This document shows positions 1 to 58,065 of a stretch of 58,065 nt of DNA, piece by piece; within the stretch, counting starts at the first letter, position 1, and every line of letters begins with the position of its first letter. This DNA is from Flavobacteriales bacterium. Lineage in GTDB: Bacteria; Bacteroidota; Bacteroidia; Flavobacteriales_D; Sanyastnellaceae. Below the pieces are notes generated by a model. The model made no database searches. It was not told the DNA's origin and saw only the letters and a list, made by a program, of their open reading frames with translations. Both the position numbers and the translations under genes were made by a program. The stretch is taken from assembly GCA_029238785.1 (NCBI GenBank), contig JAQWFN010000094.1:1-58065 (forward strand). Reading direction: 5' to 3'.

Positions 1-141
1 AACCTTGGTGCGTCAGTACAGAAAAGCAGATCCTTTGACCTCATTGGATTGGGATTTGAAAAACGAACGTAATATTCCAATCGCTGGTGGTGTTTACATC
101 ATCCATGTGGAAGTTCCTGGAGCAGGTGAAAAAGTGCTCAA
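1..141. repeat. Perfect 141-bp inverted terminal repeat, left copy
   Basis: Every base of 1-141 matches the reverse complement of 57925-58065; base 142 (A) is the first mismatch. It lies within the 3' coding region of a surface-protein gene. Confidence 0.97.
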
Positions 142-184
142 ATGGTTCGGAATCATGAGACCAGCCGATTTGGACAACTTCTAA
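2..184 (+). CDS. C-terminal tail of a secreted (probable T9SS) surface protein, partial
   Basis: Only the last 60 codons are in the window; the reading frame is open from base 2 to a TAA at 182-184. The tail contains GGVYIIHVEVPGAGEKV and ends in KWFGIMRPADLDNF. The pattern of a short beta-strand, a Gly-rich turn and a second strand resembles the end of a beta-sandwich sorting domain such as those on T9SS cargo. A PorV-like barrel starts 27 bp downstream on the same strand, which fits cargo and shuttle being co-transcribed. The first 141 bases are identical to the inverted complement of the window's right end, so a second copy exists. Function of the full protein cannot be read from this fragment. 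Confidence 0.7.
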   Translation, partial: TLVRQYRKADPLTSLDWDLKNERNIPIAGGVYIIHVEVPGAGEKVLKWFGIMRPADLDNF

Positions 185-211
185 TCTTACCAACAGCAGA
201 AACAAAGAAAG

Positions 212-1267
212 ATGAACAACTTTATCTCTATAAAAAAATCAGTTCTCGCCTTATCAGCAGGTCTAATGTTGGCAATGGGAGTTCAAGCAGGAAATCCTGA
301 CCGTGCCGGTTCTGCCGGTGCTGGTCAGCTATTAATCAATCCATGGGCTCGTTCTGGTGGATTGGCTAATGCATCAATGGCTAGTGTTCGTGGAATTGAG
401 AGCTCTTTTCTTAATATCGCAGGACTTGCCTTTGTGGAAAGAACCGAGTTAATATTCACCAATAATCAATACCTCGTTGGTACTGATATTCAATTGAACT
501 CTTTGGGCTTTGCTCAAAAAGTTGGTGAATCTGGAGTACTTGGAATTTCTGTTACTTCAATGTCGTTTGGTGACATTGCAATTACAACAGAAGACCTTCC
601 AGAAGGTGGAATTGGTAACTTCTCCCCTACTTATTCTAACATCGGAATCTCTTATGCAAAGGAATTCTCTAACAGTATTTATGGTGGTCTTACCCTTCGT
701 GTATTGTCTGAGTCAATTGCTAACGTAAGAGCTCAAGGAGTATGTTTCGATGCAGGAATTCGTTATGTAACCGGTGAAAACGACCAATTGCGTTTTGGTA
801 TCTCATTGAAAAATGTTGGACCACCAATGCGTTTTCGTGGTGATGGACTTTCAGTAACTGCTGAAATCCCAACAACCGGTGAGCAACTTACCGTTGATCA
901 ACGTTCTGCAACTTATGAGTTACCTTCTTTGGTGCACATCGGGTTTGCTTATGATTTCGTTTTGAATGAGGACATGATATTGACCGCTAACGGACAATAC
1001 ACTTCGAACTCATTTACACAAGATCAATTTGGTTTTGGTGCTGAATTCGGATTTAAAGAAAGACTCATTTTGAGAGCCGGATACATGTGGGAACCAGACA
1101 TCACTTCTGAAATCGATCGTACCACAGTTCTTACTGGTCCTGGAGCAGGTTTGACTTTACAAATCCCTACAGGAGCTAACGGAACAATCATTGGACTCGA
1201 TTACTCTTACAGAACTACAAGCCCATTTGATGGAATTCACGCCATTGGTGTGCATATTGACTTGTAA
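212..1267 (+). CDS. PorV/PorQ-family outer-membrane beta-barrel protein
   Basis: 351 residues. An N-terminal signal peptide (about residues 1-26, ending VQA-GN) is followed by the PorV/PorQ family signature: QLLINPWARSGGLANASMA, then a reference to a 'native' barrel start (SSFLNIAGLAF) where family members have a WNPA-like motif. The rest alternates short amphipathic strands and ends in an aromatic/aliphatic strand (IGVHIDL), as outer-membrane barrels do. In this family PorV shuttles T9SS cargo from the translocon to the attachment complex; PorV-like paralogues are often encoded beside their own cargo. Here the upstream neighbour is the tail of a probable cargo protein, so a dedicated shuttle is likely (inference). 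A strong terminator follows at 1291-1328. Confidence 0.82.
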   Translation: MNNFISIKKSVLALSAGLMLAMGVQAGNPDRAGSAGAGQLLINPWARSGGLANASMASVRGIESSFLNIAGLAFVERTELIFTNNQYLVGTDIQLNSLGFAQKVGESGVLGISVTSMSFGDIAITTEDLPEGGIGNFSPTYSNIGISYAKEFSNSIYGGLTLRVLSESIANVRAQGVCFDAGIRYVTGENDQLRFGISLKNVGPPMRFRGDGLSVTAEIPTTGEQLTVDQRSATYELPSLVHIGFAYDFVLNEDMILTANGQYTSNSFTQDQFGFGAEFGFKERLILRAGYMWEPDITSEIDRTTVLTGPGAGLTLQIPTGANGTIIGLDYSYRTTSPFDGIHAIGVHIDL

Positions 1268-1290
1268 TCACATTATTTCATACATTTGAT

Positions 1291-1328
1291 AAAGAGAAGG
1301 CCCTCATTAGAGGGTTTTCTCTTTTTGT
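1291..1328 (+). terminator. Intrinsic terminator after the PorV-like gene
   Basis: A 15-bp stem (1291-1305 with 1310-1324, two G-T pairs) closes a four-base loop, and the 3' arm runs into a T-rich tract. It lies 23 bp after the PorV-like stop and before greA, separating the two units. Confidence 0.85.
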
Positions 1329-1352
1329 GTATACCTACTAACGACTATTACC

Positions 1353-1826
1353 ATGTCAAACATATCTTACTACACTGCTGAAGGTCTCAAACAACTCAAA
1401 GACGAGATACATGACCTCAAAGTAGTGCAACGACCAAAAATTTCTCAGCAGATTGCTGATGCCCGTGATAAAGGGGATTTAAGTGAAAATGCCGAGTACG
1501 ATGCTGCGAAAGAAGCTCAAGGCTTGCTTGAAGCAAAAATTTCAAAGCTCGAAAACTTGCTTGCCAATGCTCGTCTTGTTGATGAATCTCAGATTGATAA
1601 TAGCAAGGTTTTTATTTTGAGTACCGTAAAGTTGAAGAACACCGCTAATGGCGCTGAAATGTCTTACACTTTGGTTGCAGAAAATGAAGCAAATCTCGCT
1701 ATGAAAAAAATCTCAGTAGATTCACCTATTGGAAAAGGTGTTCTCGGAAAAGCTGTTGGCGAAATTGCTGAAGTACAAGTTCCTGCAGGCCTGGTGAAAT
1801 TCGAAATCTTAGAAATCACCCGATAA
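1353..1826 (+). CDS. greA: Transcription elongation factor GreA
   Basis: 157 residues, the normal GreA length. GreA enters the secondary channel of stalled RNA polymerase and stimulates cleavage of backtracked RNA. The N-terminal coiled coil (about 1-75) carries the conserved tip DARDKGDLSENAEYDAAK, with the acidic residues that coordinate the catalytic magnesium. The C-terminal half is FKBP-like with the conserved SPIGKGVLGK stretch. The TAA stop shares one base with the ATG of the HIT gene (TAATG), so the two are translationally coupled. Confidence 0.97.
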   Translation: MSNISYYTAEGLKQLKDEIHDLKVVQRPKISQQIADARDKGDLSENAEYDAAKEAQGLLEAKISKLENLLANARLVDESQIDNSKVFILSTVKLKNTANGAEMSYTLVAENEANLAMKKISVDSPIGKGVLGKAVGEIAEVQVPAGLVKFEILEITR

Positions 1827-2215
1827 TGGCCAGTATTTTTACCCGCATCATTCAGGGCGAAATACCTTGTCATAAAATTGACGAAGATGACCGTTTCTTG
1901 GCCTTTCTAGATATTGCCCCATTAGCTGTGGGCCATGTCCTAGTCATCCCTAAAGAAGAAATCGATTACATCTTCGATATGGATCCAAGCTTACTTGCAG
2001 ACCTTCATGTATTCAGCCAAAAAGTTGCCAAAAAAATAGCCAAGGCCATTCCATGCAAACGCGTGGGAGTAGCCGTTATTGGTCTGGAGGTGCCTCACGC
2101 TCATGTGCATTTGGTTCCATTGAATCATGTTAGTGATATCAATTTCGAGCGACCAAAAATGGATCTTAGCCAAGAAGAACTTGCCATCACTGCTAAAGCG
2201 ATTCGCGAAGCTTAA
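1826..2215 (+). CDS. HIT-family nucleotide hydrolase/transferase
   Basis: 129 residues, cytosolic. The histidine-triad motif is H91-A-H93-V-H95-LVP; the middle histidine is the expected nucleophile for hydrolysis of nucleoside phosphoramidates or dinucleoside polyphosphates. The N-terminus has the usual family opening (SIFTRIIQGEIP) and the DIAPLAVGHVLVIPK strand-helix region. It starts in the stop codon of greA, a pairing common in Bacteroidota. Cellular substrate is unknown. Confidence 0.93.
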   Translation: MASIFTRIIQGEIPCHKIDEDDRFLAFLDIAPLAVGHVLVIPKEEIDYIFDMDPSLLADLHVFSQKVAKKIAKAIPCKRVGVAVIGLEVPHAHVHLVPLNHVSDINFERPKMDLSQEELAITAKAIREA

Positions 2216-2227
2216 AAAAAGACTAGA

Positions 2228-3517
2228 TTAATGATTGATGAGGGCCGTCCAGATACTGAGACGGCCTTTTTCATACCTGGTCCATATTGGTCTTACCATT
2301 CCGTCTTTCACCGAAATGTTGTTGTAATCTCCAAAGAAGATGCTTTCTGAGGGGGTGAAACTCGATTCACTGATCAATTCGTTGGTAAAGGTTTTGCCTC
2401 CATCGTCTGAATAAGCGAGGTAAACATTCGTGGCATTACCTTCCAAGTTTCTTCGATCATAAAACACTAGATAAACTCTGCCGTTACTTTGGTCGATGTC
2501 CATCCATGTGAAGAACTGCTGGGCTTTACCCTCGTCGTTATTAACGCGCACAGGTTCTGACCAAGTATCTCCGCCATCTTCACTTGAAGCTAACCAAATA
2601 TCGGTATCGTCTTCCCCATTACGTTGATCTGCCCAATTGATGTAGATCGTGCCTTTATGAGCACCTTCACTTCGATCGCAGGCGGTTACCGGCATTCCGT
2701 TACAGCGATTAATCCCAGGAATCTTCATGTCCCAACCGCCTACAATTTCAGCCGCAGCGATATCTTCATTCAGCCATGTTTTCCCTTCATCCAAAGAACG
2801 ATCAAACCAAATGGTATTTCCCAAAGCCCAAGACACATAGATTTCTCCCTTTGGTCCAACACAAGGAACTGCGCCTTCAACGGTTTCATCACCGTCCAAG
2901 CAATTGCCTGCTTGCTGCGAAATTCGAGTAGGAGCAGTCCATTTTTCACCGCCTTGATTGCCCATCGAAAACAAAATCAAGGTACTGTCTTCAGCGTTTT
3001 TACTATCGTAGGCATCAAACTGGGTCCACGTTGCATAAACACACTTTCCATCCAAGGAAGTGGCCGCCCATTCTTTGTCTTGATCTTTTCCTTCGTCCAA
3101 ACCAATCCCAGCCCCTTTTGACCACGATTTCCCGTTGTTTTTAGAGTACTGACAAACAATTCTGTCGAGCAAAGCATCGCTTGCCCAACCATCACCATCT
3201 GGATTAGACAAGTGGAAATAAAAGAAGCCCCCCTTTGGTGATGCCACGATGCAAGGGTCGCCAAAAACCCCAAGAGGGCTCTTTAAGCGGTCAATGGCCC
3301 ATGTTCTTCCGGAATCTGAAGAAGTGTACACCTTATCCAAAATACTGCCTGCAACGATACGCTCTGGCTTTGTTTGACTGATAGCGATGCTTGGTTCGCA
3401 AGGCTGGTAGCGATCTGTTCCATTGAACGCTTCAATAAGAATGTTCTCATACTTGCTCTGGGCAGAACAAAGGCTTACGCCCATCACCAAGAGAACAAAT
3501 AGCCCTTTTCCTTTCAT
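2228..3517 (-). CDS. Secreted BNR/Asp-box repeat protein (sialidase-like propeller)
   Basis: 429 residues from the ATG at 3517. An in-frame ATG at 3541 would overlap hemB, and only the inner start puts the signal peptide (KGLFVLLVMGVSLCSAQ) at the N-terminus. At least five Asp-box motifs (S/T-x-D-x-G-x-T-W/F type) are visible: SSDSGRTW, SKNNGKSW, SLDEGKTW, SEDGGDTW and SDDGGKTF. These mark a six-bladed beta-propeller as in exo-sialidases and related secreted proteins. I do not see the sialidase arginine triad clearly, so catalytic activity is unproven. There is no sorting domain at the C-terminus, which ends IWTALINH. It begins one base after the hemB stop and is probably last in that operon. 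Confidence 0.8.
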   Translation of the reverse strand: MKGKGLFVLLVMGVSLCSAQSKYENILIEAFNGTDRYQPCEPSIAISQTKPERIVAGSILDKVYTSSDSGRTWAIDRLKSPLGVFGDPCIVASPKGGFFYFHLSNPDGDGWASDALLDRIVCQYSKNNGKSWSKGAGIGLDEGKDQDKEWAATSLDGKCVYATWTQFDAYDSKNAEDSTLILFSMGNQGGEKWTAPTRISQQAGNCLDGDETVEGAVPCVGPKGEIYVSWALGNTIWFDRSLDEGKTWLNEDIAAAEIVGGWDMKIPGINRCNGMPVTACDRSEGAHKGTIYINWADQRNGEDDTDIWLASSEDGGDTWSEPVRVNNDEGKAQQFFTWMDIDQSNGRVYLVFYDRRNLEGNATNVYLAYSDDGGKTFTNELISESSFTPSESIFFGDYNNISVKDGMVRPIWTRYEKGRLSIWTALINH

Positions 3518-3518
3518 G

Positions 3519-4490
3519 CTAACGTTTTTGCATTTGAGCAAACTCCTTCGCGAAGTAAGTCAACACGATATCCGCACCGGCCCTAACGATACTTGTGAGC
3601 ATTTCTGGCATGGCCTGCTCATAGTTAATCCATCCGCGCTCAGCAGCTGCTTTTAGCATGGCGTATTCACCACTAACATTGTAGGCCGAAATGGGAACAT
3701 CACAATTGGCCTTGAGGTCGGAAATGATGTCTAAATAACACAAGGCCGGCTTCACCATGAGGTAATCAGCGCCTTCGTCCATGTCCAAAGCTGCTTCTCT
3801 TAGGGCTTCTCTCCTATTGGCGGGATCCATTTGATAGGTCTTTTTATCGCCAGCTTTTGGCGCTGAGTCTAGGGCTTCTCTGAACGGACCGTAAAAAGCA
3901 CTCGCGTACTTCGCGGTGTAGGACATGATGGCAACTTCTTCAAAGCCTTTTCCATCAAGCGCATCTCTGAGTGAGGCGACGCGCCCGTCCATCATGTCAG
4001 ACGGACCAAGAATGTCGATTCCAGCTTGAGCTTGGGCAATGGCCATTTTATTCAGTATGGGTAAGGTTTCATCGTTCAAGATCTTTCCATCTTGTACAAA
4101 ACCATCGTGTCCGTCAGCACTATAAGGATCCATAGCCACATCGCTCATCAAACAGGCTTCAGGAAAACGCTCTTTTACCGCTCGAATAGCGTGGAGGTAG
4201 AAATTTTCCTCTGCATAACTGTAGCTCGCTGTTTTGTCTTTTAATTCATCGGCCACACCTGGGAATAGGACGAATGAAGACAAGCCCAAATTCAAACTCT
4301 CCTCAATTTCTTTAAGAAGATGATTTAGGCCGAAGCGGTATTGCCCTGGAAGGGCATTAATGGCCTCCTTAGCATTTGCGTCGTTGATGAGGAAAAGCGG
4401 ATAAATCAACTGATCGGTGTGAACTCTTGTTTCGCGTACCATCCCTCTAATGGCCTCGGTTCTTCTATTTCTTCTTGGGCGTTGTTGCAT
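3519..4490 (-). CDS. hemB: Delta-aminolevulinic acid dehydratase (porphobilinogen synthase)
   Basis: 323 residues. Condenses two 5-aminolevulinate molecules to porphobilinogen in heme synthesis. The start at 4490 (MQQRPRRNRRTEAIRGM) matches the family opening; the frame remains open upstream into the preceding gene. The two active-site lysines are K194 (SYTAKYASAFYGPFREA) and K247 (YLMVKPALCYLD). The metal loop reads SDVAMDPYSADGHDG: the three zinc-binding cysteines of zinc-type enzymes are replaced by Ala/Asp, as in the zinc-independent, magnesium-stimulated group typified by Pseudomonas. It sits one base downstream of the His-rich lipoprotein gene. Confidence 0.97.
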   Translation of the reverse strand: MQQRPRRNRRTEAIRGMVRETRVHTDQLIYPLFLINDANAKEAINALPGQYRFGLNHLLKEIEESLNLGLSSFVLFPGVADELKDKTASYSYAEENFYLHAIRAVKERFPEACLMSDVAMDPYSADGHDGFVQDGKILNDETLPILNKMAIAQAQAGIDILGPSDMMDGRVASLRDALDGKGFEEVAIMSYTAKYASAFYGPFREALDSAPKAGDKKTYQMDPANRREALREAALDMDEGADYLMVKPALCYLDIISDLKANCDVPISAYNVSGEYAMLKAAAERGWINYEQAMPEMLTSIVRAGADIVLTYFAKEFAQMQKR

Positions 4491-4491
4491 T

Positions 4492-4932
4492 TCAGTTTCC
4501 TTTGGTCGTGTTAAATTGCTTTTCCAATCCTTGCAATTGTCTGAAGAGCTCGTTTTGAACATCAAGGATATCTTGGTCGGTTAAATCAGTATGCTCGTTT
4601 CCATGGTGATGATGCTCACCATCTTCATGAAGGCAGTGTCCTGGAATTTCAATTAAATTCTCTCTCCACTCTTTGAGCTTCCTGTTGAGGCTTTCTAAAT
4701 CTGCGTACTGCGCTTTGAGGCTTCTCATTTCTTCTGCATCGTTGAGCTTTCGAACGAGGAGCATCGTATCGTTCAAGCTTTGCTGCATTGCTAAAACTTC
4801 ATCACTCATTTGACGGTGAAGCGCACGGGCACTGTCTTGAACGGCCAATGCTTCTTTTACTAAAGGACTTTCTTCTTTGGACTGACAAGCGATCAAAGCC
4901 ACACTCATCAAGATAAACAGGAGTCTTTTCAT
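4492..4932 (-). CDS. His-rich coiled-coil lipoprotein of unknown function
   Basis: 146 residues. A lipoprotein signal ([16 protein letters not shown], lipobox LIAC) predicts a lipid-anchored periplasmic protein. Residues about 20-95 are heptad-like and charged, consistent with a coiled coil. A histidine cluster follows ([13 protein letters not shown], about 105-117), suggesting metal binding (inference). A second helix ends the protein. It overlaps the end of yidD by four bases and precedes hemB. I do not recognise a named family. Confidence 0.72.
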
Positions 4933-5171
4933 TTTTTATTTGGATTGTGAGGAACCGGATCGTGGCCAGATGTTCCCCAAGGATGACATTTTAAAATTCG
5001 TTTTGTTCCAAGTCCAATTCCCTTTATGACCCCCCATTCTTGAATGGCTTGAATCATGAAATTGGAACAGGTGGGTTGGTGTCTGCAATTCTGACCTAAT
5101 AGCGGACTTATCGCTGCTTGGTAGATCCGTATTGGGAAGATAAGTGCTTGTTTTAACCAACTCATATTCAA
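4929..5171 (-). CDS. yidD: Membrane protein insertion efficiency factor YidD
   Basis: 80 residues, typical YidD length. The family core is clear: [30 protein letters not shown], then a G[17 protein letters not shown] tail with conserved cysteines. YidD is a small amphipathic inner-membrane-associated protein that assists YidC-dependent insertion. In many bacteria it lies between rpmH/rnpA and yidC; here rpmH is 36 kb away and yidC is not in the window. Starts at 5171 (MNMSW) or 5165 (MSW) are both possible. Confidence 0.95.
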
Positions 5172-5196
5172 AAATACAATTCCCTATTGAGAATGC

Positions 5197-5781
5197 TCAG
5201 AAAGGCCAGGTTTCAATTGACACAAAAAAGGCCATTGAAGCACAACCTCCGCTCAGGAAAATGATCCAATCTCTATGTTTTATGCGGCTTAGGGAGTGCA
5301 CGAAAACAAGGATGATAAAGAATGCTAAAAGAAAGAGGAGCTGTCCAAGTTCAACACCGAGATTAAAACCAAGCAAAGGAACAGCTAAGTCGTTTCCCTT
5401 ACCCACAAGCATTCTCAAATAAGACGAAAACCCCATCCCGTGAATGAGTCCGAAAGCCAAGGTAATGAAGAACCTCACAGCCATATTCTCGCTATTATGG
5501 TGCTTGCGGTGAACTCGTCTAAGGTTGAGCAAGGCGGTGATAAGAATGCTCACTGGAATAAGCCATTCGATGAGTGCCGGATTAATCTCGATCACTCCAT
5601 AAACCACCAAGCCCAAAGTAATTGAGTGTCCGATTGTAAAGGCTGTGGCCAAGCCAATAAATTTGCGCCAATCTCTCGGGGTATAACTGGCTACTAAAGC
5701 CAATAGAAACAGCATATGATCACAGCCCTTCGGGTCGAGAATGTGATTTAATCCTTCAATAAAAAAAAGCTGAAAATCCAT
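5197..5781 (-). CDS. HupE/UreJ-family membrane protein
   Basis: 194 residues with about six hydrophobic segments. The family signatures are at the N-terminus (GLNHILDPKGCDHMLFLLALV, with H-x-x-D-P and CDH) and in the middle (TAFTIGHSITLGL, FGLIHGMGFSS). HupE/UreJ proteins are thought to be nickel or cobalt permeases, but in Bacteroidota this short form (HupE/UreJ_2) is usually found without hydrogenase or urease genes, so the substrate is open. It stands 25 bp upstream of yidD on the same strand. Confidence 0.85.
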   Translation of the reverse strand: MDFQLFFIEGLNHILDPKGCDHMLFLLALVASYTPRDWRKFIGLATAFTIGHSITLGLVVYGVIEINPALIEWLIPVSILITALLNLRRVHRKHHNSENMAVRFFITLAFGLIHGMGFSSYLRMLVGKGNDLAVPLLGFNLGVELGQLLFLLAFFIILVFVHSLSRIKHRDWIIFLSGGCASMAFFVSIETWPF

Positions 5782-5784
5782 TCT

Positions 5785-6573
5785 CTAAATACTAATGCTG
5801 TAGTTAAAACCATCGATGACTACACTCACATCATTATCGCAAGTGCCGTTGCCATAGTCTAGGGTGCGAACAGATTTCCCTTCCGGTTGGAGCTCAAATT
5901 TTCCAGAATAAATCCACGGACAAACAAAGGAGAATTCGAGTGGTCTGGTAATAGTGAGTTCGTAAGCGTTGCCGTTTCTGTCAACACCTTCTGCTGTTCC
6001 TGTGACGCTGTAGGCATCATCCTGAAGGAAAACAGATAAACTTCCTTCTGTCCAAGTTCTTACCATGTTTGAATTCCAAGTGCTTTGGAAATCGTTAGAG
6101 GTGGAGCTTACTTTTCCGTTAATAACGTTCACATTGAAGTAGGGCAATTCACTTTCATTGAGCCCCATGTTGGTGATGGTTTTGGTTCCCGTGAGGATGT
6201 AATTGTTCACCTGGTAATTTATTGGTGTAATCACAATTTGGGTTCCTACATCGCGGTACCTTCCCGAGAAGGTCACCAAAATCTGACCTTGTCTTCGTGT
6301 TCCAACAACATCGGTACAAGTGGTATTTCCAAAATCGATCAGGATGCTTTTGGGCGATGCTAGCGTGTCGATGGTGATGCTTTCAACACAACTTGGCGTG
6401 CTTCTGATACCCTCTGTTTCGTCGGCAATTTCATCCACAATCTGAAAGGCATCATCGAACATCGTTTTGGCAATGGTAAAGTCGAGCATTGCCGCTTGGT
6501 CTCTGTCTCTTTCTTCCTTTCGGCAAGAAGAAAAAATTAAACACAAGACTACAGGAAAGAGCCATTTCGCCAT
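5785..6573 (-). CDS. Lipoprotein of unknown function
   Basis: 262 residues from ATG 6573, the only start that places the lipoprotein signal (MAKWLFPVVLCLIFSSC, then RKEE) at the N-terminus; the frame is open a further 52 codons into folA. The mature protein is rich in beta-strand sequence and contains paired cysteines, including SCVESI, TTCTDV and TCDNDV. It includes a repeated feature, a 'L-x-FGNTTC' / 'LDYGNGTC' motif near residues 80 and 240, suggesting two related halves. No named family is recognised. It follows folA by 16 bp. Confidence 0.75.
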   Translation of the reverse strand: MAKWLFPVVLCLIFSSCRKEERDRDQAAMLDFTIAKTMFDDAFQIVDEIADETEGIRSTPSCVESITIDTLASPKSILIDFGNTTCTDVVGTRRQGQILVTFSGRYRDVGTQIVITPINYQVNNYILTGTKTITNMGLNESELPYFNVNVINGKVSSTSNDFQSTWNSNMVRTWTEGSLSVFLQDDAYSVTGTAEGVDRNGNAYELTITRPLEFSFVCPWIYSGKFELQPEGKSVRTLDYGNGTCDNDVSVVIDGFNYSISI

Positions 6574-6589
6574 CAGCTTTTGGTTTAAG

Positions 6590-7096
6590 TTACTTTCGAA
6601 TGTACTTAAATATCGTGAAAGCGTGTTTGTGGCGTTCGTCAATTGGATGCTCTGCGATGATTTCTTTTGTCCACTTCGACTCATCAAACTCAGGAAAGAA
6701 AACATCCGCCTCAAATTCTTCGTGAACATGAGTGAGGTACATCACATCTACCAAATCGAGCTCAAGTGCGAGTTGATAAATTTGCCCTCCACCAATCACA
6801 AAAGCCTCTTCTTCCTTGTTGTTTCTTGCAATTTCTAATGCTTCCTCTAGGCTATTCACCACATCTACCTGCTCGGCGGTGTAGTCTTTTTGGCGAGTGA
6901 TGATCACATTGGCTCTCCCGTCTAATGGTCGCCATTTGTGAGGAATCGACTCATAATTCATTCTTCCCATGATGACATAATGGCCCATGGTGGTGTTTCT
7001 AAAGAACTTCAGATCGTCTGGTAATTTCCAGATGAGATCGTTGTCTTTCCCAATGGCTCGATTTGCTGCAACAGCCGCGATGATGGATACCTGCAT
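6590..7096 (-). CDS. folA: Dihydrofolate reductase
   Basis: 168 residues. Reduces dihydrofolate to tetrahydrofolate with NADPH. The opening IIAAVAANRAIGKDNDLIWKLPDDLKFF contains the substrate-binding Trp and the catalytic acidic residue; ITRQKDY and FVIGGGQIYQLAL are the NADPH-binding segments. It follows thyA by 9 bp; ThyA produces the dihydrofolate that FolA recycles, so the pair is functionally coupled. Confidence 0.98.
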   Translation of the reverse strand: MQVSIIAAVAANRAIGKDNDLIWKLPDDLKFFRNTTMGHYVIMGRMNYESIPHKWRPLDGRANVIITRQKDYTAEQVDVVNSLEEALEIARNNKEEEAFVIGGGQIYQLALELDLVDVMYLTHVHEEFEADVFFPEFDESKWTKEIIAEHPIDERHKHAFTIFKYIRK

Positions 7097-7105
7097 AGTG
7101 CTTGA

Positions 7106-7900
7106 TTAGACCGAAACTTCGGCTTTAATGTGAGGATGTGGATCGTAATTCACTAGTTCAAAATCTTCAAACTTAAAGGCAAAAAGATCTTTCACCTCGG
7201 GATTCAATTTCATTTGAGGAAGCGGCCTGAAATCTCTTGTGAGCTGAAGCTGCGCTTGTTCGATGTGGTTTTTGTAGAGGTGAACATCCCCAAAAGTGTG
7301 AATGAACTCACCCGGTTCGAGGTCGCAAACTTGGGCCAACATCAAGGTCAAAATAGCGTAGGAAGCAATATTGAACGGCACACCTAGGAAGGTATCTGCA
7401 GAGCGTTGATAAAGTTGACAGCTGAGTTTTCCATCGGCCACAAAAAACTGGAAAAGGCAATGGCAAGGCGGTAGGGCCATGTCGTCAATAAACGAGGGGT
7501 TCCAAGCCGAAACGATGTGCCTGCGGCTGTCTGGATTGTTTTTTAACTGATCGAGCAGTTTTACAATCTGGTCGGTATGACTCCCGTCTGGGTTGGGCCA
7601 AGACCTCCATTGATAGCCGTAAACCGGACCTAAATCTCCATTTTCATCGGCCCATTCATCCCAAATTCTCACCCCGTTATCTTTGAGGTATTTGATGTTG
7701 GTGTCGCCTTGTAAAAACCAGAGCACCTCATGAATGATGGAACGAAGGTGAAGTTTTTTGGTGGTGAGCAGCGGGAAGCCCTCGCTCAAATCGAAGCGCA
7801 TTTGGTATCCGAAACAAGAAATGGTTCCTGTTCCAGTACGGTCTTCTTTTTCTACACCATTATCTAGGATATGCTGGAGCAGGTCGTGGTACTGTTTCAT
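7106..7900 (-). CDS. thyA: Thymidylate synthase ThyA
   Basis: 264 residues, the same length as the Escherichia coli enzyme. Methylates dUMP to dTMP using methylene-tetrahydrofolate. The catalytic cysteine is C146 in [10 protein letters not shown]. Also visible are the phosphate-binding RTGTGT loop near the N-terminus, [11 protein letters not shown], the substrate motif [18 protein letters not shown] and [12 protein letters not shown]. The gene leads the thyA-folA pair. Upstream lies 136 bp without a gene, containing a small CTTGC-TCGT-GCAAG hairpin. Confidence 0.98.
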
Positions 7901-8036
7901 GCCAATGAATTTAGCTGTAAAAATAGCTCACAAGCCCTTGCTCGTGCAAGCAGTGTTAACCGATTGTGGGAAAAACGCTCGAACAGCTTCACAGCCCTTC
8001 CCTTCAGCCCGAAAAAAAAGAAAAACGTGCTTTTTT

Positions 8037-9182
8037 TTACTCGCTAATCACCCGAATGCTTGACTGAAGGCTTTTGGCATTTCGCTTCACTTCATCAATA
8101 CTTTCGCCTAAAACCGTTACATGGCCCATTTTTCTGAAGGGCTTGGTGCTTGTTTTCCCATAGAGGTGAGGATAGACCTTTGGCATCGCAAGGACCTCGT
8201 TCATGCCTTCGTAGACCACTGGTCCGGCATGGCCTTTTTCGCCCAAAAGGTTGATCATTGCTGAAGGACAGCGCAAACTTGGATCGCCAAGGGGCAAATT
8301 TAAAATGGCCCTGAGGTGCTGCTCGAATTGTGAGGTGTAATTGGCTTCAATGGTTTGATGACCGCTATTGTGTGTTCTTGGAGCAACTTCATTCACCAAA
8401 ACATTGCCCGTTTTATCGAGGAACATTTCTACAGCGAGGATACCAACGAAGTCCATTGCTTCCACCACTTTCATGGCCAATTCTTTCGCTGAATTTTCTT
8501 GTTCTTGGGTGATGCTTGCCGGGCTCAACAAGAAATCTACGAGGTTGGCTTCAGGGTTGAACACCAATTCTACCGTGGGGTAAACCGCTACTTCACCCGA
8601 CTTATTTCGGGCAACAATAACGCTCAATTCTTTTTCGATATCCACTAAGGCTTCTAAAACACAGGGTCCGTCGAAGGCTTGAGCTAAATCGTGCTCATTC
8701 ATCAAGACCTGCACTCCTTTTCCATCGTAGCCACCCGTTCTTAACTTTTGAACTACAGGCAAGTTGGTTGGTGAAAGTGCTGCTTTTGATTCAATGAGTG
8801 TGAAGTTCGAACTCGGAATATTGTTGTTTGCATAGAATTGCTTCTGCAGTCCTTTATCTTTAATGATGTGAAGGTGTTTTGGCGAAGGGCAAACGGCTAC
8901 TCCTTGTTTTTCGAGGTCTTCTAGGGCTTTAACGTTTACATTTTCGATTTCGATAGTGATCATGTCTTTGTCTTTCCCGAAATCCATCACCGTTTGGTAA
9001 TCGTTAAAATCGCCCACCACAAAACCCGTTGAAAGCGTGGAACAAGGGGCATCTGGCGCGGGGTCGAGGAAATGAACATCAATATCGAGACTAATGGCGG
9101 GTTGTTGAAGCATTCGCCCCAATTGGCCACCACCAAGAACACCTAGTTTAAATCGTTTTCCGTAAAATGCGCTCGTTTTCAT
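8037..9182 (-). CDS. purK: N5-carboxyaminoimidazole ribonucleotide synthase PurK
   Basis: 381 residues. ATP-grasp enzyme of purine synthesis that carboxylates AIR with bicarbonate. Signatures: LGVLGGGQLGRML at the N-terminus, KLRTGGYDGKGV for ATP binding, VDIEKELSVIVARN, and the late ATP-grasp metal motif VNEVAPRTHNSGH. Its ATG follows the stop of the PhyH gene directly (TAGATG), so the two are probably co-transcribed. A poly-T tract lies just after the stop, without a convincing GC-rich stem. Confidence 0.97.
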   Translation of the reverse strand: MKTSAFYGKRFKLGVLGGGQLGRMLQQPAISLDIDVHFLDPAPDAPCSTLSTGFVVGDFNDYQTVMDFGKDKDMITIEIENVNVKALEDLEKQGVAVCPSPKHLHIIKDKGLQKQFYANNNIPSSNFTLIESKAALSPTNLPVVQKLRTGGYDGKGVQVLMNEHDLAQAFDGPCVLEALVDIEKELSVIVARNKSGEVAVYPTVELVFNPEANLVDFLLSPASITQEQENSAKELAMKVVEAMDFVGILAVEMFLDKTGNVLVNEVAPRTHNSGHQTIEANYTSQFEQHLRAILNLPLGDPSLRCPSAMINLLGEKGHAGPVVYEGMNEVLAMPKVYPHLYGKTSTKPFRKMGHVTVLGESIDEVKRNAKSLQSSIRVISE

Positions 9183-10142
9183 CTAATCTTCAGGTAAAAT
9201 AGCTGGTCTTTGGGTCAGCTCGTGATAACAAATCACATCGTCGGCAAAGTAGTGCACCACCATGCTTTTTCTTGTGAGTTGTTGATTATTCATTTTCCGT
9301 GCTCCATGAATCAAGTTAGCATGCCATATAAAAACGTCGCCGGCTTGAGTATGAAGCACTTCTTCTTTTAATCCTTCTTGTTTTATTAAAGCTTGAATGG
9401 CCTCTTCGTAGTTGTAATAGGCATTTTCCCCCAGCATCCATTTCCCTCCACCGTGATCGTAGGCTTCATTGAGCAGATAAGGCAAGCGATGGCTTCCCGG
9501 GAAGTACTTCAAAGGTCCTTGATCATCACCGATTTCTTCGAAGGCGGTCCACGCAGCTGCCATGTTCCCAAGGGGGTAGGTGGTCATGTGCACAGAATCT
9601 GAGTGTGCTCTTTGCTCAGAACTTTTGATAAAGTTGATGCTTTGAAATGGCTTGAAGTTTCGTTGATGAATGAGCTCCAGGTAGCGTAATATGGTTGGGT
9701 CTTTGGCAATTTTACCCAGCACCTTCGAGTTTCGGTAGGCGAACATGATTTTCTTGCCCGTGTAGTTGTAGTCGATTTTACCTGAGCTCATCATCTCTCC
9801 AACATCTTTGTTTGCTTCTTGAATGAGGGCTTCTGAAAAGTGCTTCCTCAGAATGATAAAGCCTTTTTCTTGCCAGTTTTTCAAAGCTAGCTGCTCTTCT
9901 TCCTTACAGTTCAAGTTGTTCAAGAACGTTGAGGCATTTGGTCCGTCTAAGGGCGGCAAATCCATGGGCAGATGCGCAAAATCTGCACTAGAGATGGGGC
10001 TGTAAACCGACTTTTTGAGTCCGTATTTCGCATACAAGCTCTTGCTTTTCTTAAGCGCTTTTCGATGGCTCAAGTTGAAAATAACGTAAGCTGGTTTGAA
10101 GCGACGAAGGGCTCCATAGTATTTTTGAAACGACCATTTCAT
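9183..10142 (-). CDS. Phytanoyl-CoA dioxygenase (PhyH) family protein
   Basis: 319 residues from ATG 10142. A TTG start three codons earlier would fall inside the -7 promoter box (10149-10156), so the ATG is preferred. The Fe(II)/2-oxoglutarate dioxygenase facial triad is visible: H180-S-D182 (EQRAHSDSVHM) and H279 (NLIHGARK), with R282 or R291 for 2-oxoglutarate. GPLKYFPGSHRLPYLL is typical of PhyH proteins. The substrate cannot be deduced. The 60 N-terminal residues are basic and lack an obvious fold. It is the first gene of the unit ending with purK. Confidence 0.85.
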   Translation of the reverse strand: MKWSFQKYYGALRRFKPAYVIFNLSHRKALKKSKSLYAKYGLKKSVYSPISSADFAHLPMDLPPLDGPNASTFLNNLNCKEEEQLALKNWQEKGFIILRKHFSEALIQEANKDVGEMMSSGKIDYNYTGKKIMFAYRNSKVLGKIAKDPTILRYLELIHQRNFKPFQSINFIKSSEQRAHSDSVHMTTYPLGNMAAAWTAFEEIGDDQGPLKYFPGSHRLPYLLNEAYDHGGGKWMLGENAYYNYEEAIQALIKQEGLKEEVLHTQAGDVFIWHANLIHGARKMNNQQLTRKSMVVHYFADDVICYHELTQRPAILPED

Positions 10143-10148
10143 GAATTG

Positions 10149-10156
10149 CAAAAGTA
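10149..10156 (-). promoter_or_regulatory. -7 box of the PhyH-purK unit
   Basis: Minus-strand TACTTTTG matches the Bacteroidota -7 consensus TAnnTTTG. Only six bases separate it from the ATG, so the transcript would have a 5' leader of about two to three bases. No clear -33 TTG is seen at the usual spacing. Confidence 0.45.
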
Positions 10157-10159
10157 GGG

Positions 10160-10345
10160 GTATTTATTGAGGAATTAAGAATGCGTGAATGCGCGAAAGA
10201 ACAAGTTAAACAAACCCGCGCCAGCGAACTAAACCGGAGCAAAGCGACCCTAAACAGGCGAAGCCCTAAACCAAAACAGCCTTAGATCAAACCCAAACGC
10301 ACGACTCTCGCATCCCGAATCCCGAATCCCGCATCCCAACTTCTC
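10160..10345. repeat. Intergenic repeat region with a 7-bp microsatellite
   Basis: The 254-bp gap between divergent genes carries 3.7 tandem copies of ATCCCGA/C at 10312-10337. Minus-strand 10281-10298 reads GTTTGGGTTTGATCTAAG, matching 15 of 18 bases at 42901-42918, the lead-in to the 79-bp tandem repeat. No gene is seen here; only a short spurious frame exists. Confidence 0.6.
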
Positions 10346-10396
10346 ATCACTAAAAACAAAACAATTATCTTCGCTGAAACAATCAACACCTACGAT

Positions 10397-11473
10397 ATGC
10401 GCATTTCCCTTCTTCTGCTTGCTGTACTTTTTTTCGGCACGGCTTTCGGCCAAACAAAAAACAACATTGAAGCTGCAGAATACGACCCGATAAATAATCG
10501 CTACTTCGTTTCAAATGGCAGTTCTATCCTTGTTACCAGCGACGGTGGAAATACCTGGAGCGCTTTCGGAAATGCCGTGGCATCTCATGGAATGGAAGTG
10601 ATGGGAAACACCCTCTTTGCGATCTCTGGTGACTTCGTTAGGGGCTACGACCTCACCACGGAAGAAGAAGTGATGGAAATTGAAATTGCCAGCGCTATCT
10701 TTCTTAACGGAATGGGAAACAATGGTACAGACCTTCTTTACATCACCGATTTTGGGGCGAGCAGAATTCTGGAAATCAACGTGAGTGACTTGAGCAACCC
10801 AACAGTAAGCACAGTAGTGAACAACACAGGAACTACACCCAACGGAATTGTTGTAGATAACGACAATAACCGCGCTGTTTTTGTGAATTGGGGATCAAAT
10901 ACACCTATTATTGAAATGGACTTGGACACTTATGAATTGAACACCTTGATCAATTCAGGACTTACAAATTGCGATGGAATCGACAACGACAGCTATGGTA
11001 ACTTCTACGTCTCTTCTTGGCAGCCAACGCGCATTACTCGTTACAGCGATAACTTTAACAATAGCGAAATCATTACAGCTCCCGGATTAAGTAGTCCGGC
11101 AGACATTAGCTATGCGCAAAGCACCGACACCTTGGCCATTGCCAACAGTGGCAACGACAACGTCACGTTCATCTATTTCGATCAAACCAATAATATCGCA
11201 TCGAACGATGTTCAAAGTTATGAGGTGCAATTGATTCAAAACCCTTTGAATGAAAGTTCAGCACTGAGGTTTAATTTGAGCACTGCTGCTTTAACAAACA
11301 TCAGCTTGTTTAGTATTGACGGGAAATTGGCCTTGAACTTTTTTGAAGGTCAACTGCCTGCAGGTGAGCAAAAAGTACTTTTCGCTGGCATGAACCTTGC
11401 TGCTGGAAATTACATCTTGCAGCTTCAAATCAACGGTGAGCTTGTTCACAGCCAACAAGTGGTAAAACAATAA
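10397..11473 (+). CDS. Secreted beta-propeller protein with a T9SS sorting domain
   Basis: 358 residues. The signal peptide (MRISLLLLAVLFFGTAFGQ) is followed by one Asp-box (TSDGGNTW) and a run of SMP-30/NHL-like repeats (NGIVVDNDNNRAVFVNW, CDGIDNDSYGNFYVSSW, SSPADISYAQSTDTLAIANS) that predict a beta-propeller. Residues about 280-358 form a type A T9SS C-terminal domain: NPLNESSALRFNLS, LFSIDGKLAL, and a final LAAGNYILQLQINGELVHSQQVVKQ-type strand set. It should be exported and attached to the cell surface. Binding partner unknown. A possible promoter TATCTTCG lies at 10366-10373. Confidence 0.85.
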   Translation: MRISLLLLAVLFFGTAFGQTKNNIEAAEYDPINNRYFVSNGSSILVTSDGGNTWSAFGNAVASHGMEVMGNTLFAISGDFVRGYDLTTEEEVMEIEIASAIFLNGMGNNGTDLLYITDFGASRILEINVSDLSNPTVSTVVNNTGTTPNGIVVDNDNNRAVFVNWGSNTPIIEMDLDTYELNTLINSGLTNCDGIDNDSYGNFYVSSWQPTRITRYSDNFNNSEIITAPGLSSPADISYAQSTDTLAIANSGNDNVTFIYFDQTNNIASNDVQSYEVQLIQNPLNESSALRFNLSTAALTNISLFSIDGKLALNFFEGQLPAGEQKVLFAGMNLAAGNYILQLQINGELVHSQQVVKQ

Positions 11474-11502
11474 GCAAAAGCCAAAGGGCTGCCTCACTTT
11501 TG

Positions 11503-11510
11503 TAACTTTG
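11503..11510 (+). promoter_or_regulatory. -7 box of the 188-residue barrel protein
   Basis: TAACTTTG fits TAnnTTTG and ends five bases before the ATG at 11516, implying a near-leaderless transcript. A -33 element is not obvious. Confidence 0.4.
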
Positions 11511-11515
11511 ATGAA

Positions 11516-12082
11516 ATGAAAAATGTCCTCTTAATTACCATTTTCTGCACCAGCTTCTTGTTCCTCGAGGCGCAAATTACTCCGCGCGAAACACAAACAC
11601 AACGGGAAAAGAGCGATAATCGAAATACAAAAAAACTGGGCGACCGCCTTGTTTACACCGGTAATGTATCCTTAGTATTCGGAAACCAAACCTTTGTAGG
11701 TGCCGACCCTGGAATTGGATACAAAGTGAACGATTGGCTGGTTACAGGTTTTGGAGCGCATTACTATTACATCAGCTTCAACAACTACAACAACCGGATT
11801 TACGGTGGGCAGTTGTTTACGCAAGCTCGAGTGTATGATGGTGTAGTGCTCCTGAGTACCTTTCAAATGAGTAACACCCTCATTTACCGTCAAGTTGCGC
11901 AAAATGATTTTCGGGAAGGCAGAGATGTATGGGTTCCTCAATGGTTTGTGGGTGCCGGATACTTCCCTCAAGTGGGAGACCGATTGCGCTTTGGAGGCTC
12001 CATCATGTTTGACCTTATCCAAGACCCAAATTCACCTTGGCCAAACCCTAACTACAGCGCCGGAGTTATTTACGGATTTTAA
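11516..12082 (+). CDS. Outer-membrane beta-barrel protein, hypothetical
   Basis: 188 residues. The signal peptide (MKNVLLITIFCTSFLFLEAQ) is followed by a charged linker rich in Gln/Arg/Lys, then alternating strands such as GFGAHYYYISF and YGGQLFTQARVY. It ends in the aromatic strand YSAGVIYGF, a typical barrel C-terminus. Length suggests eight strands. The mscS-type gene begins three bases after its stop, so they share a transcript. Function unknown. Confidence 0.7.
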   Translation: MKNVLLITIFCTSFLFLEAQITPRETQTQREKSDNRNTKKLGDRLVYTGNVSLVFGNQTFVGADPGIGYKVNDWLVTGFGAHYYYISFNNYNNRIYGGQLFTQARVYDGVVLLSTFQMSNTLIYRQVAQNDFREGRDVWVPQWFVGAGYFPQVGDRLRFGGSIMFDLIQDPNSPWPNPNYSAGVIYGF

Positions 12083-12085
12083 ACC

Positions 12086-13138
12086 ATGCACATTTTAGAA
12101 TACACCTTTCTCAATAACACATTAGAAAACTGGGGAATCGCACTTATCTATGTGGCCGGTTCGCTGGTCTTAGCACGGATACTTTATTGGGTATTCTCCA
12201 AAATCTTCAAGTCTTTCGCCAGTAAAACCAAACAGCGTTTCGACGATATCCTCGTCGATATGCTCGAAGAACCCATCGTTTTAGCGGTGGTGATTATTGG
12301 TCTGTGGTGGGGCTACGATCATTTGAATTTTAGCGATGGCGTTGACAAATGGGTAGTAAGGGTTTTCAGAATCTTGGTGGGGCTCAATATGACCTGGATG
12401 TTTATTCGCCTGTTTGACGCCATGCTGGGCGAGTTCTTAATCCCTTTCGCCAAAAGGAAAACGAGCGATAATACCGACCGTTTCCTCGATATGATCCGCA
12501 AAACCCTAAAAGCCATTTTTTGGGTAATTGGTATCATCATCACCCTGTCCAATGCAGACTACGACGTGGGCGCATTAATTGCTGGTTTAGGGATTGGTGG
12601 TATTGCCATGGCGATGGCTGCTAAAGACTTTGTTGCAAACATCTTTGGAGGAATCACCGTTTTCTTCGACAAGCCCTTCACCTTTGGCGACAGAATTCAA
12701 GTGGGTGGATACGATGGTATGGTACAGGAAATTGGCATCCGATCAAGCAAAATTAAAACCTTGGATGGAAGAATTGTGATCATCCCAAATCACAAGTTTA
12801 CCGACAGCTACGTAGAAAACGTTTCATTAGAGCCAACACGTAAAACACGGGTAAACCTGGGACTCACCTACGACACTTCGCACGAGCGCATTGAAGAAGC
12901 TATTGCCATTCTTAAGCAAATTGTACTCGATCAGGACATGGTTACCGATGAGTGCCTTGTATGGTTCTCCGGTTTTGGTGATTTCAGCCTGAACGTCTCG
13001 CTCATTTATTACATCAAAAAAGAAGGGGACCTCATCGAAGTCCCCAACCAAATCAACTTGGCAATTTTATCCGAATTCAACAAAGCCGGATTGGATTTTG
13101 CCTTTCCAACGCAAACTATACTTCACAAGGAGGCATAG
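12086..13138 (+). CDS. Small-conductance mechanosensitive channel, MscS family
   Basis: 350 residues. About four membrane segments occupy residues 15-180, followed by the pore-lining helix and its glycine/alanine pattern (GALIAGLGIGGIAMAMAAKDFVANIFGG). The beta domain follows (VFFDKPFTFGDRIQVGGYDGMVQEIGIRSSKIKTLDG and RIVIIPNHKF), then an alpha-beta cytosolic vestibule. MscS channels open under membrane tension and release solutes on osmotic downshock. The gene lies directly after the barrel-protein gene. Confidence 0.95.
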   Translation: MHILEYTFLNNTLENWGIALIYVAGSLVLARILYWVFSKIFKSFASKTKQRFDDILVDMLEEPIVLAVVIIGLWWGYDHLNFSDGVDKWVVRVFRILVGLNMTWMFIRLFDAMLGEFLIPFAKRKTSDNTDRFLDMIRKTLKAIFWVIGIIITLSNADYDVGALIAGLGIGGIAMAMAAKDFVANIFGGITVFFDKPFTFGDRIQVGGYDGMVQEIGIRSSKIKTLDGRIVIIPNHKFTDSYVENVSLEPTRKTRVNLGLTYDTSHERIEEAIAILKQIVLDQDMVTDECLVWFSGFGDFSLNVSLIYYIKKEGDLIEVPNQINLAILSEFNKAGLDFAFPTQTILHKEA

Positions 13139-13160
13139 ATTTTTAATCGGTTTTTTTTAA

Positions 13161-13688
13161 TTAGAATTTTGTGGTTAAACCAAGCGTTAACCAAGAGATT
13201 CCGTAACCAAGTTCGCCAAACGCTCCTACTTTTTCAGAGAACATGTAGCGGCCACCAACGAATGCTGAGAAACCAACACCTCCAACGGTAGGTTCAATTA
13301 CAAAGGCCTCTAAAGCTTCATTATCAGACTCGAATTTCGCTGAACCAACAACGTAGGCCAACATCAATCCTCCGTATAAGTCGAGGTTATCTGAACGATC
13401 GAGGTGATAAGCTCCTCTTGCACCAATAATGGTATAGCTGTATTTCCAAGAATAGCCCAACAATTCTTCTTTAGCTCCAGCATATCCAATATATCCTCCT
13501 AAAGAAATGTTTGGGTGTAACCCGTAATCTACTGAAACGCTCAAAGGGGGAAGCGTTGCGTCGCCAACACCATAGGCCAAACCTAATCCCACACCTAAAT
13601 TGGCATTGATTCCACCTTCTTCATAAACCTGCGCGCTGCCAAACAATGTGCTCAAAGCCAACGCCATAACGAGTAATACTTTTTTCAT
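13161..13688 (-). CDS. Outer-membrane beta-barrel protein, hypothetical
   Basis: 175 residues with a signal peptide (MKKVLLVMALALSTLFGSAQ). The rest is glycine- and aromatic-rich alternating strands (NLGVGLGLAYGVG, SLGGYIGYAG, GGLMLAYVVG, GFSAFVGGRYMF) and ends in WLTLGLTTKF, as in small eight-stranded barrels. It converges with the MscS gene 22 bp away without an obvious hairpin between them. Function unknown. Confidence 0.75.
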   Translation of the reverse strand: MKKVLLVMALALSTLFGSAQVYEEGGINANLGVGLGLAYGVGDATLPPLSVSVDYGLHPNISLGGYIGYAGAKEELLGYSWKYSYTIIGARGAYHLDRSDNLDLYGGLMLAYVVGSAKFESDNEALEAFVIEPTVGGVGFSAFVGGRYMFSEKVGAFGELGYGISWLTLGLTTKF

Positions 13689-13788
13689 GTCTTAAGTTGT
13701 TTTGAGCAAAATCGCATGAAGACAAGGGAAACGAAGTACGGCACCTGCCGTAAATTAGGAAGATGCAGTTGGCTTCGTGTTTAGGGGG

Positions 13789-13811
13789 GAAATCGAAAGA
13801 ATGTCGATTTC
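13789..13811. other. 8-bp inverted repeat between the barrel gene and mtgA
   Basis: GAAATCGA and TCGATTTC pair perfectly around a seven-base spacer. It lies 101 bp upstream of the 13161-13688 barrel gene (start 13688) and 113 bp past the mtgA stop. It could be an operator or a weak terminator for mtgA; no T-tract supports the latter. The rest of the 214-bp gap shows nothing recognisable. Confidence 0.35.
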
Positions 13812-13902
13812 AGAAGTACTTAGATTACAGCTTCAAGTACACTTCTGCAATCGTTAATCAGTGTTCCTTGTTCTTAAATCAAAAGAGAATGTCGAATATC
13901 GA

Positions 13903-14616
13903 TTAACGAACCTCGATTTTTGAAGATTTTACCTCAAAGTAACCCATACCCCCAAGAAACCTCATTTGTTGCTGAATTTTACCAATCCGCTTTTGCACGT
14001 AAGCCGAAGGTTTGTTTGCTTTAAAGACCTTAGGGTTAGGCAGCACTGCCGCCAATGTAGCACACTCCCGAGTACTGAGCTTACTTGCTGATTTCTTAAA
14101 GAACACCTCACTTGCCGCTTCCGCCCCAAAAATGCCCTCGCCAAATTCTACTTCATCTAAATACACCTGAAGAATGCGCTCTTTCGACCAAAACAACTCA
14201 ATGAGGAAAGTAAAATACACTTCCAAACCCTTCCTAAACCAACTGCGCTCTGGCCAAAGAAATACATTTTTTGCTACTTGCTGGGTGATGGTGCTTGCTC
14301 CCCGCTTTCTTTCATGAGTTTTGTTGTACTCTCGTGCACTTTGAATAGCTTCCCAATCAAAACCATTGTGATCTCGAAAGCGCTGATCTTCTGCGGCAAC
14401 AACCGCTAAAGGTAAGCTGGTATCGAAATAATTTACATCGCTTTTTGAAAGGTGAAAGGTCTTCCCTTCAGCCAGAGAAAAATAATCCCGAGCTTGTAGA
14501 TATGTGATGGGGGGATCAATCCATCGATACGATAAAACCCACAGCACAGTACCGATGAAGAAGAACAATATGCTCCTCAACACCCACTTCTTTAACCACT
14601 TTAGTGCTTTCTTCAT
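13903..14616 (-). CDS. mtgA: Monofunctional biosynthetic peptidoglycan transglycosylase
   Basis: 237 residues. A single N-terminal membrane anchor (WVLRSILFFFIGTVLWVLSY) is followed by a GT51 domain. Key motifs: AAEDQRFRDHNGFDW (catalytic Glu in EDQRF, about residue 76) and KRGASTITQQVAKNVFL (about 105-120), then WSKERILQVYLDEVEFGEGIFG. It polymerises lipid II glycan chains at the periplasmic face. No transpeptidase domain is present, so it is the MtgA form, not PBP1. It is divergent from the methyltransferase gene. Confidence 0.95.
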   Translation of the reverse strand: MKKALKWLKKWVLRSILFFFIGTVLWVLSYRWIDPPITYLQARDYFSLAEGKTFHLSKSDVNYFDTSLPLAVVAAEDQRFRDHNGFDWEAIQSAREYNKTHERKRGASTITQQVAKNVFLWPERSWFRKGLEVYFTFLIELFWSKERILQVYLDEVEFGEGIFGAEAASEVFFKKSASKLSTRECATLAAVLPNPKVFKANKPSAYVQKRIGKIQQQMRFLGGMGYFEVKSSKIEVR

Positions 14617-14683
14617 TTAAAAGCAAAAATACATCTCTGCCGTCGATATTCATGCATCGCTTGAAGTTCACTAATTTCGTTGC

Positions 14684-15340
14684 ATGATAAAGCGACTCCT
14701 TCACTACGGCAAACGAATCCTGGGCATGCCTTCAAACTATGGCGGCTTTGAAAATTCAAGCAAGTTTTGGGAAGCGCGCTACAAGTCGGGAGGAAATTCT
14801 GGTCCGGGTTCATACGACCAACTCGCGGAGTTCAAGGCGAAGATCATTAACGACCTGCTTCGTCAGCTTCAAGTTCATGCAGTTTTTGAGTTGGGTTGTG
14901 GCGATGGCAACCAACTTTCGATGCTGCAACTTCCACACTACACTGGTGTTGACGTTAGCCCAAGCATCATTGAAAAGTGCAAAAAGAAATTCAAAGACGA
15001 TCCCATCAAACAATTTGTGCTCCTTCAAGATTTGCCTAAAAAGCAATTCGACATGGGCCTGTCGCTCGATGTGATTTACCACCTGGTGGAAGACGACATT
15101 TACCAAGAACACCTCAAGCTACTCTTCGAACAAAGCAAACGTTTTGTGCTGATTTACTCCAGTAATCATGAGTCCGAAGAAGAAGGCCCTGCCCACGTGA
15201 AGCACCGAAAATTCACTGATGATGTGGCGCGCGAACATAAAAAATGGGCACTCGTGAAACACATTCCCAACGAGTACCCATTCCAAGGTGATTATAGCAC
15301 TGGTTCTAGCGCCGACTTTTACCTCTACGCTCGCACTTAA
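14684..15340 (+). CDS. Class I SAM-dependent methyltransferase
   Basis: 218 residues. The SAM-binding motif I is VFELGCGDGNQLSML, followed by TGVDVSPSIIEKC (acidic residue of motif II) and DMGLSLDVIYHLVED (motif IV region). The N-terminus includes NSSKFWEARYKSGGNSGPGSYD, common to methyltransferases linked to polysaccharide genes. Substrate unknown. A box TAATTTCG ends four bases before the ATG. Its stop overlaps the convergent peptidase gene by four bases. Confidence 0.85.
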   Translation: MIKRLLHYGKRILGMPSNYGGFENSSKFWEARYKSGGNSGPGSYDQLAEFKAKIINDLLRQLQVHAVFELGCGDGNQLSMLQLPHYTGVDVSPSIIEKCKKKFKDDPIKQFVLLQDLPKKQFDMGLSLDVIYHLVEDDIYQEHLKLLFEQSKRFVLIYSSNHESEEEGPAHVKHRKFTDDVAREHKKWALVKHIPNEYPFQGDYSTGSSADFYLYART

Positions 15341-16449
15341 GGCTTCAAATTCTTAGAAATAGCCTTGCTCACCGCATCTTTGTGCAAGAGAATACCAACT
15401 GTTTTCATTAAAAAATAATGATAACTCACGTATTGGAGTCCGCCATAAGGATTCTCACTTCCCCAAGAGTTTTTAATGATGAAGTAAGGTGTACCGTTTT
15501 GGTCTTTCGCCATGCCCACAATGTGCATGAGGTGATCGTCTGTTGTGCTGTGGCTGTTGTAGGCCTTTTGACGGTCTTCTTGCGTTACTTCTAGTTCTTC
15601 ATGAGCCTTGGTGAAAAGCTCTTCTCTAGGTACATCATCGCCAATCAAAACAGCCACGCCATTTCTAAAAGAGAAACCTTTTTCGCTAACGTCAGCGTCC
15701 CATGCAACAGTGTATCCCGACTTCAATGCTACTTCTGTCATCATCACCAAATCATTCATAGGAACATTGTAATACACTCCATTAGAGAAATTATCTGGCA
15801 CTTCGAGAATGAATTTTTCGTAGAAAGGATGATGGGTGAAACTGCTAAAGCTCACGTAGTCTTCGGCTTTCAAACCCAAATCATCGCGAAGTTGAATGGG
15901 ATTGGTTTTCTTGCCTTGGTATTCAAAACTTTCTGGCACCTCACCTAAATAAGCATCAAGAACGCCATTTACCGCTTCCAACCAATATTCAGAAACCGTT
16001 CGTTGTTCTGTCAATGCTTTTAACATTGCTTCAAGTACCGCATCCATTTCCGCGTGGTCGTGCTCGGTTTCCTTGTTTTGCAAGCCGCTGTAAACCGACT
16101 CAGGAACGACTCCATAATTTGCAATGGCATTGATCACATCATGAGAAAGACTTCCTGGTCCGAACTGCGTTTTCCCTTGATAGCGCAGGTACATCTCTGC
16201 TTTTTTCGGGTAGGTCATTCTAACGTTGAACATTTCAGACAAGTCGTGCTCTCCTTTGCCCATGCGCATCAACTCAGATTCGATAAAACTTCCTGTGGCA
16301 TAGCTCCAACACGTTCCTGTTCTGCACTGGTCTTTTGTTTCCGTTTTGTCTAAGTTCACAATATCCGTGAAGGTATAAACGGGTTTTTCTTGCGCATTCA
16401 CGTTTAATGCGAAAAGTGCTACGAGAGCAAAAAAGAATATTTTTTTCAT
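15337..16449 (-). CDS. Secreted C1 cysteine peptidase (aminopeptidase C/bleomycin hydrolase-like)
   Basis: 370 residues with a signal peptide (MKKIFFFALVALFALNVNAQ), so exported. The papain-type active site is complete: Q41 (oxyanion) and C47 in KDQCRTGTCWSYA, H309 in DDHLMHIVG, N327 in IIKNSWG. The arrangement and the long middle region (ELMRMGKGEHDLSEMF through GYTVAWDADVSEKGF) match the PepC/bleomycin hydrolase clade. That clade is usually cytosolic, so the signal peptide is a notable difference, though such forms occur in Bacteroidota. Confidence 0.9.
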   Translation of the reverse strand: MKKIFFFALVALFALNVNAQEKPVYTFTDIVNLDKTETKDQCRTGTCWSYATGSFIESELMRMGKGEHDLSEMFNVRMTYPKKAEMYLRYQGKTQFGPGSLSHDVINAIANYGVVPESVYSGLQNKETEHDHAEMDAVLEAMLKALTEQRTVSEYWLEAVNGVLDAYLGEVPESFEYQGKKTNPIQLRDDLGLKAEDYVSFSSFTHHPFYEKFILEVPDNFSNGVYYNVPMNDLVMMTEVALKSGYTVAWDADVSEKGFSFRNGVAVLIGDDVPREELFTKAHEELEVTQEDRQKAYNSHSTTDDHLMHIVGMAKDQNGTPYFIIKNSWGSENPYGGLQYVSYHYFLMKTVGILLHKDAVSKAISKNLKP

Positions 16450-16569
16450 CTTAAAAGTTCATTTCTTGGCAAGATACTTTTTGCCTTTCATTGTATCAAC
16501 CTAAACTTGTTAAAAGAAGGAAGAAGGGTGACTAAAAAAGTTGCTTAAAAACAACAACATTCGCAAGAT

Positions 16570-17538
16570 ATGAAGCAAGTAGCAGTTGTATGCGGAGGTT
16601 ATTCTGGTGAAGCCGTTATTTCTCTCCAAAGCGCCCAAACGGTGATGGACAACATCGATCGTCAAAAATACGCACCGATACTCATCCAAGTGAGCGTTTC
16701 TGAATGGAAAGCTCAAGTAGAAGACCATTGGGTAGCCGTGGATAAAAACGACTTCAGTGTTCTCATCAATGGGAGACGCATCTTGTTTGATGTTGTTTAT
16801 ATGATGATTCACGGTACTCCAGGAGAAGACGGTTTGATGCAGGGCTACTTCAAAATGCTCAACATCCCCGTTACTACGGGCGATGCACTTAACATGGCAC
16901 TTACCTTCAACAAATTCGCCACCAATGCTCAACTGAGCAAATTGGGCGTTACGGTGGCGAAGTCCATCATGCTGCAAGAAAACGAAGACTATGCTGCAAA
17001 GGAGATTATCGAAGAAATCGGACTCCCTTGCTTTGTAAAGCCCAATGAAGCCGGTTCAAGCTTGGGGATTTCAAAGGTGAAAACGCTGGAAGAACTTGCT
17101 CCAGCCATCAGGAAAGCCTTTGAGGTGAACGACACGGTAATGGTGGAAGCCTTTATGGACGGACGTGAAGTTTCTTGTGGAATACTGCCCACTTCTTCCG
17201 GACCAAAAGCGGCAATTCCCACAGAAATCATCTCTGAAAACGAGTTTTTCGATTACGAAGCCAAGTATCAAGGCAAGGCGCAAGAAATTACCCCAGCACC
17301 CATTGGAGAAGCACTGACCACTAAGATCCAGGAAAGTTGTGTTAGACTTTACAAGCTCTTGAACTGCCGAGGAATGGTTCGAGTAGATTACATCATCGTG
17401 GGCGAAGAACCACATGTGGTGGAGATCAATACTGTTCCTGGTTTTTCGCCTGCGAGCATCTTACCCCAACAAATTAAAGCCATGGGCTGGTCTTTAGAAA
17501 GTGCCATCAACTTGAGTATCGAACAAGCTTTAGCTTAA
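16570..17538 (+). CDS. ddl: D-alanine--D-alanine ligase
   Basis: 322 residues. Makes D-Ala-D-Ala for peptidoglycan, using ATP. The N-terminal motif is VVCGGYSGEAVISLQSA (usually GG-x-S-x-E-x-x-V-S). ATP-grasp motifs follow: CFVKPNEAGSSLGISKV, VMVEAFMDGREVSCGIL, RVDYIIVGEEPHVVEINTVPGFSPASILPQQ. It converges with ruvC: the ddl stop and the ruvC stop are adjacent. Confidence 0.97.
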   Translation: MKQVAVVCGGYSGEAVISLQSAQTVMDNIDRQKYAPILIQVSVSEWKAQVEDHWVAVDKNDFSVLINGRRILFDVVYMMIHGTPGEDGLMQGYFKMLNIPVTTGDALNMALTFNKFATNAQLSKLGVTVAKSIMLQENEDYAAKEIIEEIGLPCFVKPNEAGSSLGISKVKTLEELAPAIRKAFEVNDTVMVEAFMDGREVSCGILPTSSGPKAAIPTEIISENEFFDYEAKYQGKAQEITPAPIGEALTTKIQESCVRLYKLLNCRGMVRVDYIIVGEEPHVVEINTVPGFSPASILPQQIKAMGWSLESAINLSIEQALA

Positions 17539-18096
17539 TTATTTTACCCTTCCCGGGTTGTTTTTAATGAAGGCCGCCCAGCCTCCTTTTCCTGTGTTGG
17601 CTAAGGGCGAAGAACTTTGGAAATGATGACACAAAGCAGCGGCTAAACCATCCGTTGCATCGAGTTCTTTGGGCATATCGGCCTGTGGGATTTTCAAAAT
17701 ACTCTGTAGCATGCTGGCCACTTGCTCCTTGCTTGCATTTCCGTTTCCTGTAATACTTTGTTTGATCTTCCTTGGAGCATATTCGCAATAGGGCACCTGG
17801 CGAGAAATCGACGCCGCGATGGCCACACCTTGAGCTCTTCCTAACTTCAACATCGATTGCACGTTCTTCCCGAAAAAGGGCGCTTCAATGGCCATTTCAT
17901 CGGGATGAAACTCCTCAATTAACTGCACACAACGCTCGTAAATGCGCTGCAACTTCACCCCATGATCGGGCAGTTTGTGCAAATGAATCACCCCCATCGT
18001 GAGCAACTCGGGTGTTTTGCCAACTACCTTGATCATCCCATATCCAAGTACGGTGGTACCGGGGTCAATTCCAAAGATTATCTTTTCACGTGCCAA
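17539..18096 (-). CDS. ruvC: Holliday junction resolvase RuvC
   Basis: 185 residues. RuvC cuts four-way junctions made by recombination. The four acidic active-site residues are D11 (IFGIDPGT), E71 (MAIEAPFF), D146 and D149 ([15 protein letters not shown]). The start codon is TTG at 18096: no ATG or GTG in frame precedes the catalytic D11. A TACTTTTG box at 18119-18126 (minus strand) is the likely -7 element, 22 bases upstream. It is divergent from the membrane-protein gene at 18132. Confidence 0.96.
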
Positions 18097-18131
18097 TCCA
18101 ATACATTTGTGTTCTCAACAAAAGTAGGTAT

Positions 18132-19079
18132 TTGAAAGCGCAAAGAAGTATCCTAATAAAACTCCTCCAATGGCTGGTCTTTGTGTTTAGCATTGGCTTC
18201 ATCTTCTGGCGTTTAAAAAATGAGTCGCTCGCTAATTATTTTGAGCTCTTCACCGCAAACAAGCTACCTCACCTCTTTCTTGCTTTAGCCCTCATTCCTT
18301 TGAACTACCTCTTGGAAGCCCGAAAATGGCACATCCTCTGTTTGGAGTTCCAAGCGCTTTCCTTCAGCACGGCCTTCAAAGCGGTATTGGCAGGCAGCGC
18401 CTACAGCATGTTCACGCCAAACCGCATTGGCGATGGCTTGGGTCGCTTTCATTTCACCCCAAAAGAACAACGCGCTGCAGCAGGATACGCCTTCGGGATG
18501 AGCAGTACGGCACAATTTCTCAGCACCCTTGTTTTTGGGCTCTTTGGTCTTTTCTGGCTGAAGCAAAACACCTTTCCAGAAGACCTGAGCTTACTCCCTT
18601 ACTACACCCCACTCTCGATCATCACCCTGATGATCGTCATCACGGTATTGGTTTTGTTTCTTAGTCCGAAAGTCCTTCACCTCATCAAAGCACAACAGCA
18701 ATTTAGCTTCGTCAAAAAACATTTGTCTGAACTAAAAAGCTATCCACAACCCTTAAAACTCAAACTGCTCTTCTTAAGTCTTGCGCGCTACCTTGTATTT
18801 AGCGCTCAGTTTATTATTTTACTCGAAGCCTTGGGCGATATTTACTTTGTTGATGCCTTCAGCAGGGTGAATTTAATTTACCTCGGAAGCACCATCATCC
18901 CCACTTTTGCCTTCGCTGAGTTGGGCTTGAGAGAATCGCTTTCTTTGGTCTTCCTTTCGCCAATTGGACTTAGTGATGCGGGAATATTTGCCGCGGCTTT
19001 TTTACTTTGGGTGATGAATTTAATGCTCCCCGCAATTTTAGGTCACTTTTTCATCCTCCAAAAACAGCGCACAACTTGA
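18132..19079 (+). CDS. LPG-synthase/flippase-type (AglD-like) membrane protein
   Basis: 315 residues if translation begins at TTG 18132. The frame is open to a GTG at 18090, which would overlap the divergent ruvC start by seven bases. About eight membrane segments. The family motif FTPNRIGDGLGRFHFTPKEQR and the late AELGLRESLSLVFLSPIGLSDAG belong to the lysylphosphatidylglycerol synthase transmembrane domain family (UPF0104). No aminoacyl-transfer domain is fused, so it is the stand-alone form, probably a lipid or glycolipid transporter (inference). Its TGA overlaps the next gene's TTG start. Confidence 0.82.
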   Translation: MKAQRSILIKLLQWLVFVFSIGFIFWRLKNESLANYFELFTANKLPHLFLALALIPLNYLLEARKWHILCLEFQALSFSTAFKAVLAGSAYSMFTPNRIGDGLGRFHFTPKEQRAAAGYAFGMSSTAQFLSTLVFGLFGLFWLKQNTFPEDLSLLPYYTPLSIITLMIVITVLVLFLSPKVLHLIKAQQQFSFVKKHLSELKSYPQPLKLKLLFLSLARYLVFSAQFIILLEALGDIYFVDAFSRVNLIYLGSTIIPTFAFAELGLRESLSLVFLSPIGLSDAGIFAAAFLLWVMNLMLPAILGHFFILQKQRTT

Positions 19080-20188
19080 GCCTACTCGCCTTCATACTGC
19101 CCCTTGCCTATTTGCTCTTGCTGCTTTGGATGTATTTCAAGTGGACCGCCTTGAAGAAAGAAACGACAGTACTACAACGCTCACCACACTCCAAGATCAA
19201 ACTCAGCGTGCTGGTGCCTTTTCGCAACGAAGCCTCAAACCTGGAGCGTTTGGTAAAGCGCCTCAAATTGGCCGCCTCCAAAGTGTCTTTTGAACTTGAA
19301 TTTATTTTTATTGATGATGAAAGCGATGATGAGGGAGCCGCGCTGCTTTCTGATGCCAACCTTGAACTTCGACTACTGAGCAATAAGGGACAAGGAAAAA
19401 AAACAGCTTTAGAAACAGGTATTCTCGCAGCCAAGCACCCTTGGATATTAAGTTTGGATGCCGACATCGATGTACCTGAAGCTTATTTTGAGCACTTGTC
19501 ATCCCTTCCAGAACTCGCAGAGAGCTCGAGCCACTTAATCATCTTGCCTGTGAAGCCCATTGGTGAACGAAGCTTCCTTTCCGCTTTTCAGCAATTGGAG
19601 TTCCTCTCTTTAATGGGCACTACAGCCGCTTTCGCATCGGCTCAAAACCCCATCCTTTGCAACGGAGCCAACCTCCTGTTCCAAAAAGAAGTTTGGTTAA
19701 AGTACCGCCATCAACTTCACCTCGATGTGGCTTCAGGTGATGATGTATTCTTGCTGCAGGCCATTAAAAAAGATGGCGGCAAAATTTCCATCGCCCAAGA
19801 CATCCAACTCGCTGTAGCAACCCAAGTGAGTGCATCCTGGGGGGCTTTTCTTCAACAGCGCATTCGTTGGGGATCGAAGGCCAAATATTATTCCGACCCA
19901 AGTCTAAAAGCCCTATCGTGGCTCGTGTTTTTGAGTCAGCTCAATTTCATCGCCCTCTTGATCGCCCTTCCTTTTTCCAACTTTTATTTCAACATCAATG
20001 TCCTTTGGCTTTGGAGCTTGTATCTGGCCATGAGCGTACTTTTTCTGGGTGATGTGAGTAAGTGGTACCAATTGAAACTAGGTTCATATTTACTTCCGAG
20101 TGCCATTTTTTATCCCTTTTATTTAGTTTTCACCGCCTTTGCCGCTTTGTTTCGCAAGGCAGAATGGAAAGGACGAGTATCAAAGTAA
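19076..20188 (+). CDS. Family 2 glycosyltransferase, membrane-bound
   Basis: 370 residues from TTG 19076, in the overlap TTGA with the upstream stop. The alternative upstream ATG at 19007 lies inside the previous gene. One N-terminal membrane segment, then a GT-A fold: LSVLVPFRNEASNLERL, FIFIDDESDDEG, GKKTALETGILAA, ILSLDADIDV (DxD), SGDDVFLL and QQRIRWGSKAKYY (Q/RxxRW). Two or three C-terminal membrane segments follow. This layout is that of processive or lipid-linked GT2 enzymes. The tight coupling to the flippase-type protein suggests that one makes a lipid-linked sugar that the other handles (inference). Confidence 0.9.
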   Translation: MSLLAFILPLAYLLLLLWMYFKWTALKKETTVLQRSPHSKIKLSVLVPFRNEASNLERLVKRLKLAASKVSFELEFIFIDDESDDEGAALLSDANLELRLLSNKGQGKKTALETGILAAKHPWILSLDADIDVPEAYFEHLSSLPELAESSSHLIILPVKPIGERSFLSAFQQLEFLSLMGTTAAFASAQNPILCNGANLLFQKEVWLKYRHQLHLDVASGDDVFLLQAIKKDGGKISIAQDIQLAVATQVSASWGAFLQQRIRWGSKAKYYSDPSLKALSWLVFLSQLNFIALLIALPFSNFYFNINVLWLWSLYLAMSVLFLGDVSKWYQLKLGSYLLPSAIFYPFYLVFTAFAALFRKAEWKGRVSK

Positions 20189-20204
20189 TTGTTACTTTTC
20201 GGAC

Positions 20205-21326
20205 ATGAATACCGCCGCTAAACCTTCAGCAAGAGCATTCAGAACATTTCTGAAAAACAAAACAGCCTTAACCGGAGGGGTTTACATCCTCGTATTCATC
20301 CTCATCGCCTTTTTCGCTCCTTTTCTACAAGCCGATCCTAGTCCCGACGCCAACGCCCAAGAGCTCCTCGTTTCGAAAAAAAAACCAGGATTTACGATTC
20401 AAGAACTTCGTGTCAAAAAAGCCAATGAAGAAAAACAAAACAGTTTCAAAACCTGGTACCGCGGAGGAAAAGAACCCAATTACAACGCTTACCCTATTCA
20501 AGGCGTCAGCATCAAAAATGAAGCACTAAGGGCCGTGCTTTTTGCAGAAGACTTTGCGGCAGACACGCTTTTCTTTCCAGCCCCCGGTTTGGAAGACACT
20601 GTTCATCCGGAAGCAAAAGAACTTAGCAACTTGGGGCTTAGCCTTCATTCAAAAACCTTCCTCCTTGGTACAGATAAGTATGGCCGCGATCTTTTGAGCC
20701 GACTGATCGCTGGGTCGCGCATTTCCATTTCGGTTGGTTTTGTAGCTGTTCTGATCTCTTTGATTTTAGGTTTAAGCTTGGGTGCGCTTGCCGGGTATTT
20801 TGGAGGGAGAATCGACCAAGTTATTTCGTGGTTCATCAATGTAATGTGGTCTGTACCCACCCTGCTCATGGTGATTGCCATCACCCTCGCTTTTGGCAAA
20901 GGTTTTTGGCAGGTGTTCATTGCCATTGGTTTAACCATGTGGGTGGAAGTGGCCCGTGTGGTGCGCGGACAATTCCTCAGCCTGAAAAAACTCGAATACG
21001 TGGAAGCCGCCAAAGCCTTAGGTTATTCTAACTTCAGAATCATTTTTCGTCACATCTTGCCCAATGCCCTCGCCCCCATTATTGTGATTAGTGCCGCCAA
21101 TTTTGCTGCTGCTATTTTGGTTGAAGCCGGTTTGTCTTTTTTAGGAATCGGGGCTCAAATCCCAACGCCATCTTGGGGCAACATGATCAAAGAACACTAC
21201 GCCCTCATCACCACCGATTTGGCCTACCTCGCCATTCTGCCTGGCGCTTTAATCATGCTCCTCGTGCTTGCATTTATGCTCGTAGGGAATGGGCTTCGCG
21301 ATGCACTCGACGTTAAATCCAACTAA
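20205..21326 (+). CDS. ABC transporter permease, DppC/OppC family
   Basis: 373 residues from ATG 20205; an earlier in-frame start lies inside the glycosyltransferase gene. After the first membrane segment there is an extended extracytoplasmic loop of about 110 residues, longer than in standard DppC. Five further segments carry the EAA loop (EAAKALGYSNFRIIFRHILPNALAPI). LLGTDKYGRDLLSRLIAGSRISI is the conserved family entry. DppB, ATPase and binding-protein partners are absent here, so the complex is encoded in pieces. A TACTTTTC box ends four bases before the ATG. Confidence 0.92.
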   Translation: MNTAAKPSARAFRTFLKNKTALTGGVYILVFILIAFFAPFLQADPSPDANAQELLVSKKKPGFTIQELRVKKANEEKQNSFKTWYRGGKEPNYNAYPIQGVSIKNEALRAVLFAEDFAADTLFFPAPGLEDTVHPEAKELSNLGLSLHSKTFLLGTDKYGRDLLSRLIAGSRISISVGFVAVLISLILGLSLGALAGYFGGRIDQVISWFINVMWSVPTLLMVIAITLAFGKGFWQVFIAIGLTMWVEVARVVRGQFLSLKKLEYVEAAKALGYSNFRIIFRHILPNALAPIIVISAANFAAAILVEAGLSFLGIGAQIPTPSWGNMIKEHYALITTDLAYLAILPGALIMLLVLAFMLVGNGLRDALDVKSN

Positions 21327-21344
21327 GAGTAGTTTTCAAAAAGC

Positions 21345-21352
21345 TATCTTTG
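21345..21352 (+). promoter_or_regulatory. -7 box of the fcl operon
   Basis: TATCTTTG matches TAnnTTTG exactly, 18 bases before the GTG start at 21371. It is the likely promoter of the fcl-Wzi-WecA-Wzi unit. Confidence 0.55.
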
Positions 21353-21370
21353 CCCCAAAGCTAAATTCTC

Positions 21371-22303
21371 GTGAATAAAGACAGTCGTATTTTTGTTGCC
21401 GGCCATCGCGGCATGGTTGGTTCAGCCATTGTTCGTCAGCTCGAAGCTCTAGGACACCAGAACATCATCACCCGAACTTCATCAGAAGTAGATTTGATGA
21501 ATCAGTCAGCGGTGAACGCCTTTTTTCAAGAAGAACAACCCGAATACGTGTTCCTTGCAGCAGCAAAAGTTGGAGGAATTCACGCCAACAATGTCTTTCG
21601 AGCAGATTTCCTCTACAACAACCTCATGATCGAGGCCAATGTGATCAAAGCCGCTCACGACCTCAAAGTGAAAAAATTACTTTTCCTTGGAAGCTCTTGC
21701 ATCTACCCCAAATTTGCAGAGCAACCTTTAAAAGAAGAAAGCCTCCTCACTGGAGCACTTGAGCCTACAAATGAACCTTACGCCATTGCCAAAATTGCCG
21801 GAATAAAACTTTGTGAGGCCTATTGGGATCAGTTTGGAGATCAATTCATTAGCGCAATGCCCACCAATTTGTACGGACCAAATGACAATTACGACCTGCA
21901 AACGAGTCACGTACTGCCCGCACTTTTGAGAAAATTTCATCAAGCAAAAATCGACGGCGATACCACTGTGGAATGCTGGGGAAGCGGTTCACCCTTGCGC
22001 GAGTTTTTGCACGTTGATGACCTTGCTGAAGCCTGTGTTTTCTTGATGAAAGCGTACAATGAAAAACAGTTTGTGAATGTGGGCACCGGAACAGACCTCA
22101 GCATAAAAGCCCTCGCAGAAATGATTCAAGACGTCGTAGGTTTTGAAGGCAGCATCGTTTGGAATACCGACAAACCCGACGGCACCCCAAGAAAGCTCAT
22201 GGATGTGAGTAAAATCAACCAGCTTGGATGGAGACACCAAATCGACCTTCGAAACGGTATTGAACAGGTATATCAAGACTTTCTTCAATTAGAACTCTCG
22301 TGA
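21371..22303 (+). CDS. fcl: GDP-L-fucose synthase
   Basis: 310 residues, GTG start. Extended short-chain dehydrogenase that converts GDP-4-keto-6-deoxymannose to GDP-L-fucose with NADPH. Signatures: FVAGHRGMVGSAIVRQL (Rossmann GxxGxxG), FLAAAKVGGIHANN, LGSSCIYPKFAEQP, and the Y-x-x-x-K catalytic pair in NEPYAIAKIAG. The preceding enzyme, Gmd, is encoded at 43192-44289. Its TGA stop overlaps the GTG of the next gene (GTGA). Confidence 0.97.
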   Translation: MNKDSRIFVAGHRGMVGSAIVRQLEALGHQNIITRTSSEVDLMNQSAVNAFFQEEQPEYVFLAAAKVGGIHANNVFRADFLYNNLMIEANVIKAAHDLKVKKLLFLGSSCIYPKFAEQPLKEESLLTGALEPTNEPYAIAKIAGIKLCEAYWDQFGDQFISAMPTNLYGPNDNYDLQTSHVLPALLRKFHQAKIDGDTTVECWGSGSPLREFLHVDDLAEACVFLMKAYNEKQFVNVGTGTDLSIKALAEMIQDVVGFEGSIVWNTDKPDGTPRKLMDVSKINQLGWRHQIDLRNGIEQVYQDFLQLELS

Positions 22304-23838
22304 AACACGCCCTGCTGCTGCTTGTCCTTGGCTTCTCTTTCGTCTCGTCTGCCCAACAGCGGCTCGATGACCTCCCCATGCACTGGCAAGTGAGCGAAGC
22401 AGTTCAGGCCAATTTCATTGAAACCGACACCTTCAGGCACACCGCTTTTCGTCCTTACACCAGAGGTTTATTGCTACTCGACTCCTTACAAACGTACTAT
22501 ACCAAAGACATGAGGTACTTCACTCCCGCGGGTTTAAAAACCTTTGGAGATCACCTCATTACCGTGAAGCAAGATGACTTTGAGCTCTTTATTGACCCCA
22601 TTCTTGATTTGGAACTTGGTTTTGATTTGAGCGACAGCACCGCCTATGCAGACACCGTTCAGCTCTACAACAACACCCGTGGTTTGCGCTTGGCTGGAAG
22701 AATAGGTCAGAAAGTGTCTTTTCAAACCGCGCTCTTCGAAAACCAAAGCTTTTTGCCCCTTTACCTCAAGAACTACGCAGATTCACTTGGGGTAATTCCA
22801 GGTCAAGGGAGGTGGAAACTTTTTGAAACCGTGGGCTACGATTACAGCGCTTCTACTGGGAAGTTCGCCGTTCAAATTTCAGATCGTTTTGATGCGAGTA
22901 TTGGTCATGGCAAGATGTTCATCGGAAACGGCTACAGAAGCATGCTCTTGAGTGATTTCGCTTTTAACGCCGCCTACCTTAGGGCTGATTATCATAGCTT
23001 GGACAAGAAGTGGCTCTTTTCAAAGGTGCATTTTGAAATGAACGGACTAAATCGTCTACCTCTCGGTGAAGTGCCCGAGTCCTTGCTTGAGAAGAAAGCG
23101 CTTGGTGTTCACTACCTCAGCTTCGCCCCAAATAAAAAAATAGAGCTCGGACTTTATGAGGCCGTGGTTTGGCAACGATTCGATAGTGCCGATGGTAGCC
23201 AGACACTCCCTTGGAATGCATTTACTCCTGTTCCTCTGCTCAATACGGCTGTTTTGGGTTTGGATGGTGATAGGCACAATGTACTCCTCGGTTTAAACGC
23301 ACACATCAAGTGGAACAAAGGGATTCAAAGCTACGCCCAGTTTATTGTGGACGATTTAAAAAACGAAGAATATGGCCTACAAGCCGGACTCCGTTTTAGA
23401 AATATCTTCAAGGGGCTTCATGCTCAGATAGAATATAACAAGGCAAGTGAAGGTGTTTACGGACATCAAATTGGATTGCAGAATTACAGTCACAACAACG
23501 ACCCCCTGGCCCATCCACTCGGCAACGATTTTGAAGAACTTGTTGTGATTGTGCACCACGAATGGAAACGTTGGTGGTCGAGATACCAATTGAATTACCA
23601 GCACCTCAACAGAAGCAATAGCGCTCCAATTGCAGCAGACGGCATTCCTTTGAATACCGTTCAGGAACGTTGGATTGGCGAAGTTCAATTGGGCTACACC
23701 ATGAATCCAAAGCTCCGTTGGCAATGGTTAATGGGTTTCCGCTACCGTTCAGGACATCAATCTAGTGGTGTAAATGAAACCAGCTACTTGTACTTTGGAA
23801 TGCGTACGGCCATCGTCAATAAATACAACGATTTTTGA
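22300..23838 (+). CDS. Wzi/RemB-like outer-membrane protein (first copy)
   Basis: 512 residues, GTG start in a four-base overlap with fcl. Signal peptide (LLLLVLGFSFVSSAQQ), then a large beta-barrel sequence. GHGKMFIGNGYRSMLLSDFAFN is the conserved motif of the capsule-assembly Wzi family, to which the Flavobacterium gliding protein RemB belongs (family recalled, not searched). Wzi binds capsule polysaccharide at the surface. It is one of two such genes flanking a WecA-like glycosyltransferase, and they share the GK-F-G-GYRS-LS motif with low similarity elsewhere. Confidence 0.78.
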   Translation: MKHALLLLVLGFSFVSSAQQRLDDLPMHWQVSEAVQANFIETDTFRHTAFRPYTRGLLLLDSLQTYYTKDMRYFTPAGLKTFGDHLITVKQDDFELFIDPILDLELGFDLSDSTAYADTVQLYNNTRGLRLAGRIGQKVSFQTALFENQSFLPLYLKNYADSLGVIPGQGRWKLFETVGYDYSASTGKFAVQISDRFDASIGHGKMFIGNGYRSMLLSDFAFNAAYLRADYHSLDKKWLFSKVHFEMNGLNRLPLGEVPESLLEKKALGVHYLSFAPNKKIELGLYEAVVWQRFDSADGSQTLPWNAFTPVPLLNTAVLGLDGDRHNVLLGLNAHIKWNKGIQSYAQFIVDDLKNEEYGLQAGLRFRNIFKGLHAQIEYNKASEGVYGHQIGLQNYSHNNDPLAHPLGNDFEELVVIVHHEWKRWWSRYQLNYQHLNRSNSAPIAADGIPLNTVQERWIGEVQLGYTMNPKLRWQWLMGFRYRSGHQSSGVNETSYLYFGMRTAIVNKYNDF

Positions 23839-23863
23839 TAACTTTGTTACAAACCTTAACCCT

Positions 23864-24958
23864 TTGAAAGAGCTCGTATTTGGATTCGGAACAGCAGTGC
23901 TGCTTGTGCTTATAGCGATGCCCTCTTTGATAAAGGTGGCAAAGCTAAAGCATTTGGTAGACGAACCTGGGGACTCTAGAAAACTCCACAGAAGAAGTGT
24001 GCCAACAATTGGAGGTATTCTCATTTTTGCAGGAACCATCTTGGGCTACAGCCTTTGGTTTCCCTCGTCTAACGCTTCTCAGTTGGGAATGAATTACGAC
24101 ACTTTAAGTGCGCTTCAAGAGTTCAAGTACCTTGTTGCTTCCATGTTTATCTTGTTCTTTTTGGGCTTAAAAGACGATATTATCGGTGTTAGTCCGAGTA
24201 AGAAACTCTTGGTACACATCTCCGTTGGGACCATTCTTGTGTTGATGGCCGACATCAGGATCACTGATTTCTGGGGGCTTTTCAACTTCCACGAAATCCC
24301 AGATTGGGCCAGCATCATCTTCTCCATTTTTGTGTACATCGTAATTGTTAACGCCATTAATTTAATTGATGGAGTAGACGGATTAGCCGCCGGGATTGGT
24401 ATTGTTGCTTGTGGCACCTTCGCTTACTGGTTTTACAACACCGGCGACCTTCCACTTGCTCTCCTTGCTTCCAGTTTAGGTGGTTCTTTGGTAGGTTTTC
24501 TCGTGTTCAACTTCAACCCTGCAAAAATTTTCATGGGTGATTCCGGCTCGCTCACCATCGGGGTCGTGATGTATGTTTTGGCCGTCAAAATGATTGAGTT
24601 TCCAGTAGATCAACTTCCCTTGCATATCAAAGGCGTTTCGAAACCTGTGCTCGCCATGGCCATTCTCTCCTATCCGCTCATCGATACATTGAGGGTATTT
24701 ATTATTCGAACGCTCCAAGGAAGATCTCCTTTTTCGGCAGATAAAAATCACATTCACCACAGACTATTGGCCTTTGGTTTCTCGCACAAGCAAGTTACCC
24801 TGATCCTCTATTCTTACACCGCATTTATTGTTACCTTCACCTTCTTCATGCCGAGACATAGTCCGAACATCAGCATGCTGCTGGTTTTTGGTGTTGCCAT
24901 TCTGCTTTCTCAGTTGGTGTTCTTTATTCCACTCCCTAAGCACCTTCGAAGCGCTTGA
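23864..24958 (+). CDS. WecA/TagO-like polyprenyl-phosphate sugar-1-phosphate transferase
   Basis: 364 residues from TTG 23864, 25 bp after the previous stop; the ATG at 23774 lies inside the Wzi-like gene. About ten membrane segments. MraY/WecA superfamily motifs: DEPGDSRKLHRRSVPTIGG at the N-terminus, NAINLIDGVDGLAAG (catalytic Asp), KIFMGDSGSLTIG and the C-terminal DKNHIHHRLLAFGFSHKQ histidine loop. The HIHHRL loop is characteristic of WecA/TagO rather than MraY. It starts glycan assembly on undecaprenyl phosphate, probably for the polysaccharide handled by the adjacent Wzi proteins. Confidence 0.93.
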   Translation: MKELVFGFGTAVLLVLIAMPSLIKVAKLKHLVDEPGDSRKLHRRSVPTIGGILIFAGTILGYSLWFPSSNASQLGMNYDTLSALQEFKYLVASMFILFFLGLKDDIIGVSPSKKLLVHISVGTILVLMADIRITDFWGLFNFHEIPDWASIIFSIFVYIVIVNAINLIDGVDGLAAGIGIVACGTFAYWFYNTGDLPLALLASSLGGSLVGFLVFNFNPAKIFMGDSGSLTIGVVMYVLAVKMIEFPVDQLPLHIKGVSKPVLAMAILSYPLIDTLRVFIIRTLQGRSPFSADKNHIHHRLLAFGFSHKQVTLILYSYTAFIVTFTFFMPRHSPNISMLLVFGVAILLSQLVFFIPLPKHLRSA

Positions 24959-26466
24959 AAACGCTTGGGTTTTTCATATTGTTTTTTGGTTTTTTTGGGG
25001 TGATGATGCACGCCCAAGAAATGCAAGGTTTGGTGATTCAATCACCCTTGAGCGACACCCATCGCATCGAGAATCAGGCTAAACTAAATGCTCACGCTGG
25101 CATTTTCCCGCTTGCTCCTGGTGTTGAAAACAAACTCATCGCTTTAGGCAGAGACTCCCTCTTCACCCAGAAAGAACGAGCACAACGCATAGAAGCACTA
25201 CTTGATTTGAATGCCGGATTAAGCACTCAGCAAATCAACACCTTCAGTGTAGCTGGAATCCATGTCCAAGAACAGTACAAAGGCAAATGGCACTTCCGGC
25301 TCAATGCGGGCCTTTATGCTGCGAATTTGCCCGACTATCTCGAAACCACCAATACCCAAGACATTTTGCCTGGGGTGGGCGAAAAAGCCTTTAATTCTGG
25401 AAGCGATCTTGCGCTTGCACCGTATTTCAGCACTGCTCTGGGCTATACATTCAACAAGCATTTTCATTTAGAAGCCGGAAGAGGAAAGCATTTTTGGGGC
25501 GATGGATACCGCAGTGGAGTGCTCAGTCATAACGCCGCTCCTTTCCCCTACGCCAAACTCACCACCTCCGTTTGGAACATTAAATATGTTAATGTTTGGG
25601 GTTCGATGAAAGACATTAGCGCCTTAGACAACCTAGGATCGCGAAGGAAATTCACCACCATGCACGCCTTGAGTTGGAACATCCACAAGCGCTTTAACAT
25701 GACCGTATTTGAAAGCGTTGTTTGGCAAAATTCCGATAGCCTTTCTACCCGAAACTTTGAGTTGAATTACCTCAACCCCGTGGTATTCTTTCGCCCATTA
25801 GAATTTGCTCAAGGCTCTGCAGACAATGCCCTTCTGGGTGTTGGATTCAAATACCGTGGAAGGCAAGACTGGCAGGCCTATACCCAGATTTATTTCGATG
25901 AGTTTTTGCTCTTTGAGTTAAGAAGAGCTTTGGGTTGGTGGGGGAATAAATTCGCTTTTCAATTTGGATTGAAGAAATGGAATGTACTGCCCGGACTGCA
26001 TGCGTTAACAGAGGTAAATCTCGCTCGGCCTTACACCTATACCCATGGAAGTGTGTTTCAGGCATACGGACACCTGCAGCAAAGTTTAGCTCATCCATTA
26101 GAAACCAATTTTGTTGAATGGGTGAACCACTGGACGTACAGCAAACGCGATCTCAATTTTGAATTTACGCACATGTGGGCCATTTATGGGAGAGATAAAA
26201 ACGATGAGAACTTTGGAGGAAACATCTTTCGTTCCTACGCCAATCCTGCCAAGCAGTATGATAACTATTTAGCTCAAGGATTAAAAAGTAATGTTCAACT
26301 TGTCCGTTTGCGTGGAGGAAAAACACTTGGTAAACGTGAAAACGGTATTCAAGCCTTTACTGAGATCCTCTTCAGGCACGAGCAAAATGATGACTGGTCG
26401 CGTACCGAAGCCTATTTGAATTTTGGAATCCGAAGCGCTTTATACTCTTCTTGGAACGATCGGTAA
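24955..26466 (+). CDS. Wzi/RemB-like outer-membrane protein (second copy)
   Basis: 503 residues, TTG start in the overlap TTGA with the preceding stop. Signal peptide (LGFFILFFGFFGVMMHAQ). The motif GRGKHFWGDGYRSGVLSHNAAPFPYAKLTT is close to the RemB/Wzi signature. The remaining sequence is strand-rich, with HMWAIYGRDKNDENFGGNIF near the C-terminus. It may act in surface export or anchoring of the glycan made with the WecA-like enzyme, or in gliding (inference). Last gene of the fcl unit; a 60-bp gap with a -7 box precedes the heme block. Confidence 0.8.
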   Translation: MKTLGFFILFFGFFGVMMHAQEMQGLVIQSPLSDTHRIENQAKLNAHAGIFPLAPGVENKLIALGRDSLFTQKERAQRIEALLDLNAGLSTQQINTFSVAGIHVQEQYKGKWHFRLNAGLYAANLPDYLETTNTQDILPGVGEKAFNSGSDLALAPYFSTALGYTFNKHFHLEAGRGKHFWGDGYRSGVLSHNAAPFPYAKLTTSVWNIKYVNVWGSMKDISALDNLGSRRKFTTMHALSWNIHKRFNMTVFESVVWQNSDSLSTRNFELNYLNPVVFFRPLEFAQGSADNALLGVGFKYRGRQDWQAYTQIYFDEFLLFELRRALGWWGNKFAFQFGLKKWNVLPGLHALTEVNLARPYTYTHGSVFQAYGHLQQSLAHPLETNFVEWVNHWTYSKRDLNFEFTHMWAIYGRDKNDENFGGNIFRSYANPAKQYDNYLAQGLKSNVQLVRLRGGKTLGKRENGIQAFTEILFRHEQNDDWSRTEAYLNFGIRSALYSSWNDR

Positions 26467-26497
26467 CCAAAAGCACAGAAATTGACGTAAAAAGACT

Positions 26498-26505
26498 TAA
26501 TTTTG
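26498..26505 (+). promoter_or_regulatory. -7 box of the oxidase assembly operon
   Basis: TAATTTTG matches TAnnTTTG, 21 bases before the TTG start of cyoE. A TTG sits 13 bases upstream, closer than the usual 18-20, so the -33 is doubtful. Confidence 0.45.
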
Positions 26506-26526
26506 TGACCTCAAGAAGTTCAAAGT

Positions 26527-27429
26527 TTGAAAGCCGAAAGCATCAATAACACCACTACCACATCGACCTCTTGGATTAAGGACCTAGGATTGTTCTTCAA
26601 ATTGAAACTCTCCGTAATTGTTGTCTTGTCCTCTGTTTTGGGCTATTTCATGGGCGCTGACACCATGGTTTGGTCGCAGTTTTTTGCCCTCATTGTTGGT
26701 GGATTATTGCTCACTGGAGCATCTAACGGATTTAACCAAGTCTGGGAGAGAGACATCGATAAGCTCATGACCAGAACTGCCAATAGACCGATGCCACAAG
26801 GGCGCATGTCTGTTGCGCAAGGAATCATCACCGCGAGTGTGGCTGGTATCTTGGGTATTTTTACACTTTGGTATTTTCTAAATGACATTGCGGGAATCCT
26901 TGGCTTAATGGCCCTGTTCTTTTACGTATTCATTTATACGCCGCTTAAAGCTAAAACGCCTCTTGCCGTATTTATTGGTGCTTTCCCTGGAGCCATTCCT
27001 CCCATGTTGGGCTATGTAGCAGCAACGGGTGATTTTGGAGTTGAACCTGGATCCTTATTTGCGGTGCAATTCATGTGGCAATTCCCTCATTTTTGGGCCA
27101 TTGCTTGGGTTGCTCACGACGATTACTTGAAAGCAGGGTACCGCCTTCTACCTTTCAGAGAAGGAAGATCGAAGCGAGCGGCTTTTCAAATTTTGATTTA
27201 CAGCTTATTCTTAATTCCGGTAAGTTTATTGCCTTGGGTCCTCCCTTTCGACTCACCTATGGTGGGCGATATTGCCATGGCAGTTACCTTGATCTGTGGA
27301 GTAGCATTTGCCTACCTCGCTTTCAAGCTCTACCGATCTTGCCAATTGAAAGATGCCAAAATCTTAATGTTTGCCTCTTTCATCTACCTTCCGATCGTTC
27401 AATTATTTTATGTCATTGATAAACTTTAA
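26527..27429 (+). CDS. cyoE: Protoheme IX farnesyltransferase (heme O synthase)
   Basis: 300 residues, TTG start. UbiA-type prenyltransferase with about nine membrane segments that attaches farnesyl to heme B for heme-copper oxidases. The first aspartate-rich motif is NGFNQVWERDIDKLMTRTANRPMPQG (N-x-x-x-D-x-x-x-D). The second is PHFWAIAWVAHDDYLKAGYRLLP. It heads the oxidase block and is followed seven bases later by subunit III. Confidence 0.96.
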   Translation: MKAESINNTTTTSTSWIKDLGLFFKLKLSVIVVLSSVLGYFMGADTMVWSQFFALIVGGLLLTGASNGFNQVWERDIDKLMTRTANRPMPQGRMSVAQGIITASVAGILGIFTLWYFLNDIAGILGLMALFFYVFIYTPLKAKTPLAVFIGAFPGAIPPMLGYVAATGDFGVEPGSLFAVQFMWQFPHFWAIAWVAHDDYLKAGYRLLPFREGRSKRAAFQILIYSLFLIPVSLLPWVLPFDSPMVGDIAMAVTLICGVAFAYLAFKLYRSCQLKDAKILMFASFIYLPIVQLFYVIDKL

Positions 27430-27435
27430 AAAAAA

Positions 27436-28221
27436 ATGGACGAAGCAGCTAAAGCATCAGCAGCAAAACAAGGCGTTTTCGACGAGCTTGACCCAGCGGT
27501 AAGGATAAGAACCAAGAAGATGATGATGTACTTCATCGTTTTTGCGATTGTTATGCTTTTCGCCGGATTAACAAGTGCTTACATCGTGAGTAACATGGGA
27601 GCTTATTGGGTCCACATCGCACCCAATTCAACCCTATGGATGAGCAATATTTTTCTTGCTTTGAGTAGTTTAAGCATCTTTATGGCTTACAAGCAAATGA
27701 AGGCTGGAAAAAAACAAGCAGCCTTAGGGTTGATGGGCCTTACTTTCCTTCTCGGTCTCGCTTTTACCGTGAGTCAAATTAGCGGTTGGAGTGCGCTAAG
27801 CGAAAAAGGAATGGGTTGGTCGATTACTGAAACCGATTTAGGTCCGGCCTATCGCTGGAACAACATTGAGCAAATCACAGGCGAATACGGGCTAGATTAC
27901 CACGTGGAAATCAACGGTGCGGTTCTCGATTTTCAAAACGGAGAATATTATTCACCTAGCGATCCATTGAAGGCTAATCCCATCACCAAGGAAGTGTATC
28001 GAAACACCAACAATTCTGGGGCTTATATTTGGGCCTTGTTGTGGGTGCACATTATTCACTTGGCTCTGGGATTGATCTACTTAGTGGTTAATATTATCCG
28101 AATTCAAAAAAATAAAATCAACGCTACAGACAACATCCAATTATATACAAATGGCATTTACTGGCATTTCCTTGGTATATTATGGATCTATTTGTTCGTG
28201 TTTTTGTTCTATATTCATTAA
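27436..28221 (+). CDS. Cytochrome c oxidase subunit III family protein (first copy)
   Basis: 261 residues with about five membrane segments. The heme-copper oxidase subunit III pattern is seen in FAGLTSAYIVSNMGAYWVHI, ISGWSALSEKG and the C-terminal YWHFLGILWIYLFVFLFYIH. Between segments three and four lies an extramembrane insert of about 60 residues (TETDLGPAYRW to EVYRNTNNSG). The terminal WHF-x-x-x-x-W-x-x-L-F matches subunit III. Subunits I and II are not in the window. Confidence 0.9.
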   Translation: MDEAAKASAAKQGVFDELDPAVRIRTKKMMMYFIVFAIVMLFAGLTSAYIVSNMGAYWVHIAPNSTLWMSNIFLALSSLSIFMAYKQMKAGKKQAALGLMGLTFLLGLAFTVSQISGWSALSEKGMGWSITETDLGPAYRWNNIEQITGEYGLDYHVEINGAVLDFQNGEYYSPSDPLKANPITKEVYRNTNNSGAYIWALLWVHIIHLALGLIYLVVNIIRIQKNKINATDNIQLYTNGIYWHFLGILWIYLFVFLFYIH

Positions 28222-28245
28222 ACTTGCACCAAATTTTTTAACGCT

Positions 28246-29232
28246 ATGGCAAGCGAAGCAAGCAAAGCTATTTCAAAAGAAGAGTTGTGGGGCGGTGGAC
28301 GCTCCCCATTTTCCGTAAGCTACGGTAAAATGATGATGTGGTACTTCCTCGTTTCGGATGCACTCACATTCGGTGGATTACTCATAGCCTATGGCGTTGC
28401 GCGTCATAGTTCTGAGTTTGCTTGGCCAATTGGCGAGCAAGTATTCCAAGCTCTCCCGGGTCTTGAAGGACATTACCCATTGGCCTACGTGGCCCTGATG
28501 ACCTTTATCCTCATCGTTTCTTCTGTAACCATGGTACTCGCTGTTGAGGCTGGCCATCGTAACCACAAAAAAGACGTTGTGAAGTGGATGGGACTTACCG
28601 TTATTGGTGGTTTCTTCTTCGTTGCTTCGCAAGCCTGGGAATGGAGTCACTTCATCCACGGTGGCGGTGGTGCTTTCAAAATCACTCAAGGAATGACGGT
28701 TACGGGAACGCTTGCTGATGGTAATACCATGCAGTTCGACCTCAACACCGCAGACCGTGTTTACATGGATCATCATTTTGGAACTTTACTCGAAGAATAC
28801 CTTCATGGAGATCCTGAGGTGAGCATGGTAGAAAGCAACGGAACAGTTACCCTTTCTGGTCACGGACACACGGCTGTTTTGGAAGAAGTCATGGTGAACA
28901 AGTATGTTGAAGACGCTGCTACCGTTAGTGGTTCAGACATGATGAAATTGTGGAACGCCAAAGCTTCTAACGGCTTTGTGTTTGGTGCAAATATGAATGA
29001 AAACGAATACGGTGTGCAACAACAATATGCCAACTTCTTTTTCTTCATCACCGGATTCCACGGATTTCACGTTTTCTCTGGTGTAATCATTAACTTGATT
29101 GTTTTCATCATGGTGGTTCGAGGTGTTTTTGAGCGCCGTGGTCACTATGAAATGGTGGAGAAAGTTGGTTTGTACTGGCACTTCGTAGACCTTGTATGGG
29201 TCTTTGTTTTCACCTTCTTTTACCTCGTTTAA
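28246..29232 (+). CDS. Cytochrome c oxidase subunit III family protein (second copy)
   Basis: 328 residues, longer than the first copy. N-terminal segments include MMMWYFLVSDALTFGGLLIAYG and FVASQAWEWSHFIHGGGG. A soluble insert of about 110 residues follows (from KITQGMTVTGTL to VFGANMNENEYG) and contains HHFGTLLEEYLHGDPE. The protein closes with FFFITGFHGFHVFSGVIINL and YWHFVDLVWVFVFTFFYLV. Paired subunit III genes of unequal length are usual in flavobacteria. The insert probably faces the periplasm; role unknown. Confidence 0.9.
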   Translation: MASEASKAISKEELWGGGRSPFSVSYGKMMMWYFLVSDALTFGGLLIAYGVARHSSEFAWPIGEQVFQALPGLEGHYPLAYVALMTFILIVSSVTMVLAVEAGHRNHKKDVVKWMGLTVIGGFFFVASQAWEWSHFIHGGGGAFKITQGMTVTGTLADGNTMQFDLNTADRVYMDHHFGTLLEEYLHGDPEVSMVESNGTVTLSGHGHTAVLEEVMVNKYVEDAATVSGSDMMKLWNAKASNGFVFGANMNENEYGVQQQYANFFFFITGFHGFHVFSGVIINLIVFIMVVRGVFERRGHYEMVEKVGLYWHFVDLVWVFVFTFFYLV

Positions 29233-29256
29233 TTACCCAACTATTACCATTGAATC

Positions 29257-29634
29257 ATGGAAAGAGACGATCTTATTGTAAACGAATCATACGCTCTAAA
29301 CAACACCCATAACGACGAGGCGGGAAGAAAAATTCGTCGTAAAATTTGGGTAGTAACCGGAATATTAACCCTGATCACCATTGTTGAAGTAGCCCTTGGA
29401 ATTGCTGTGAAAAGAGCTGATTCTGGACTTTGGACTACCGTTAAACTCGGCTTTATCGTGCTGACTTTGGTGAAAGCTGGATACATCGTCATGTCATTCA
29501 TGCACCTAGGTGATGAGCGTAAGAACTTGAGAAATGTGGTGTTGATTCCTTATGCACTCTTTATTTTATACCTCATTTTCATCGCCCTCTCTGAAGGAAA
29601 TTCGCATTTGGACTTATTCGAAACATGGCACTAA
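29257..29634 (+). CDS. Cytochrome c oxidase subunit IV family (CyoD-like) protein
   Basis: 125 residues with three membrane segments: WVVTGILTLITIVEVALGIAV, VKLGFIVLTLVKAGYIVMSFMHL and VVLIPYALFILYLIFIALSEG. The FMHLGDERKNLR loop matches the prokaryotic subunit IV family, thought to stabilise the oxidase. It lies 24 bp after the second subunit III. Confidence 0.9.
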   Translation: MERDDLIVNESYALNNTHNDEAGRKIRRKIWVVTGILTLITIVEVALGIAVKRADSGLWTTVKLGFIVLTLVKAGYIVMSFMHLGDERKNLRNVVLIPYALFILYLIFIALSEGNSHLDLFETWH

Positions 29635-29638
29635 ACCC

Positions 29639-30316
29639 ATGAAAAATAACTCTATCAAAAAGTACATCTTCTTAATTGGTGTACTTTTTTTGTTTCCGCT
29701 CTCTTGGTTGCTCTTCTTCGGAGTAGCAGGTGAACACAATTTCAGCACCTTGCCCTACTATGGTTCTTACACTGTAGATGCAAATTCTGGAGACACCTTG
29801 TACAAAAAACTTCCAGAATTCAGCTTCATCAATCAAGATGGAATTGAATTTCATTCTGATTCCTTGAAAGGAAAAGTTTGGTTGGCTTCATTTTTCAGCA
29901 CAAACAACAAGTACATTGGAAAAATCACCAAGCGTTTGCTTTGGCCAAATTTCAGATATCGAAATGAAGAAGACATCTACCAGGTTTCTTTTTCTATGGA
30001 TACCGAATACGATACTCCTGAAGTGCTGAAAACCTACATCGATGATGCTACGAAGTACAACCAGTTTGAAGGGAAATGGCAATTTCTTACAGGAGATCAG
30101 GAAAAAATCCATGAACTTATTCGCTCAGGATTCGAACACCAAGATCTAGAGAACACTTCGGTGGTTTTTCTTGTTGATACGGAAGGATATGTTAGGGGGA
30201 GATATGAAGGTAACCGCGAAGATGAAATCAAGGATGCCATTGAAGATATCGCCCTTCTCAAGAAAGAAATTGATAAGAAAGAATATGATCGCAGAAAAGC
30301 TGCAGAACAAGATTAA
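29639..30316 (+). CDS. SCO-like protein without metal-binding residues
   Basis: 225 residues from ATG 29639, just after the subunit IV stop. One N-terminal membrane anchor (IFLIGVLFLFPLSWLLFFGV). The thioredoxin-like SCO fold is evident: KLPEFSFINQDGIEFHSDSLKGKVWLASFF, then STNNKYIGK where the CxxxC copper site should be. The distal histidine is also absent (LENTSVVFLVD). The protein contains no cysteine at all, so it cannot bind copper or do thiol exchange in the SCO manner. It shares the KFSFINQD-type motif with its neighbour and probably arose by duplication; its role may be structural or a partner of the intact SCO (inference). Confidence 0.82.
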   Translation: MKNNSIKKYIFLIGVLFLFPLSWLLFFGVAGEHNFSTLPYYGSYTVDANSGDTLYKKLPEFSFINQDGIEFHSDSLKGKVWLASFFSTNNKYIGKITKRLLWPNFRYRNEEDIYQVSFSMDTEYDTPEVLKTYIDDATKYNQFEGKWQFLTGDQEKIHELIRSGFEHQDLENTSVVFLVDTEGYVRGRYEGNREDEIKDAIEDIALLKKEIDKKEYDRRKAAEQD

Positions 30317-30941
30317 CATCTCCATCGTACTTTGCCTGTGCTTTGGATTGTTCGCGTGCACTGATTCTACAGAAATTAAAAAAGACCTTCCTTTTTTTGG
30401 TGAAGGAGGAATTCAAGATGGAGCAGCATTCACCGTTCCCAAGTTCAGCTTCATCAACCAAGACAGTGTAGAAACTTCTCATCGCGATTACCAAGGACAC
30501 GTTTACGTTACCGACTTCTTTTTCACCACGTGTCCGTCGATATGTCCCATCATGAGTTCTCAAATGAGCCGACTCCAGGGCCTACTTCAAAACAAAGAAC
30601 TTTGGGGCGAGGTGAAGCTACTTAGTCATACCGTAGACCCAGAGCACGATCGTCCATCAGTACTGAAAGCCTATGCTGAGCGACTTGGAGCAGATCTTGA
30701 ACATTGGAATTTTGTTTGGGGAAGCCAAGACGACCTGTACGATCAAGCCCGCTATGGTTATTTCATGACCGCTCTTGAGTCTGACACCGCCGCTGGAGGA
30801 TTTTTTCACTCAGATAATTTCGTCTTGATTGATCAAAACATGCACATCAGAGGTTATTATGATGGAACCTCGACAAAAGATGTAGACCAGCTTTTACTTG
30901 ATATTGAATACCTAGTTAAACACATACCTAATGAGCAATAG
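30285..30941 (+). CDS. SCO1/SenC-family copper chaperone lipoprotein
   Basis: 218 residues from ATG 30285, overlapping the previous gene by 32 bases. The lipobox LFAC25 predicts a lipoprotein. SCO hallmarks are intact: C83 and C87 in FFFTTCPSICPIMS and H175 in GGFFHSDNFVLID. SCO proteins deliver copper to the CuA site of cytochrome c oxidase subunit II. The KFSFINQDSVETSHRDYQG stretch parallels the neighbouring degenerate copy. Its end overlaps the DUF420 gene by 11 bases. Confidence 0.93.
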   Translation: MIAEKLQNKINISIVLCLCFGLFACTDSTEIKKDLPFFGEGGIQDGAAFTVPKFSFINQDSVETSHRDYQGHVYVTDFFFTTCPSICPIMSSQMSRLQGLLQNKELWGEVKLLSHTVDPEHDRPSVLKAYAERLGADLEHWNFVWGSQDDLYDQARYGYFMTALESDTAAGGFFHSDNFVLIDQNMHIRGYYDGTSTKDVDQLLLDIEYLVKHIPNEQ

Positions 30942-31485
30942 TATCCTTCTTAACGATAGCAAAGTAAAGCGCTTTGTAATTGTTGTGTCAGTGCTGATAC
31001 CAGCAGTAGTGACCCTTTTGTATTTCATCCCTCAACCAGAAAACTTGAGTGAAGAGACCAAACAACAACTCTACATTTTACCAAAGTTGAATGCCATTTT
31101 TAATGGAACGGCCTTTTTTGCTTTGATTGGTGCCCTGATTGCGATTAAGACTAAAAACATTCAATTACACAAAGCGCTTACTACTACAGCAATGGTATTA
31201 TCGGTGCTCTTTTTGGTGTCTTATGTGATTTTTCACCTCACCACGCCCAGCACATCATTTGGCGGTGAGGGAACAATTAAAGCCATTTATCTCTTTATTC
31301 TGCTAACCCATATCGCGCTAAGTGCGGTAATTGTTCCACTGGTTCTATTTACCTACATCTTTGGTTTGAGCATGCAAGTGGAACGTCACCGCAAGTGGGC
31401 AAAAATCACCTTCCCACTTTGGCTCTATGTGACTTTAACTGGACCAGTAGTTTATATGATGATTAGCGAATACTACCCTTACTAA
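30931..31485 (+). CDS. DUF420 membrane protein
   Basis: 184 residues with about five membrane segments. YILPKLNAIFNGTAFFALIGALIAIKTK, HKALTTTAMVLSVLFLVSYVIFH and HRKWAKITFPLWLYVTLTGPVVYMMI match the DUF420 family, regularly encoded beside SCO and oxidase genes in Bacteroidota. A role in oxidase maturation is inferred from that context. Several conserved histidines lie at membrane edges. Confidence 0.9.
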   Translation: MSNSILLNDSKVKRFVIVVSVLIPAVVTLLYFIPQPENLSEETKQQLYILPKLNAIFNGTAFFALIGALIAIKTKNIQLHKALTTTAMVLSVLFLVSYVIFHLTTPSTSFGGEGTIKAIYLFILLTHIALSAVIVPLVLFTYIFGLSMQVERHRKWAKITFPLWLYVTLTGPVVYMMISEYYPY

Positions 31486-31511
31486 ACTGGATTTTTCGTA
31501 AATTTACAAGG

Positions 31512-31745
31512 ATGAAGTATTGGAAAGCCCTACTTATTTTTGGACTCATTTTTGTGTTGTTGCAACAAGACACAACAGCACAATGCGTTATGTGCAAGGC
31601 CGTAGCTGAAGATGCGTCTGATACTGAAGGCATCATCGGTAGAGGAATCAACAGCGGAATTTTATACCTCATGGGAATTCCCTATATCCTGCTAGCAACG
31701 CTTGGCTTTGTGTTTTTTAGAAAGCGAAAATTGAGTAATAGCTAG
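31512..31745 (+). CDS. Small membrane protein with a CxxC motif
   Basis: 77 residues. A signal-like N-terminus ending at TTAQ is followed by CVMC (residues 25-28), an acidic loop and one C-terminal membrane segment (LYLMGIPYILLATLGFVFF) ending in basic residues. Small proteins of this kind are found next to DUF420/SCO in related bacteria. The CxxC may bind metal or take part in redox handling (inference). A TAAATTTA box ends five bases before the ATG. Confidence 0.75.
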   Translation: MKYWKALLIFGLIFVLLQQDTTAQCVMCKAVAEDASDTEGIIGRGINSGILYLMGIPYILLATLGFVFFRKRKLSNS

Positions 31746-31790
31746 TATTTGCTTCGCAAAGCACATGCTTGATGAACAAAGTGACCTAAT

Positions 31791-32519
31791 ATGAAAAGTT
31801 CAATAAGTGTAGTCATTGGAATACTCGTGCTTACAGGATGGAGCAGCACAGCAACCGGGCAGTTCGTTGAAGAAAAACGTCTTGAAAATAGAGATGCAGC
31901 CACAGAGCTCCAAAACATGCACCTGATTGTTAAAGATGCAAGCAACGATGATCTGCTCAACACCAATATCATCATCAAAGGACTCAATCCTCGCAAACCA
32001 GTTGTGTTTGAAGAGGTGAGCGATACTACCTTAGAGATCAGACACTATCGCCTTTACACCATTTCTTGCATCGAAGCTGGATACATGTATTTCGCTAACA
32101 AGTTTTGGCCCGATGAAAAGCAAGTACATGAAGAAGAAATCCTCTTAGAACCCCTTCGAGTTGGACTAAAAACCGATGTGCGCGACATCACTTTTCTTGG
32201 TGATAAAACCCAAATTTACCCTCGATCGAAACCTGCTTTAGACGAACTCATCGCCTTTCTTGAACTCAATCCAAACGTCAAGCTGAAAGTAATTGGTCAT
32301 GTCAATGGTCCTGACGGATCCCGAAACCAGCGTTTTTATGAAAAAGCAAGCGTTGAGCGTGCTCAAGCTGTTGTAGATTACCTCATTGCTTCAGGAATTG
32401 ATCAAAACAGGCTTGTTGCTTTTGGTGCCGGCAATTCTGAAATGCTCTATCCAGATCCTCAAACTGATTGGCAGAACGAAGCCAATCGACGAATTCAAAT
32501 CGAGATCATCAGTCTTTGA
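31791..32519 (+). CDS. OmpA-family peptidoglycan-binding protein
   Basis: 242 residues. The signal peptide ends near TATGQ. The N-terminal half is a strand-rich domain of unknown type. The C-terminal OmpA domain (about 130-242) includes IYPRSKPALDELIAFLELNPNVKLKVIGH, YEKASVERAQAVVDYLIASGI and NEANRRIQIEI. The usual GHTD is GHVN here, so the Asp that contacts diaminopimelate is Asn; binding may be altered. Stands alone, 76 bp before the TolC gene. Confidence 0.88.
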   Translation: MKSSISVVIGILVLTGWSSTATGQFVEEKRLENRDAATELQNMHLIVKDASNDDLLNTNIIIKGLNPRKPVVFEEVSDTTLEIRHYRLYTISCIEAGYMYFANKFWPDEKQVHEEEILLEPLRVGLKTDVRDITFLGDKTQIYPRSKPALDELIAFLELNPNVKLKVIGHVNGPDGSRNQRFYEKASVERAQAVVDYLIASGIDQNRLVAFGAGNSEMLYPDPQTDWQNEANRRIQIEIISL

Positions 32520-32567
32520 TTTAACATAGTTTTCGCTAGACAAGTGTTACGGACGAACGAGAATAAT

Positions 32568-32575
32568 TAAGTTTG
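32568..32575 (+). promoter_or_regulatory. -7 box of the TolC-adaptor-tsaB unit
   Basis: TAAGTTTG matches TAnnTTTG, 19 bases before the ATG. The -33 site 18 bases upstream reads TTA, a near match. Confidence 0.45.
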
Positions 32576-32594
32576 TGCAAAATCACCATTACCG

Positions 32595-34025
32595 ATGTCG
32601 ATTCGCAAACTATTTATCCTTGCTTGTTGTTCTCCCCTGATGAGCTTCGCCCAAGGACCATGGGATCTTGAAAAATGTATTGATTATGCATTGTCCAACA
32701 ACCTGCAGATAAAACAAAGTGAACTCAATTTAGAGATCACCGAGTTAAACCAAGATAGAAACTTCGGTGCCTTTCTTCCCTCTTTAAATGCAAGCGGTTC
32801 TCACGGTTATAACTGGGGACAAACCATTGACCCCTTTACCAACTCTTTTGCCACCGAGCGGATTCAAAGTAATAGCTTCGGCATTAGCACGGGCATGACC
32901 ATCTTCAACGGTTTCCAAACCTTGAACCGTTACAAGCAAGGCGACATTAACATAGAACAAGGAAAGGCCGATTTACAGAAGATGAAAAATGACATTGCGC
33001 TCAATGTCGCCAACGCCTTTTTGAACGTCCTCTTCAACCAAGAATTCCTCAACATTGCTCGTTTCAATTTCGAATCTTCAGATGAACAAGTAAAGCGCGT
33101 GCAACAACTCGTTGAGGCGGGTGCCGCTCCGGAGGGCAACTTAATGGAGATCAAAGCCCAAAATGCTAGCGATAAAGCGGCAGTGGTGAATGCAGAAAAT
33201 AACCTCAACATTGCGAAACTCAATCTCACACAATTACTTCGATTACAAGGTGCAGAAGCCCAGAACTTCAGCATTGTTAGCCCAGAAAGCATTGAACCCG
33301 ACGCTGGGTCACTAGCGGCTTCGGCAGCACAAGCCGTTCAAAATGCTGTAAGCACATTTCCTGAGATCAAAAGTGCACAAGCAGGAGTAATAGCCGCAGA
33401 ACAAGGTTTGGCCATTTCTAAAGGAGGAATGTCGCCCAGGCTAGCTGTAAGCTTCTCTTACGGAACAGGTTACTCCGGAGCAAACAACTTGCCTGTTGGG
33501 GAGCTGACTTATCAAGGCGACCAACCCATTGGCTTGGTTCAAAACACTAACGACATTGTGATTGCTCCTGTATTTGGCTATGATGATTTTGAAACCAAAC
33601 CTTTTGGAGATCAGCTTGGAGACAACATCAACTCCTCGCTCTTTTTTCAACTAAGCGTACCGATTTTTAACGGCTTCAACACCAAAACCAACATCGCACA
33701 AAGCAAAGTTCAGCAGCTGCAGGCCACTTACGCCCTTGAGCAAGTAGAACAACAGCTCTCGCAAGATGTAGAACGTGCCTATGCCGATGCCCTCGCCGCC
33801 TACAACAACTACCTCGCGGCAGAAGCTAGCGTGGAAGCCACAACGCTTGCTTTTGAATACGCACAAGTGCAATACGAAGCTGGGGTGATTAACGCCGTGG
33901 ATTACACCAATTCTCGCATTAGAAGAGATAATGCGCAGGCCGACTTGATTAGAAACAAGTACGATTATATTTTTAGAACCAAAGTGCTCGACTTCTACCA
34001 AGGAAAAGCCCTATCTTTTAAGTAA
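32595..34025 (+). CDS. TolC-family outer-membrane efflux protein (first)
   Basis: 476 residues with a signal peptide (LFILACCSPLMSFAQ). Two outer-membrane efflux repeats of about 200 residues: the first begins WDLEKCIDYALSNNLQIKQ; the second starts near VQNAVSTFPEIKSAQAGVIAAEQ. The helical barrel regions are rich in Ala/Gln/Asn. It shares a base with the adaptor gene (TAATG), so they form one complex. No inner-membrane pump follows; the next genes are tsaB and lipoproteins. Confidence 0.94.
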   Translation: MSIRKLFILACCSPLMSFAQGPWDLEKCIDYALSNNLQIKQSELNLEITELNQDRNFGAFLPSLNASGSHGYNWGQTIDPFTNSFATERIQSNSFGISTGMTIFNGFQTLNRYKQGDINIEQGKADLQKMKNDIALNVANAFLNVLFNQEFLNIARFNFESSDEQVKRVQQLVEAGAAPEGNLMEIKAQNASDKAAVVNAENNLNIAKLNLTQLLRLQGAEAQNFSIVSPESIEPDAGSLAASAAQAVQNAVSTFPEIKSAQAGVIAAEQGLAISKGGMSPRLAVSFSYGTGYSGANNLPVGELTYQGDQPIGLVQNTNDIVIAPVFGYDDFETKPFGDQLGDNINSSLFFQLSVPIFNGFNTKTNIAQSKVQQLQATYALEQVEQQLSQDVERAYADALAAYNNYLAAEASVEATTLAFEYAQVQYEAGVINAVDYTNSRIRRDNAQADLIRNKYDYIFRTKVLDFYQGKALSFK

Positions 34026-35350
34026 TGAGTAAAAGAAACAAATGGCTCCTCATTGTTGGAGCCCTCGTTATTATCGTACTTCTCGCTGCAGTAGGCATGA
34101 AAAAGAACCGTGGTAACGCCACTGTTGAAACAGAAATGCCACAGGTAAGAACGATTATTGAAACAGTATCAGCAAGTGGGAAAATTCAACCTGAAATTGA
34201 GGTGAAAATTTCTGCTGAAGTGAGCGGACAAATCATCAGCATGCCTGTTAAAGAGGGTGAGATTGTTGAGAAAGGTCAGCTTCTAGTTCAAATCAATCCG
34301 GACATATATGAATCGGCATTAAACCGAGCCAATGCAGCCTTGAACACCGCACTATCTAACCTAGCCAGTGCTAAAGCGAGAAAAGCGCAAGCCCAAGCAC
34401 AATTTATGGTCGCCACAAAGAACTTCGAGAGAAATGAAACCCTGCTTGAACAAGGTGCCATTTCACAAGCCGATTTCGACCAAGCACTTTCAAGTTTTGA
34501 GGTAGCTAAGGCTGATCTTGAAGCCGCTGAAGAAAGCGTAAAGAGTGCTTCATTTCAAATCAAAAGTGCCGAGGCTAGTAAGACAGAGGCATCAGATAAC
34601 CTTGGCCGAACCAACCTCATCGCCCCACAAGCTGGAACCGTTACTGCCATGACCAAAGAAGAGGGTGAGCGGGTTCTCGGTACTGGAATGACCCAAGGGG
34701 AAACCATTATGAAAGTGTCGAACCTCAGTACCATGGAAGTAAACGTGGAGGTGAATGAAAGCGACATTGTGAAGGTGCACTTGGGCGATACGGCTCTTGT
34801 GGAAGTGGACGCTTATCTCGACCAAAAATTCAAAGGCATTGTTACTGAAATCGGTAACACCGCGCTCAATGCCATTGACGGAATGAGCATGAACATGGAC
34901 CAAGTAACCAACTTCTCTGTGAAGATTCGCATCTTGCCTTCGAGCTACGCCCACCTCACCCAAGGACGAGATGAAAGCTACTCCCCTTTCAGACCGGGCA
35001 TGTCGGCAACTGTGGACATCCAAAGCGAAAGCAGCAAAAGCTTGTCGATTCCTGTTCGTGCGGTGGCTACCAGAACTGATACCAGTACCGTTTCACTCAG
35101 AGAAAAACTCGCTCAAGATAACAGCGAAAGCACCGAAGCTGAAGAACCGGTGTTGTGCGTTTTTGTGGTTGAAAACGGAAAGGCCCAATTAAGAGTGGTA
35201 GAAACCGGAATTCAAGACAGTAAGTTTATTGAAATCAAAAGCGGACTGAAGGAAGACGATGAAGTAGTTATTGGTCCGTACGACCAAGTATCAAGAAAGC
35301 TCCGAAACGGCGTTCTCGTTGAAGTGAGCAATGGAAAGACTGCCGAGTAA
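34025..35350 (+). CDS. Efflux periplasmic adaptor (HlyD/MacA family)
   Basis: 441 residues. An N-terminal anchor (WLLIVGALVIIVLLAAVGM) is followed by the biotinyl-lipoyl domain (IEVKISAEVSGQIISMPVKEGEIVEKGQLL), a long alpha-hairpin (about 95-190, rich in Ala, Lys, Gln) and a second lipoyl half ending GRTNLIAPQAGTVTAM. A beta-barrel and a proximal domain follow. MacA-like proportions suggest a partner ABC permease of the MacB type, absent here. Coupled to TolC upstream and tsaB downstream by one-base overlaps. Confidence 0.92.
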   Translation: MSKRNKWLLIVGALVIIVLLAAVGMKKNRGNATVETEMPQVRTIIETVSASGKIQPEIEVKISAEVSGQIISMPVKEGEIVEKGQLLVQINPDIYESALNRANAALNTALSNLASAKARKAQAQAQFMVATKNFERNETLLEQGAISQADFDQALSSFEVAKADLEAAEESVKSASFQIKSAEASKTEASDNLGRTNLIAPQAGTVTAMTKEEGERVLGTGMTQGETIMKVSNLSTMEVNVEVNESDIVKVHLGDTALVEVDAYLDQKFKGIVTEIGNTALNAIDGMSMNMDQVTNFSVKIRILPSSYAHLTQGRDESYSPFRPGMSATVDIQSESSKSLSIPVRAVATRTDTSTVSLREKLAQDNSESTEAEEPVLCVFVVENGKAQLRVVETGIQDSKFIEIKSGLKEDDEVVIGPYDQVSRKLRNGVLVEVSNGKTAE

Positions 35351-36069
35351 TGCCCAACATCCTTTGCATAGAAACCGCCACGCATCAGTGCTCAGTTGCT
35401 TTGTACAGCAATTCGGGAATTGAGGGTGTTGAGCGTTTCGACCCGAACAACTACATTCATGGTGAATCACTTCATCCCATGTTGGATGAATTAATTGAAG
35501 CCAGCGATATTGATTGGCCGCAAATCAACGCCATTGCCATCAGTTTAGGTCCGGGTTCTTATACCGGACTAAGAATTGGGGTTTCCGCCGCTAAAGGACT
35601 CGCTTTTTCTTTGGGTGTGCCTTGTATTGGTATTCCTACCTTAGTGCACATGGCTCATGGCCTGTCGAAAAAACTCCCCGAGCAGAAGGTGTTTATTCCT
35701 ATGCTTGATGCTCGAAGAATGGAAGTGTACACGAGTGTTTTTCATGTTCCGAATTGGGATGATGCCCTTGTGAGCGCACTACCCCTTGATGAGGAGAGTT
35801 ATGCCGAGATTAAAAAACAAGCCGTTCTTTTTGGCGATGGTGCAGTGAAGGCATCCGAACTATTGCAACTTCCGGTGGTAAACAGCATTGAAGAAGTACA
35901 TGCAGGCTGTATTCTTTCGGGAATTGAAGCAAGTGCCATGGACATGGCCGATTTGGCTTTGGAGTACTTTAAAGCTGAAAAATTCCTCGATTTAGCGTAT
36001 TTTGAGCCTTATTACCACAAGGACTTTGTTGCCGGAAAACCAAAACAGCTTTTCGGCCATACGAAATGA
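35350..36069 (+). CDS. tsaB: tRNA threonylcarbamoyladenosine biosynthesis protein TsaB
   Basis: 239 residues. Partner of TsaD and TsaE in making the t6A37 modification of ANN-decoding tRNAs. Opening ILCIETATHQCSVALY and the motif NAIAISLGPGSYTGLRIGVSAAKGLAFSLGVPCIGI are diagnostic of TsaB, an inactive ASKHA-fold homologue of TsaD. It has an essential housekeeping role, yet is coupled by TAATG to the efflux adaptor. Its stop overlaps the next gene by four bases. Confidence 0.96.
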   Translation: MPNILCIETATHQCSVALYSNSGIEGVERFDPNNYIHGESLHPMLDELIEASDIDWPQINAIAISLGPGSYTGLRIGVSAAKGLAFSLGVPCIGIPTLVHMAHGLSKKLPEQKVFIPMLDARRMEVYTSVFHVPNWDDALVSALPLDEESYAEIKKQAVLFGDGAVKASELLQLPVVNSIEEVHAGCILSGIEASAMDMADLALEYFKAEKFLDLAYFEPYYHKDFVAGKPKQLFGHTK

Positions 36070-36509
36070 GCCTGCTAAACGTTAAAAATAGCGTGTTAAA
36101 ACAACTTGGATATATCGTTTTTGGATTGATGCTGATGAGCAGCAGTTGTAGAGATCGGAACACCCAGATTCCTTTTGTGAATACCGACTTTGACATCAAC
36201 CTCAATTTGCCTGCTTACCAAGACCTCAATGTACCCACTGGTTGGATTTACGTCAATGGTGGGAGTCGCGGAATCATTATTTACCGCCATACTCAAGACG
36301 AGTTTGTTGCCTTCGATCGTCATAGCACCTACGATGTGGAAGCCAGTTGTCAAGTAGACGTTTTGGAAGACAACATCACCGTTGAAGATCCTTGTTCTGG
36401 CTCACAATGGTTAATCATTGATGGGAGCGTGATGAACGGTCCGGCAGTTTTCCCCCTCGAACCCTACAACACTCAGTGGAACCCTCCGATCTTGAGAATT
36501 TACAACTAA
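36066..36509 (+). CDS. Rieske-like-fold lipoprotein without cluster ligands
   Basis: 147 residues, ATG in the overlap ATGA with tsaB. The lipobox is MLMSSSC (about residue 29). The mature part contains GWIYVNGGSRGIIIYRHTQDEFVAFDRHSTYD, then CQVDVLEDNITVEDPCSGSQWLIIDGSVMNGPA, the layout of the Rieske-type small domain. The ligand pairs C-x-H and C-x-x-H are missing: Ser-Thr occupies the first position and C-S-G-S the second. It would therefore not hold a [2Fe-2S] cluster. Similar degenerate proteins are common in Bacteroidota; function unknown. Confidence 0.68.
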   Translation: MSLLNVKNSVLKQLGYIVFGLMLMSSSCRDRNTQIPFVNTDFDINLNLPAYQDLNVPTGWIYVNGGSRGIIIYRHTQDEFVAFDRHSTYDVEASCQVDVLEDNITVEDPCSGSQWLIIDGSVMNGPAVFPLEPYNTQWNPPILRIYN

Positions 36510-36515
36510 AGCACC

Positions 36516-37298
36516 ATGCGAAAGACCATTTCAGCCTTGCTACTCCTTAGCGCCATCTGTAGCACTTTCGCCTTCACCAAGAATAAGCAACACAAGCTCC
36601 CCAAGGAGTTGAAAGGCCTCAAGGCCGTAACTTACATTCCTCCCGTTGATGGCCAAGGTGATTTTTACATGTTCAGCACGGAAGTATCGAACATGGACTA
36701 CGCCGAGTTTCTATGGCATTTAAAAAGTGAAAAGCGTTATGAGGAGCTTCGCGAAGCAAATTTAGACAGCTTGAATTGGCTCTATGCCCAAGTTGAGCGT
36801 CCGCAAGAATTAGTGAGCGGCTATTTCAAAAAACACAACTACCCAGTAGTTAATGTGCGCAAAAAGGGGGCTGAACTCTACTGTGAATGGTTAAGCGATT
36901 ATTGGAACAAAGCACAAGATCGTTACCATCTTGAATTCCGCTTACCAAGCAAAGAAGAGTGGCAGTTTGCTGCTGCTGGAGGTAATGAAAAGCTGCGATA
37001 CACTTGGGGCGGACCAGATGCACACAATGCTAAAGCCTGTTACCTCGGGAATTTTAAAGAATTTGAGCGCGATGGCGATTGTACCGTTCCTGTTACTTCC
37101 TTTAATCCAAATAAGTTTGGCTTGTACAACATGAATGGCAATGTAGCTGAATGGCTGCAGAAAGGAAACGAGGCGATTGGAGGCGCGTGGGACATCCCAG
37201 CATCAGAAGGTACCATTCAAAGCAGTTTTGATTGTCCGAAATCTGCCTTTAACGTGGGCTTTCGACCCATTCTCATCATCAAGAAAAAAGATAGCTAA
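36516..37298 (+). CDS. Exported FGE/SUMF1-fold protein, probably non-catalytic
   Basis: 260 residues with an N-terminal signal peptide (TISALLLLSAICSTFAF). The formylglycine-generating-enzyme fold is clear: FYMFSTEVSNMDYAEFLWHL, YPVVNVRKKGAELYCEWLSDYW, FRLPSKEEWQFAAAGG, KFGLYNMNGNVAEWL, GGAWDIPASEGT and NVGFRPI. The C-terminal paired cysteines of active enzymes are not in their expected place, so a structural role is likely, as in the gliding/T9SS proteins GldJ and GldK, which share the fold. A bidirectional terminator follows. Confidence 0.82.
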   Translation: MRKTISALLLLSAICSTFAFTKNKQHKLPKELKGLKAVTYIPPVDGQGDFYMFSTEVSNMDYAEFLWHLKSEKRYEELREANLDSLNWLYAQVERPQELVSGYFKKHNYPVVNVRKKGAELYCEWLSDYWNKAQDRYHLEFRLPSKEEWQFAAAGGNEKLRYTWGGPDAHNAKACYLGNFKEFERDGDCTVPVTSFNPNKFGLYNMNGNVAEWLQKGNEAIGGAWDIPASEGTIQSSFDCPKSAFNVGFRPILIIKKKDS

Positions 37299-37337
37299 GC
37301 CCTCCAAAAAAGCGTCAGCTCGAATTTATAGGTAGAA

Positions 37338-37367
37338 AAAAAGCCCTCCGAAATCGAAGGGCTTTTT
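37338..37367. terminator. Bidirectional intrinsic terminator
   Basis: AAAAAGCCCT (37338-37347) pairs with AGGGCTTTTT (37358-37367), with A and T tracts on both sides. It lies between the convergent FGE-fold gene and ahcY and can serve both strands. Confidence 0.85.
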
Positions 37368-37386
37368 GCTATATCGTATTCCGTTT

Positions 37387-38706
37387 TTAGTAACGGTATT
37401 CGTCGTTTTTGTAAGGTCCTTCAACCTTAACACCAATGTACTTCGCTTGGTCTGGAGTCAATTCTTCCAAAACAACCCCAATCTTCGCCAAGTGCAAACG
37501 AGCTACTTTCTCGTCCAAGTGCTTTGGCAAGGTATAAACGCTGTTTTCGTAGTTGTCTGCATTTTTCCAAAGCTCGATTTGCGCGAGTGTTTGGTTAGCA
37601 AATGAATTCGACATCACGAAAGAAGGGTGACCCGTTGCGCAGCCTAAGTTCACCAAACGACCTTCAGCCAACAAGATGATGTCTTTACCATTGATGGTGT
37701 ACTTATCTACTTGTGGTTTGATTTCGTCTTTTGAAGCTCCGTGATTGTTGTTCAACCAAGCTACGTCGATTTCGTTATCGAAGTGACCAATGTTTGCAAC
37801 AATTGCTTTGTCTTTCATGCTTTCGAAATGGCGACCAACGATGATGTCTTTGTTTCCAGTAGCAGTAACAATGATGTCTGCTTCTTTCACTGCATCGTCC
37901 ATTTTCTTCACTTCGAAACCTTCCATTGCTGCTTGAAGTGCGCAAATTGGATCGATTTCAGAAACGATAACACGGCAACCTGCGTTACGAAGTGATTCTG
38001 CAGAACCTTTACCAACATCACCGAAACCGGCAACAGCAGCAACTTTTCCGGCCATCATTACGTCAGTAGCACGACGAATCGCATCTACACAGCTTTCGCG
38101 GCATCCGTATTTGTTATCGAACTTTGATTTGGTTACCGAATCATTCACGTTGATTGCTGGCATGATCAAAGTACCGTTTTTCTCACGCTCGTAAAGACGA
38201 AGAACACCAGTAGTTGTTTCTTCCGAAATACCTTTAACGCCTTTAGCGATTTCTGGGTATTTATCGAGAACGATGTTGGTAAGGTCACCACCATCATCAA
38301 GAATCATGTTCAATGGTTGTTGGTCTTCTCCGAAGAAAAGTGTTTGCTCAACGCACCACTCGTATTCTTCTTCTGTAAGGCCTTTCCAAGCAAAAACAGG
38401 AACACCAGCAGCAGCGATTGCCGCAGCAGCGTGATCTTGCGTAGAGAAAACGTTGCATGACGACCAACGCACTTCGGCTCCAAGTTCCACTAAGGTCTCG
38501 ATCAATACCGCAGTTTGGATGGTCATGTGAAGGCATCCTGCGATACGAGCACCTGCTAGAGGTTTCGAAGCGCTAAACTCTTCACGAATCGCCATCAATC
38601 CTGGCATTTCCGCCTCAGCCAATTCAATTTCTTTTCGGCCCCATGCTGCGAGGCTCATGTCTTTAACCTTATAGGTCATAGTAGCATTTTGTGTTGGTAC
38701 ACTCAT
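37387..38706 (-). CDS. ahcY: Adenosylhomocysteinase (SAH hydrolase)
   Basis: 439 residues. Splits S-adenosylhomocysteine to adenosine and homocysteine using tightly bound NAD. The N-terminal half holds [20 protein letters not shown] and [17 protein letters not shown]. The NAD-binding motif is [19 protein letters not shown]. The catalytic Lys-Asp region is [20 protein letters not shown]. The C-terminus ends [13 protein letters not shown] as in most members. It is a single-gene unit with its own promoter and a shared terminator. Confidence 0.98.
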
Positions 38707-38733
38707 AATTTTAAATGTGTGTTTTTCAGACTA

Positions 38734-38741
38734 CAAAGATA
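38734..38741 (-). promoter_or_regulatory. -7 box of ahcY
   Basis: Minus-strand TATCTTTG is an exact TAnnTTTG match, 27 bases before the ATG at 38706. The site 18 bases further upstream reads TTA, a near match to the -33 TTG. Confidence 0.65.
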
Positions 38742-38792
38742 CAACTTTGCTTTCTGCTTAACTAATCTTGCACTATCATTACAAATTGGGCT

Positions 38793-38800
38793 TACTTTTG
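38793..38800 (+). promoter_or_regulatory. -7 box of the phosphopantetheinyl transferase gene
   Basis: TACTTTTG, six bases before the ATG, implies a leader of about three bases. A TTG lies 22 bases upstream at 38768-38770, slightly further than usual. Confidence 0.4.
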
Positions 38801-38806
38801 TTTCCC

Positions 38807-39430
38807 ATGCCACTATTGAAAGACATCTGGCTCAACGAGCACACCCGCCTAGCCCTCTGGGATTTTAACGAAGGAATCGATAATACCCTAGAAACCTTAC
38901 AGTTAAATAACATTCAGCGCCTTCGTTATGAGCAATTTCATCACCAAAAACGCCAAGAAGAGTGGCTGGCTTCCCGTCTTTTACTCCAGTCCATTGGTTT
39001 TAATCACCCCATTTCGTACTTGGATAACGGAAAACCGGTCGTGAATGATGAAATTCATTTCTCTTTGAGCCATTGTTTGCCCTACGTTGCGGTATTGGTG
39101 AGTTCTCGTCCCTGCGGTTTAGACATCCAAAAAGCCGAGGAAAAGATGATGAGGATTAAAGACAAATTTTGTCATGAAGAAGAATGGGCCGCCGCGGCTG
39201 CGAGTAGCTCTCCTTTGGACTATGTTTCACTTTTGTGGAGTGCTAAGGAAGCTTTGTTTAAGGTCTATGGTGAGAACCTCATCTTTAAAGAGCAGTTGCG
39301 GATTGCTCCTTTTGATTTGGATGAAGCTCCTTTTTCTGCACAAGTTCATTTGCCTGAGGGAGTTGTAGCCTATAGTCTAAATAAGAGCTTGGTTGATGGG
39401 CATTGGTTGGTGAGTACGGTGATGGATTAA
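38807..39430 (+). CDS. 4'-phosphopantetheinyl transferase superfamily protein
   Basis: 207 residues from ATG 38807; an earlier ATG at 38768 would add 13 residues but lies upstream of the -7 box TACTTTTG (38793-38800). The magnesium and CoA motifs are ISYLDNGKPVVNDEIHFSLSHC, CGLDIQKAEEKM (Asp) and LLWSAKEALFKVYG (Glu-Lys). It activates a carrier protein by transferring phosphopantetheine from CoA. The Sfp-like arrangement suggests a broad specificity, but no polyketide or peptide synthase gene is nearby. It ends in a four-base overlap with the convergent fic gene. Confidence 0.9.
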   Translation: MPLLKDIWLNEHTRLALWDFNEGIDNTLETLQLNNIQRLRYEQFHHQKRQEEWLASRLLLQSIGFNHPISYLDNGKPVVNDEIHFSLSHCLPYVAVLVSSRPCGLDIQKAEEKMMRIKDKFCHEEEWAAAAASSSPLDYVSLLWSAKEALFKVYGENLIFKEQLRIAPFDLDEAPFSAQVHLPEGVVAYSLNKSLVDGHWLVSTVMD

Positions 39431-40539
39431 ACCGCATTGTTGTTGATTTGGTAAGCCGTGCTTCTACCTCCTCCAACTTTCTTTAGAATTCCCAACATGG
39501 CAAGCTCAGTGAGGTCTCTGCTCGCCGTAGCTTTTGAAACACCAGTAATGGATTGGTACTTCTTATTGGTCATCCCTCCCTCAAACTCCTTTGGTAAGAA
39601 GGCCATCATTTTATTGAGGCATTTGCTTTGATGCTTGTTCAGTTTTGTTCCGAATTGATCAAAGAGTTTGGCTTTCCAAACGATGTGTTGGATATGAAAC
39701 TTGGTATCATCCAAGGCTTCGTCCAAACTAGAAAAGAAAAAACTGATCCAGGGAGTAATGTCAAGACCATTTTGAGATGATTTCAGTGCTTGATAGTAGT
39801 ATTTTTTGTTGTGTTCTAAGGCTTTAGACCAAGAGATGAGAAATGGTTTTTGAAATGATTGAAAAAGCGCTTTTTCAACTAAAGCTCGTCCAATTCTTCC
39901 GTTCCCGTCTTCAAAGGGATGAATACTTTCGAAATAAATGTGGCTGATTGCCGCTCGAATGAGTGGGTTTTTCAGATCATGGCTTCCACCTGGTGCTGAA
40001 GCGTTGAACCAGCGAATGAAGGCATCCATTTCTAGCCCCACCTGACCCGATGGTGGCGCCTCAAAATGCACCACTTCTCTTCCGGCCGATCCAGAAACAA
40101 TTTGCATGGGTTCATGATGTTTGCGCCACGCCCCAAGTGATATGCTTCGAGATTGAAAACTCAACATCTTGGCGTGCCACTCGAAAAGCATCTCTTTGCT
40201 CAAGTCATCATTGAACGTTCGGAAAACACTCACAACAAGCGATGCAATTCCTTGGGCGCGCTGATCCTTACTCGAAGAGGACGTAGGAAGCCCCATTTCT
40301 TTTCGCACGGAAGAATAAACATCTTCCCGGCTGAGGTATTCTCCTTCAATTTCGGCGCTTTTCAAGGCTTCAGCCACCAGGAACTCCAACTCCAGACTCT
40401 CCTTTTGATTCAGCTTAAGCACCTCCGAGGCACCAAGACTCTCCCCAATTTTAGCAATCAAGTCCATTGTCTGAGGAAGGAACGCTTCGGCTTGATAAAT
40501 AAAATTAGGCCAATTTGGGTCTTGCCAGTTGTAGGTCAT
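39427..40539 (-). CDS. Fic-domain protein with winged-helix C-terminus
   Basis: 370 residues. An N-terminal helical domain (DUF4172-like) carries the inhibitory motif S61-x-x-x-E65-G66 (SAEIEGEYLS), as in class II Fic proteins whose own N-terminus blocks AMPylation. The Fic active-site motif is H207-PFEDGNGRIGR, complete with the catalytic His and the Arg targeted by inhibition. The flap region includes AWRKHHEPMQIVSG. Residues about 305-370 form a winged helix-turn-helix (SITGVSKATASRDLTELAMLGILKK), suggesting DNA binding. A 13-bp inverted repeat overlaps its promoter. No antitoxin gene is adjacent. Confidence 0.92.
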   Translation of the reverse strand: MTYNWQDPNWPNFIYQAEAFLPQTMDLIAKIGESLGASEVLKLNQKESLELEFLVAEALKSAEIEGEYLSREDVYSSVRKEMGLPTSSSSKDQRAQGIASLVVSVFRTFNDDLSKEMLFEWHAKMLSFQSRSISLGAWRKHHEPMQIVSGSAGREVVHFEAPPSGQVGLEMDAFIRWFNASAPGGSHDLKNPLIRAAISHIYFESIHPFEDGNGRIGRALVEKALFQSFQKPFLISWSKALEHNKKYYYQALKSSQNGLDITPWISFFFSSLDEALDDTKFHIQHIVWKAKLFDQFGTKLNKHQSKCLNKMMAFLPKEFEGGMTNKKYQSITGVSKATASRDLTELAMLGILKKVGGGRSTAYQINNNAV

Positions 40540-40567
40540 GAGTCGATTAATTCGTCTATTCGCCTCA

Positions 40568-40575
40568 CAAATTTA
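40568..40575 (-). promoter_or_regulatory. -7 box of the fic gene
   Basis: Minus-strand TAAATTTG matches TAnnTTTG, 28 bases before the ATG at 40539. The palindrome 40578-40616 begins two bases upstream of it, covering the -12 to -45 region. Confidence 0.5.
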
Positions 40576-40577
40576 AT

Positions 40578-40616
40578 GTTTTTGAGCCGAATAAGCTTCC
40601 TAATCGGCTCAAAAAC
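40578..40616. promoter_or_regulatory. 13-bp inverted repeat upstream of fic, candidate operator
   Basis: GTTTTTGAGCCGA (40578-40590) and TCGGCTCAAAAAC (40604-40616) are perfect complements around a 13-base spacer. Arm centres are 26 bases apart, about 2.5 helical turns. The site overlaps the fic promoter. It lacks a T-tract on the fic side, and a complete rpmH terminator lies separately at 40640-40671, so a protein-binding site is more likely than a terminator. Confidence 0.6.
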
Positions 40617-40639
40617 GGGTTTCTCGAAAAGTAAGGCAC

Positions 40640-40671
40640 AAAAAAATCCCGCTCACTGGGTGAACGGGATT
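40640..40671 (-). terminator. Intrinsic terminator of rpmH
   Basis: On the minus strand a 12-bp stem (one G-T pair; 40645-40656 with 40660-40671) with a three-base loop is followed by seven T residues. It lies 25 bp after the rpmH stop. Confidence 0.9.
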
Positions 40672-40696
40672 CAATCTTTTCCGTGGAAAGTAATGC

Positions 40697-40864
40697 TTAG
40701 TGCACGATTCCTTTATGACGACGCTCGTCAGAAACGGTTAAACTTTTACGTCCTTTTTTACGGCGAGAAGCGAGCACGCGACGACCATTGGCGCTTGACA
40801 TACGCTTGCGGAAACCGTGCTTGTTACGGCGCTTTCTTCTTGATGGTTGAAATGTTCTTTTCAT
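40697..40864 (-). CDS. rpmH: 50S ribosomal protein L34
   Basis: 55 codons, read directly from the sequence. It starts [22 protein letters not shown], where the TFQPSRRKR-x-x-x-HGFR pattern is diagnostic of L34, continues [20 protein letters not shown], and ends KGIVH. L34 is a basic protein of the large subunit near the exit tunnel. A strong promoter (40901-40931) and terminator make it a single-gene unit. rnpA and yidC are not adjacent, unlike the classical rpmH-rnpA-yidD-yidC order; yidD is 36 kb away. Confidence 0.97.
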
Positions 40865-40900
40865 AATCGTTGCTTTTTGTGCCTTTTCTCAAAGGGGATG

Positions 40901-40931
40901 CAAAGATAAATGTTTTTTTATCCCCACAAAA
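40901..40931 (-). promoter_or_regulatory. Promoter of rpmH
   Basis: Minus-strand TTTTG and TATCTTTG are separated by 18 bases, the best match in the window to the Bacteroidota -33 TTG / -7 TAnnTTTG promoter. The -7 box is 36 bases before the ATG. Confidence 0.8.
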
Positions 40932-41002
40932 CCTTCGCTCATCTTTTTATCACACTTTTTTTGGACGTGACTTTTTCATGACGATAGCGGAACAAGAAAA
41001 TG

Positions 41003-41010
41003 TAAATTTG
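41003..41010 (+). promoter_or_regulatory. -7 box of the ABC exporter gene
   Basis: TAAATTTG matches TAnnTTTG and lies 18 bases before the GTG start. No -33 TTG at usual spacing. Confidence 0.4.
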
Positions 41011-41028
41011 CCTTCAATCTAATCCACT

Positions 41029-42888
41029 GTGAGTAAGAAAGAAAAGGACGAAAATAAGTCGAAAAAAGCAAGATTATCTAAGGAATCGTTTAAAAGTGCA
41101 CTTCGCATATTGCGCTACCTCAAGCCCCATCGCTTCGCCTTCTTTATAGGTATCGTCATCATTACCATTTCAAGTGCTTTAACCCTTTTGGTAACTCGTT
41201 TATGGGGACAACTTGGTGGTGTAGGAACGCAGTCGCCGCAAGAAGAAAAGATTCAGGAGTACTTTAATGTGGAAATCGACATGCACGATTTGAAGAGCAT
41301 TGCTTTGTTGATCTTCATTGTGCTTTTGGTGCAAGCCGTGATGTCGTTTGGAAGGGTGTACATGTTTGCCGACATCACCGAAAAAATCATGCTCAAGTTG
41401 CGGAAAGACACCTACACCCGACTAGTGCGCATGCCCATGCAGTACTTCAACGAGCAGCGTGTGGGCGATTTGAACAGCCGTATTTCGTCTGACATCACCA
41501 GCATTCAAGACGTGTTTACGACCACTTTGGTGGAGCTGTTTCGTCAGTTCATCATCATCATTGGTGGTATCCTCGCCTTATTGTACTTCTCTCCCACCCT
41601 TACCTTCATCATGCTTGGCACCTTACCCGTGATGATTGTAGTGGCCGTCGTTTTTGGACGGTTCATCAGAAAACTCTCCAAGAAAACCCAAGATAAAGTG
41701 GCTGAATCCAACGTGATTGTGCAAGAAACCTTCACGGGCATCATCAATGTGAAAAGTTTCGCCAATGAAGCCTTTGAAATCTTGCGCTACGTGGGCAGCA
41801 TCACCCAGATCAAACAATACGCTATGAAAGGCGCTATTTGGAGAGGTGCTTTTTCGTCCTTTATTATTGTCTTCATCTTTGGTGCCATTACCCTCATCAT
41901 TTGGCAGGGCTCTGAGTTGGCGGAAGAAGGTGTTTTGAACCCGGATCAGTTTTTTGCTTTCTTGTTGATGACCGGCTTAGTGGCGGGTTCTATAGGTGGT
42001 TTAGCTTCACAGTTTGGAACACTTCAAAAAGGCATTGGAGCCATTGAAAATGTGATGGACATTCTTGAGTTGGAACCCGAAGTTATTGAAGTCAACGAAG
42101 CTGCTTCAGCCCGAATAGCCCAAGAAGAACGATTGAGTGGAGCCATTCAGTTTGAAAAACTCAGTTTTGAATATGCTTCGCGAAAAGACATTACTGTTCT
42201 TCGGAACGTTTCTTTTAACATCGAAGCGGGAAAGCAAGTGGCCCTTGTGGGAAGCAGTGGATCTGGAAAATCCACCCTCGCTTCTTTGGTGCTGCGCTTG
42301 TACGACCCAAGTGAAGGGGCCATTTTGATGGATGGGAAAGACGCCCGAGAGTACGACCTGACTTACCTACGAAGCCACATGGCCTATGTTCCACAGGAAG
42401 TGATTTTGTTTGGCGGAACCATTCGTGAGAACATTGCCTATGGCGACCCTAACGCCGATGAAAGCGCTATCCTTTTGGCTGCGAAACAGGCCAACGCCAT
42501 GGAATTCATTGATCAATTCCCGGATGGACTCGATACTGTGGTAGGAGAACGCGGCATTCAATTGTCTGGAGGTCAGCGACAACGCATTGCCATTGCCCGT
42601 GCTGTACTTAAGAATCCTCGTATTTTGATTTTGGATGAAGCCACCAGTGCTTTGGATTCTGAATCGGAGCGACTGGTTCAAGATGCTTTAGACAAACTCA
42701 TGCAGGGCCGCACCTCATTGGTGATTGCCCACCGTTTGAGCACCATTCGCAAGGCAGATAACATCATTGTTTTGGAGCAGGGCGAAGTCAAAGAAATGGG
42801 TACACATGATGAGTTGATGCAAGTGGAAAGTGGGGTATATCGCCATTTGAGTGAACTGCAAGGGCGTGGTGAGGTGATTGGGGGATAG
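41029..42888 (+). CDS. ABC exporter, fused permease and ATPase (MsbA/lipid-exporter-like)
   Basis: 619 residues, GTG start. Residues 1-20 are highly charged and lysine-rich. Six membrane helices (about 35-320) form one half-transporter. The ATPase has Walker A GSSGSGKST (408-416), the signature LSGGQRQRIAIARA, Walker B RILILDEATSALD and the H-loop VIAHRLS. It should act as a homodimer. The type resembles bacterial lipid or multidrug exporters; the substrate cannot be determined. It is followed by the 79-bp tandem repeat. Confidence 0.93.
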   Translation: MSKKEKDENKSKKARLSKESFKSALRILRYLKPHRFAFFIGIVIITISSALTLLVTRLWGQLGGVGTQSPQEEKIQEYFNVEIDMHDLKSIALLIFIVLLVQAVMSFGRVYMFADITEKIMLKLRKDTYTRLVRMPMQYFNEQRVGDLNSRISSDITSIQDVFTTTLVELFRQFIIIIGGILALLYFSPTLTFIMLGTLPVMIVVAVVFGRFIRKLSKKTQDKVAESNVIVQETFTGIINVKSFANEAFEILRYVGSITQIKQYAMKGAIWRGAFSSFIIVFIFGAITLIIWQGSELAEEGVLNPDQFFAFLLMTGLVAGSIGGLASQFGTLQKGIGAIENVMDILELEPEVIEVNEAASARIAQEERLSGAIQFEKLSFEYASRKDITVLRNVSFNIEAGKQVALVGSSGSGKSTLASLVLRLYDPSEGAILMDGKDAREYDLTYLRSHMAYVPQEVILFGGTIRENIAYGDPNADESAILLAAKQANAMEFIDQFPDGLDTVVGERGIQLSGGQRQRIAIARAVLKNPRILILDEATSALDSESERLVQDALDKLMQGRTSLVIAHRLSTIRKADNIIVLEQGEVKEMGTHDELMQVESGVYRHLSELQGRGEVIGG

Positions 42889-42907
42889 AATATGGTTTGG
42901 GTTTGGG

Positions 42908-43130
42908 TTCGATTTAGGACGGCCTTCGGCTCCGCTCAGGCCTCGGGGCTTTTTTTTTCGGACTCAGCATAGGCCTCGGCTTTAGCTTCGATTTAGCACG
43001 GCCTTCGACTCCGCTCAGGCCTCGGGGCTTTTTTTTTCGGACTCAGCATAGACCTCGGCTTTGGCTTCGATTAAGGACGGTCTTCGACTCCTCTCAGGCC
43101 TCGGGGCTTTTAATTTCGGCTTCGATTAGG
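42908..43130. repeat. 79-bp tandem repeat between the ABC exporter and gmd
   Basis: Units start with TTCGATTTA or a variant at 42908, 42987 and 43066; the period is 79 bases for the first two. The third unit is shortened to 55 bases by loss of the GACTCAGCATAG segment, and a fourth start appears at 43121. Each unit has ACGG(C/T)CTTCGRCTCC(G/T)CTCAGGCCTCGGGGC and a T-rich stretch. The first two units differ at only a few positions. No coding potential. It occupies most of the 303-bp gap. Confidence 0.85.
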
Positions 43131-43179
43131 TCTTCCTTCTTCACCCAGAAAACATCCTTCGCTAAGGAAATATTTTCCG

Positions 43180-43187
43180 TAAATTCG
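43180..43187 (+). promoter_or_regulatory. Possible -7 box of gmd
   Basis: TAAATTCG is a one-base variant of TAnnTTTG, four bases before the ATG at 43192, suggesting a leaderless transcript. Confidence 0.3.
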
Positions 43188-43191
43188 CCCC

Positions 43192-44289
43192 ATGACAATG
43201 GCCAGAAAGAAAGCATTAATCACAGGAGTAACCGGACAAGATGGCGCCTATTTGGCGGAGCTTTTGCTCGAAAAAGGTTACGAAGTTCACGGGGTGAAGC
43301 GAAGAAGTTCGATGTTCAATACGAGTCGTATCGACCACTTGTACCAAGACCAACACGAAGACGATGTGCGTTTCTTTCTGCATTATGGCGATTTAACGGA
43401 CTCTACGAACCTCATTCGTTTGGTTCAAGAAACGATGCCCGATGAAATTTACAATCTCGCGGCGCAGAGTCATGTTAAAGTCTCTTTTGAAACGCCCGAA
43501 TACACGGCGAATAGCGACGCTTTGGGTACGCTGCGTTTGTTGGAAGCCATTCGTATTTTAGGTTTGGAGAAGAAAACGCGATTTTATCAGGCCAGCACTT
43601 CTGAATTGTATGGTTTGGTGCAAGAAGTTCCACAAAAGGAAGACACGCCATTCTACCCTCGTTCTCCTTATGGTGTGGCGAAGCTGTACGCCTACTGGAT
43701 CACTAAGAACTACCGAGAAGCTTACGACATGTATGCCTGCAACGGGATTTTGTTCAATCATGAGAGTCCGCTCAGAGGAGAAACCTTCGTAACGCGAAAA
43801 ATCACCCGTGCAGTGGCTAAAATCCACCTCGGTTTACAAAAGAAAATCTACCTCGGAAACCTCGACGCCAAGCGCGATTGGGGCCATGCAAGGGATTACG
43901 TCAAAGGCATGTGGGCCATGCTTCAGCAAGACGTGGCCGATGATTATGTTTTGGCTACGGGTGAAACCCACAGCATCCGCACTTTTGTTGATATGGCCTT
44001 TAATCACGTCGGCATTGAAGTAGAGTGGAAAGGCGAAGGTGTTGATGAGACGGGAATCAACAAAGCCAACGGCGATGTGCTTGTAGAAGTGGATCCACGC
44101 TATTTCCGACCAACGGAAGTTGAGCTTCTTGTTGGTGACCCGTCCAAAGCGCACAGAGAATTGGGCTGGAAACACGAAATTGGTTTGGCCGAATTGGTGA
44201 GCGAAATGGTGACGGAAGACATTGCCTTGTTCAAGCGCGATAAGTACTTGATGGATGGTGGTCATGCCGTGGTGAATCAGGATGAGTGA
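43192..44289 (+). CDS. gmd: GDP-mannose 4,6-dehydratase
   Basis: 365 residues. Converts GDP-D-mannose to GDP-4-keto-6-deoxymannose, the substrate of GDP-L-fucose synthase. NADP motif [27 protein letters not shown], then [36 protein letters not shown], catalytic Y-x-x-x-K in [12 protein letters not shown], and [16 protein letters not shown]. The product's partner Fcl is at 21371-22303, so the pathway is split over 21 kb. Starts at 43192 or 43198 are both possible. Confidence 0.98.
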
Positions 44290-44748
44290 GTTTTAATTAC
44301 GAATTGGGAATTCGTGTCCGCCCGTAAATAGGCTTAACTGGTTTATTGGTTTTGTGCTTGCCTGTTGTGGATTTGTTGCATTCACAAACTCAGAGGGTGC
44401 AATGACAAAGTGGTGTTGGTTTTCTTTGGAAGGGGTTCAAAATCATCCGAACTTTCGCTCAGCGCGGTGGCGGAGGGGGAGGGACTAGGGAGGGCCCGCA
44501 GGGCAAATTAGGTGTGGGCGAAAAACCGAAATTTTCAATTTTTAGGGGTAATTTACTGATATCGAAAACACTAAGCAAACTGAATTTGTGAACGTATCAC
44601 TTTCTTTAATACTTCCCCATTCCAGCCATACAAAAACCTAAAAAAGCCCTAACTGGTTTTTCCTTCATACCTCTTGGCTAACAATCGGTCTTTCACCTTT
44701 CGCCTAAATCTTCTTGATTTCATCAATCCAAATAGAACAACTCCAAGC
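44290..44748. other. 459-bp gap without a gene; contains a G-quadruplex motif
   Basis: The gap separates gmd from the convergent PKD gene. At 44475-44494 four G-runs (GGGGG, GGG, GGG, GGG) are spaced by one to four bases on the + strand, meeting the usual G-quadruplex rule. The flanking ACTTTCGCTCAGCGCGG recalls the CTCAG-containing tandem repeat 1.5 kb upstream. The right 250 bp is A+T-rich and shows nothing recognisable. Confidence 0.6.
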
Positions 44749-47700
44749 TCAACGCACTACAGATATCTGGCCCGTCTGCACACTATTCATCAATTCCAAT
44801 TCATACAGATATACTCCTTGAGAATAACCAGACACATCCAAGCTCTGCTCCTGAAAACCTGAAACAACTGCAAACGCTTCCGATTCAAAAACCAATTCTC
44901 CTTGACTGTTGTACACCTTCAAACTGGCACTTCCCTCCGCAGGCGAAATGAAGCGAAAACGAACCCGGTCTGAACAGGGGTTGGGATATGGGTCGAGCAC
45001 CCGAAAGGTGTTGGTTTCTGAAATACAAGTGCGGTTGTCTTGGGGAGTCAGCTCAGATGAAAGCGGAGCTGTTTCTGCCACCTCAACACAAATGTATGGT
45101 GCTTGGTCTGTTACACCACTCGCGAGCAAATCGAAAGTGAAGATCTTGGATTGACCCGGGTCTAAAACCTCATCGTCCAACTGAACAAAAGCTGGACTCG
45201 TGCCGTTTTGAACCCACATGCTTCTTTGTGTGCTGCGGTAATTGCTGTTGTTTACAACGAGTGCATTTACTTGATAACCCAATGGCGTTTCATCCAAACT
45301 TAAAAACTCAATCACCAAATCAGACAAGGGTTCGATGAGTTCAATGGTGTAGGTTTGAGTGTTTGAGCAGGACAAACTCGACGTTCCAGTGAGCGCTACT
45401 TCAAGAAGCCCTTCATTCTCAAAAACCACGGCAGGAGAGGCCTCTGTGCTGCTCCCCTCGTCTCCAAAAACCCAAGAATAAGAGAGGCCGGGTTCACTGC
45501 TGTTGATGAACTGAATTTCAATTGGGGGTAAACCTATTTCTGGGGTGAAGCTGAAATCGACGAGCGGACTAGGAAACACGGTAATGACGTTGAATGATGT
45601 TGCCGCACATTGGTTCTCGGTTTCGACGTTGAGTTCGATGTTATAATAACCAGAAGACTCAAATTGAATCTCAGGTGTGGCTTCATCAAAACTGCCTAAA
45701 CTTGCCACATCCCAACTCCAAGCGCTGATGGGGTCGTTGCTTTGTCCTTCGAATGTGGGTAAAACCAAGGATTCAAATTCACAGGCGTTAATTGCAGGAA
45801 TAGCGATGTTGGGCAAATCGAAAATTTCGATGATACCACTTGCCGTGCTTTGGCATCCCGCATCGCTAAAAACAATCAAATCCACATCGTAGGTTCCCGG
45901 GTTGGGATAAAAGTGGAGGGCGTTGATTTGACCAGACACTCCCCCATCGCCGAAGCTCCATTGTAGGGTGGTCTGTTCCTGACCTTGGGGCATGTTAATT
46001 TCCGGACTAAAACTCGTCAAATCGCCAAAACAAAAGCCCGAGGCACTGAAATCTACTTCAGCCTGAGGAAGTACTTCGACAAAGCTGTTGAGTGTTGCGG
46101 CGCAAGCTTGGTTGCTGAGTAAATTTACCTCAACCGGTATAAAACCGCTATTTTCAATTTCTGGCGTAATCTGAACTCCGCTGTACAACTCCCCTTCGAT
46201 GGTCCACGTAACTTCTTGAAGATCACTGGTGTCGAAATCGCTGAGGAGGGTCCAAAACATGGGGTTGTTAGCGCAGTTGCTCCCGGTAAAAATGCTGTTG
46301 TTTTCTGGTGTGGGGTGCACTTGGAAGTTCAGTTGGGCGCTGTTGGAACAACCCACATCGCTCATGACGCTGAGGGTGATGTTGTTCTCTCCGCTTTGTG
46401 TGAATTCAAAATTTACCTCGCTGTTCTGGGAGATTTCATTTCCGTTTAAGATCCATGAGTATGTCGCAATGTTTTCATCACCCAATACCTCACTCTCAAA
46501 CAATTCCTCGCTGTTGGTGCAGAAAGGTGCACTTCCCAAAATATTTACTTCAGGCGCTACACCAATGATGTTGACTTCAACCGTATCTCGTGCAATACAG
46601 CCCAATTCATCGCTAGCCTGAAACCAGTATGTTCCACTTGTGTTGAGTAAGAAGCTTTCTTCGGGCGTTGTATCTTGCCAGAGTACATTCTGCAAATCAT
46701 AGCCCGCATCGTCCAAACTCAGGCTATTTCCTTGGCACTGATCGCCATCACCCAGAATAAATACTTCCTCATCCACCCCACTGATGCTCACAATACAGCT
46801 GTCTGTAACATAAGAACAGCCAAAATTATCGCTAACGAGGCAAAAAATGGTGTCGTTTTGATTCGATGTGATGCTGTTTGAAGTGCTGGCATCGTTCCAA
46901 ACCAAGCTGAAATCAAGCAAAGAGAGGTTGCTCTCCCAAGAAAAGCTTCCATTTGCACAAATGGTGGTATCGTTGGGAGCGGCCAAACTTCCAGGAAAGT
47001 CCACAAAAGCGCTGTCTCTTCTTGTTCGCCCGAAGTCATCGATTGTTTCCAACCACAGGCTGCCTTCACCTTGGATAAAAACATTCTCTCCCGTTTCACC
47101 CGTAGACCACAAATAGTTTGAAAAGCCTGCTGGCGCTTGAAATTCGATGGGACAAACGCTGTTTTCCACGCTCACATCGTCGATGATTGCGGGGTCTTGG
47201 GCGTAGTAATCAGCAAGGTAATTTTCCACGGCACTCACTTCTGCTTCGCTCAGCACGGTGGAAAAAATGATGAGTTCAAAGAGCTCGCCCCGCCAAAAGT
47301 TATTGATGGTACGGTCTTGTCCAAACTTGCTGCAAAGTTGATTGCTCGTAGTTGTAAGACTTAAGATCTGCGGCCCTGGGGCAAGGTCGCTTTGCACGCC
47401 ATCAACGCTTACAAAGTTCATTTTGGTGTTTCCTTCTCTAATGCCAATGTTGGTGAACTGCGGGTGCCAAATTTCACGTTCCGGACCTCGGAAAAAAGGG
47501 AAAGTGGTTTCGTGTCCGAGCAGTGGACCAAAGCCGTTGGGCGGATTTTCAGCTTCGCGAAGCACCCAAAAGATGGTTCGGGCATTGGCAATTTCATCAA
47601 ACAACATGCGGTCATTCGCTCCATCGAAAAAAATCGAACGGTGTCCGTTTAAGGCCTCGGGCGTGAGTGTTGGTCGGTAATTGTTAATGTCTTGCGTAAG

Positions 47701-47871
47701 GTGATTTTCGTTTGTGCTGAGGTCGAACCAGGTGCTCACTTGATTGACGTTGAGCTCAAGAGCGCTATCTGCCCGAAGCCAAAGTTCCAAGCCAGGAATT
47801 TCTTCAGGACTTTGCCCCATCACCCCGGAAAAGAAAAGCATAAAAACGAAGGTAAAAGCGCTGAATCTCAT
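44749..47871 (-). CDS. Large secreted PKD-domain protein with T9SS sorting domain
   Basis: 1040 residues. Signal peptide (FTFVFMLFFSGVMGQ). Residues about 22-225 form a LamG/concanavalin-like domain (LELWLRADSALELN, SIFFDGANDRMLFDE). Then come repeated Ig/PKD-like modules: TYSWILNGNEISQ, LQWSFGDGGVSGQINALHFYPNPGTYDVDL, SYSWVFGDEGSSTEASPAVVFENEG. A CARDB-like segment precedes the type A C-terminal sorting domain (YPNPCSDRVRFRF, LKVYNSQGELVF, YSQGVYLYELEL, ending ISVVR). It is exported to the surface; adhesion or glycan binding is inferred from the domains. A TACCTTTC box lies five bases before the ATG. Confidence 0.88.
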   Translation of the reverse strand: MRFSAFTFVFMLFFSGVMGQSPEEIPGLELWLRADSALELNVNQVSTWFDLSTNENHLTQDINNYRPTLTPEALNGHRSIFFDGANDRMLFDEIANARTIFWVLREAENPPNGFGPLLGHETTFPFFRGPEREIWHPQFTNIGIREGNTKMNFVSVDGVQSDLAPGPQILSLTTTSNQLCSKFGQDRTINNFWRGELFELIIFSTVLSEAEVSAVENYLADYYAQDPAIIDDVSVENSVCPIEFQAPAGFSNYLWSTGETGENVFIQGEGSLWLETIDDFGRTRRDSAFVDFPGSLAAPNDTTICANGSFSWESNLSLLDFSLVWNDASTSNSITSNQNDTIFCLVSDNFGCSYVTDSCIVSISGVDEEVFILGDGDQCQGNSLSLDDAGYDLQNVLWQDTTPEESFLLNTSGTYWFQASDELGCIARDTVEVNIIGVAPEVNILGSAPFCTNSEELFESEVLGDENIATYSWILNGNEISQNSEVNFEFTQSGENNITLSVMSDVGCSNSAQLNFQVHPTPENNSIFTGSNCANNPMFWTLLSDFDTSDLQEVTWTIEGELYSGVQITPEIENSGFIPVEVNLLSNQACAATLNSFVEVLPQAEVDFSASGFCFGDLTSFSPEINMPQGQEQTTLQWSFGDGGVSGQINALHFYPNPGTYDVDLIVFSDAGCQSTASGIIEIFDLPNIAIPAINACEFESLVLPTFEGQSNDPISAWSWDVASLGSFDEATPEIQFESSGYYNIELNVETENQCAATSFNVITVFPSPLVDFSFTPEIGLPPIEIQFINSSEPGLSYSWVFGDEGSSTEASPAVVFENEGLLEVALTGTSSLSCSNTQTYTIELIEPLSDLVIEFLSLDETPLGYQVNALVVNNSNYRSTQRSMWVQNGTSPAFVQLDDEVLDPGQSKIFTFDLLASGVTDQAPYICVEVAETAPLSSELTPQDNRTCISETNTFRVLDPYPNPCSDRVRFRFISPAEGSASLKVYNSQGELVFESEAFAVVSGFQEQSLDVSGYSQGVYLYELELMNSVQTGQISVVR

Positions 47872-47977
47872 GAAGTGAAAGGTACGAACTTCGCAGAAAA
47901 TTTGTTACTTGCTTTCCGCGCTAACTCAACAATTTGAAGTGAACAAACTGCTGCAACACCTCTTTCATTCGTTCAAG

Positions 47978-49330
47978 ATGCTTTTTACCAAAGGCTCTTT
48001 TGTGCAGAACGCCACTTTGATGTCCACCTCAAGCTTGTTGAACATCGCCCTGCAATTCCTCTTTTTTCCCATTCTCTCGCGCATCTACGACCCGGCGGCT
48101 TACGGTGCTTTTGCCCTCTTTAACTCCCTTGTGATTATTGTGAGTACCGGACTCACCTTGAACTATCATCGGGCATTGGTGCTTCCTCAGGGGGAAGCTG
48201 AATTCAGAAGTCTTTTGCGCCTTTGCATTAGAACGAGTTTGATTTTGAGCGCGGTGGTTTTTGTGCTTTCTTTTTTTCTGGCTGATGTCCTTCGCAGTGC
48301 CTTCGAATTGGAGTCGGTGCACTATTGGATCTACGCCATCGCCCCGCTTGCACTCATTTTCTCGTGGGACCAGATCATTGTTCAGTGGTCCATTCGCCAA
48401 AAAGCCTTTCGAAAATTCGCCCAAGTTGAGGTACCGATTGTACTCAGCAGCAAGTTGTTTAACGTGGGCTTTGGGAAGCTGGTGAGTGCGGGGCCTGACG
48501 GACTCATTATCGCCAACCTCATGATCTTCTCGGGCCGGATTGTTTTCTTTTTGAAGTACGTGCTTCAGGGCAGCAAGGCCGCCTTGTTCGCCACTGTGAG
48601 TAGGGCTGAATTGAAGGAAAGTAGGCAGCAATACCGGGCCTATCCGCGCTTCGTGATGCCGAGTCAGTTTTTGAACATGCTCAGCAATTATTTCCCTGCC
48701 TTGCTCCTCCCCTTTTTCTTTGGAAGACCCGATGAGGCCGGTTATTTAAGTTACGCCTTGATTGTGCTTGACCTTCCCGTCCGCCTCCTTGATTCTGGCC
48801 TCTCTGCCGTGTTTTTGCAAAAGGCAACCAGTTTGTGGGACACGGCCAGGGATCAGCTACGGGTACAGACAGAAAAGTTGTTTTTCGGGGTGATGCTCCT
48901 CGCTTTGCCCGTGTTGATTGTCACCGCTGCCTTTGGAAGGGAGATATACACCTTTGTGTTTTCAGCACAGTGGACCATGGCCGGACAAGTGGCTGAAATT
49001 TTGGTGATGTATTACTTTTTGCGCTACCTCGGTGTGCCCTTTACCGCGCTGTTTCAAGTGGCCAAAAAGGAAAAAGGGCTCCTCGTTTTTCAGGTCGTTC
49101 TTTTTATGGTGAGGGTGGCCAGTTTGCTCATTACCGGCTTCATGGAAATGCACTTTTTGCAGATGATTTTGTGGTATTCCGTGGCCAATGCCCTTGCTCA
49201 CTTTTTCTACAACCTTTGGCTATTCAAGATTGCTGGTTTAAGCGTGTTCAAGTGTTTTTTGGCGATGTTGGCCGCCTTGGTTTTTGCTTGGGGTGCGGTG
49301 TTTGAGTTGGGGGTTTGGGTAAATGGTTGA
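47978..49330 (+). CDS. Polysaccharide (Wzx-type) flippase
   Basis: 450 residues from ATG 47978. The frame is open upstream, with a GTG at 47939 that would add 13 residues. About 12-14 membrane segments. N-terminal KGSFVQNATLMSTSSLLNIALQFLFFPILSRIYDPAAYG is typical of the MOP/oligosaccharide-flippase family, and FVMPSQFLNMLSNYFPALLLPFFFGRPDEAGYLSYA is the mid-protein repeat. It probably moves undecaprenyl-linked glycan across the inner membrane; a natural partner of the WecA-like enzyme, though 23 kb away. Divergent from the PKD protein gene. Confidence 0.88.
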   Translation: MLFTKGSFVQNATLMSTSSLLNIALQFLFFPILSRIYDPAAYGAFALFNSLVIIVSTGLTLNYHRALVLPQGEAEFRSLLRLCIRTSLILSAVVFVLSFFLADVLRSAFELESVHYWIYAIAPLALIFSWDQIIVQWSIRQKAFRKFAQVEVPIVLSSKLFNVGFGKLVSAGPDGLIIANLMIFSGRIVFFLKYVLQGSKAALFATVSRAELKESRQQYRAYPRFVMPSQFLNMLSNYFPALLLPFFFGRPDEAGYLSYALIVLDLPVRLLDSGLSAVFLQKATSLWDTARDQLRVQTEKLFFGVMLLALPVLIVTAAFGREIYTFVFSAQWTMAGQVAEILVMYYFLRYLGVPFTALFQVAKKEKGLLVFQVVLFMVRVASLLITGFMEMHFLQMILWYSVANALAHFFYNLWLFKIAGLSVFKCFLAMLAALVFAWGAVFELGVWVNG

Positions 49331-49364
49331 AGCCATAATGAACATTAGGTGGGGCGATTAGAAA

Positions 49365-49384
49365 CCCATGGCTGAAGCCATGGG
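49365..49384. repeat. REP-like palindrome CCCATGGC-TGAA-GCCATGGG
   Basis: An 8-bp perfect stem with a TGAA loop sits between convergent genes. The core TGAAGCCAT recurs at 49328-49336 in ATGGTTGAAGCCAT, just at the flippase stop. It may act as a bidirectional terminator or be a member of a dispersed REP-like family; T-tracts are short. Confidence 0.55.
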
Positions 49385-49390
49385 CTATGT

Positions 49391-50692
49391 TTATTGCTGC
49401 ACCAATCCCCCAGTCAATCGTACCAAGTTGGTTTTGGTGGAAATGAGGTTGAACTGGCTTTCGAGCAGGGCACTTTGGGCCTGGAGGTAAGCGAGTTGGA
49501 TGTCGCGAAAATTGAAGGAATTGATGGCGCCAGAAGCAAACTTTTCGCTGGCAATTTCTAGACTTTTATTGGCGAAAAACACACCACGTTGTGCTAGGAG
49601 ATAGATCTGCTGCTGAGCTACAAACTGCTCGTAGTTGTTGCGCAAGTCGTTTTCCACATTCAAACTCAACTCTTCTTGGTTCAACAAAGCGATGGCTTCA
49701 TTCACCTTGGCATTTTGAATGGCACGTCTCGCTCTACCGCCATTAAACAGGTTAAAATTGAGGGTAAAGTTCCCAAAGTAATTGATGGTGGTTCCTTCAC
49801 CTTCAAATTCCCCTGCGCTGAAGCTCGCGTTGTTCTGGTTAGCTCCTGCATTAAAGCCGATAACCGGGTAAAGTCCGGCCTTTGCTCTGCGGATCTCCGT
49901 GTTGGCGATGAGGGTGTTGATGTACTGATTTTTGATATTGCTGTTGTTCGAAAGGGTTTTGTTTCTCAAATCGCCAAAATCGTAGTTTTCTTCGAGGTCT
50001 TCAATTTCGGTGGTGAGTTGCCAAACGATTTCAACGCTTTCCGACATCAAGAGGTTTAAGTTCCTCATGGCGTTTTGCTTCGATAAGCGCTGCAAGAGGT
50101 AGTTGGTGCTGTCTGCCACCAAGGCATTTTCGAATTGCAATTGGTCGAAAGTGGTGCTTGCTCCTAGCTCCTGTTTGGTGCGCTCATAGGCCAGGCGGTC
50201 GTTTGAAAGCTCGATGAGTTCTTCAAACACCTCCATGCGTTTTTCTTGCAAAAGCACATTGTAATAGGCCAGTGCTACACTTTGAATGCTGTTTTCAATC
50301 ACAATGGCTGCATTTCCTTCGCTCTGTTGTTCGAGCAGGTCGAGTTGTTCTTTTTGAATGAACATCCCAAAACCGTCGAAGAGGGTCCAGTTCAAACCTG
50401 CACCATAAGAAATACTCGAGCTTCTCAACTCTGCTTGGATGAAGCTGGTTGGGTTGTCTGAGTTATCGGTGATTCCATTATTGAAGCCCCCATTGAGGTT
50501 GATGCTTGGCGCCAATGAAGTTCCGCCCCAGGTGTTGTTGTTCTCAGCTATCACTACCCTTTCTTTTGAAATCTGGATTTGATAATTGTTGGCTAGGGCT
50601 TTCGCGATGGCATCGTTCAAACTCAAGGGTGTTTGCGCTTGACTAAAGAGCAAGATAAAAAATGCGCTCAGGCTTAAGGTCAACTTAGGCAT
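49391..50692 (-). CDS. TolC-family outer-membrane protein of the RND operon
   Basis: 433 residues from ATG 50692, which puts the signal peptide (LTLSLSAFFILLFSQAQ) first; it overlaps the RND gene end by eight bases. TolC repeats begin at LSLNDAIAKALANNYQIQISKERVVIAENN. Strand region WTLFDGFGMFIQKEQLD and the second repeat FTLNFNLFNGGRARRAIQNAKVNEAI (the NL-N-G-x-R turn) are typical. It is the exit duct for the tripartite pump encoded upstream. Confidence 0.93.
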   Translation of the reverse strand: MPKLTLSLSAFFILLFSQAQTPLSLNDAIAKALANNYQIQISKERVVIAENNNTWGGTSLAPSINLNGGFNNGITDNSDNPTSFIQAELRSSSISYGAGLNWTLFDGFGMFIQKEQLDLLEQQSEGNAAIVIENSIQSVALAYYNVLLQEKRMEVFEELIELSNDRLAYERTKQELGASTTFDQLQFENALVADSTNYLLQRLSKQNAMRNLNLLMSESVEIVWQLTTEIEDLEENYDFGDLRNKTLSNNSNIKNQYINTLIANTEIRRAKAGLYPVIGFNAGANQNNASFSAGEFEGEGTTINYFGNFTLNFNLFNGGRARRAIQNAKVNEAIALLNQEELSLNVENDLRNNYEQFVAQQQIYLLAQRGVFFANKSLEIASEKFASGAINSFNFRDIQLAYLQAQSALLESQFNLISTKTNLVRLTGGLVQQ

Positions 50693-53600
50693 CGTGTTCA
50701 AAGTTTGTTTGATTACTGATTTCTCTAACGGCAGGCTCGGCGGCTTCATCGCTCAGCCAAACGCCCTTCTGAACAAATTGCCACACTTTGTGCATGGGGT
50801 TAATGGCCATCAACAACACAGGCAAGAGAACAAGAATAATCAGCGTAATAAATAACAATCCGAAGGCGACAGAAATGGCCATTGGGATCAAAAATTGTGC
50901 TTGGAAGCTCTTCTCTGTAATCAAAGGAGCTAGTCCGGCAATGGTGGTAACGCTCGTTAACAAAATCGGACGGAAACGCGAGAGTCCAGCCTCGTAAATG
51001 GCGTCTTTTACCTTCAGGCCTTCCTTCAGATAGCCGTTGTACGCGGCCACAAACACGAGGGAGTCGTTCACCAAGATACCAATCAAGGCAATCACCCCAA
51101 GGAAAGAGAACAAGCTCATTTGTGCGCCCATGAACCAGTGACCCAGTACTACGCCAATCATCCCAAAAGGAATCAACATAAATACGGCAGCCCCTTGTAA
51201 TGGTGAGCGGAAGGTGAGAATGATGATGAAGAGCATGCCCAATAAGATCAACGGCATCACCTTTTGGATGGAGTTGGTTGACTTTGCTTGCTCGCGGTTT
51301 TGTCCTTCCGAACTTGAACTCACCGTTGGGTAGGCAGCCAAGATTTTAGGAATGACATTGGCTTCGATATCAATCATGGCATCAGAAGCCGATACGCCCG
51401 CGTTGGCGATGTCTGCACTCACTTGCATTTCGCGCTGACCATATAATCGGTTGATCACCGTAATGCCTCGTTCCACCTCCAATTCAGCCACTTCTTCGAG
51501 CGGAATTTCTAGTCCGGCATTTGTTCTAACGCGCAAACTTTGCAATTCGCCCAGCGAAGAACGGTCTGCTTCATCCAAACGAATCCACACCTTCACCTCG
51601 TCTTCTCCGCGTTGCAGGCGCTGTGCTTCAAAACCAAAGAATCCTTGTCGGAGTTGCGACATCACCTCTTGCTCCGTTAAGCCCAAGTACTTGGCTTTCG
51701 GCTTCAACTTGATGTTCACTTCTTTTAGTCCGGTAGTGTTATTGTTCACTACATCTTTCAAATCTGAGCGCTGCTTCAAGGCATTTTCTAGCTCAGACGA
51801 AGCCGCTTGCAGTTCGTCCAAATTGTTCCCCAAAAGGCTGATGGAAACTGGTCGGCCAAAAGGTGAAGCAACGCCGTAGGTGACGTTTTGCGAACCGAAA
51901 ATCGGACCCGCTTTCTCTCGAATGCGTTCTGTGATTTGCAGCACCGGCATGGCTCGTGCTTCACCATCGAGAAGGATGATGTTGAGTTTAGCATCGTAGG
52001 TAGACGGACCAATGCTCTTATCGATCGCCAGTACCACATCGGCCGTGTCTTCGCGCTCGGCTTTGATTTCTTTGTTGACTTCCCAAGTCGCCCATTCGAT
52101 GCGGTCGATGGCTTCTTTGGTGATGATGTCTCTCGTTCCCGCCGCCATTTTGAGGCTTACGTTGATGTTATCTGCTTCGATGAACGGGAAAAAAGTTGTT
52201 TTTACTCGTCCACCACCCACAAGTCCAACCACCGTTACTGCAAAAATCAAGATGATGATACTGAAGGTGATCCACGATTGGCGCAAGGCGAAGCGCAGCA
52301 CCGGAGCGTAGAAACGATCGCGGAGGAAGTTCATCACTTTCGTCATGCTTCGCTCCACTTTGTTTTTCTTCACCGTGCGTGAGAGCGCTTTTGAATGACC
52401 AACGTGTGCTGGCAAGATGAATGCCCCTTCAATCAGAGAAAAAACGAGTGTAATGATCACCACCGTGGCCATTTCGGCAAAGAAATCGCCCAATCGTCCT
52501 TCGATAAAATAAAAGGAAGAAAAAGCCACAACCGTAGTTAAAATGGCCGAAAAAACCGCCGGTAAAACTTCCAGTGTACCGTTGATCGTGGCCTCATAAC
52601 GCGAGGCACCCCGTTCATAGTGCTGGTAGATGTTTTCGGCTATAACGATACCATCATCGACCAGAATACCAATCACCAAAATCATCCCGAAAAGCGAAAT
52701 AACATTGATGGTAATGCCCACCATGCTTCCAATAAGGAACATCCCCATGAAGGAAACTGGAATAGCCAAGGCCACCCAAAAGGCAAGGCGAATATTGAGG
52801 AAGAGGGCGAGGAAAATTAGTACCAAGAAGAAACCGATGACTCCGTTTGAAACCAACAATTCGATACGTTGATTGAGGGTAATAGATCCGTCTCTAATGA
52901 TGGAAAGTTCCACCGGTTGAGCGCTGGCATTGTATTCTTCGATGAAGGCCTTCACCTTATCGGTAATCGCCAGCATGTCTTCAGAAATGAGGTTGTTTAC
53001 GGTAATCACCACGGCGGGTTTCCCGTTGAACCAAGAGCGGCTTGGGTTGTCTTCGCTCCAGCGGTTTTGCAGTGTAGCAATTTCGCCCAAGCGAATGATT
53101 TTCCCGTCTGGTTCAGCGCGCACCACGATATCGGCCAACTGTTCTGCCTTGTACTCGCGGTAACGTCCGCGAATGAGCAACTCTTCACGGTCGGTTTTAA
53201 TCTTACCCCCCGTAGTTTCGATGTTCGCCACTCGAATGGCAGTGCCAATTTCCGCTACCGTAATGTTGTATGCGAGCAATTTTTCTTCGTTCAACTGCAC
53301 TTCAATTTCCTCATCAGGAAAACCGCTCAATTCAATTTGAGAAATCTCTGGAGCTTGGCGAAGTTGTGTTTCTATGATTCGCGCATACTCTTTGAGCGTT
53401 TTCAATTCATGGTCGCCACTCACCGCAAAGGAAATGGCAAAATTGATGGCATCTCGTTTGTAAATCACGGGCGGTTCCATTCCTACAGGGAAAGAAGAGA
53501 TTCGGTCAACGGCGTTTTTCACGTCTTGCAAGATCTCATCGGTTTCGTCCTCATCAAGCACTTCAACGGTAATGTTAGCGCTGTTTTCAGAACACACCGA

Positions 53601-53846
53601 TTTCACCTGATCGAGTCCGGCTATTCCCTTCAGGTTGTCTTCAATTTTCGCTACAATCCCCTCTTCTACTTCTTGCGGTGAAGCTCCCGGGTAGATTATT
53701 TGAATGGCAATCACCTTCGTAGGTGTTTCTGGGAAGAAGGTTGATTTGATGTTTGACATCCCCACAAAACCCGAGAAGAGCAGGGCAATCATCAGCATAT
53801 CGCCCGTTATGGGGTACTGAACGAAGTATTTAATCAAGTTTCTCAT
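50685..53846 (-). CDS. RND efflux pump inner-membrane subunit (AcrB/MexB-like)
   Basis: 1053 residues with the 12-helix RND layout and two large periplasmic loops. The proton-relay aspartates in helix 4 are D397 and D398 (GILVDDGIVIAENIYQHYERG). The matching helix 10 motif is GILVNDSLVFVAAYNGYL. Opening YFVQYPITGDMLMIALLFSGFVGM and PGASPQEVEEGIVAKIEDNLKGI are family features. Exports drugs, dyes, bile-like compounds or metals; which cannot be told, although NFAISFAVSG and the absence of a Met/Glu metal site argue against a CusA-type metal pump. Confidence 0.95.
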   Translation of the reverse strand: MRNLIKYFVQYPITGDMLMIALLFSGFVGMSNIKSTFFPETPTKVIAIQIIYPGASPQEVEEGIVAKIEDNLKGIAGLDQVKSVCSENSANITVEVLDEDETDEILQDVKNAVDRISSFPVGMEPPVIYKRDAINFAISFAVSGDHELKTLKEYARIIETQLRQAPEISQIELSGFPDEEIEVQLNEEKLLAYNITVAEIGTAIRVANIETTGGKIKTDREELLIRGRYREYKAEQLADIVVRAEPDGKIIRLGEIATLQNRWSEDNPSRSWFNGKPAVVITVNNLISEDMLAITDKVKAFIEEYNASAQPVELSIIRDGSITLNQRIELLVSNGVIGFFLVLIFLALFLNIRLAFWVALAIPVSFMGMFLIGSMVGITINVISLFGMILVIGILVDDGIVIAENIYQHYERGASRYEATINGTLEVLPAVFSAILTTVVAFSSFYFIEGRLGDFFAEMATVVIITLVFSLIEGAFILPAHVGHSKALSRTVKKNKVERSMTKVMNFLRDRFYAPVLRFALRQSWITFSIIILIFAVTVVGLVGGGRVKTTFFPFIEADNINVSLKMAAGTRDIITKEAIDRIEWATWEVNKEIKAEREDTADVVLAIDKSIGPSTYDAKLNIILLDGEARAMPVLQITERIREKAGPIFGSQNVTYGVASPFGRPVSISLLGNNLDELQAASSELENALKQRSDLKDVVNNNTTGLKEVNIKLKPKAKYLGLTEQEVMSQLRQGFFGFEAQRLQRGEDEVKVWIRLDEADRSSLGELQSLRVRTNAGLEIPLEEVAELEVERGITVINRLYGQREMQVSADIANAGVSASDAMIDIEANVIPKILAAYPTVSSSSEGQNREQAKSTNSIQKVMPLILLGMLFIIILTFRSPLQGAAVFMLIPFGMIGVVLGHWFMGAQMSLFSFLGVIALIGILVNDSLVFVAAYNGYLKEGLKVKDAIYEAGLSRFRPILLTSVTTIAGLAPLITEKSFQAQFLIPMAISVAFGLLFITLIILVLLPVLLMAINPMHKVWQFVQKGVWLSDEAAEPAVREISNQTNFEHDA

Positions 53847-54970
53847 TCACCCACGATGTTTACGTCCATACCTTCATAGGCGTTGGCAACAGGTTCTGCG
53901 ATGAATTTGGTGTTTTCAGGAATGCCTTCGGTTGAAATCAACACCTGATCTGCTGAGCGGTGGATGATTTCGGGGCGAAGTAATTTCAGCTTACTGTTTT
54001 CCACCACATACACGCCGTTGTTTGGGGTAAGGAGGTCGGCCGAGATTTCAATGCTTTCTGCCGGACTCTCGCTCATGATCACACCACTGAGGTAGGCTCC
54101 GTCTCTTAAGTTATCGCCGTTCACTTCTACAAAAACCTTTAGTGTTTGCGTTTGTGGGTCGATGCTTTGGCTTTTTCTAAGCACCACACCAGATAGCACC
54201 GTTCCATTGCTTGTGGTGAATTGTACCTCATCGTTCACCTTAATATACTTGGCCGCAGCTTCTGAGATGGCGGCTTCAATTTCAAAGTTGCCCGTATTAA
54301 CGAAGCTCCCCATTTTTTGTCCGGCCCTTACCAAAGCTCCCGCGTTGATCAAACTTTCACTCACTTCTCCGCTAAACGGTGCGCGAATGGTGAATTTCTG
54401 CAGGCGTTCTTCGGCCGATTTGATTTGATAGTATTGGTTGAGTATTCCCCTGTTCGATAGAAAGAACTCCTCTTGATTGCTTTGTGCTTTAGGAATTGCT
54501 GGTAAGGATTGTTCCACCTTAAAGTTCCCAGCGTAATTACTCCAGGCCTCGAAGCTCTTGGGGTAATCAATTTTAATGTCGGCAAGACTGCTTGTAATCA
54601 ACTGCAAAAACCCGCTCCGTTGAGCGCGCACTTGCATTTCTTGTTCAGCGCCGTCCATGGCCAAAAGTACTTCTCCTTCGGCAAATTTCACTCCTTGTCT
54701 AAATTCCTTTGAACGCGAGAGCAGCCTGCCGTTGACTTCGCTAAAGACTTCAATTTTCTTTCTCGCCAAGACCCTTCCTTGAACAGGTGTTTCTGCCATG
54801 TGTGCTTGAGCGTTGAGTTGCATCACACTTACCGACTTCACTGGTTTTGGTGGAATGCCGATTGGAGGAGTTGGTTTGGTGGCGATTAATCGACTGGCAA
54901 TAAAAATTCCGGTACCCATAATGGCGACACCGATAAGCGCTCGAAGGAGGCTTTTAAGGAAGTTATTCAT
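53843..54970 (-). CDS. RND efflux periplasmic adaptor
   Basis: 375 residues, first gene of the operon. N-terminal anchor (LLRALIGVAIMGTGIFIAS). The split lipoyl domain: TPVQGRVLARKKIEVFSEVNGRLL with EGEVLLAMDGAEQEMQV, then a short alpha-hairpin (about 110-165) and LQKFTIRAPFSGEVSESLINAGALVRAGQKMG. A beta-barrel and membrane-proximal domain follow. Its stop overlaps the RND start (TGAATGA), so all three proteins are made together. A promoter should lie in the 54971-55070 region; no strong -7 match is seen. Confidence 0.92.
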   Translation of the reverse strand: MNNFLKSLLRALIGVAIMGTGIFIASRLIATKPTPPIGIPPKPVKSVSVMQLNAQAHMAETPVQGRVLARKKIEVFSEVNGRLLSRSKEFRQGVKFAEGEVLLAMDGAEQEMQVRAQRSGFLQLITSSLADIKIDYPKSFEAWSNYAGNFKVEQSLPAIPKAQSNQEEFFLSNRGILNQYYQIKSAEERLQKFTIRAPFSGEVSESLINAGALVRAGQKMGSFVNTGNFEIEAAISEAAAKYIKVNDEVQFTTSNGTVLSGVVLRKSQSIDPQTQTLKVFVEVNGDNLRDGAYLSGVIMSESPAESIEISADLLTPNNGVYVVENSKLKLLRPEIIHRSADQVLISTEGIPENTKFIAEPVANAYEGMDVNIVGE

Positions 54971-55071
54971 GCGTAAGAGCTTTGAATGGATGCATTAGCT
55001 GATAGGGCGCAAAACTACAAGCATTATTTTGACCTTAATGTAACCTCGATCACCTTTTCGTTTAATAAAGG

Positions 55072-55194
55072 TTAATTCTCGATTTCAGGTATTGCCTGTA
55101 ATTCCATCACCTCGACCTTAAAAACCAAGGCGAGGGGCGGATGTTCAATGCCCCATGGAGGAAAGTGAAACTTTTTAACAATGTAAAATCCAAT
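55072..55194 (-). pseudogene. Possible 40-codon remnant of an FKBP-type peptidyl-prolyl isomerase tail
   Basis: An open frame of 40 codons between stops, without a credible start, ends in WGIEHPPLALVFKVEVMELQ, close to the FKBP tail pattern (I-P-P-x-A-x-L-V-F-x-V-E-L). A decayed gene or a displaced fragment is possible. Evidence is a single motif; chance is not excluded. It lies upstream of the RND operon on the same strand. Confidence 0.3.
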
Positions 55195-55232
55195 CTAAGA
55201 ATGATGTATCTTTTATGGATAGTTCATTGATT

Positions 55233-55502
55233 ATGAGTAAGAACGTTCAGAAACGATTGGCTTTTATCTTGAGTTTAGTGCTCGCATTTTTCTTCATTCT
55301 TTCAGGTTTGATGAAGTTTCACCCCTTATCGCTTTCCTACTTTGAATCTTCCGGATTTTCGGCTGCTTTCATGAAGACCGTTGGTGTTCTGGAAATGACT
55401 GGAGCCTTGGGCTTGTTCTACAGCAAGTGGCGTTCCTTTTTTGTTTTCTTGTTGATGATGATTGTGATTGGGGCGATGGCAGTTTGTCTTGTCCTGAAAT
55501 AG
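55233..55502 (+). CDS. Short DoxX-like membrane protein
   Basis: 89 residues from ATG 55233; the upstream ATG at 55215 directly follows a TATCTTTT box and would sit before the expected transcription start. Three membrane segments: FILSLVLAFFFILSGLMKF, FMKTVGVLEMTGALGLFYS and FFVFLLMMIVIGAMAVCLVL. The K-x-x-x-x-x-x-x-Y-F and VLEMTGALGL elements fit DoxX/DoxD proteins, which usually have four segments and about 125 residues; this one lacks the last. Role unknown. Confidence 0.65.
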   Translation: MSKNVQKRLAFILSLVLAFFFILSGLMKFHPLSLSYFESSGFSAAFMKTVGVLEMTGALGLFYSKWRSFFVFLLMMIVIGAMAVCLVLK

Positions 55503-55610
55503 GTTTACACAATTTCAGGACAAGACACTAGAATGAGTAAGTCATACCATGTACAAAATAAAGGGTAGTACTTTTGCCCAATAAATACAGTATTCAATCT
55601 CAACTAAACT

Positions 55611-55853
55611 ATGAAAATAGAACGAATTCCGCCACAGGATCAGCCCAACAACCCCTTGCATGGAGTTAAGTTGCTCGATATTCTGAAGTTCTTGGTTGAT
55701 CATTACGATTGGGACGGTTTGGCGCAAAGAATCAACATCAATTGTTTTAAGAACGACCCTTCCATGGGTTCTAGCTTGAAATTTTTGCGAAGAACACCTT
55801 GGGCACGCAACCAAGTTGAGCAACTTTATCTTAAGACAAAGAGAGGATTGTAA
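55611..55853 (+). CDS. VF530-family small protein
   Basis: 80 residues. [58 protein letters not shown] corresponds to the conserved VF530 (DUF2132) core: L-H-G-x-x-L, YGW-like YDW, INCF-x-x-DP and SSLKFLR-x-TPWAR. The family has a winged-helix-like fold and is considered DNA-binding, but its function is unknown. It stands alone between a DoxX-like gene and the AraC gene. Confidence 0.85.
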
Positions 55854-56096
55854 GGAGTGACCAACTGAGTAGGGCTGCACTAAGTGTTCAGCAAACATCA
55901 CCCCTCTTCAAAACTCATTGAAAATAAATAAGTTACGTCTTTCAAGAACCATTTATAATGACTGCCTTTTAATGGGTCAGTCAACTCAACATGGGGATAA
56001 TTTCCTCGCCTAATCAAACGAACATTCTACCGATGTATTGGGTGCTTAGGACTTCAGGCCGAGTTTTGTTAGGTAGATCATGAAACCTTTGGATCA

Positions 56097-56690
56097 ATGA
56101 AAATCTATGTACAAAATATGGTTTGCTTGTGTTGCAAGATGACCCTTGCAGAAGAGCTGAATAAAATGGGAATTGAATACAAGCATCTTGAATTAGGTGA
56201 GGTTACCTTAACAAAGCCCTTCAGTAAAAGTCAACGAGAAACACTCAGGCATAATTTGCACGAATACGGGCTCGAATTGATGGAAGATAAGAAGGCCATT
56301 TTGGTGGAGAAGATTGTGAACATCATCATCAAAATGGTGCACCAGGAAGAAGAGGTTCCTGTGCTTAATTTCTCCACTTTTCTCACCAATGAGTTGAACC
56401 AAGATTATCATTCCATGTCTACCCTCTTCTCAAAAACCAAGGGCATCACCATAGAACATTTTATCATTTTGAATAAAATTGAACGGGTGAAGGAGCTCAT
56501 CATGTACGACGAATTAAGCCTATCCGAAATCTCTTACAAACTGAACTACAGCAGTGTGGCCCACCTCTCAAACCAATTCAAGAAAATTACCGGTTTAACA
56601 CCTACTTTTTTCAAGAACATTAAGAACAAAAAGCGCATTCCTCTTGAGAACATCATAGAGGAAGATCTGCAATCAAACTCAATTTTGTAA
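56097..56690 (+). CDS. AraC-family regulator with HMA-like N-terminus
   Basis: 197 residues. The N-terminus (QNMVCLCCKMTLAEELNKMG) resembles a heavy-metal-associated (HMA) domain; the M-x-C-x-x-C loop is MVC10-L-C12-C13, with an extra cysteine. Residues about 110-180 form the AraC double helix-turn-helix (IEHFIILNKIERVKELIMYDELSLSEISYKLNYSSVAHLSNQFKKITGLTPTFF). Such HMA-AraC proteins are widespread in Bacteroidota, next to metal- or stress-response genes. It may sense copper or another metal (inference). The next gene is the BON protein, 93 bp away, a likely target. Confidence 0.88.
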   Translation: MKIYVQNMVCLCCKMTLAEELNKMGIEYKHLELGEVTLTKPFSKSQRETLRHNLHEYGLELMEDKKAILVEKIVNIIIKMVHQEEEVPVLNFSTFLTNELNQDYHSMSTLFSKTKGITIEHFIILNKIERVKELIMYDELSLSEISYKLNYSSVAHLSNQFKKITGLTPTFFKNIKNKKRIPLENIIEEDLQSNSIL

Positions 56691-56783
56691 GTCTAAGTCC
56701 TAATTCTGTAATGCACTTAGTAAGCCTTGTTGACACCTTTGTTAAGCAATGAAAATTCATTCATTGTTCTCAAACTATTTAAA

Positions 56784-57437
56784 ATGAAAAGCAACGAAGA
56801 ATTACAAAAAGACGTGCAAAATGCCATTAAGTGGGAGCCTTATATGAATGCTGCTGAAATTGGCGTTACTGCAAAAGATGGAGTTATTACCCTCTCAGGA
56901 ACGGTAGACAGCTACTCGAAAAAAATCAATGCAGAACGCGCTGCGAAAGATGTTGTAGGTGTTAAGGCTGTGGCTGAAGACATTGAAATCAACTATGGCG
57001 CTTCGCACAAACAAAACGACACTGATATTGCGACAAGCGTGATGAGTGCTTGGAAGTACAATTGGAACGTTCCGGAAGATAGAATCAAGGTGAAAGTTGA
57101 AGATGGCTGGGTAAAATTGGAGGGCGAAGTTCCATGGAAATACCAAGCAGATGCTGCAAAGAACTCCATCAATAACATCGATGGTGTGCGCGGAGTGAGC
57201 AACCTCATTAAGGTGAAATCAGAGTCGAAAGACGTTCTTGAGAAAAAAGATGTCGAAAACGCCTTGAAACGCAACTGGTCGATCAACTCTAAAGACGTTA
57301 AAGTTGAAGTAAATCACAACCGAGTGAAACTCACCGGACTTGTTCATTCTTTATACCAAAAAGAGGAAGCTGGTCGGTTGGCATGGAACGCTCCTGGCGT
57401 ATGGTCGGTTGAAAACGAATTGGCGGTGATCTACTAA
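56784..57437 (+). CDS. Triple BON-domain protein
   Basis: 217 residues from ATG 56784; an in-frame start at 56727 lies in non-conserved sequence. Three BON repeats of about 70 residues start near 6, 78 and 150: each has a helix, then V-x-x-G-x-x-x-L-x-G-x-V (GVTAKDGVITLSGTV; KVEDGWVKLEGEV; EVNHNRVKLTGLV) and an A-x-x-V-x-G-V-x-x-V pattern. There is no signal peptide, so it appears cytosolic, unlike the periplasmic OsmY. BON proteins are tied to osmotic or envelope stress. Confidence 0.92.
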   Translation: MKSNEELQKDVQNAIKWEPYMNAAEIGVTAKDGVITLSGTVDSYSKKINAERAAKDVVGVKAVAEDIEINYGASHKQNDTDIATSVMSAWKYNWNVPEDRIKVKVEDGWVKLEGEVPWKYQADAAKNSINNIDGVRGVSNLIKVKSESKDVLEKKDVENALKRNWSINSKDVKVEVNHNRVKLTGLVHSLYQKEEAGRLAWNAPGVWSVENELAVIY

Positions 57438-57467
57438 GGTCTATTTTCTCACTTCATATTTGAACAC

Positions 57468-57737
57468 ATGAAAGCTTCAGCAACTAAGGATAAAACAGCG
57501 TCGAAAACCAGTCAGAAAGCGACTCCAAAAAAGGAGAACCAGAAGGGCATCGACAACCACCTTACATTGGCAAAACATTTAGAAAATGCAGCCAAGAATC
57601 ATAAAGAAGCTGCTCAACATCACGAGCAGGGGAAGCATAAAAAGGCAGCTCAAAGTACAATTGTAGCACAGGGTCATCTTAACTTGGCAAACAAAGCCCA
57701 GAAAAAAGACACCTTGCAGCACGCCACAAAAGGCTAA
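57468..57737 (+). CDS. Lysine/histidine-rich small protein
   Basis: 89 residues, no signal peptide. The first 28 residues are Lys/Thr/Ser-rich and likely disordered. The rest is two amphipathic helices with repeated NHLTLAKHLENAAKNHKEAAQHHEQGKHKKAAQ-type spacing. Very basic; possible DNA or RNA association (inference). It follows the BON gene by 30 bp and precedes a terminator. No named family recognised, but similar short proteins accompany stress genes in Bacteroidota. Confidence 0.75.
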   Translation: MKASATKDKTASKTSQKATPKKENQKGIDNHLTLAKHLENAAKNHKEAAQHHEQGKHKKAAQSTIVAQGHLNLANKAQKKDTLQHATKG

Positions 57738-57759
57738 AGCGCCATCTTATAAATTACAG

Positions 57760-57792
57760 AAGCATTCTCATTCCGGGGATGCTTTTGTTTTT
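57760..57792 (+). terminator. Intrinsic terminator of the BON operon
   Basis: AAGCATTC (57760-57767) pairs with GGATGCTT (57777-57784) around a nine-base loop and leads into a T-rich tract, 22 bp after the preceding stop. Confidence 0.75.
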
Positions 57793-57822
57793 AGTGGGTT
57801 TTATTTTGTCAAAAGGCCAGAA

Positions 57823-57856
57823 GAAAAAAGAGGAACCCAAAAGCTGCGTTCCTCTT
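57823..57856 (-). terminator. Intrinsic terminator of the right-end surface-protein gene
   Basis: Minus strand: AAGAGGAAC pairs with GTTCCTCTT (57848-57856 and 57828-57836), 11-base loop, followed by TTTTTTC. It lies 25 bp after the stop of the partial gene. Confidence 0.8.
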
Positions 57857-57881
57857 CAAAATAAGTCACAAATCAGTTTCT

Positions 57882-58065
57882 TTAGAACCTATCCAAATCC
57901 GTAGGCCTCATCATACCAAACCACTTGAGCACTTTTTCACCTGCTCCAGGAACTTCCACATGGATGATGTAAACACCACCAGCGATTGGAATATTACGTT
58001 CGTTTTTCAAATCCCAATCCAATGAGGTCAAAGGATCTGCTTTTCTGTACTGACGCACCAAGGTT
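57882..58065 (-). CDS. C-terminal tail of a second copy of the secreted (probable T9SS) surface protein, partial
   Basis: The frame runs from the window edge to a TAA (rc of 57882-57884), 60 codons plus a partial one. It shares the first 141 bases with the inverted complement of window start, then differs: it ends KWFGMMRPTDLDRF, against KWFGIMRPADLDNF in the left copy. No PorV-like gene follows; a terminator and the convergent Lys-rich gene do. The identical DNA with a diverged tail and flank shows these are two loci, not one. Confidence 0.75.
   Translation of the reverse strand, partial: TLVRQYRKADPLTSLDWDLKNERNIPIAGGVYIIHVEVPGAGEKVLKWFGMMRPTDLDRF
57925..58065. repeat. Perfect 141-bp inverted terminal repeat, right copy
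   Basis: Complement of bases 1-141, without mismatch. It encodes the same stretch of the second surface-protein copy. Confidence 0.97.

Follow-up and report, generated by a model that had tools for sequence, protein, structure and literature searches.

A metal-free Sco paralogue as candidate partner of an active Sco copper chaperone in an oxidase gene run of Flavobacteriales

Why should an oxidase gene run keep, directly in front of an intact Sco copper chaperone, a second Sco-fold protein that carries none of the copper ligands? The question is raised by a 58,065-nucleotide stretch of DNA (contig JAQWFN010000094.1), analysed as a whole and referred to here as the window, from a group of marine Flavobacteriales. 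On its forward strand the gene order is cyoE, COX3, COX3, COX4, SCO-A, SCO-B, DUF420. The run opens with a cyoE/ctaB heme O synthase (26527–27429; TIGR01473 above cut-off) and two COX3 genes (27436–28221 and 28246–29232; PF00510 in each case), and continues with prokaryotic oxidase subunit IV (29257–29634; PF03626), SCO-A (29639–30316; 225 residues), SCO-B (30285–30941; 218 residues) and a DUF420, or CtaM-type, oxidase assembly protein (30931–31485; PF04238, 1.7e-42). The reading frames of the two SCO genes overlap by 32 bases (30285–30316), and in 25 of the 32 tandems in the window's family the nearest ATG of SCO-B overlaps the end of SCO-A. Our names SCO-A and SCO-B are unrelated to ScoA and ScoB of Paracoccus denitrificans.

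SCO-B is a canonical Sco copper chaperone, matching the Pfam SCO1-SenC family (2e-24, 86.5 bits) and carrying C83-P-S-I-C87 (30531–30545) and H175 (codon 30807–30809). A likely lipobox, L-F-A-C25 (30348–30359), was picked up by a regular-expression screen, which is an untrained predictor. SCO-A contains no cysteine, and its match to PF02630 (SCO1-SenC; 4.3e-10, 40.1 bits, cut-off 22.8) places it in the same superfamily. In a BLASTP alignment the two proteins are 25% identical over 216 columns, with N90 and G94 of SCO-A opposite C83 and C87; this alignment and the family comparison locate the vestigial CxxxC site at N90-K-Y-I-G94 (29906–29920). SCO-A thus falls outside the definition of a Sco copper chaperone both at the CxxxC motif (N90 and G94; cysteine in 0 of 64 family copies) and at the distal copper-ligand histidine of the Sco loop, where the window copy has asparagine. 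AlphaFold2 nevertheless predicts a Sco-type (thioredoxin-like) fold with a pLDDT of 93.4 and a pTM of 0.83, and in a search of the PDB the structures closest to this model were Sco proteins (4hde, Foldseek E 2.9e-14). An N-terminal membrane helix at residues 3–30 (29645–29728) was located by AlphaFold2 and a hydrophobicity screen, so that by prediction SCO-A has the single N-terminal anchor of the SCO1/SenC superfamily. The domain ends in a long C-terminal helix, residues 194–224 (30218–30310), which in fused relatives is the helix that runs towards SCO-B. The preliminary description of this locus had reported the 32-base overlap, the setting in an oxidase gene run, the complete site of the second protein and, in the first, the absence of cysteine and of the histidine together with a retained fold and anchor. 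Translation reproduced the overlap and the residues, the pair does lie between subunit IV and DUF420/ctaM, and fold and anchor agree with the Pfam match and with the predicted structure.

SCO matches in the window's genome number three altogether. The third (L245:112-777, reverse strand, on contig C3 of the same genome) has C-V-T-L-C and a histidine, lies outside the oxidase gene run and adjoins an amidohydrolase-like frame, named by eye; relatives, too, have further SCO genes outside the run.

Searched with P0001, the 70 genomes of the window's family, its own included, show SCO-A in 66. The relevant stretch is missing from the assemblies of the other four: in G017 the contig ends 291 bases from the DUF420 gene and does not extend to the SCO genes, and in G029, G036 and G190 (83–92% complete) no DUF420 was found, which places the whole stretch outside the assembly. 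The counted set comprises 64 of the 66 genomes. G168, which stands outside it, has a fused SCO-A (430 aa) with no cysteine at the A site, and G164 is counted from a fragment that ends short of the site. Both site cysteines are gone in all 64 counted copies, one of which comes from a single-contig genome of 4.1 Mb (G013). The copper-histidine column holds asparagine in 52 of the 64 and histidine in six, where the context is different and the site cysteines are absent; judged from that context, the aligned histidine is an alignment coincidence. Only 12 of the 64 copies, counted from the first methionine of the open frame, are wholly without cysteine as in the window, so what the family shares is loss of the site and not the absence of all cysteines. 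Gene position is also regular: at 61 of the 64 loci the one or two SCO genes are flanked by cox4 and DUF420, neither more than 300 bases away, and the remaining three loci are cut by a contig end. A further 49 loci from another collection, mostly titled uncultured Flavobacteriales, overlap with this set and were kept out of the counts.

Several loci merit separate mention. In genus g20 (L032, L033, L099 and L100, from G020, G035, G121 and G159) SCO-A carries C-D-[TA]-G-C shortly past the membrane helix; this pair, far from the old site, could be a newly gained disulfide or metal site. The titles of L135, L164 and L180 (Chryseobacterium gleum, Euryarchaeota archaeon) clash with sequences that carry the family's gene run, and these metagenome bins are probably misnamed. 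A SCO frame is broken in the assemblies behind L035 (G034), L060 (G049), L195 (G117) and L205 (G061), likely through sequencing or assembly error.

We then consider whether the metal-free copy is maintained. Of 135 within-genus pairs, all but 15 were left aside here as saturated; in the 15, dN/dS was 0.03–0.16 for SCO-A and 0–0.21 for SCO-B, the pairs not being independent and mostly having dS near saturation. SCO-A was the more conserved of the two proteins in 106 of the 135 (non-independent) pairs. Between the window and its nearest relative SCO-A is 90% identical with a dN/dS of 0.042, and SCO-B 73% identical with a dN/dS of 0.082, at a dS above 2 in both comparisons. As judged by these substitution patterns, SCO-A is under purifying selection. 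Among the best-conserved parts of the family's SCO-A are H33, F35, L38 and Y40 near the membrane and E202–K209 in the C-terminal helix, joined in a profile of 64 copies by most of T97–R108 (TKRLLWPNFRYR; 29927–29962), immediately past the lost site; T97, L101 and N104 show no variation across 31 aligned copies. These juxtamembrane, T97–R108 and E202–K209 segments may together form a re-used contact surface. A replacement metal site at the old position is not supported, because residues 87, 89, 90, 94 and 95 are poorly conserved in the family while T97–R108 behind them is mostly strongly conserved; copper might still bind at some other place in the protein. The preliminary description had named three things that would undo its reading, namely rarity of the cysteine-less form, relaxed selection and a sequencing error at the CxxxC site. 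The form is not rare in the family, selection on SCO-A is not relaxed, and loss of the site in every counted copy rules the error out. That SCO-A might be a duplicate in decay, or an artefact of assembly, as the missing catalytic residues could suggest, is rejected by the same survey (66 of 70 genomes, low dN/dS, invariant residues), and we give the idea next to no credence.

Outside the family the first copy is less reduced. In families f3 and f9–f13 the two cysteines are kept in 60 of 62 SCO-A copies of at least 150 aa, and the copper histidine in none of the 62 (another residue in 60, a gap in two). Three residues separate the cysteines in 28 of the 30 copies from f9 and in each of the eight from f10, f11 and f13 that have both. 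In f3 the pair has 3 to 7 residues between its members, an unusually plastic site (L057, L058, L060, L184-L187, L190, L195-L200, L202-L204, L207-L211). The two copies without both cysteines are those of G055 (f10) and G047 (f12); G047 is a long branch that adjoins the window's family in the concatenated tree, which, if the tree is right, means at least two losses of the cysteines. SCO-B has cysteine, cysteine and histidine, with three residues between the cysteines, in all 135 copies counted in the order. Families f2 and f4–f8 have one SCO between cox4 and DUF420 at 15 of 15 loci. For the class, 119 genomes were searched and the 27 best-scoring loci read, a selection that is not random; each has one SCO, with both cysteines and the histidine in 26, and both flanking genes are nearby in 21 of the 27. 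At L130, from G300 in a different family of the class, the sole SCO seen at the oxidase locus is without the first cysteine and the histidine (E-N-K-S-I-C), apparently a separate degenerate case. In f9, SCO-A and SCO-B are about 0.7 kb apart at L242 (G116) and about 1.2 kb apart at L241 (G130), so something lies between them. The site counts leave out SCO-A below 150 aa (G061, G130), SCO-B below 165 aa, the class rows and G191, in which no SCO-B was found inside the stretch fetched. G191, with an A-like frame, and G129, whose locus is cut by a contig end, were classed as single. We dropped L001, L003 (the window), L104-L106 and L183 as repeats and set apart L002 (the third SCO of the window's genome), L053, L056 and L063-L073 (SCO genes outside the oxidase run) and L212, a SCO lying outside the operon in G083, the tandem of that genome being beyond the data.

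Membrane attachment and metal site are divided between the two copies. The hydrophobicity screen found an N-terminal hydrophobic helix in 127 of 128 SCO-A proteins, the exception being a 102-aa fragment. Of 86 tandem SCO-B proteins, 73 showed a lipobox-like signal in a simple screen, which found neither lipobox nor transmembrane helix in any of the 33 fused SCO-B domains screened. The single SCOs of f2 and f4–f8 have a transmembrane helix and no lipobox (15 of 15). A juxtamembrane H-x-[FY] motif is shared by 63 of 64 family SCO-A copies and 14 of 15 of these single SCOs, as against 11 of 124 tandem or fused SCO-B copies, of which the fused no longer have this part of the protein. The simplest account would be that SCO-A retained the anchor and SCO-B the chemistry. 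Beyond the family the motif is sparse (3 of 64 SCO-A copies, 13 of 27 class SCOs), so that it is the helix itself that argues there for SCO-A having kept the ancestral anchor. In the trees, SCO-B from the tandem families clusters together, separate from the single SCOs (SH-aLRT 98 and 97). In free trees the family's SCO-A copies are not joined with the other SCO-A copies; a tree that constrains all of them together is better by 22.6 lnL units (p-AU 0.872), which allows one duplication, and a single origin of all SCO-A copies by one duplication is mildly favoured on these trees.

The two proteins are also found as one. SCO-A and SCO-B form a single open frame in 29 of the 64 family genomes, where one frame is truncated at 375 aa by the contig, and also in five genomes of f3; among 32 f9 genomes read there was no fusion. 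The fused frames, about 400–470 aa long, encode the membrane helix, then the metal-free domain, then the active domain. The 34 fused proteins include G181, which is cut by a contig end, and the alignment covers 31 of the 34. On a concatenated A+B tree the fused and separate states require four changes, two within each family, so that the fusions of the window's family and of f3 are separate; the tree is blind to direction and treats fusion and splitting alike. An AlphaFold2 model of the G010 fusion has a pLDDT of 92.4 and a pTM of 0.69, with a helix at 198–230 closing the A domain. At that pTM, and with no inter-domain error to hand, the model shows no A–B interface. The fusions imply that SCO-A and SCO-B would work in proximity.

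On balance we think it probable, by a little, that SCO-A and SCO-B make up a two-part copper chaperone for the oxidase, in which SCO-A is the partner that carries no metal. One membrane-anchored Sco would have been duplicated within Flavobacteriales. The first copy, A, would have kept the membrane helix and the fold and lost the copper histidine in the sampled lineages, and in the window's family both cysteines as well; the second, B, would have retained the copper site and, in most cases, acquired a lipoprotein-like signal. The two may then act as one unit: A would tether B to the membrane and offer it to a client, the most probable one being the CuA domain in subunit II of the oxidase, and the copper chemistry would remain with B. 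That the proteins touch when encoded by separate genes, that they contact subunit II and that CuA loading benefits are parts of this picture that we infer. A possible client is encoded in the genome, where the CoxB and CoxA genes lie on a different contig behind a cluster that we take, from its gene order, to be ACIII. CoxB is a good match to COX2_TM (48.9 bits) and a borderline one to COX2 (20.7–22 bits, cut-off 22); it carries C-N-K-V-C-G-S-A-H-F-N-M, a spacing that presumably fits a CuA site. The preliminary description had suggested a structural or regulatory role for SCO-A, for example as a partner that would dock the active SCO on subunit II; of this, the idea of a partner has gained strong support from the A+B fusions in two families and from the division of anchor and metal site. 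At the level of sequence the partnership is well supported. A bolder version, in which the pair is an obligate two-domain copper chaperone of Flavobacteriales, with a dead Sco domain serving as docking and anchoring module for the live one and fused to it separately in two families, seems to us a serious but tentative proposal, with somewhat under an even chance of being right.

Other roles for SCO-A can be set against this. It could reside as an accessory subunit in the oxidase, or in an ACIII–oxidase supercomplex, with no partnership with SCO-B. The gene stands directly behind that of subunit IV, its product has one predicted membrane helix, and on the other contig the ACIII-like cluster is followed by coxB and coxA. 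That two families have SCO-A fused to a copper chaperone is more in keeping with an assembly factor, and we regard the subunit role as unlikely; the absence of 'Sco' from the main text of one Flavobacterium johnsoniae ACIII-aa3 paper says little. The two cysteines of 60 of the 62 SCO-A copies outside the family, with histidine in none, are what might be expected had SCO-A begun as a thiol-disulfide partner that reduced SCO-B or CoxB, much as human SCO2 is an oxidoreductase for SCO1 (PMC3971200); in the window's family the chemistry would have moved elsewhere and left a structural function. A cysteine spacing that varies from 3 to 7 in f3 is unlike a fixed redox motif, and constraint is undiminished in the family although both cysteines are gone from every counted copy, which makes such an origin distinctly improbable. 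SCO-A could also help to defend the cell against oxidative stress, independently of the oxidase, a role that has been proposed for HCC2 of plants. A yeast sco2 sod1 mutant exposed to oxidative stress is rescued by HCC2 despite its lack of the motif (PMC6307045), and oxidase activity does not require HCC2 (PMC6696091). SCO-A, by contrast, is strictly placed inside the cox gene run and fused to a copper chaperone, and we consider a stress role very improbable.

How does the proposed SCO-A/SCO-B partnership compare with known systems? In canonical Sco proteins the copper ligands are the CxxxC cysteines and a distal histidine (PMC6696091), and SCO-A has none of the three, even though its model superposes on 4hde of B. 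anthracis with a Z of 20.9 (rmsd 2.1 over 158 residues) and on YpmQ/BsSco of B. subtilis (1xzo) with a Z of 19.7. P. denitrificans resembles the window in having two Sco paralogues for one oxidase (PMC9145763); there the functions of ScoA and ScoB seem to overlap, whereas one member of our pair is without the metal site. The gene after SCO-B belongs to the family of CtaM/YozB, CtaM being a DUF420 protein that the aa3 and caa3 oxidases of B. subtilis need (PMC9145763); unlike SCO-A it is a multi-helix membrane protein without a Sco fold. The main text of that bacterial review gave no match for Bacteroid- or Flavobacteri-, and among the matches listed from the open-licence PMC literature, which leaves most subscription journals outside, we recognised no description of a cysteine-less or fused SCO from Bacteroidota. 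A 2019 review calls it 'very surprising' that Sco proteins without the copper residues complement other Sco proteins, and describes the function as open (PMC6696091). The present case adds a metal-free Sco from bacteria, with many sequences, a traceable duplication history and a pathway named by the gene run, in which natural fusions link the copy without metal to the active copy. The role of the copper-free Sco fold thereby becomes testable in bacteria.

The closest known counterpart is plant HCC2 (Arabidopsis At4g39740), likewise a membrane-anchored Sco fold without CxxxC and histidine beside an active paralogue, HCC1 (PMC3971200, PMC6307045, PMC6696091). As with HCC2, the copper motif is missing from SCO-A while the paralogue in the same genome keeps it. 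Motif-less HCC2 occurs in other higher plants too (PMC3971200). It is described as interacting with the metallochaperone module, its function is called open, and knock-outs show that it is not essential for oxidase activity (PMC6696091). It differs from SCO-A in being a plant mitochondrial protein outside any operon, with no fusion mentioned in the passages cited, and from the window copy in having other cysteines (PMC6307045). Given the spread that we see, the resemblance is likely convergent. If the obligate two-domain reading is true, the SCO-A/SCO-B pair would be a bacterial parallel to HCC2/HCC1, and the Sco fold would have a metal-independent function in CuA assembly, separable from its copper chemistry.
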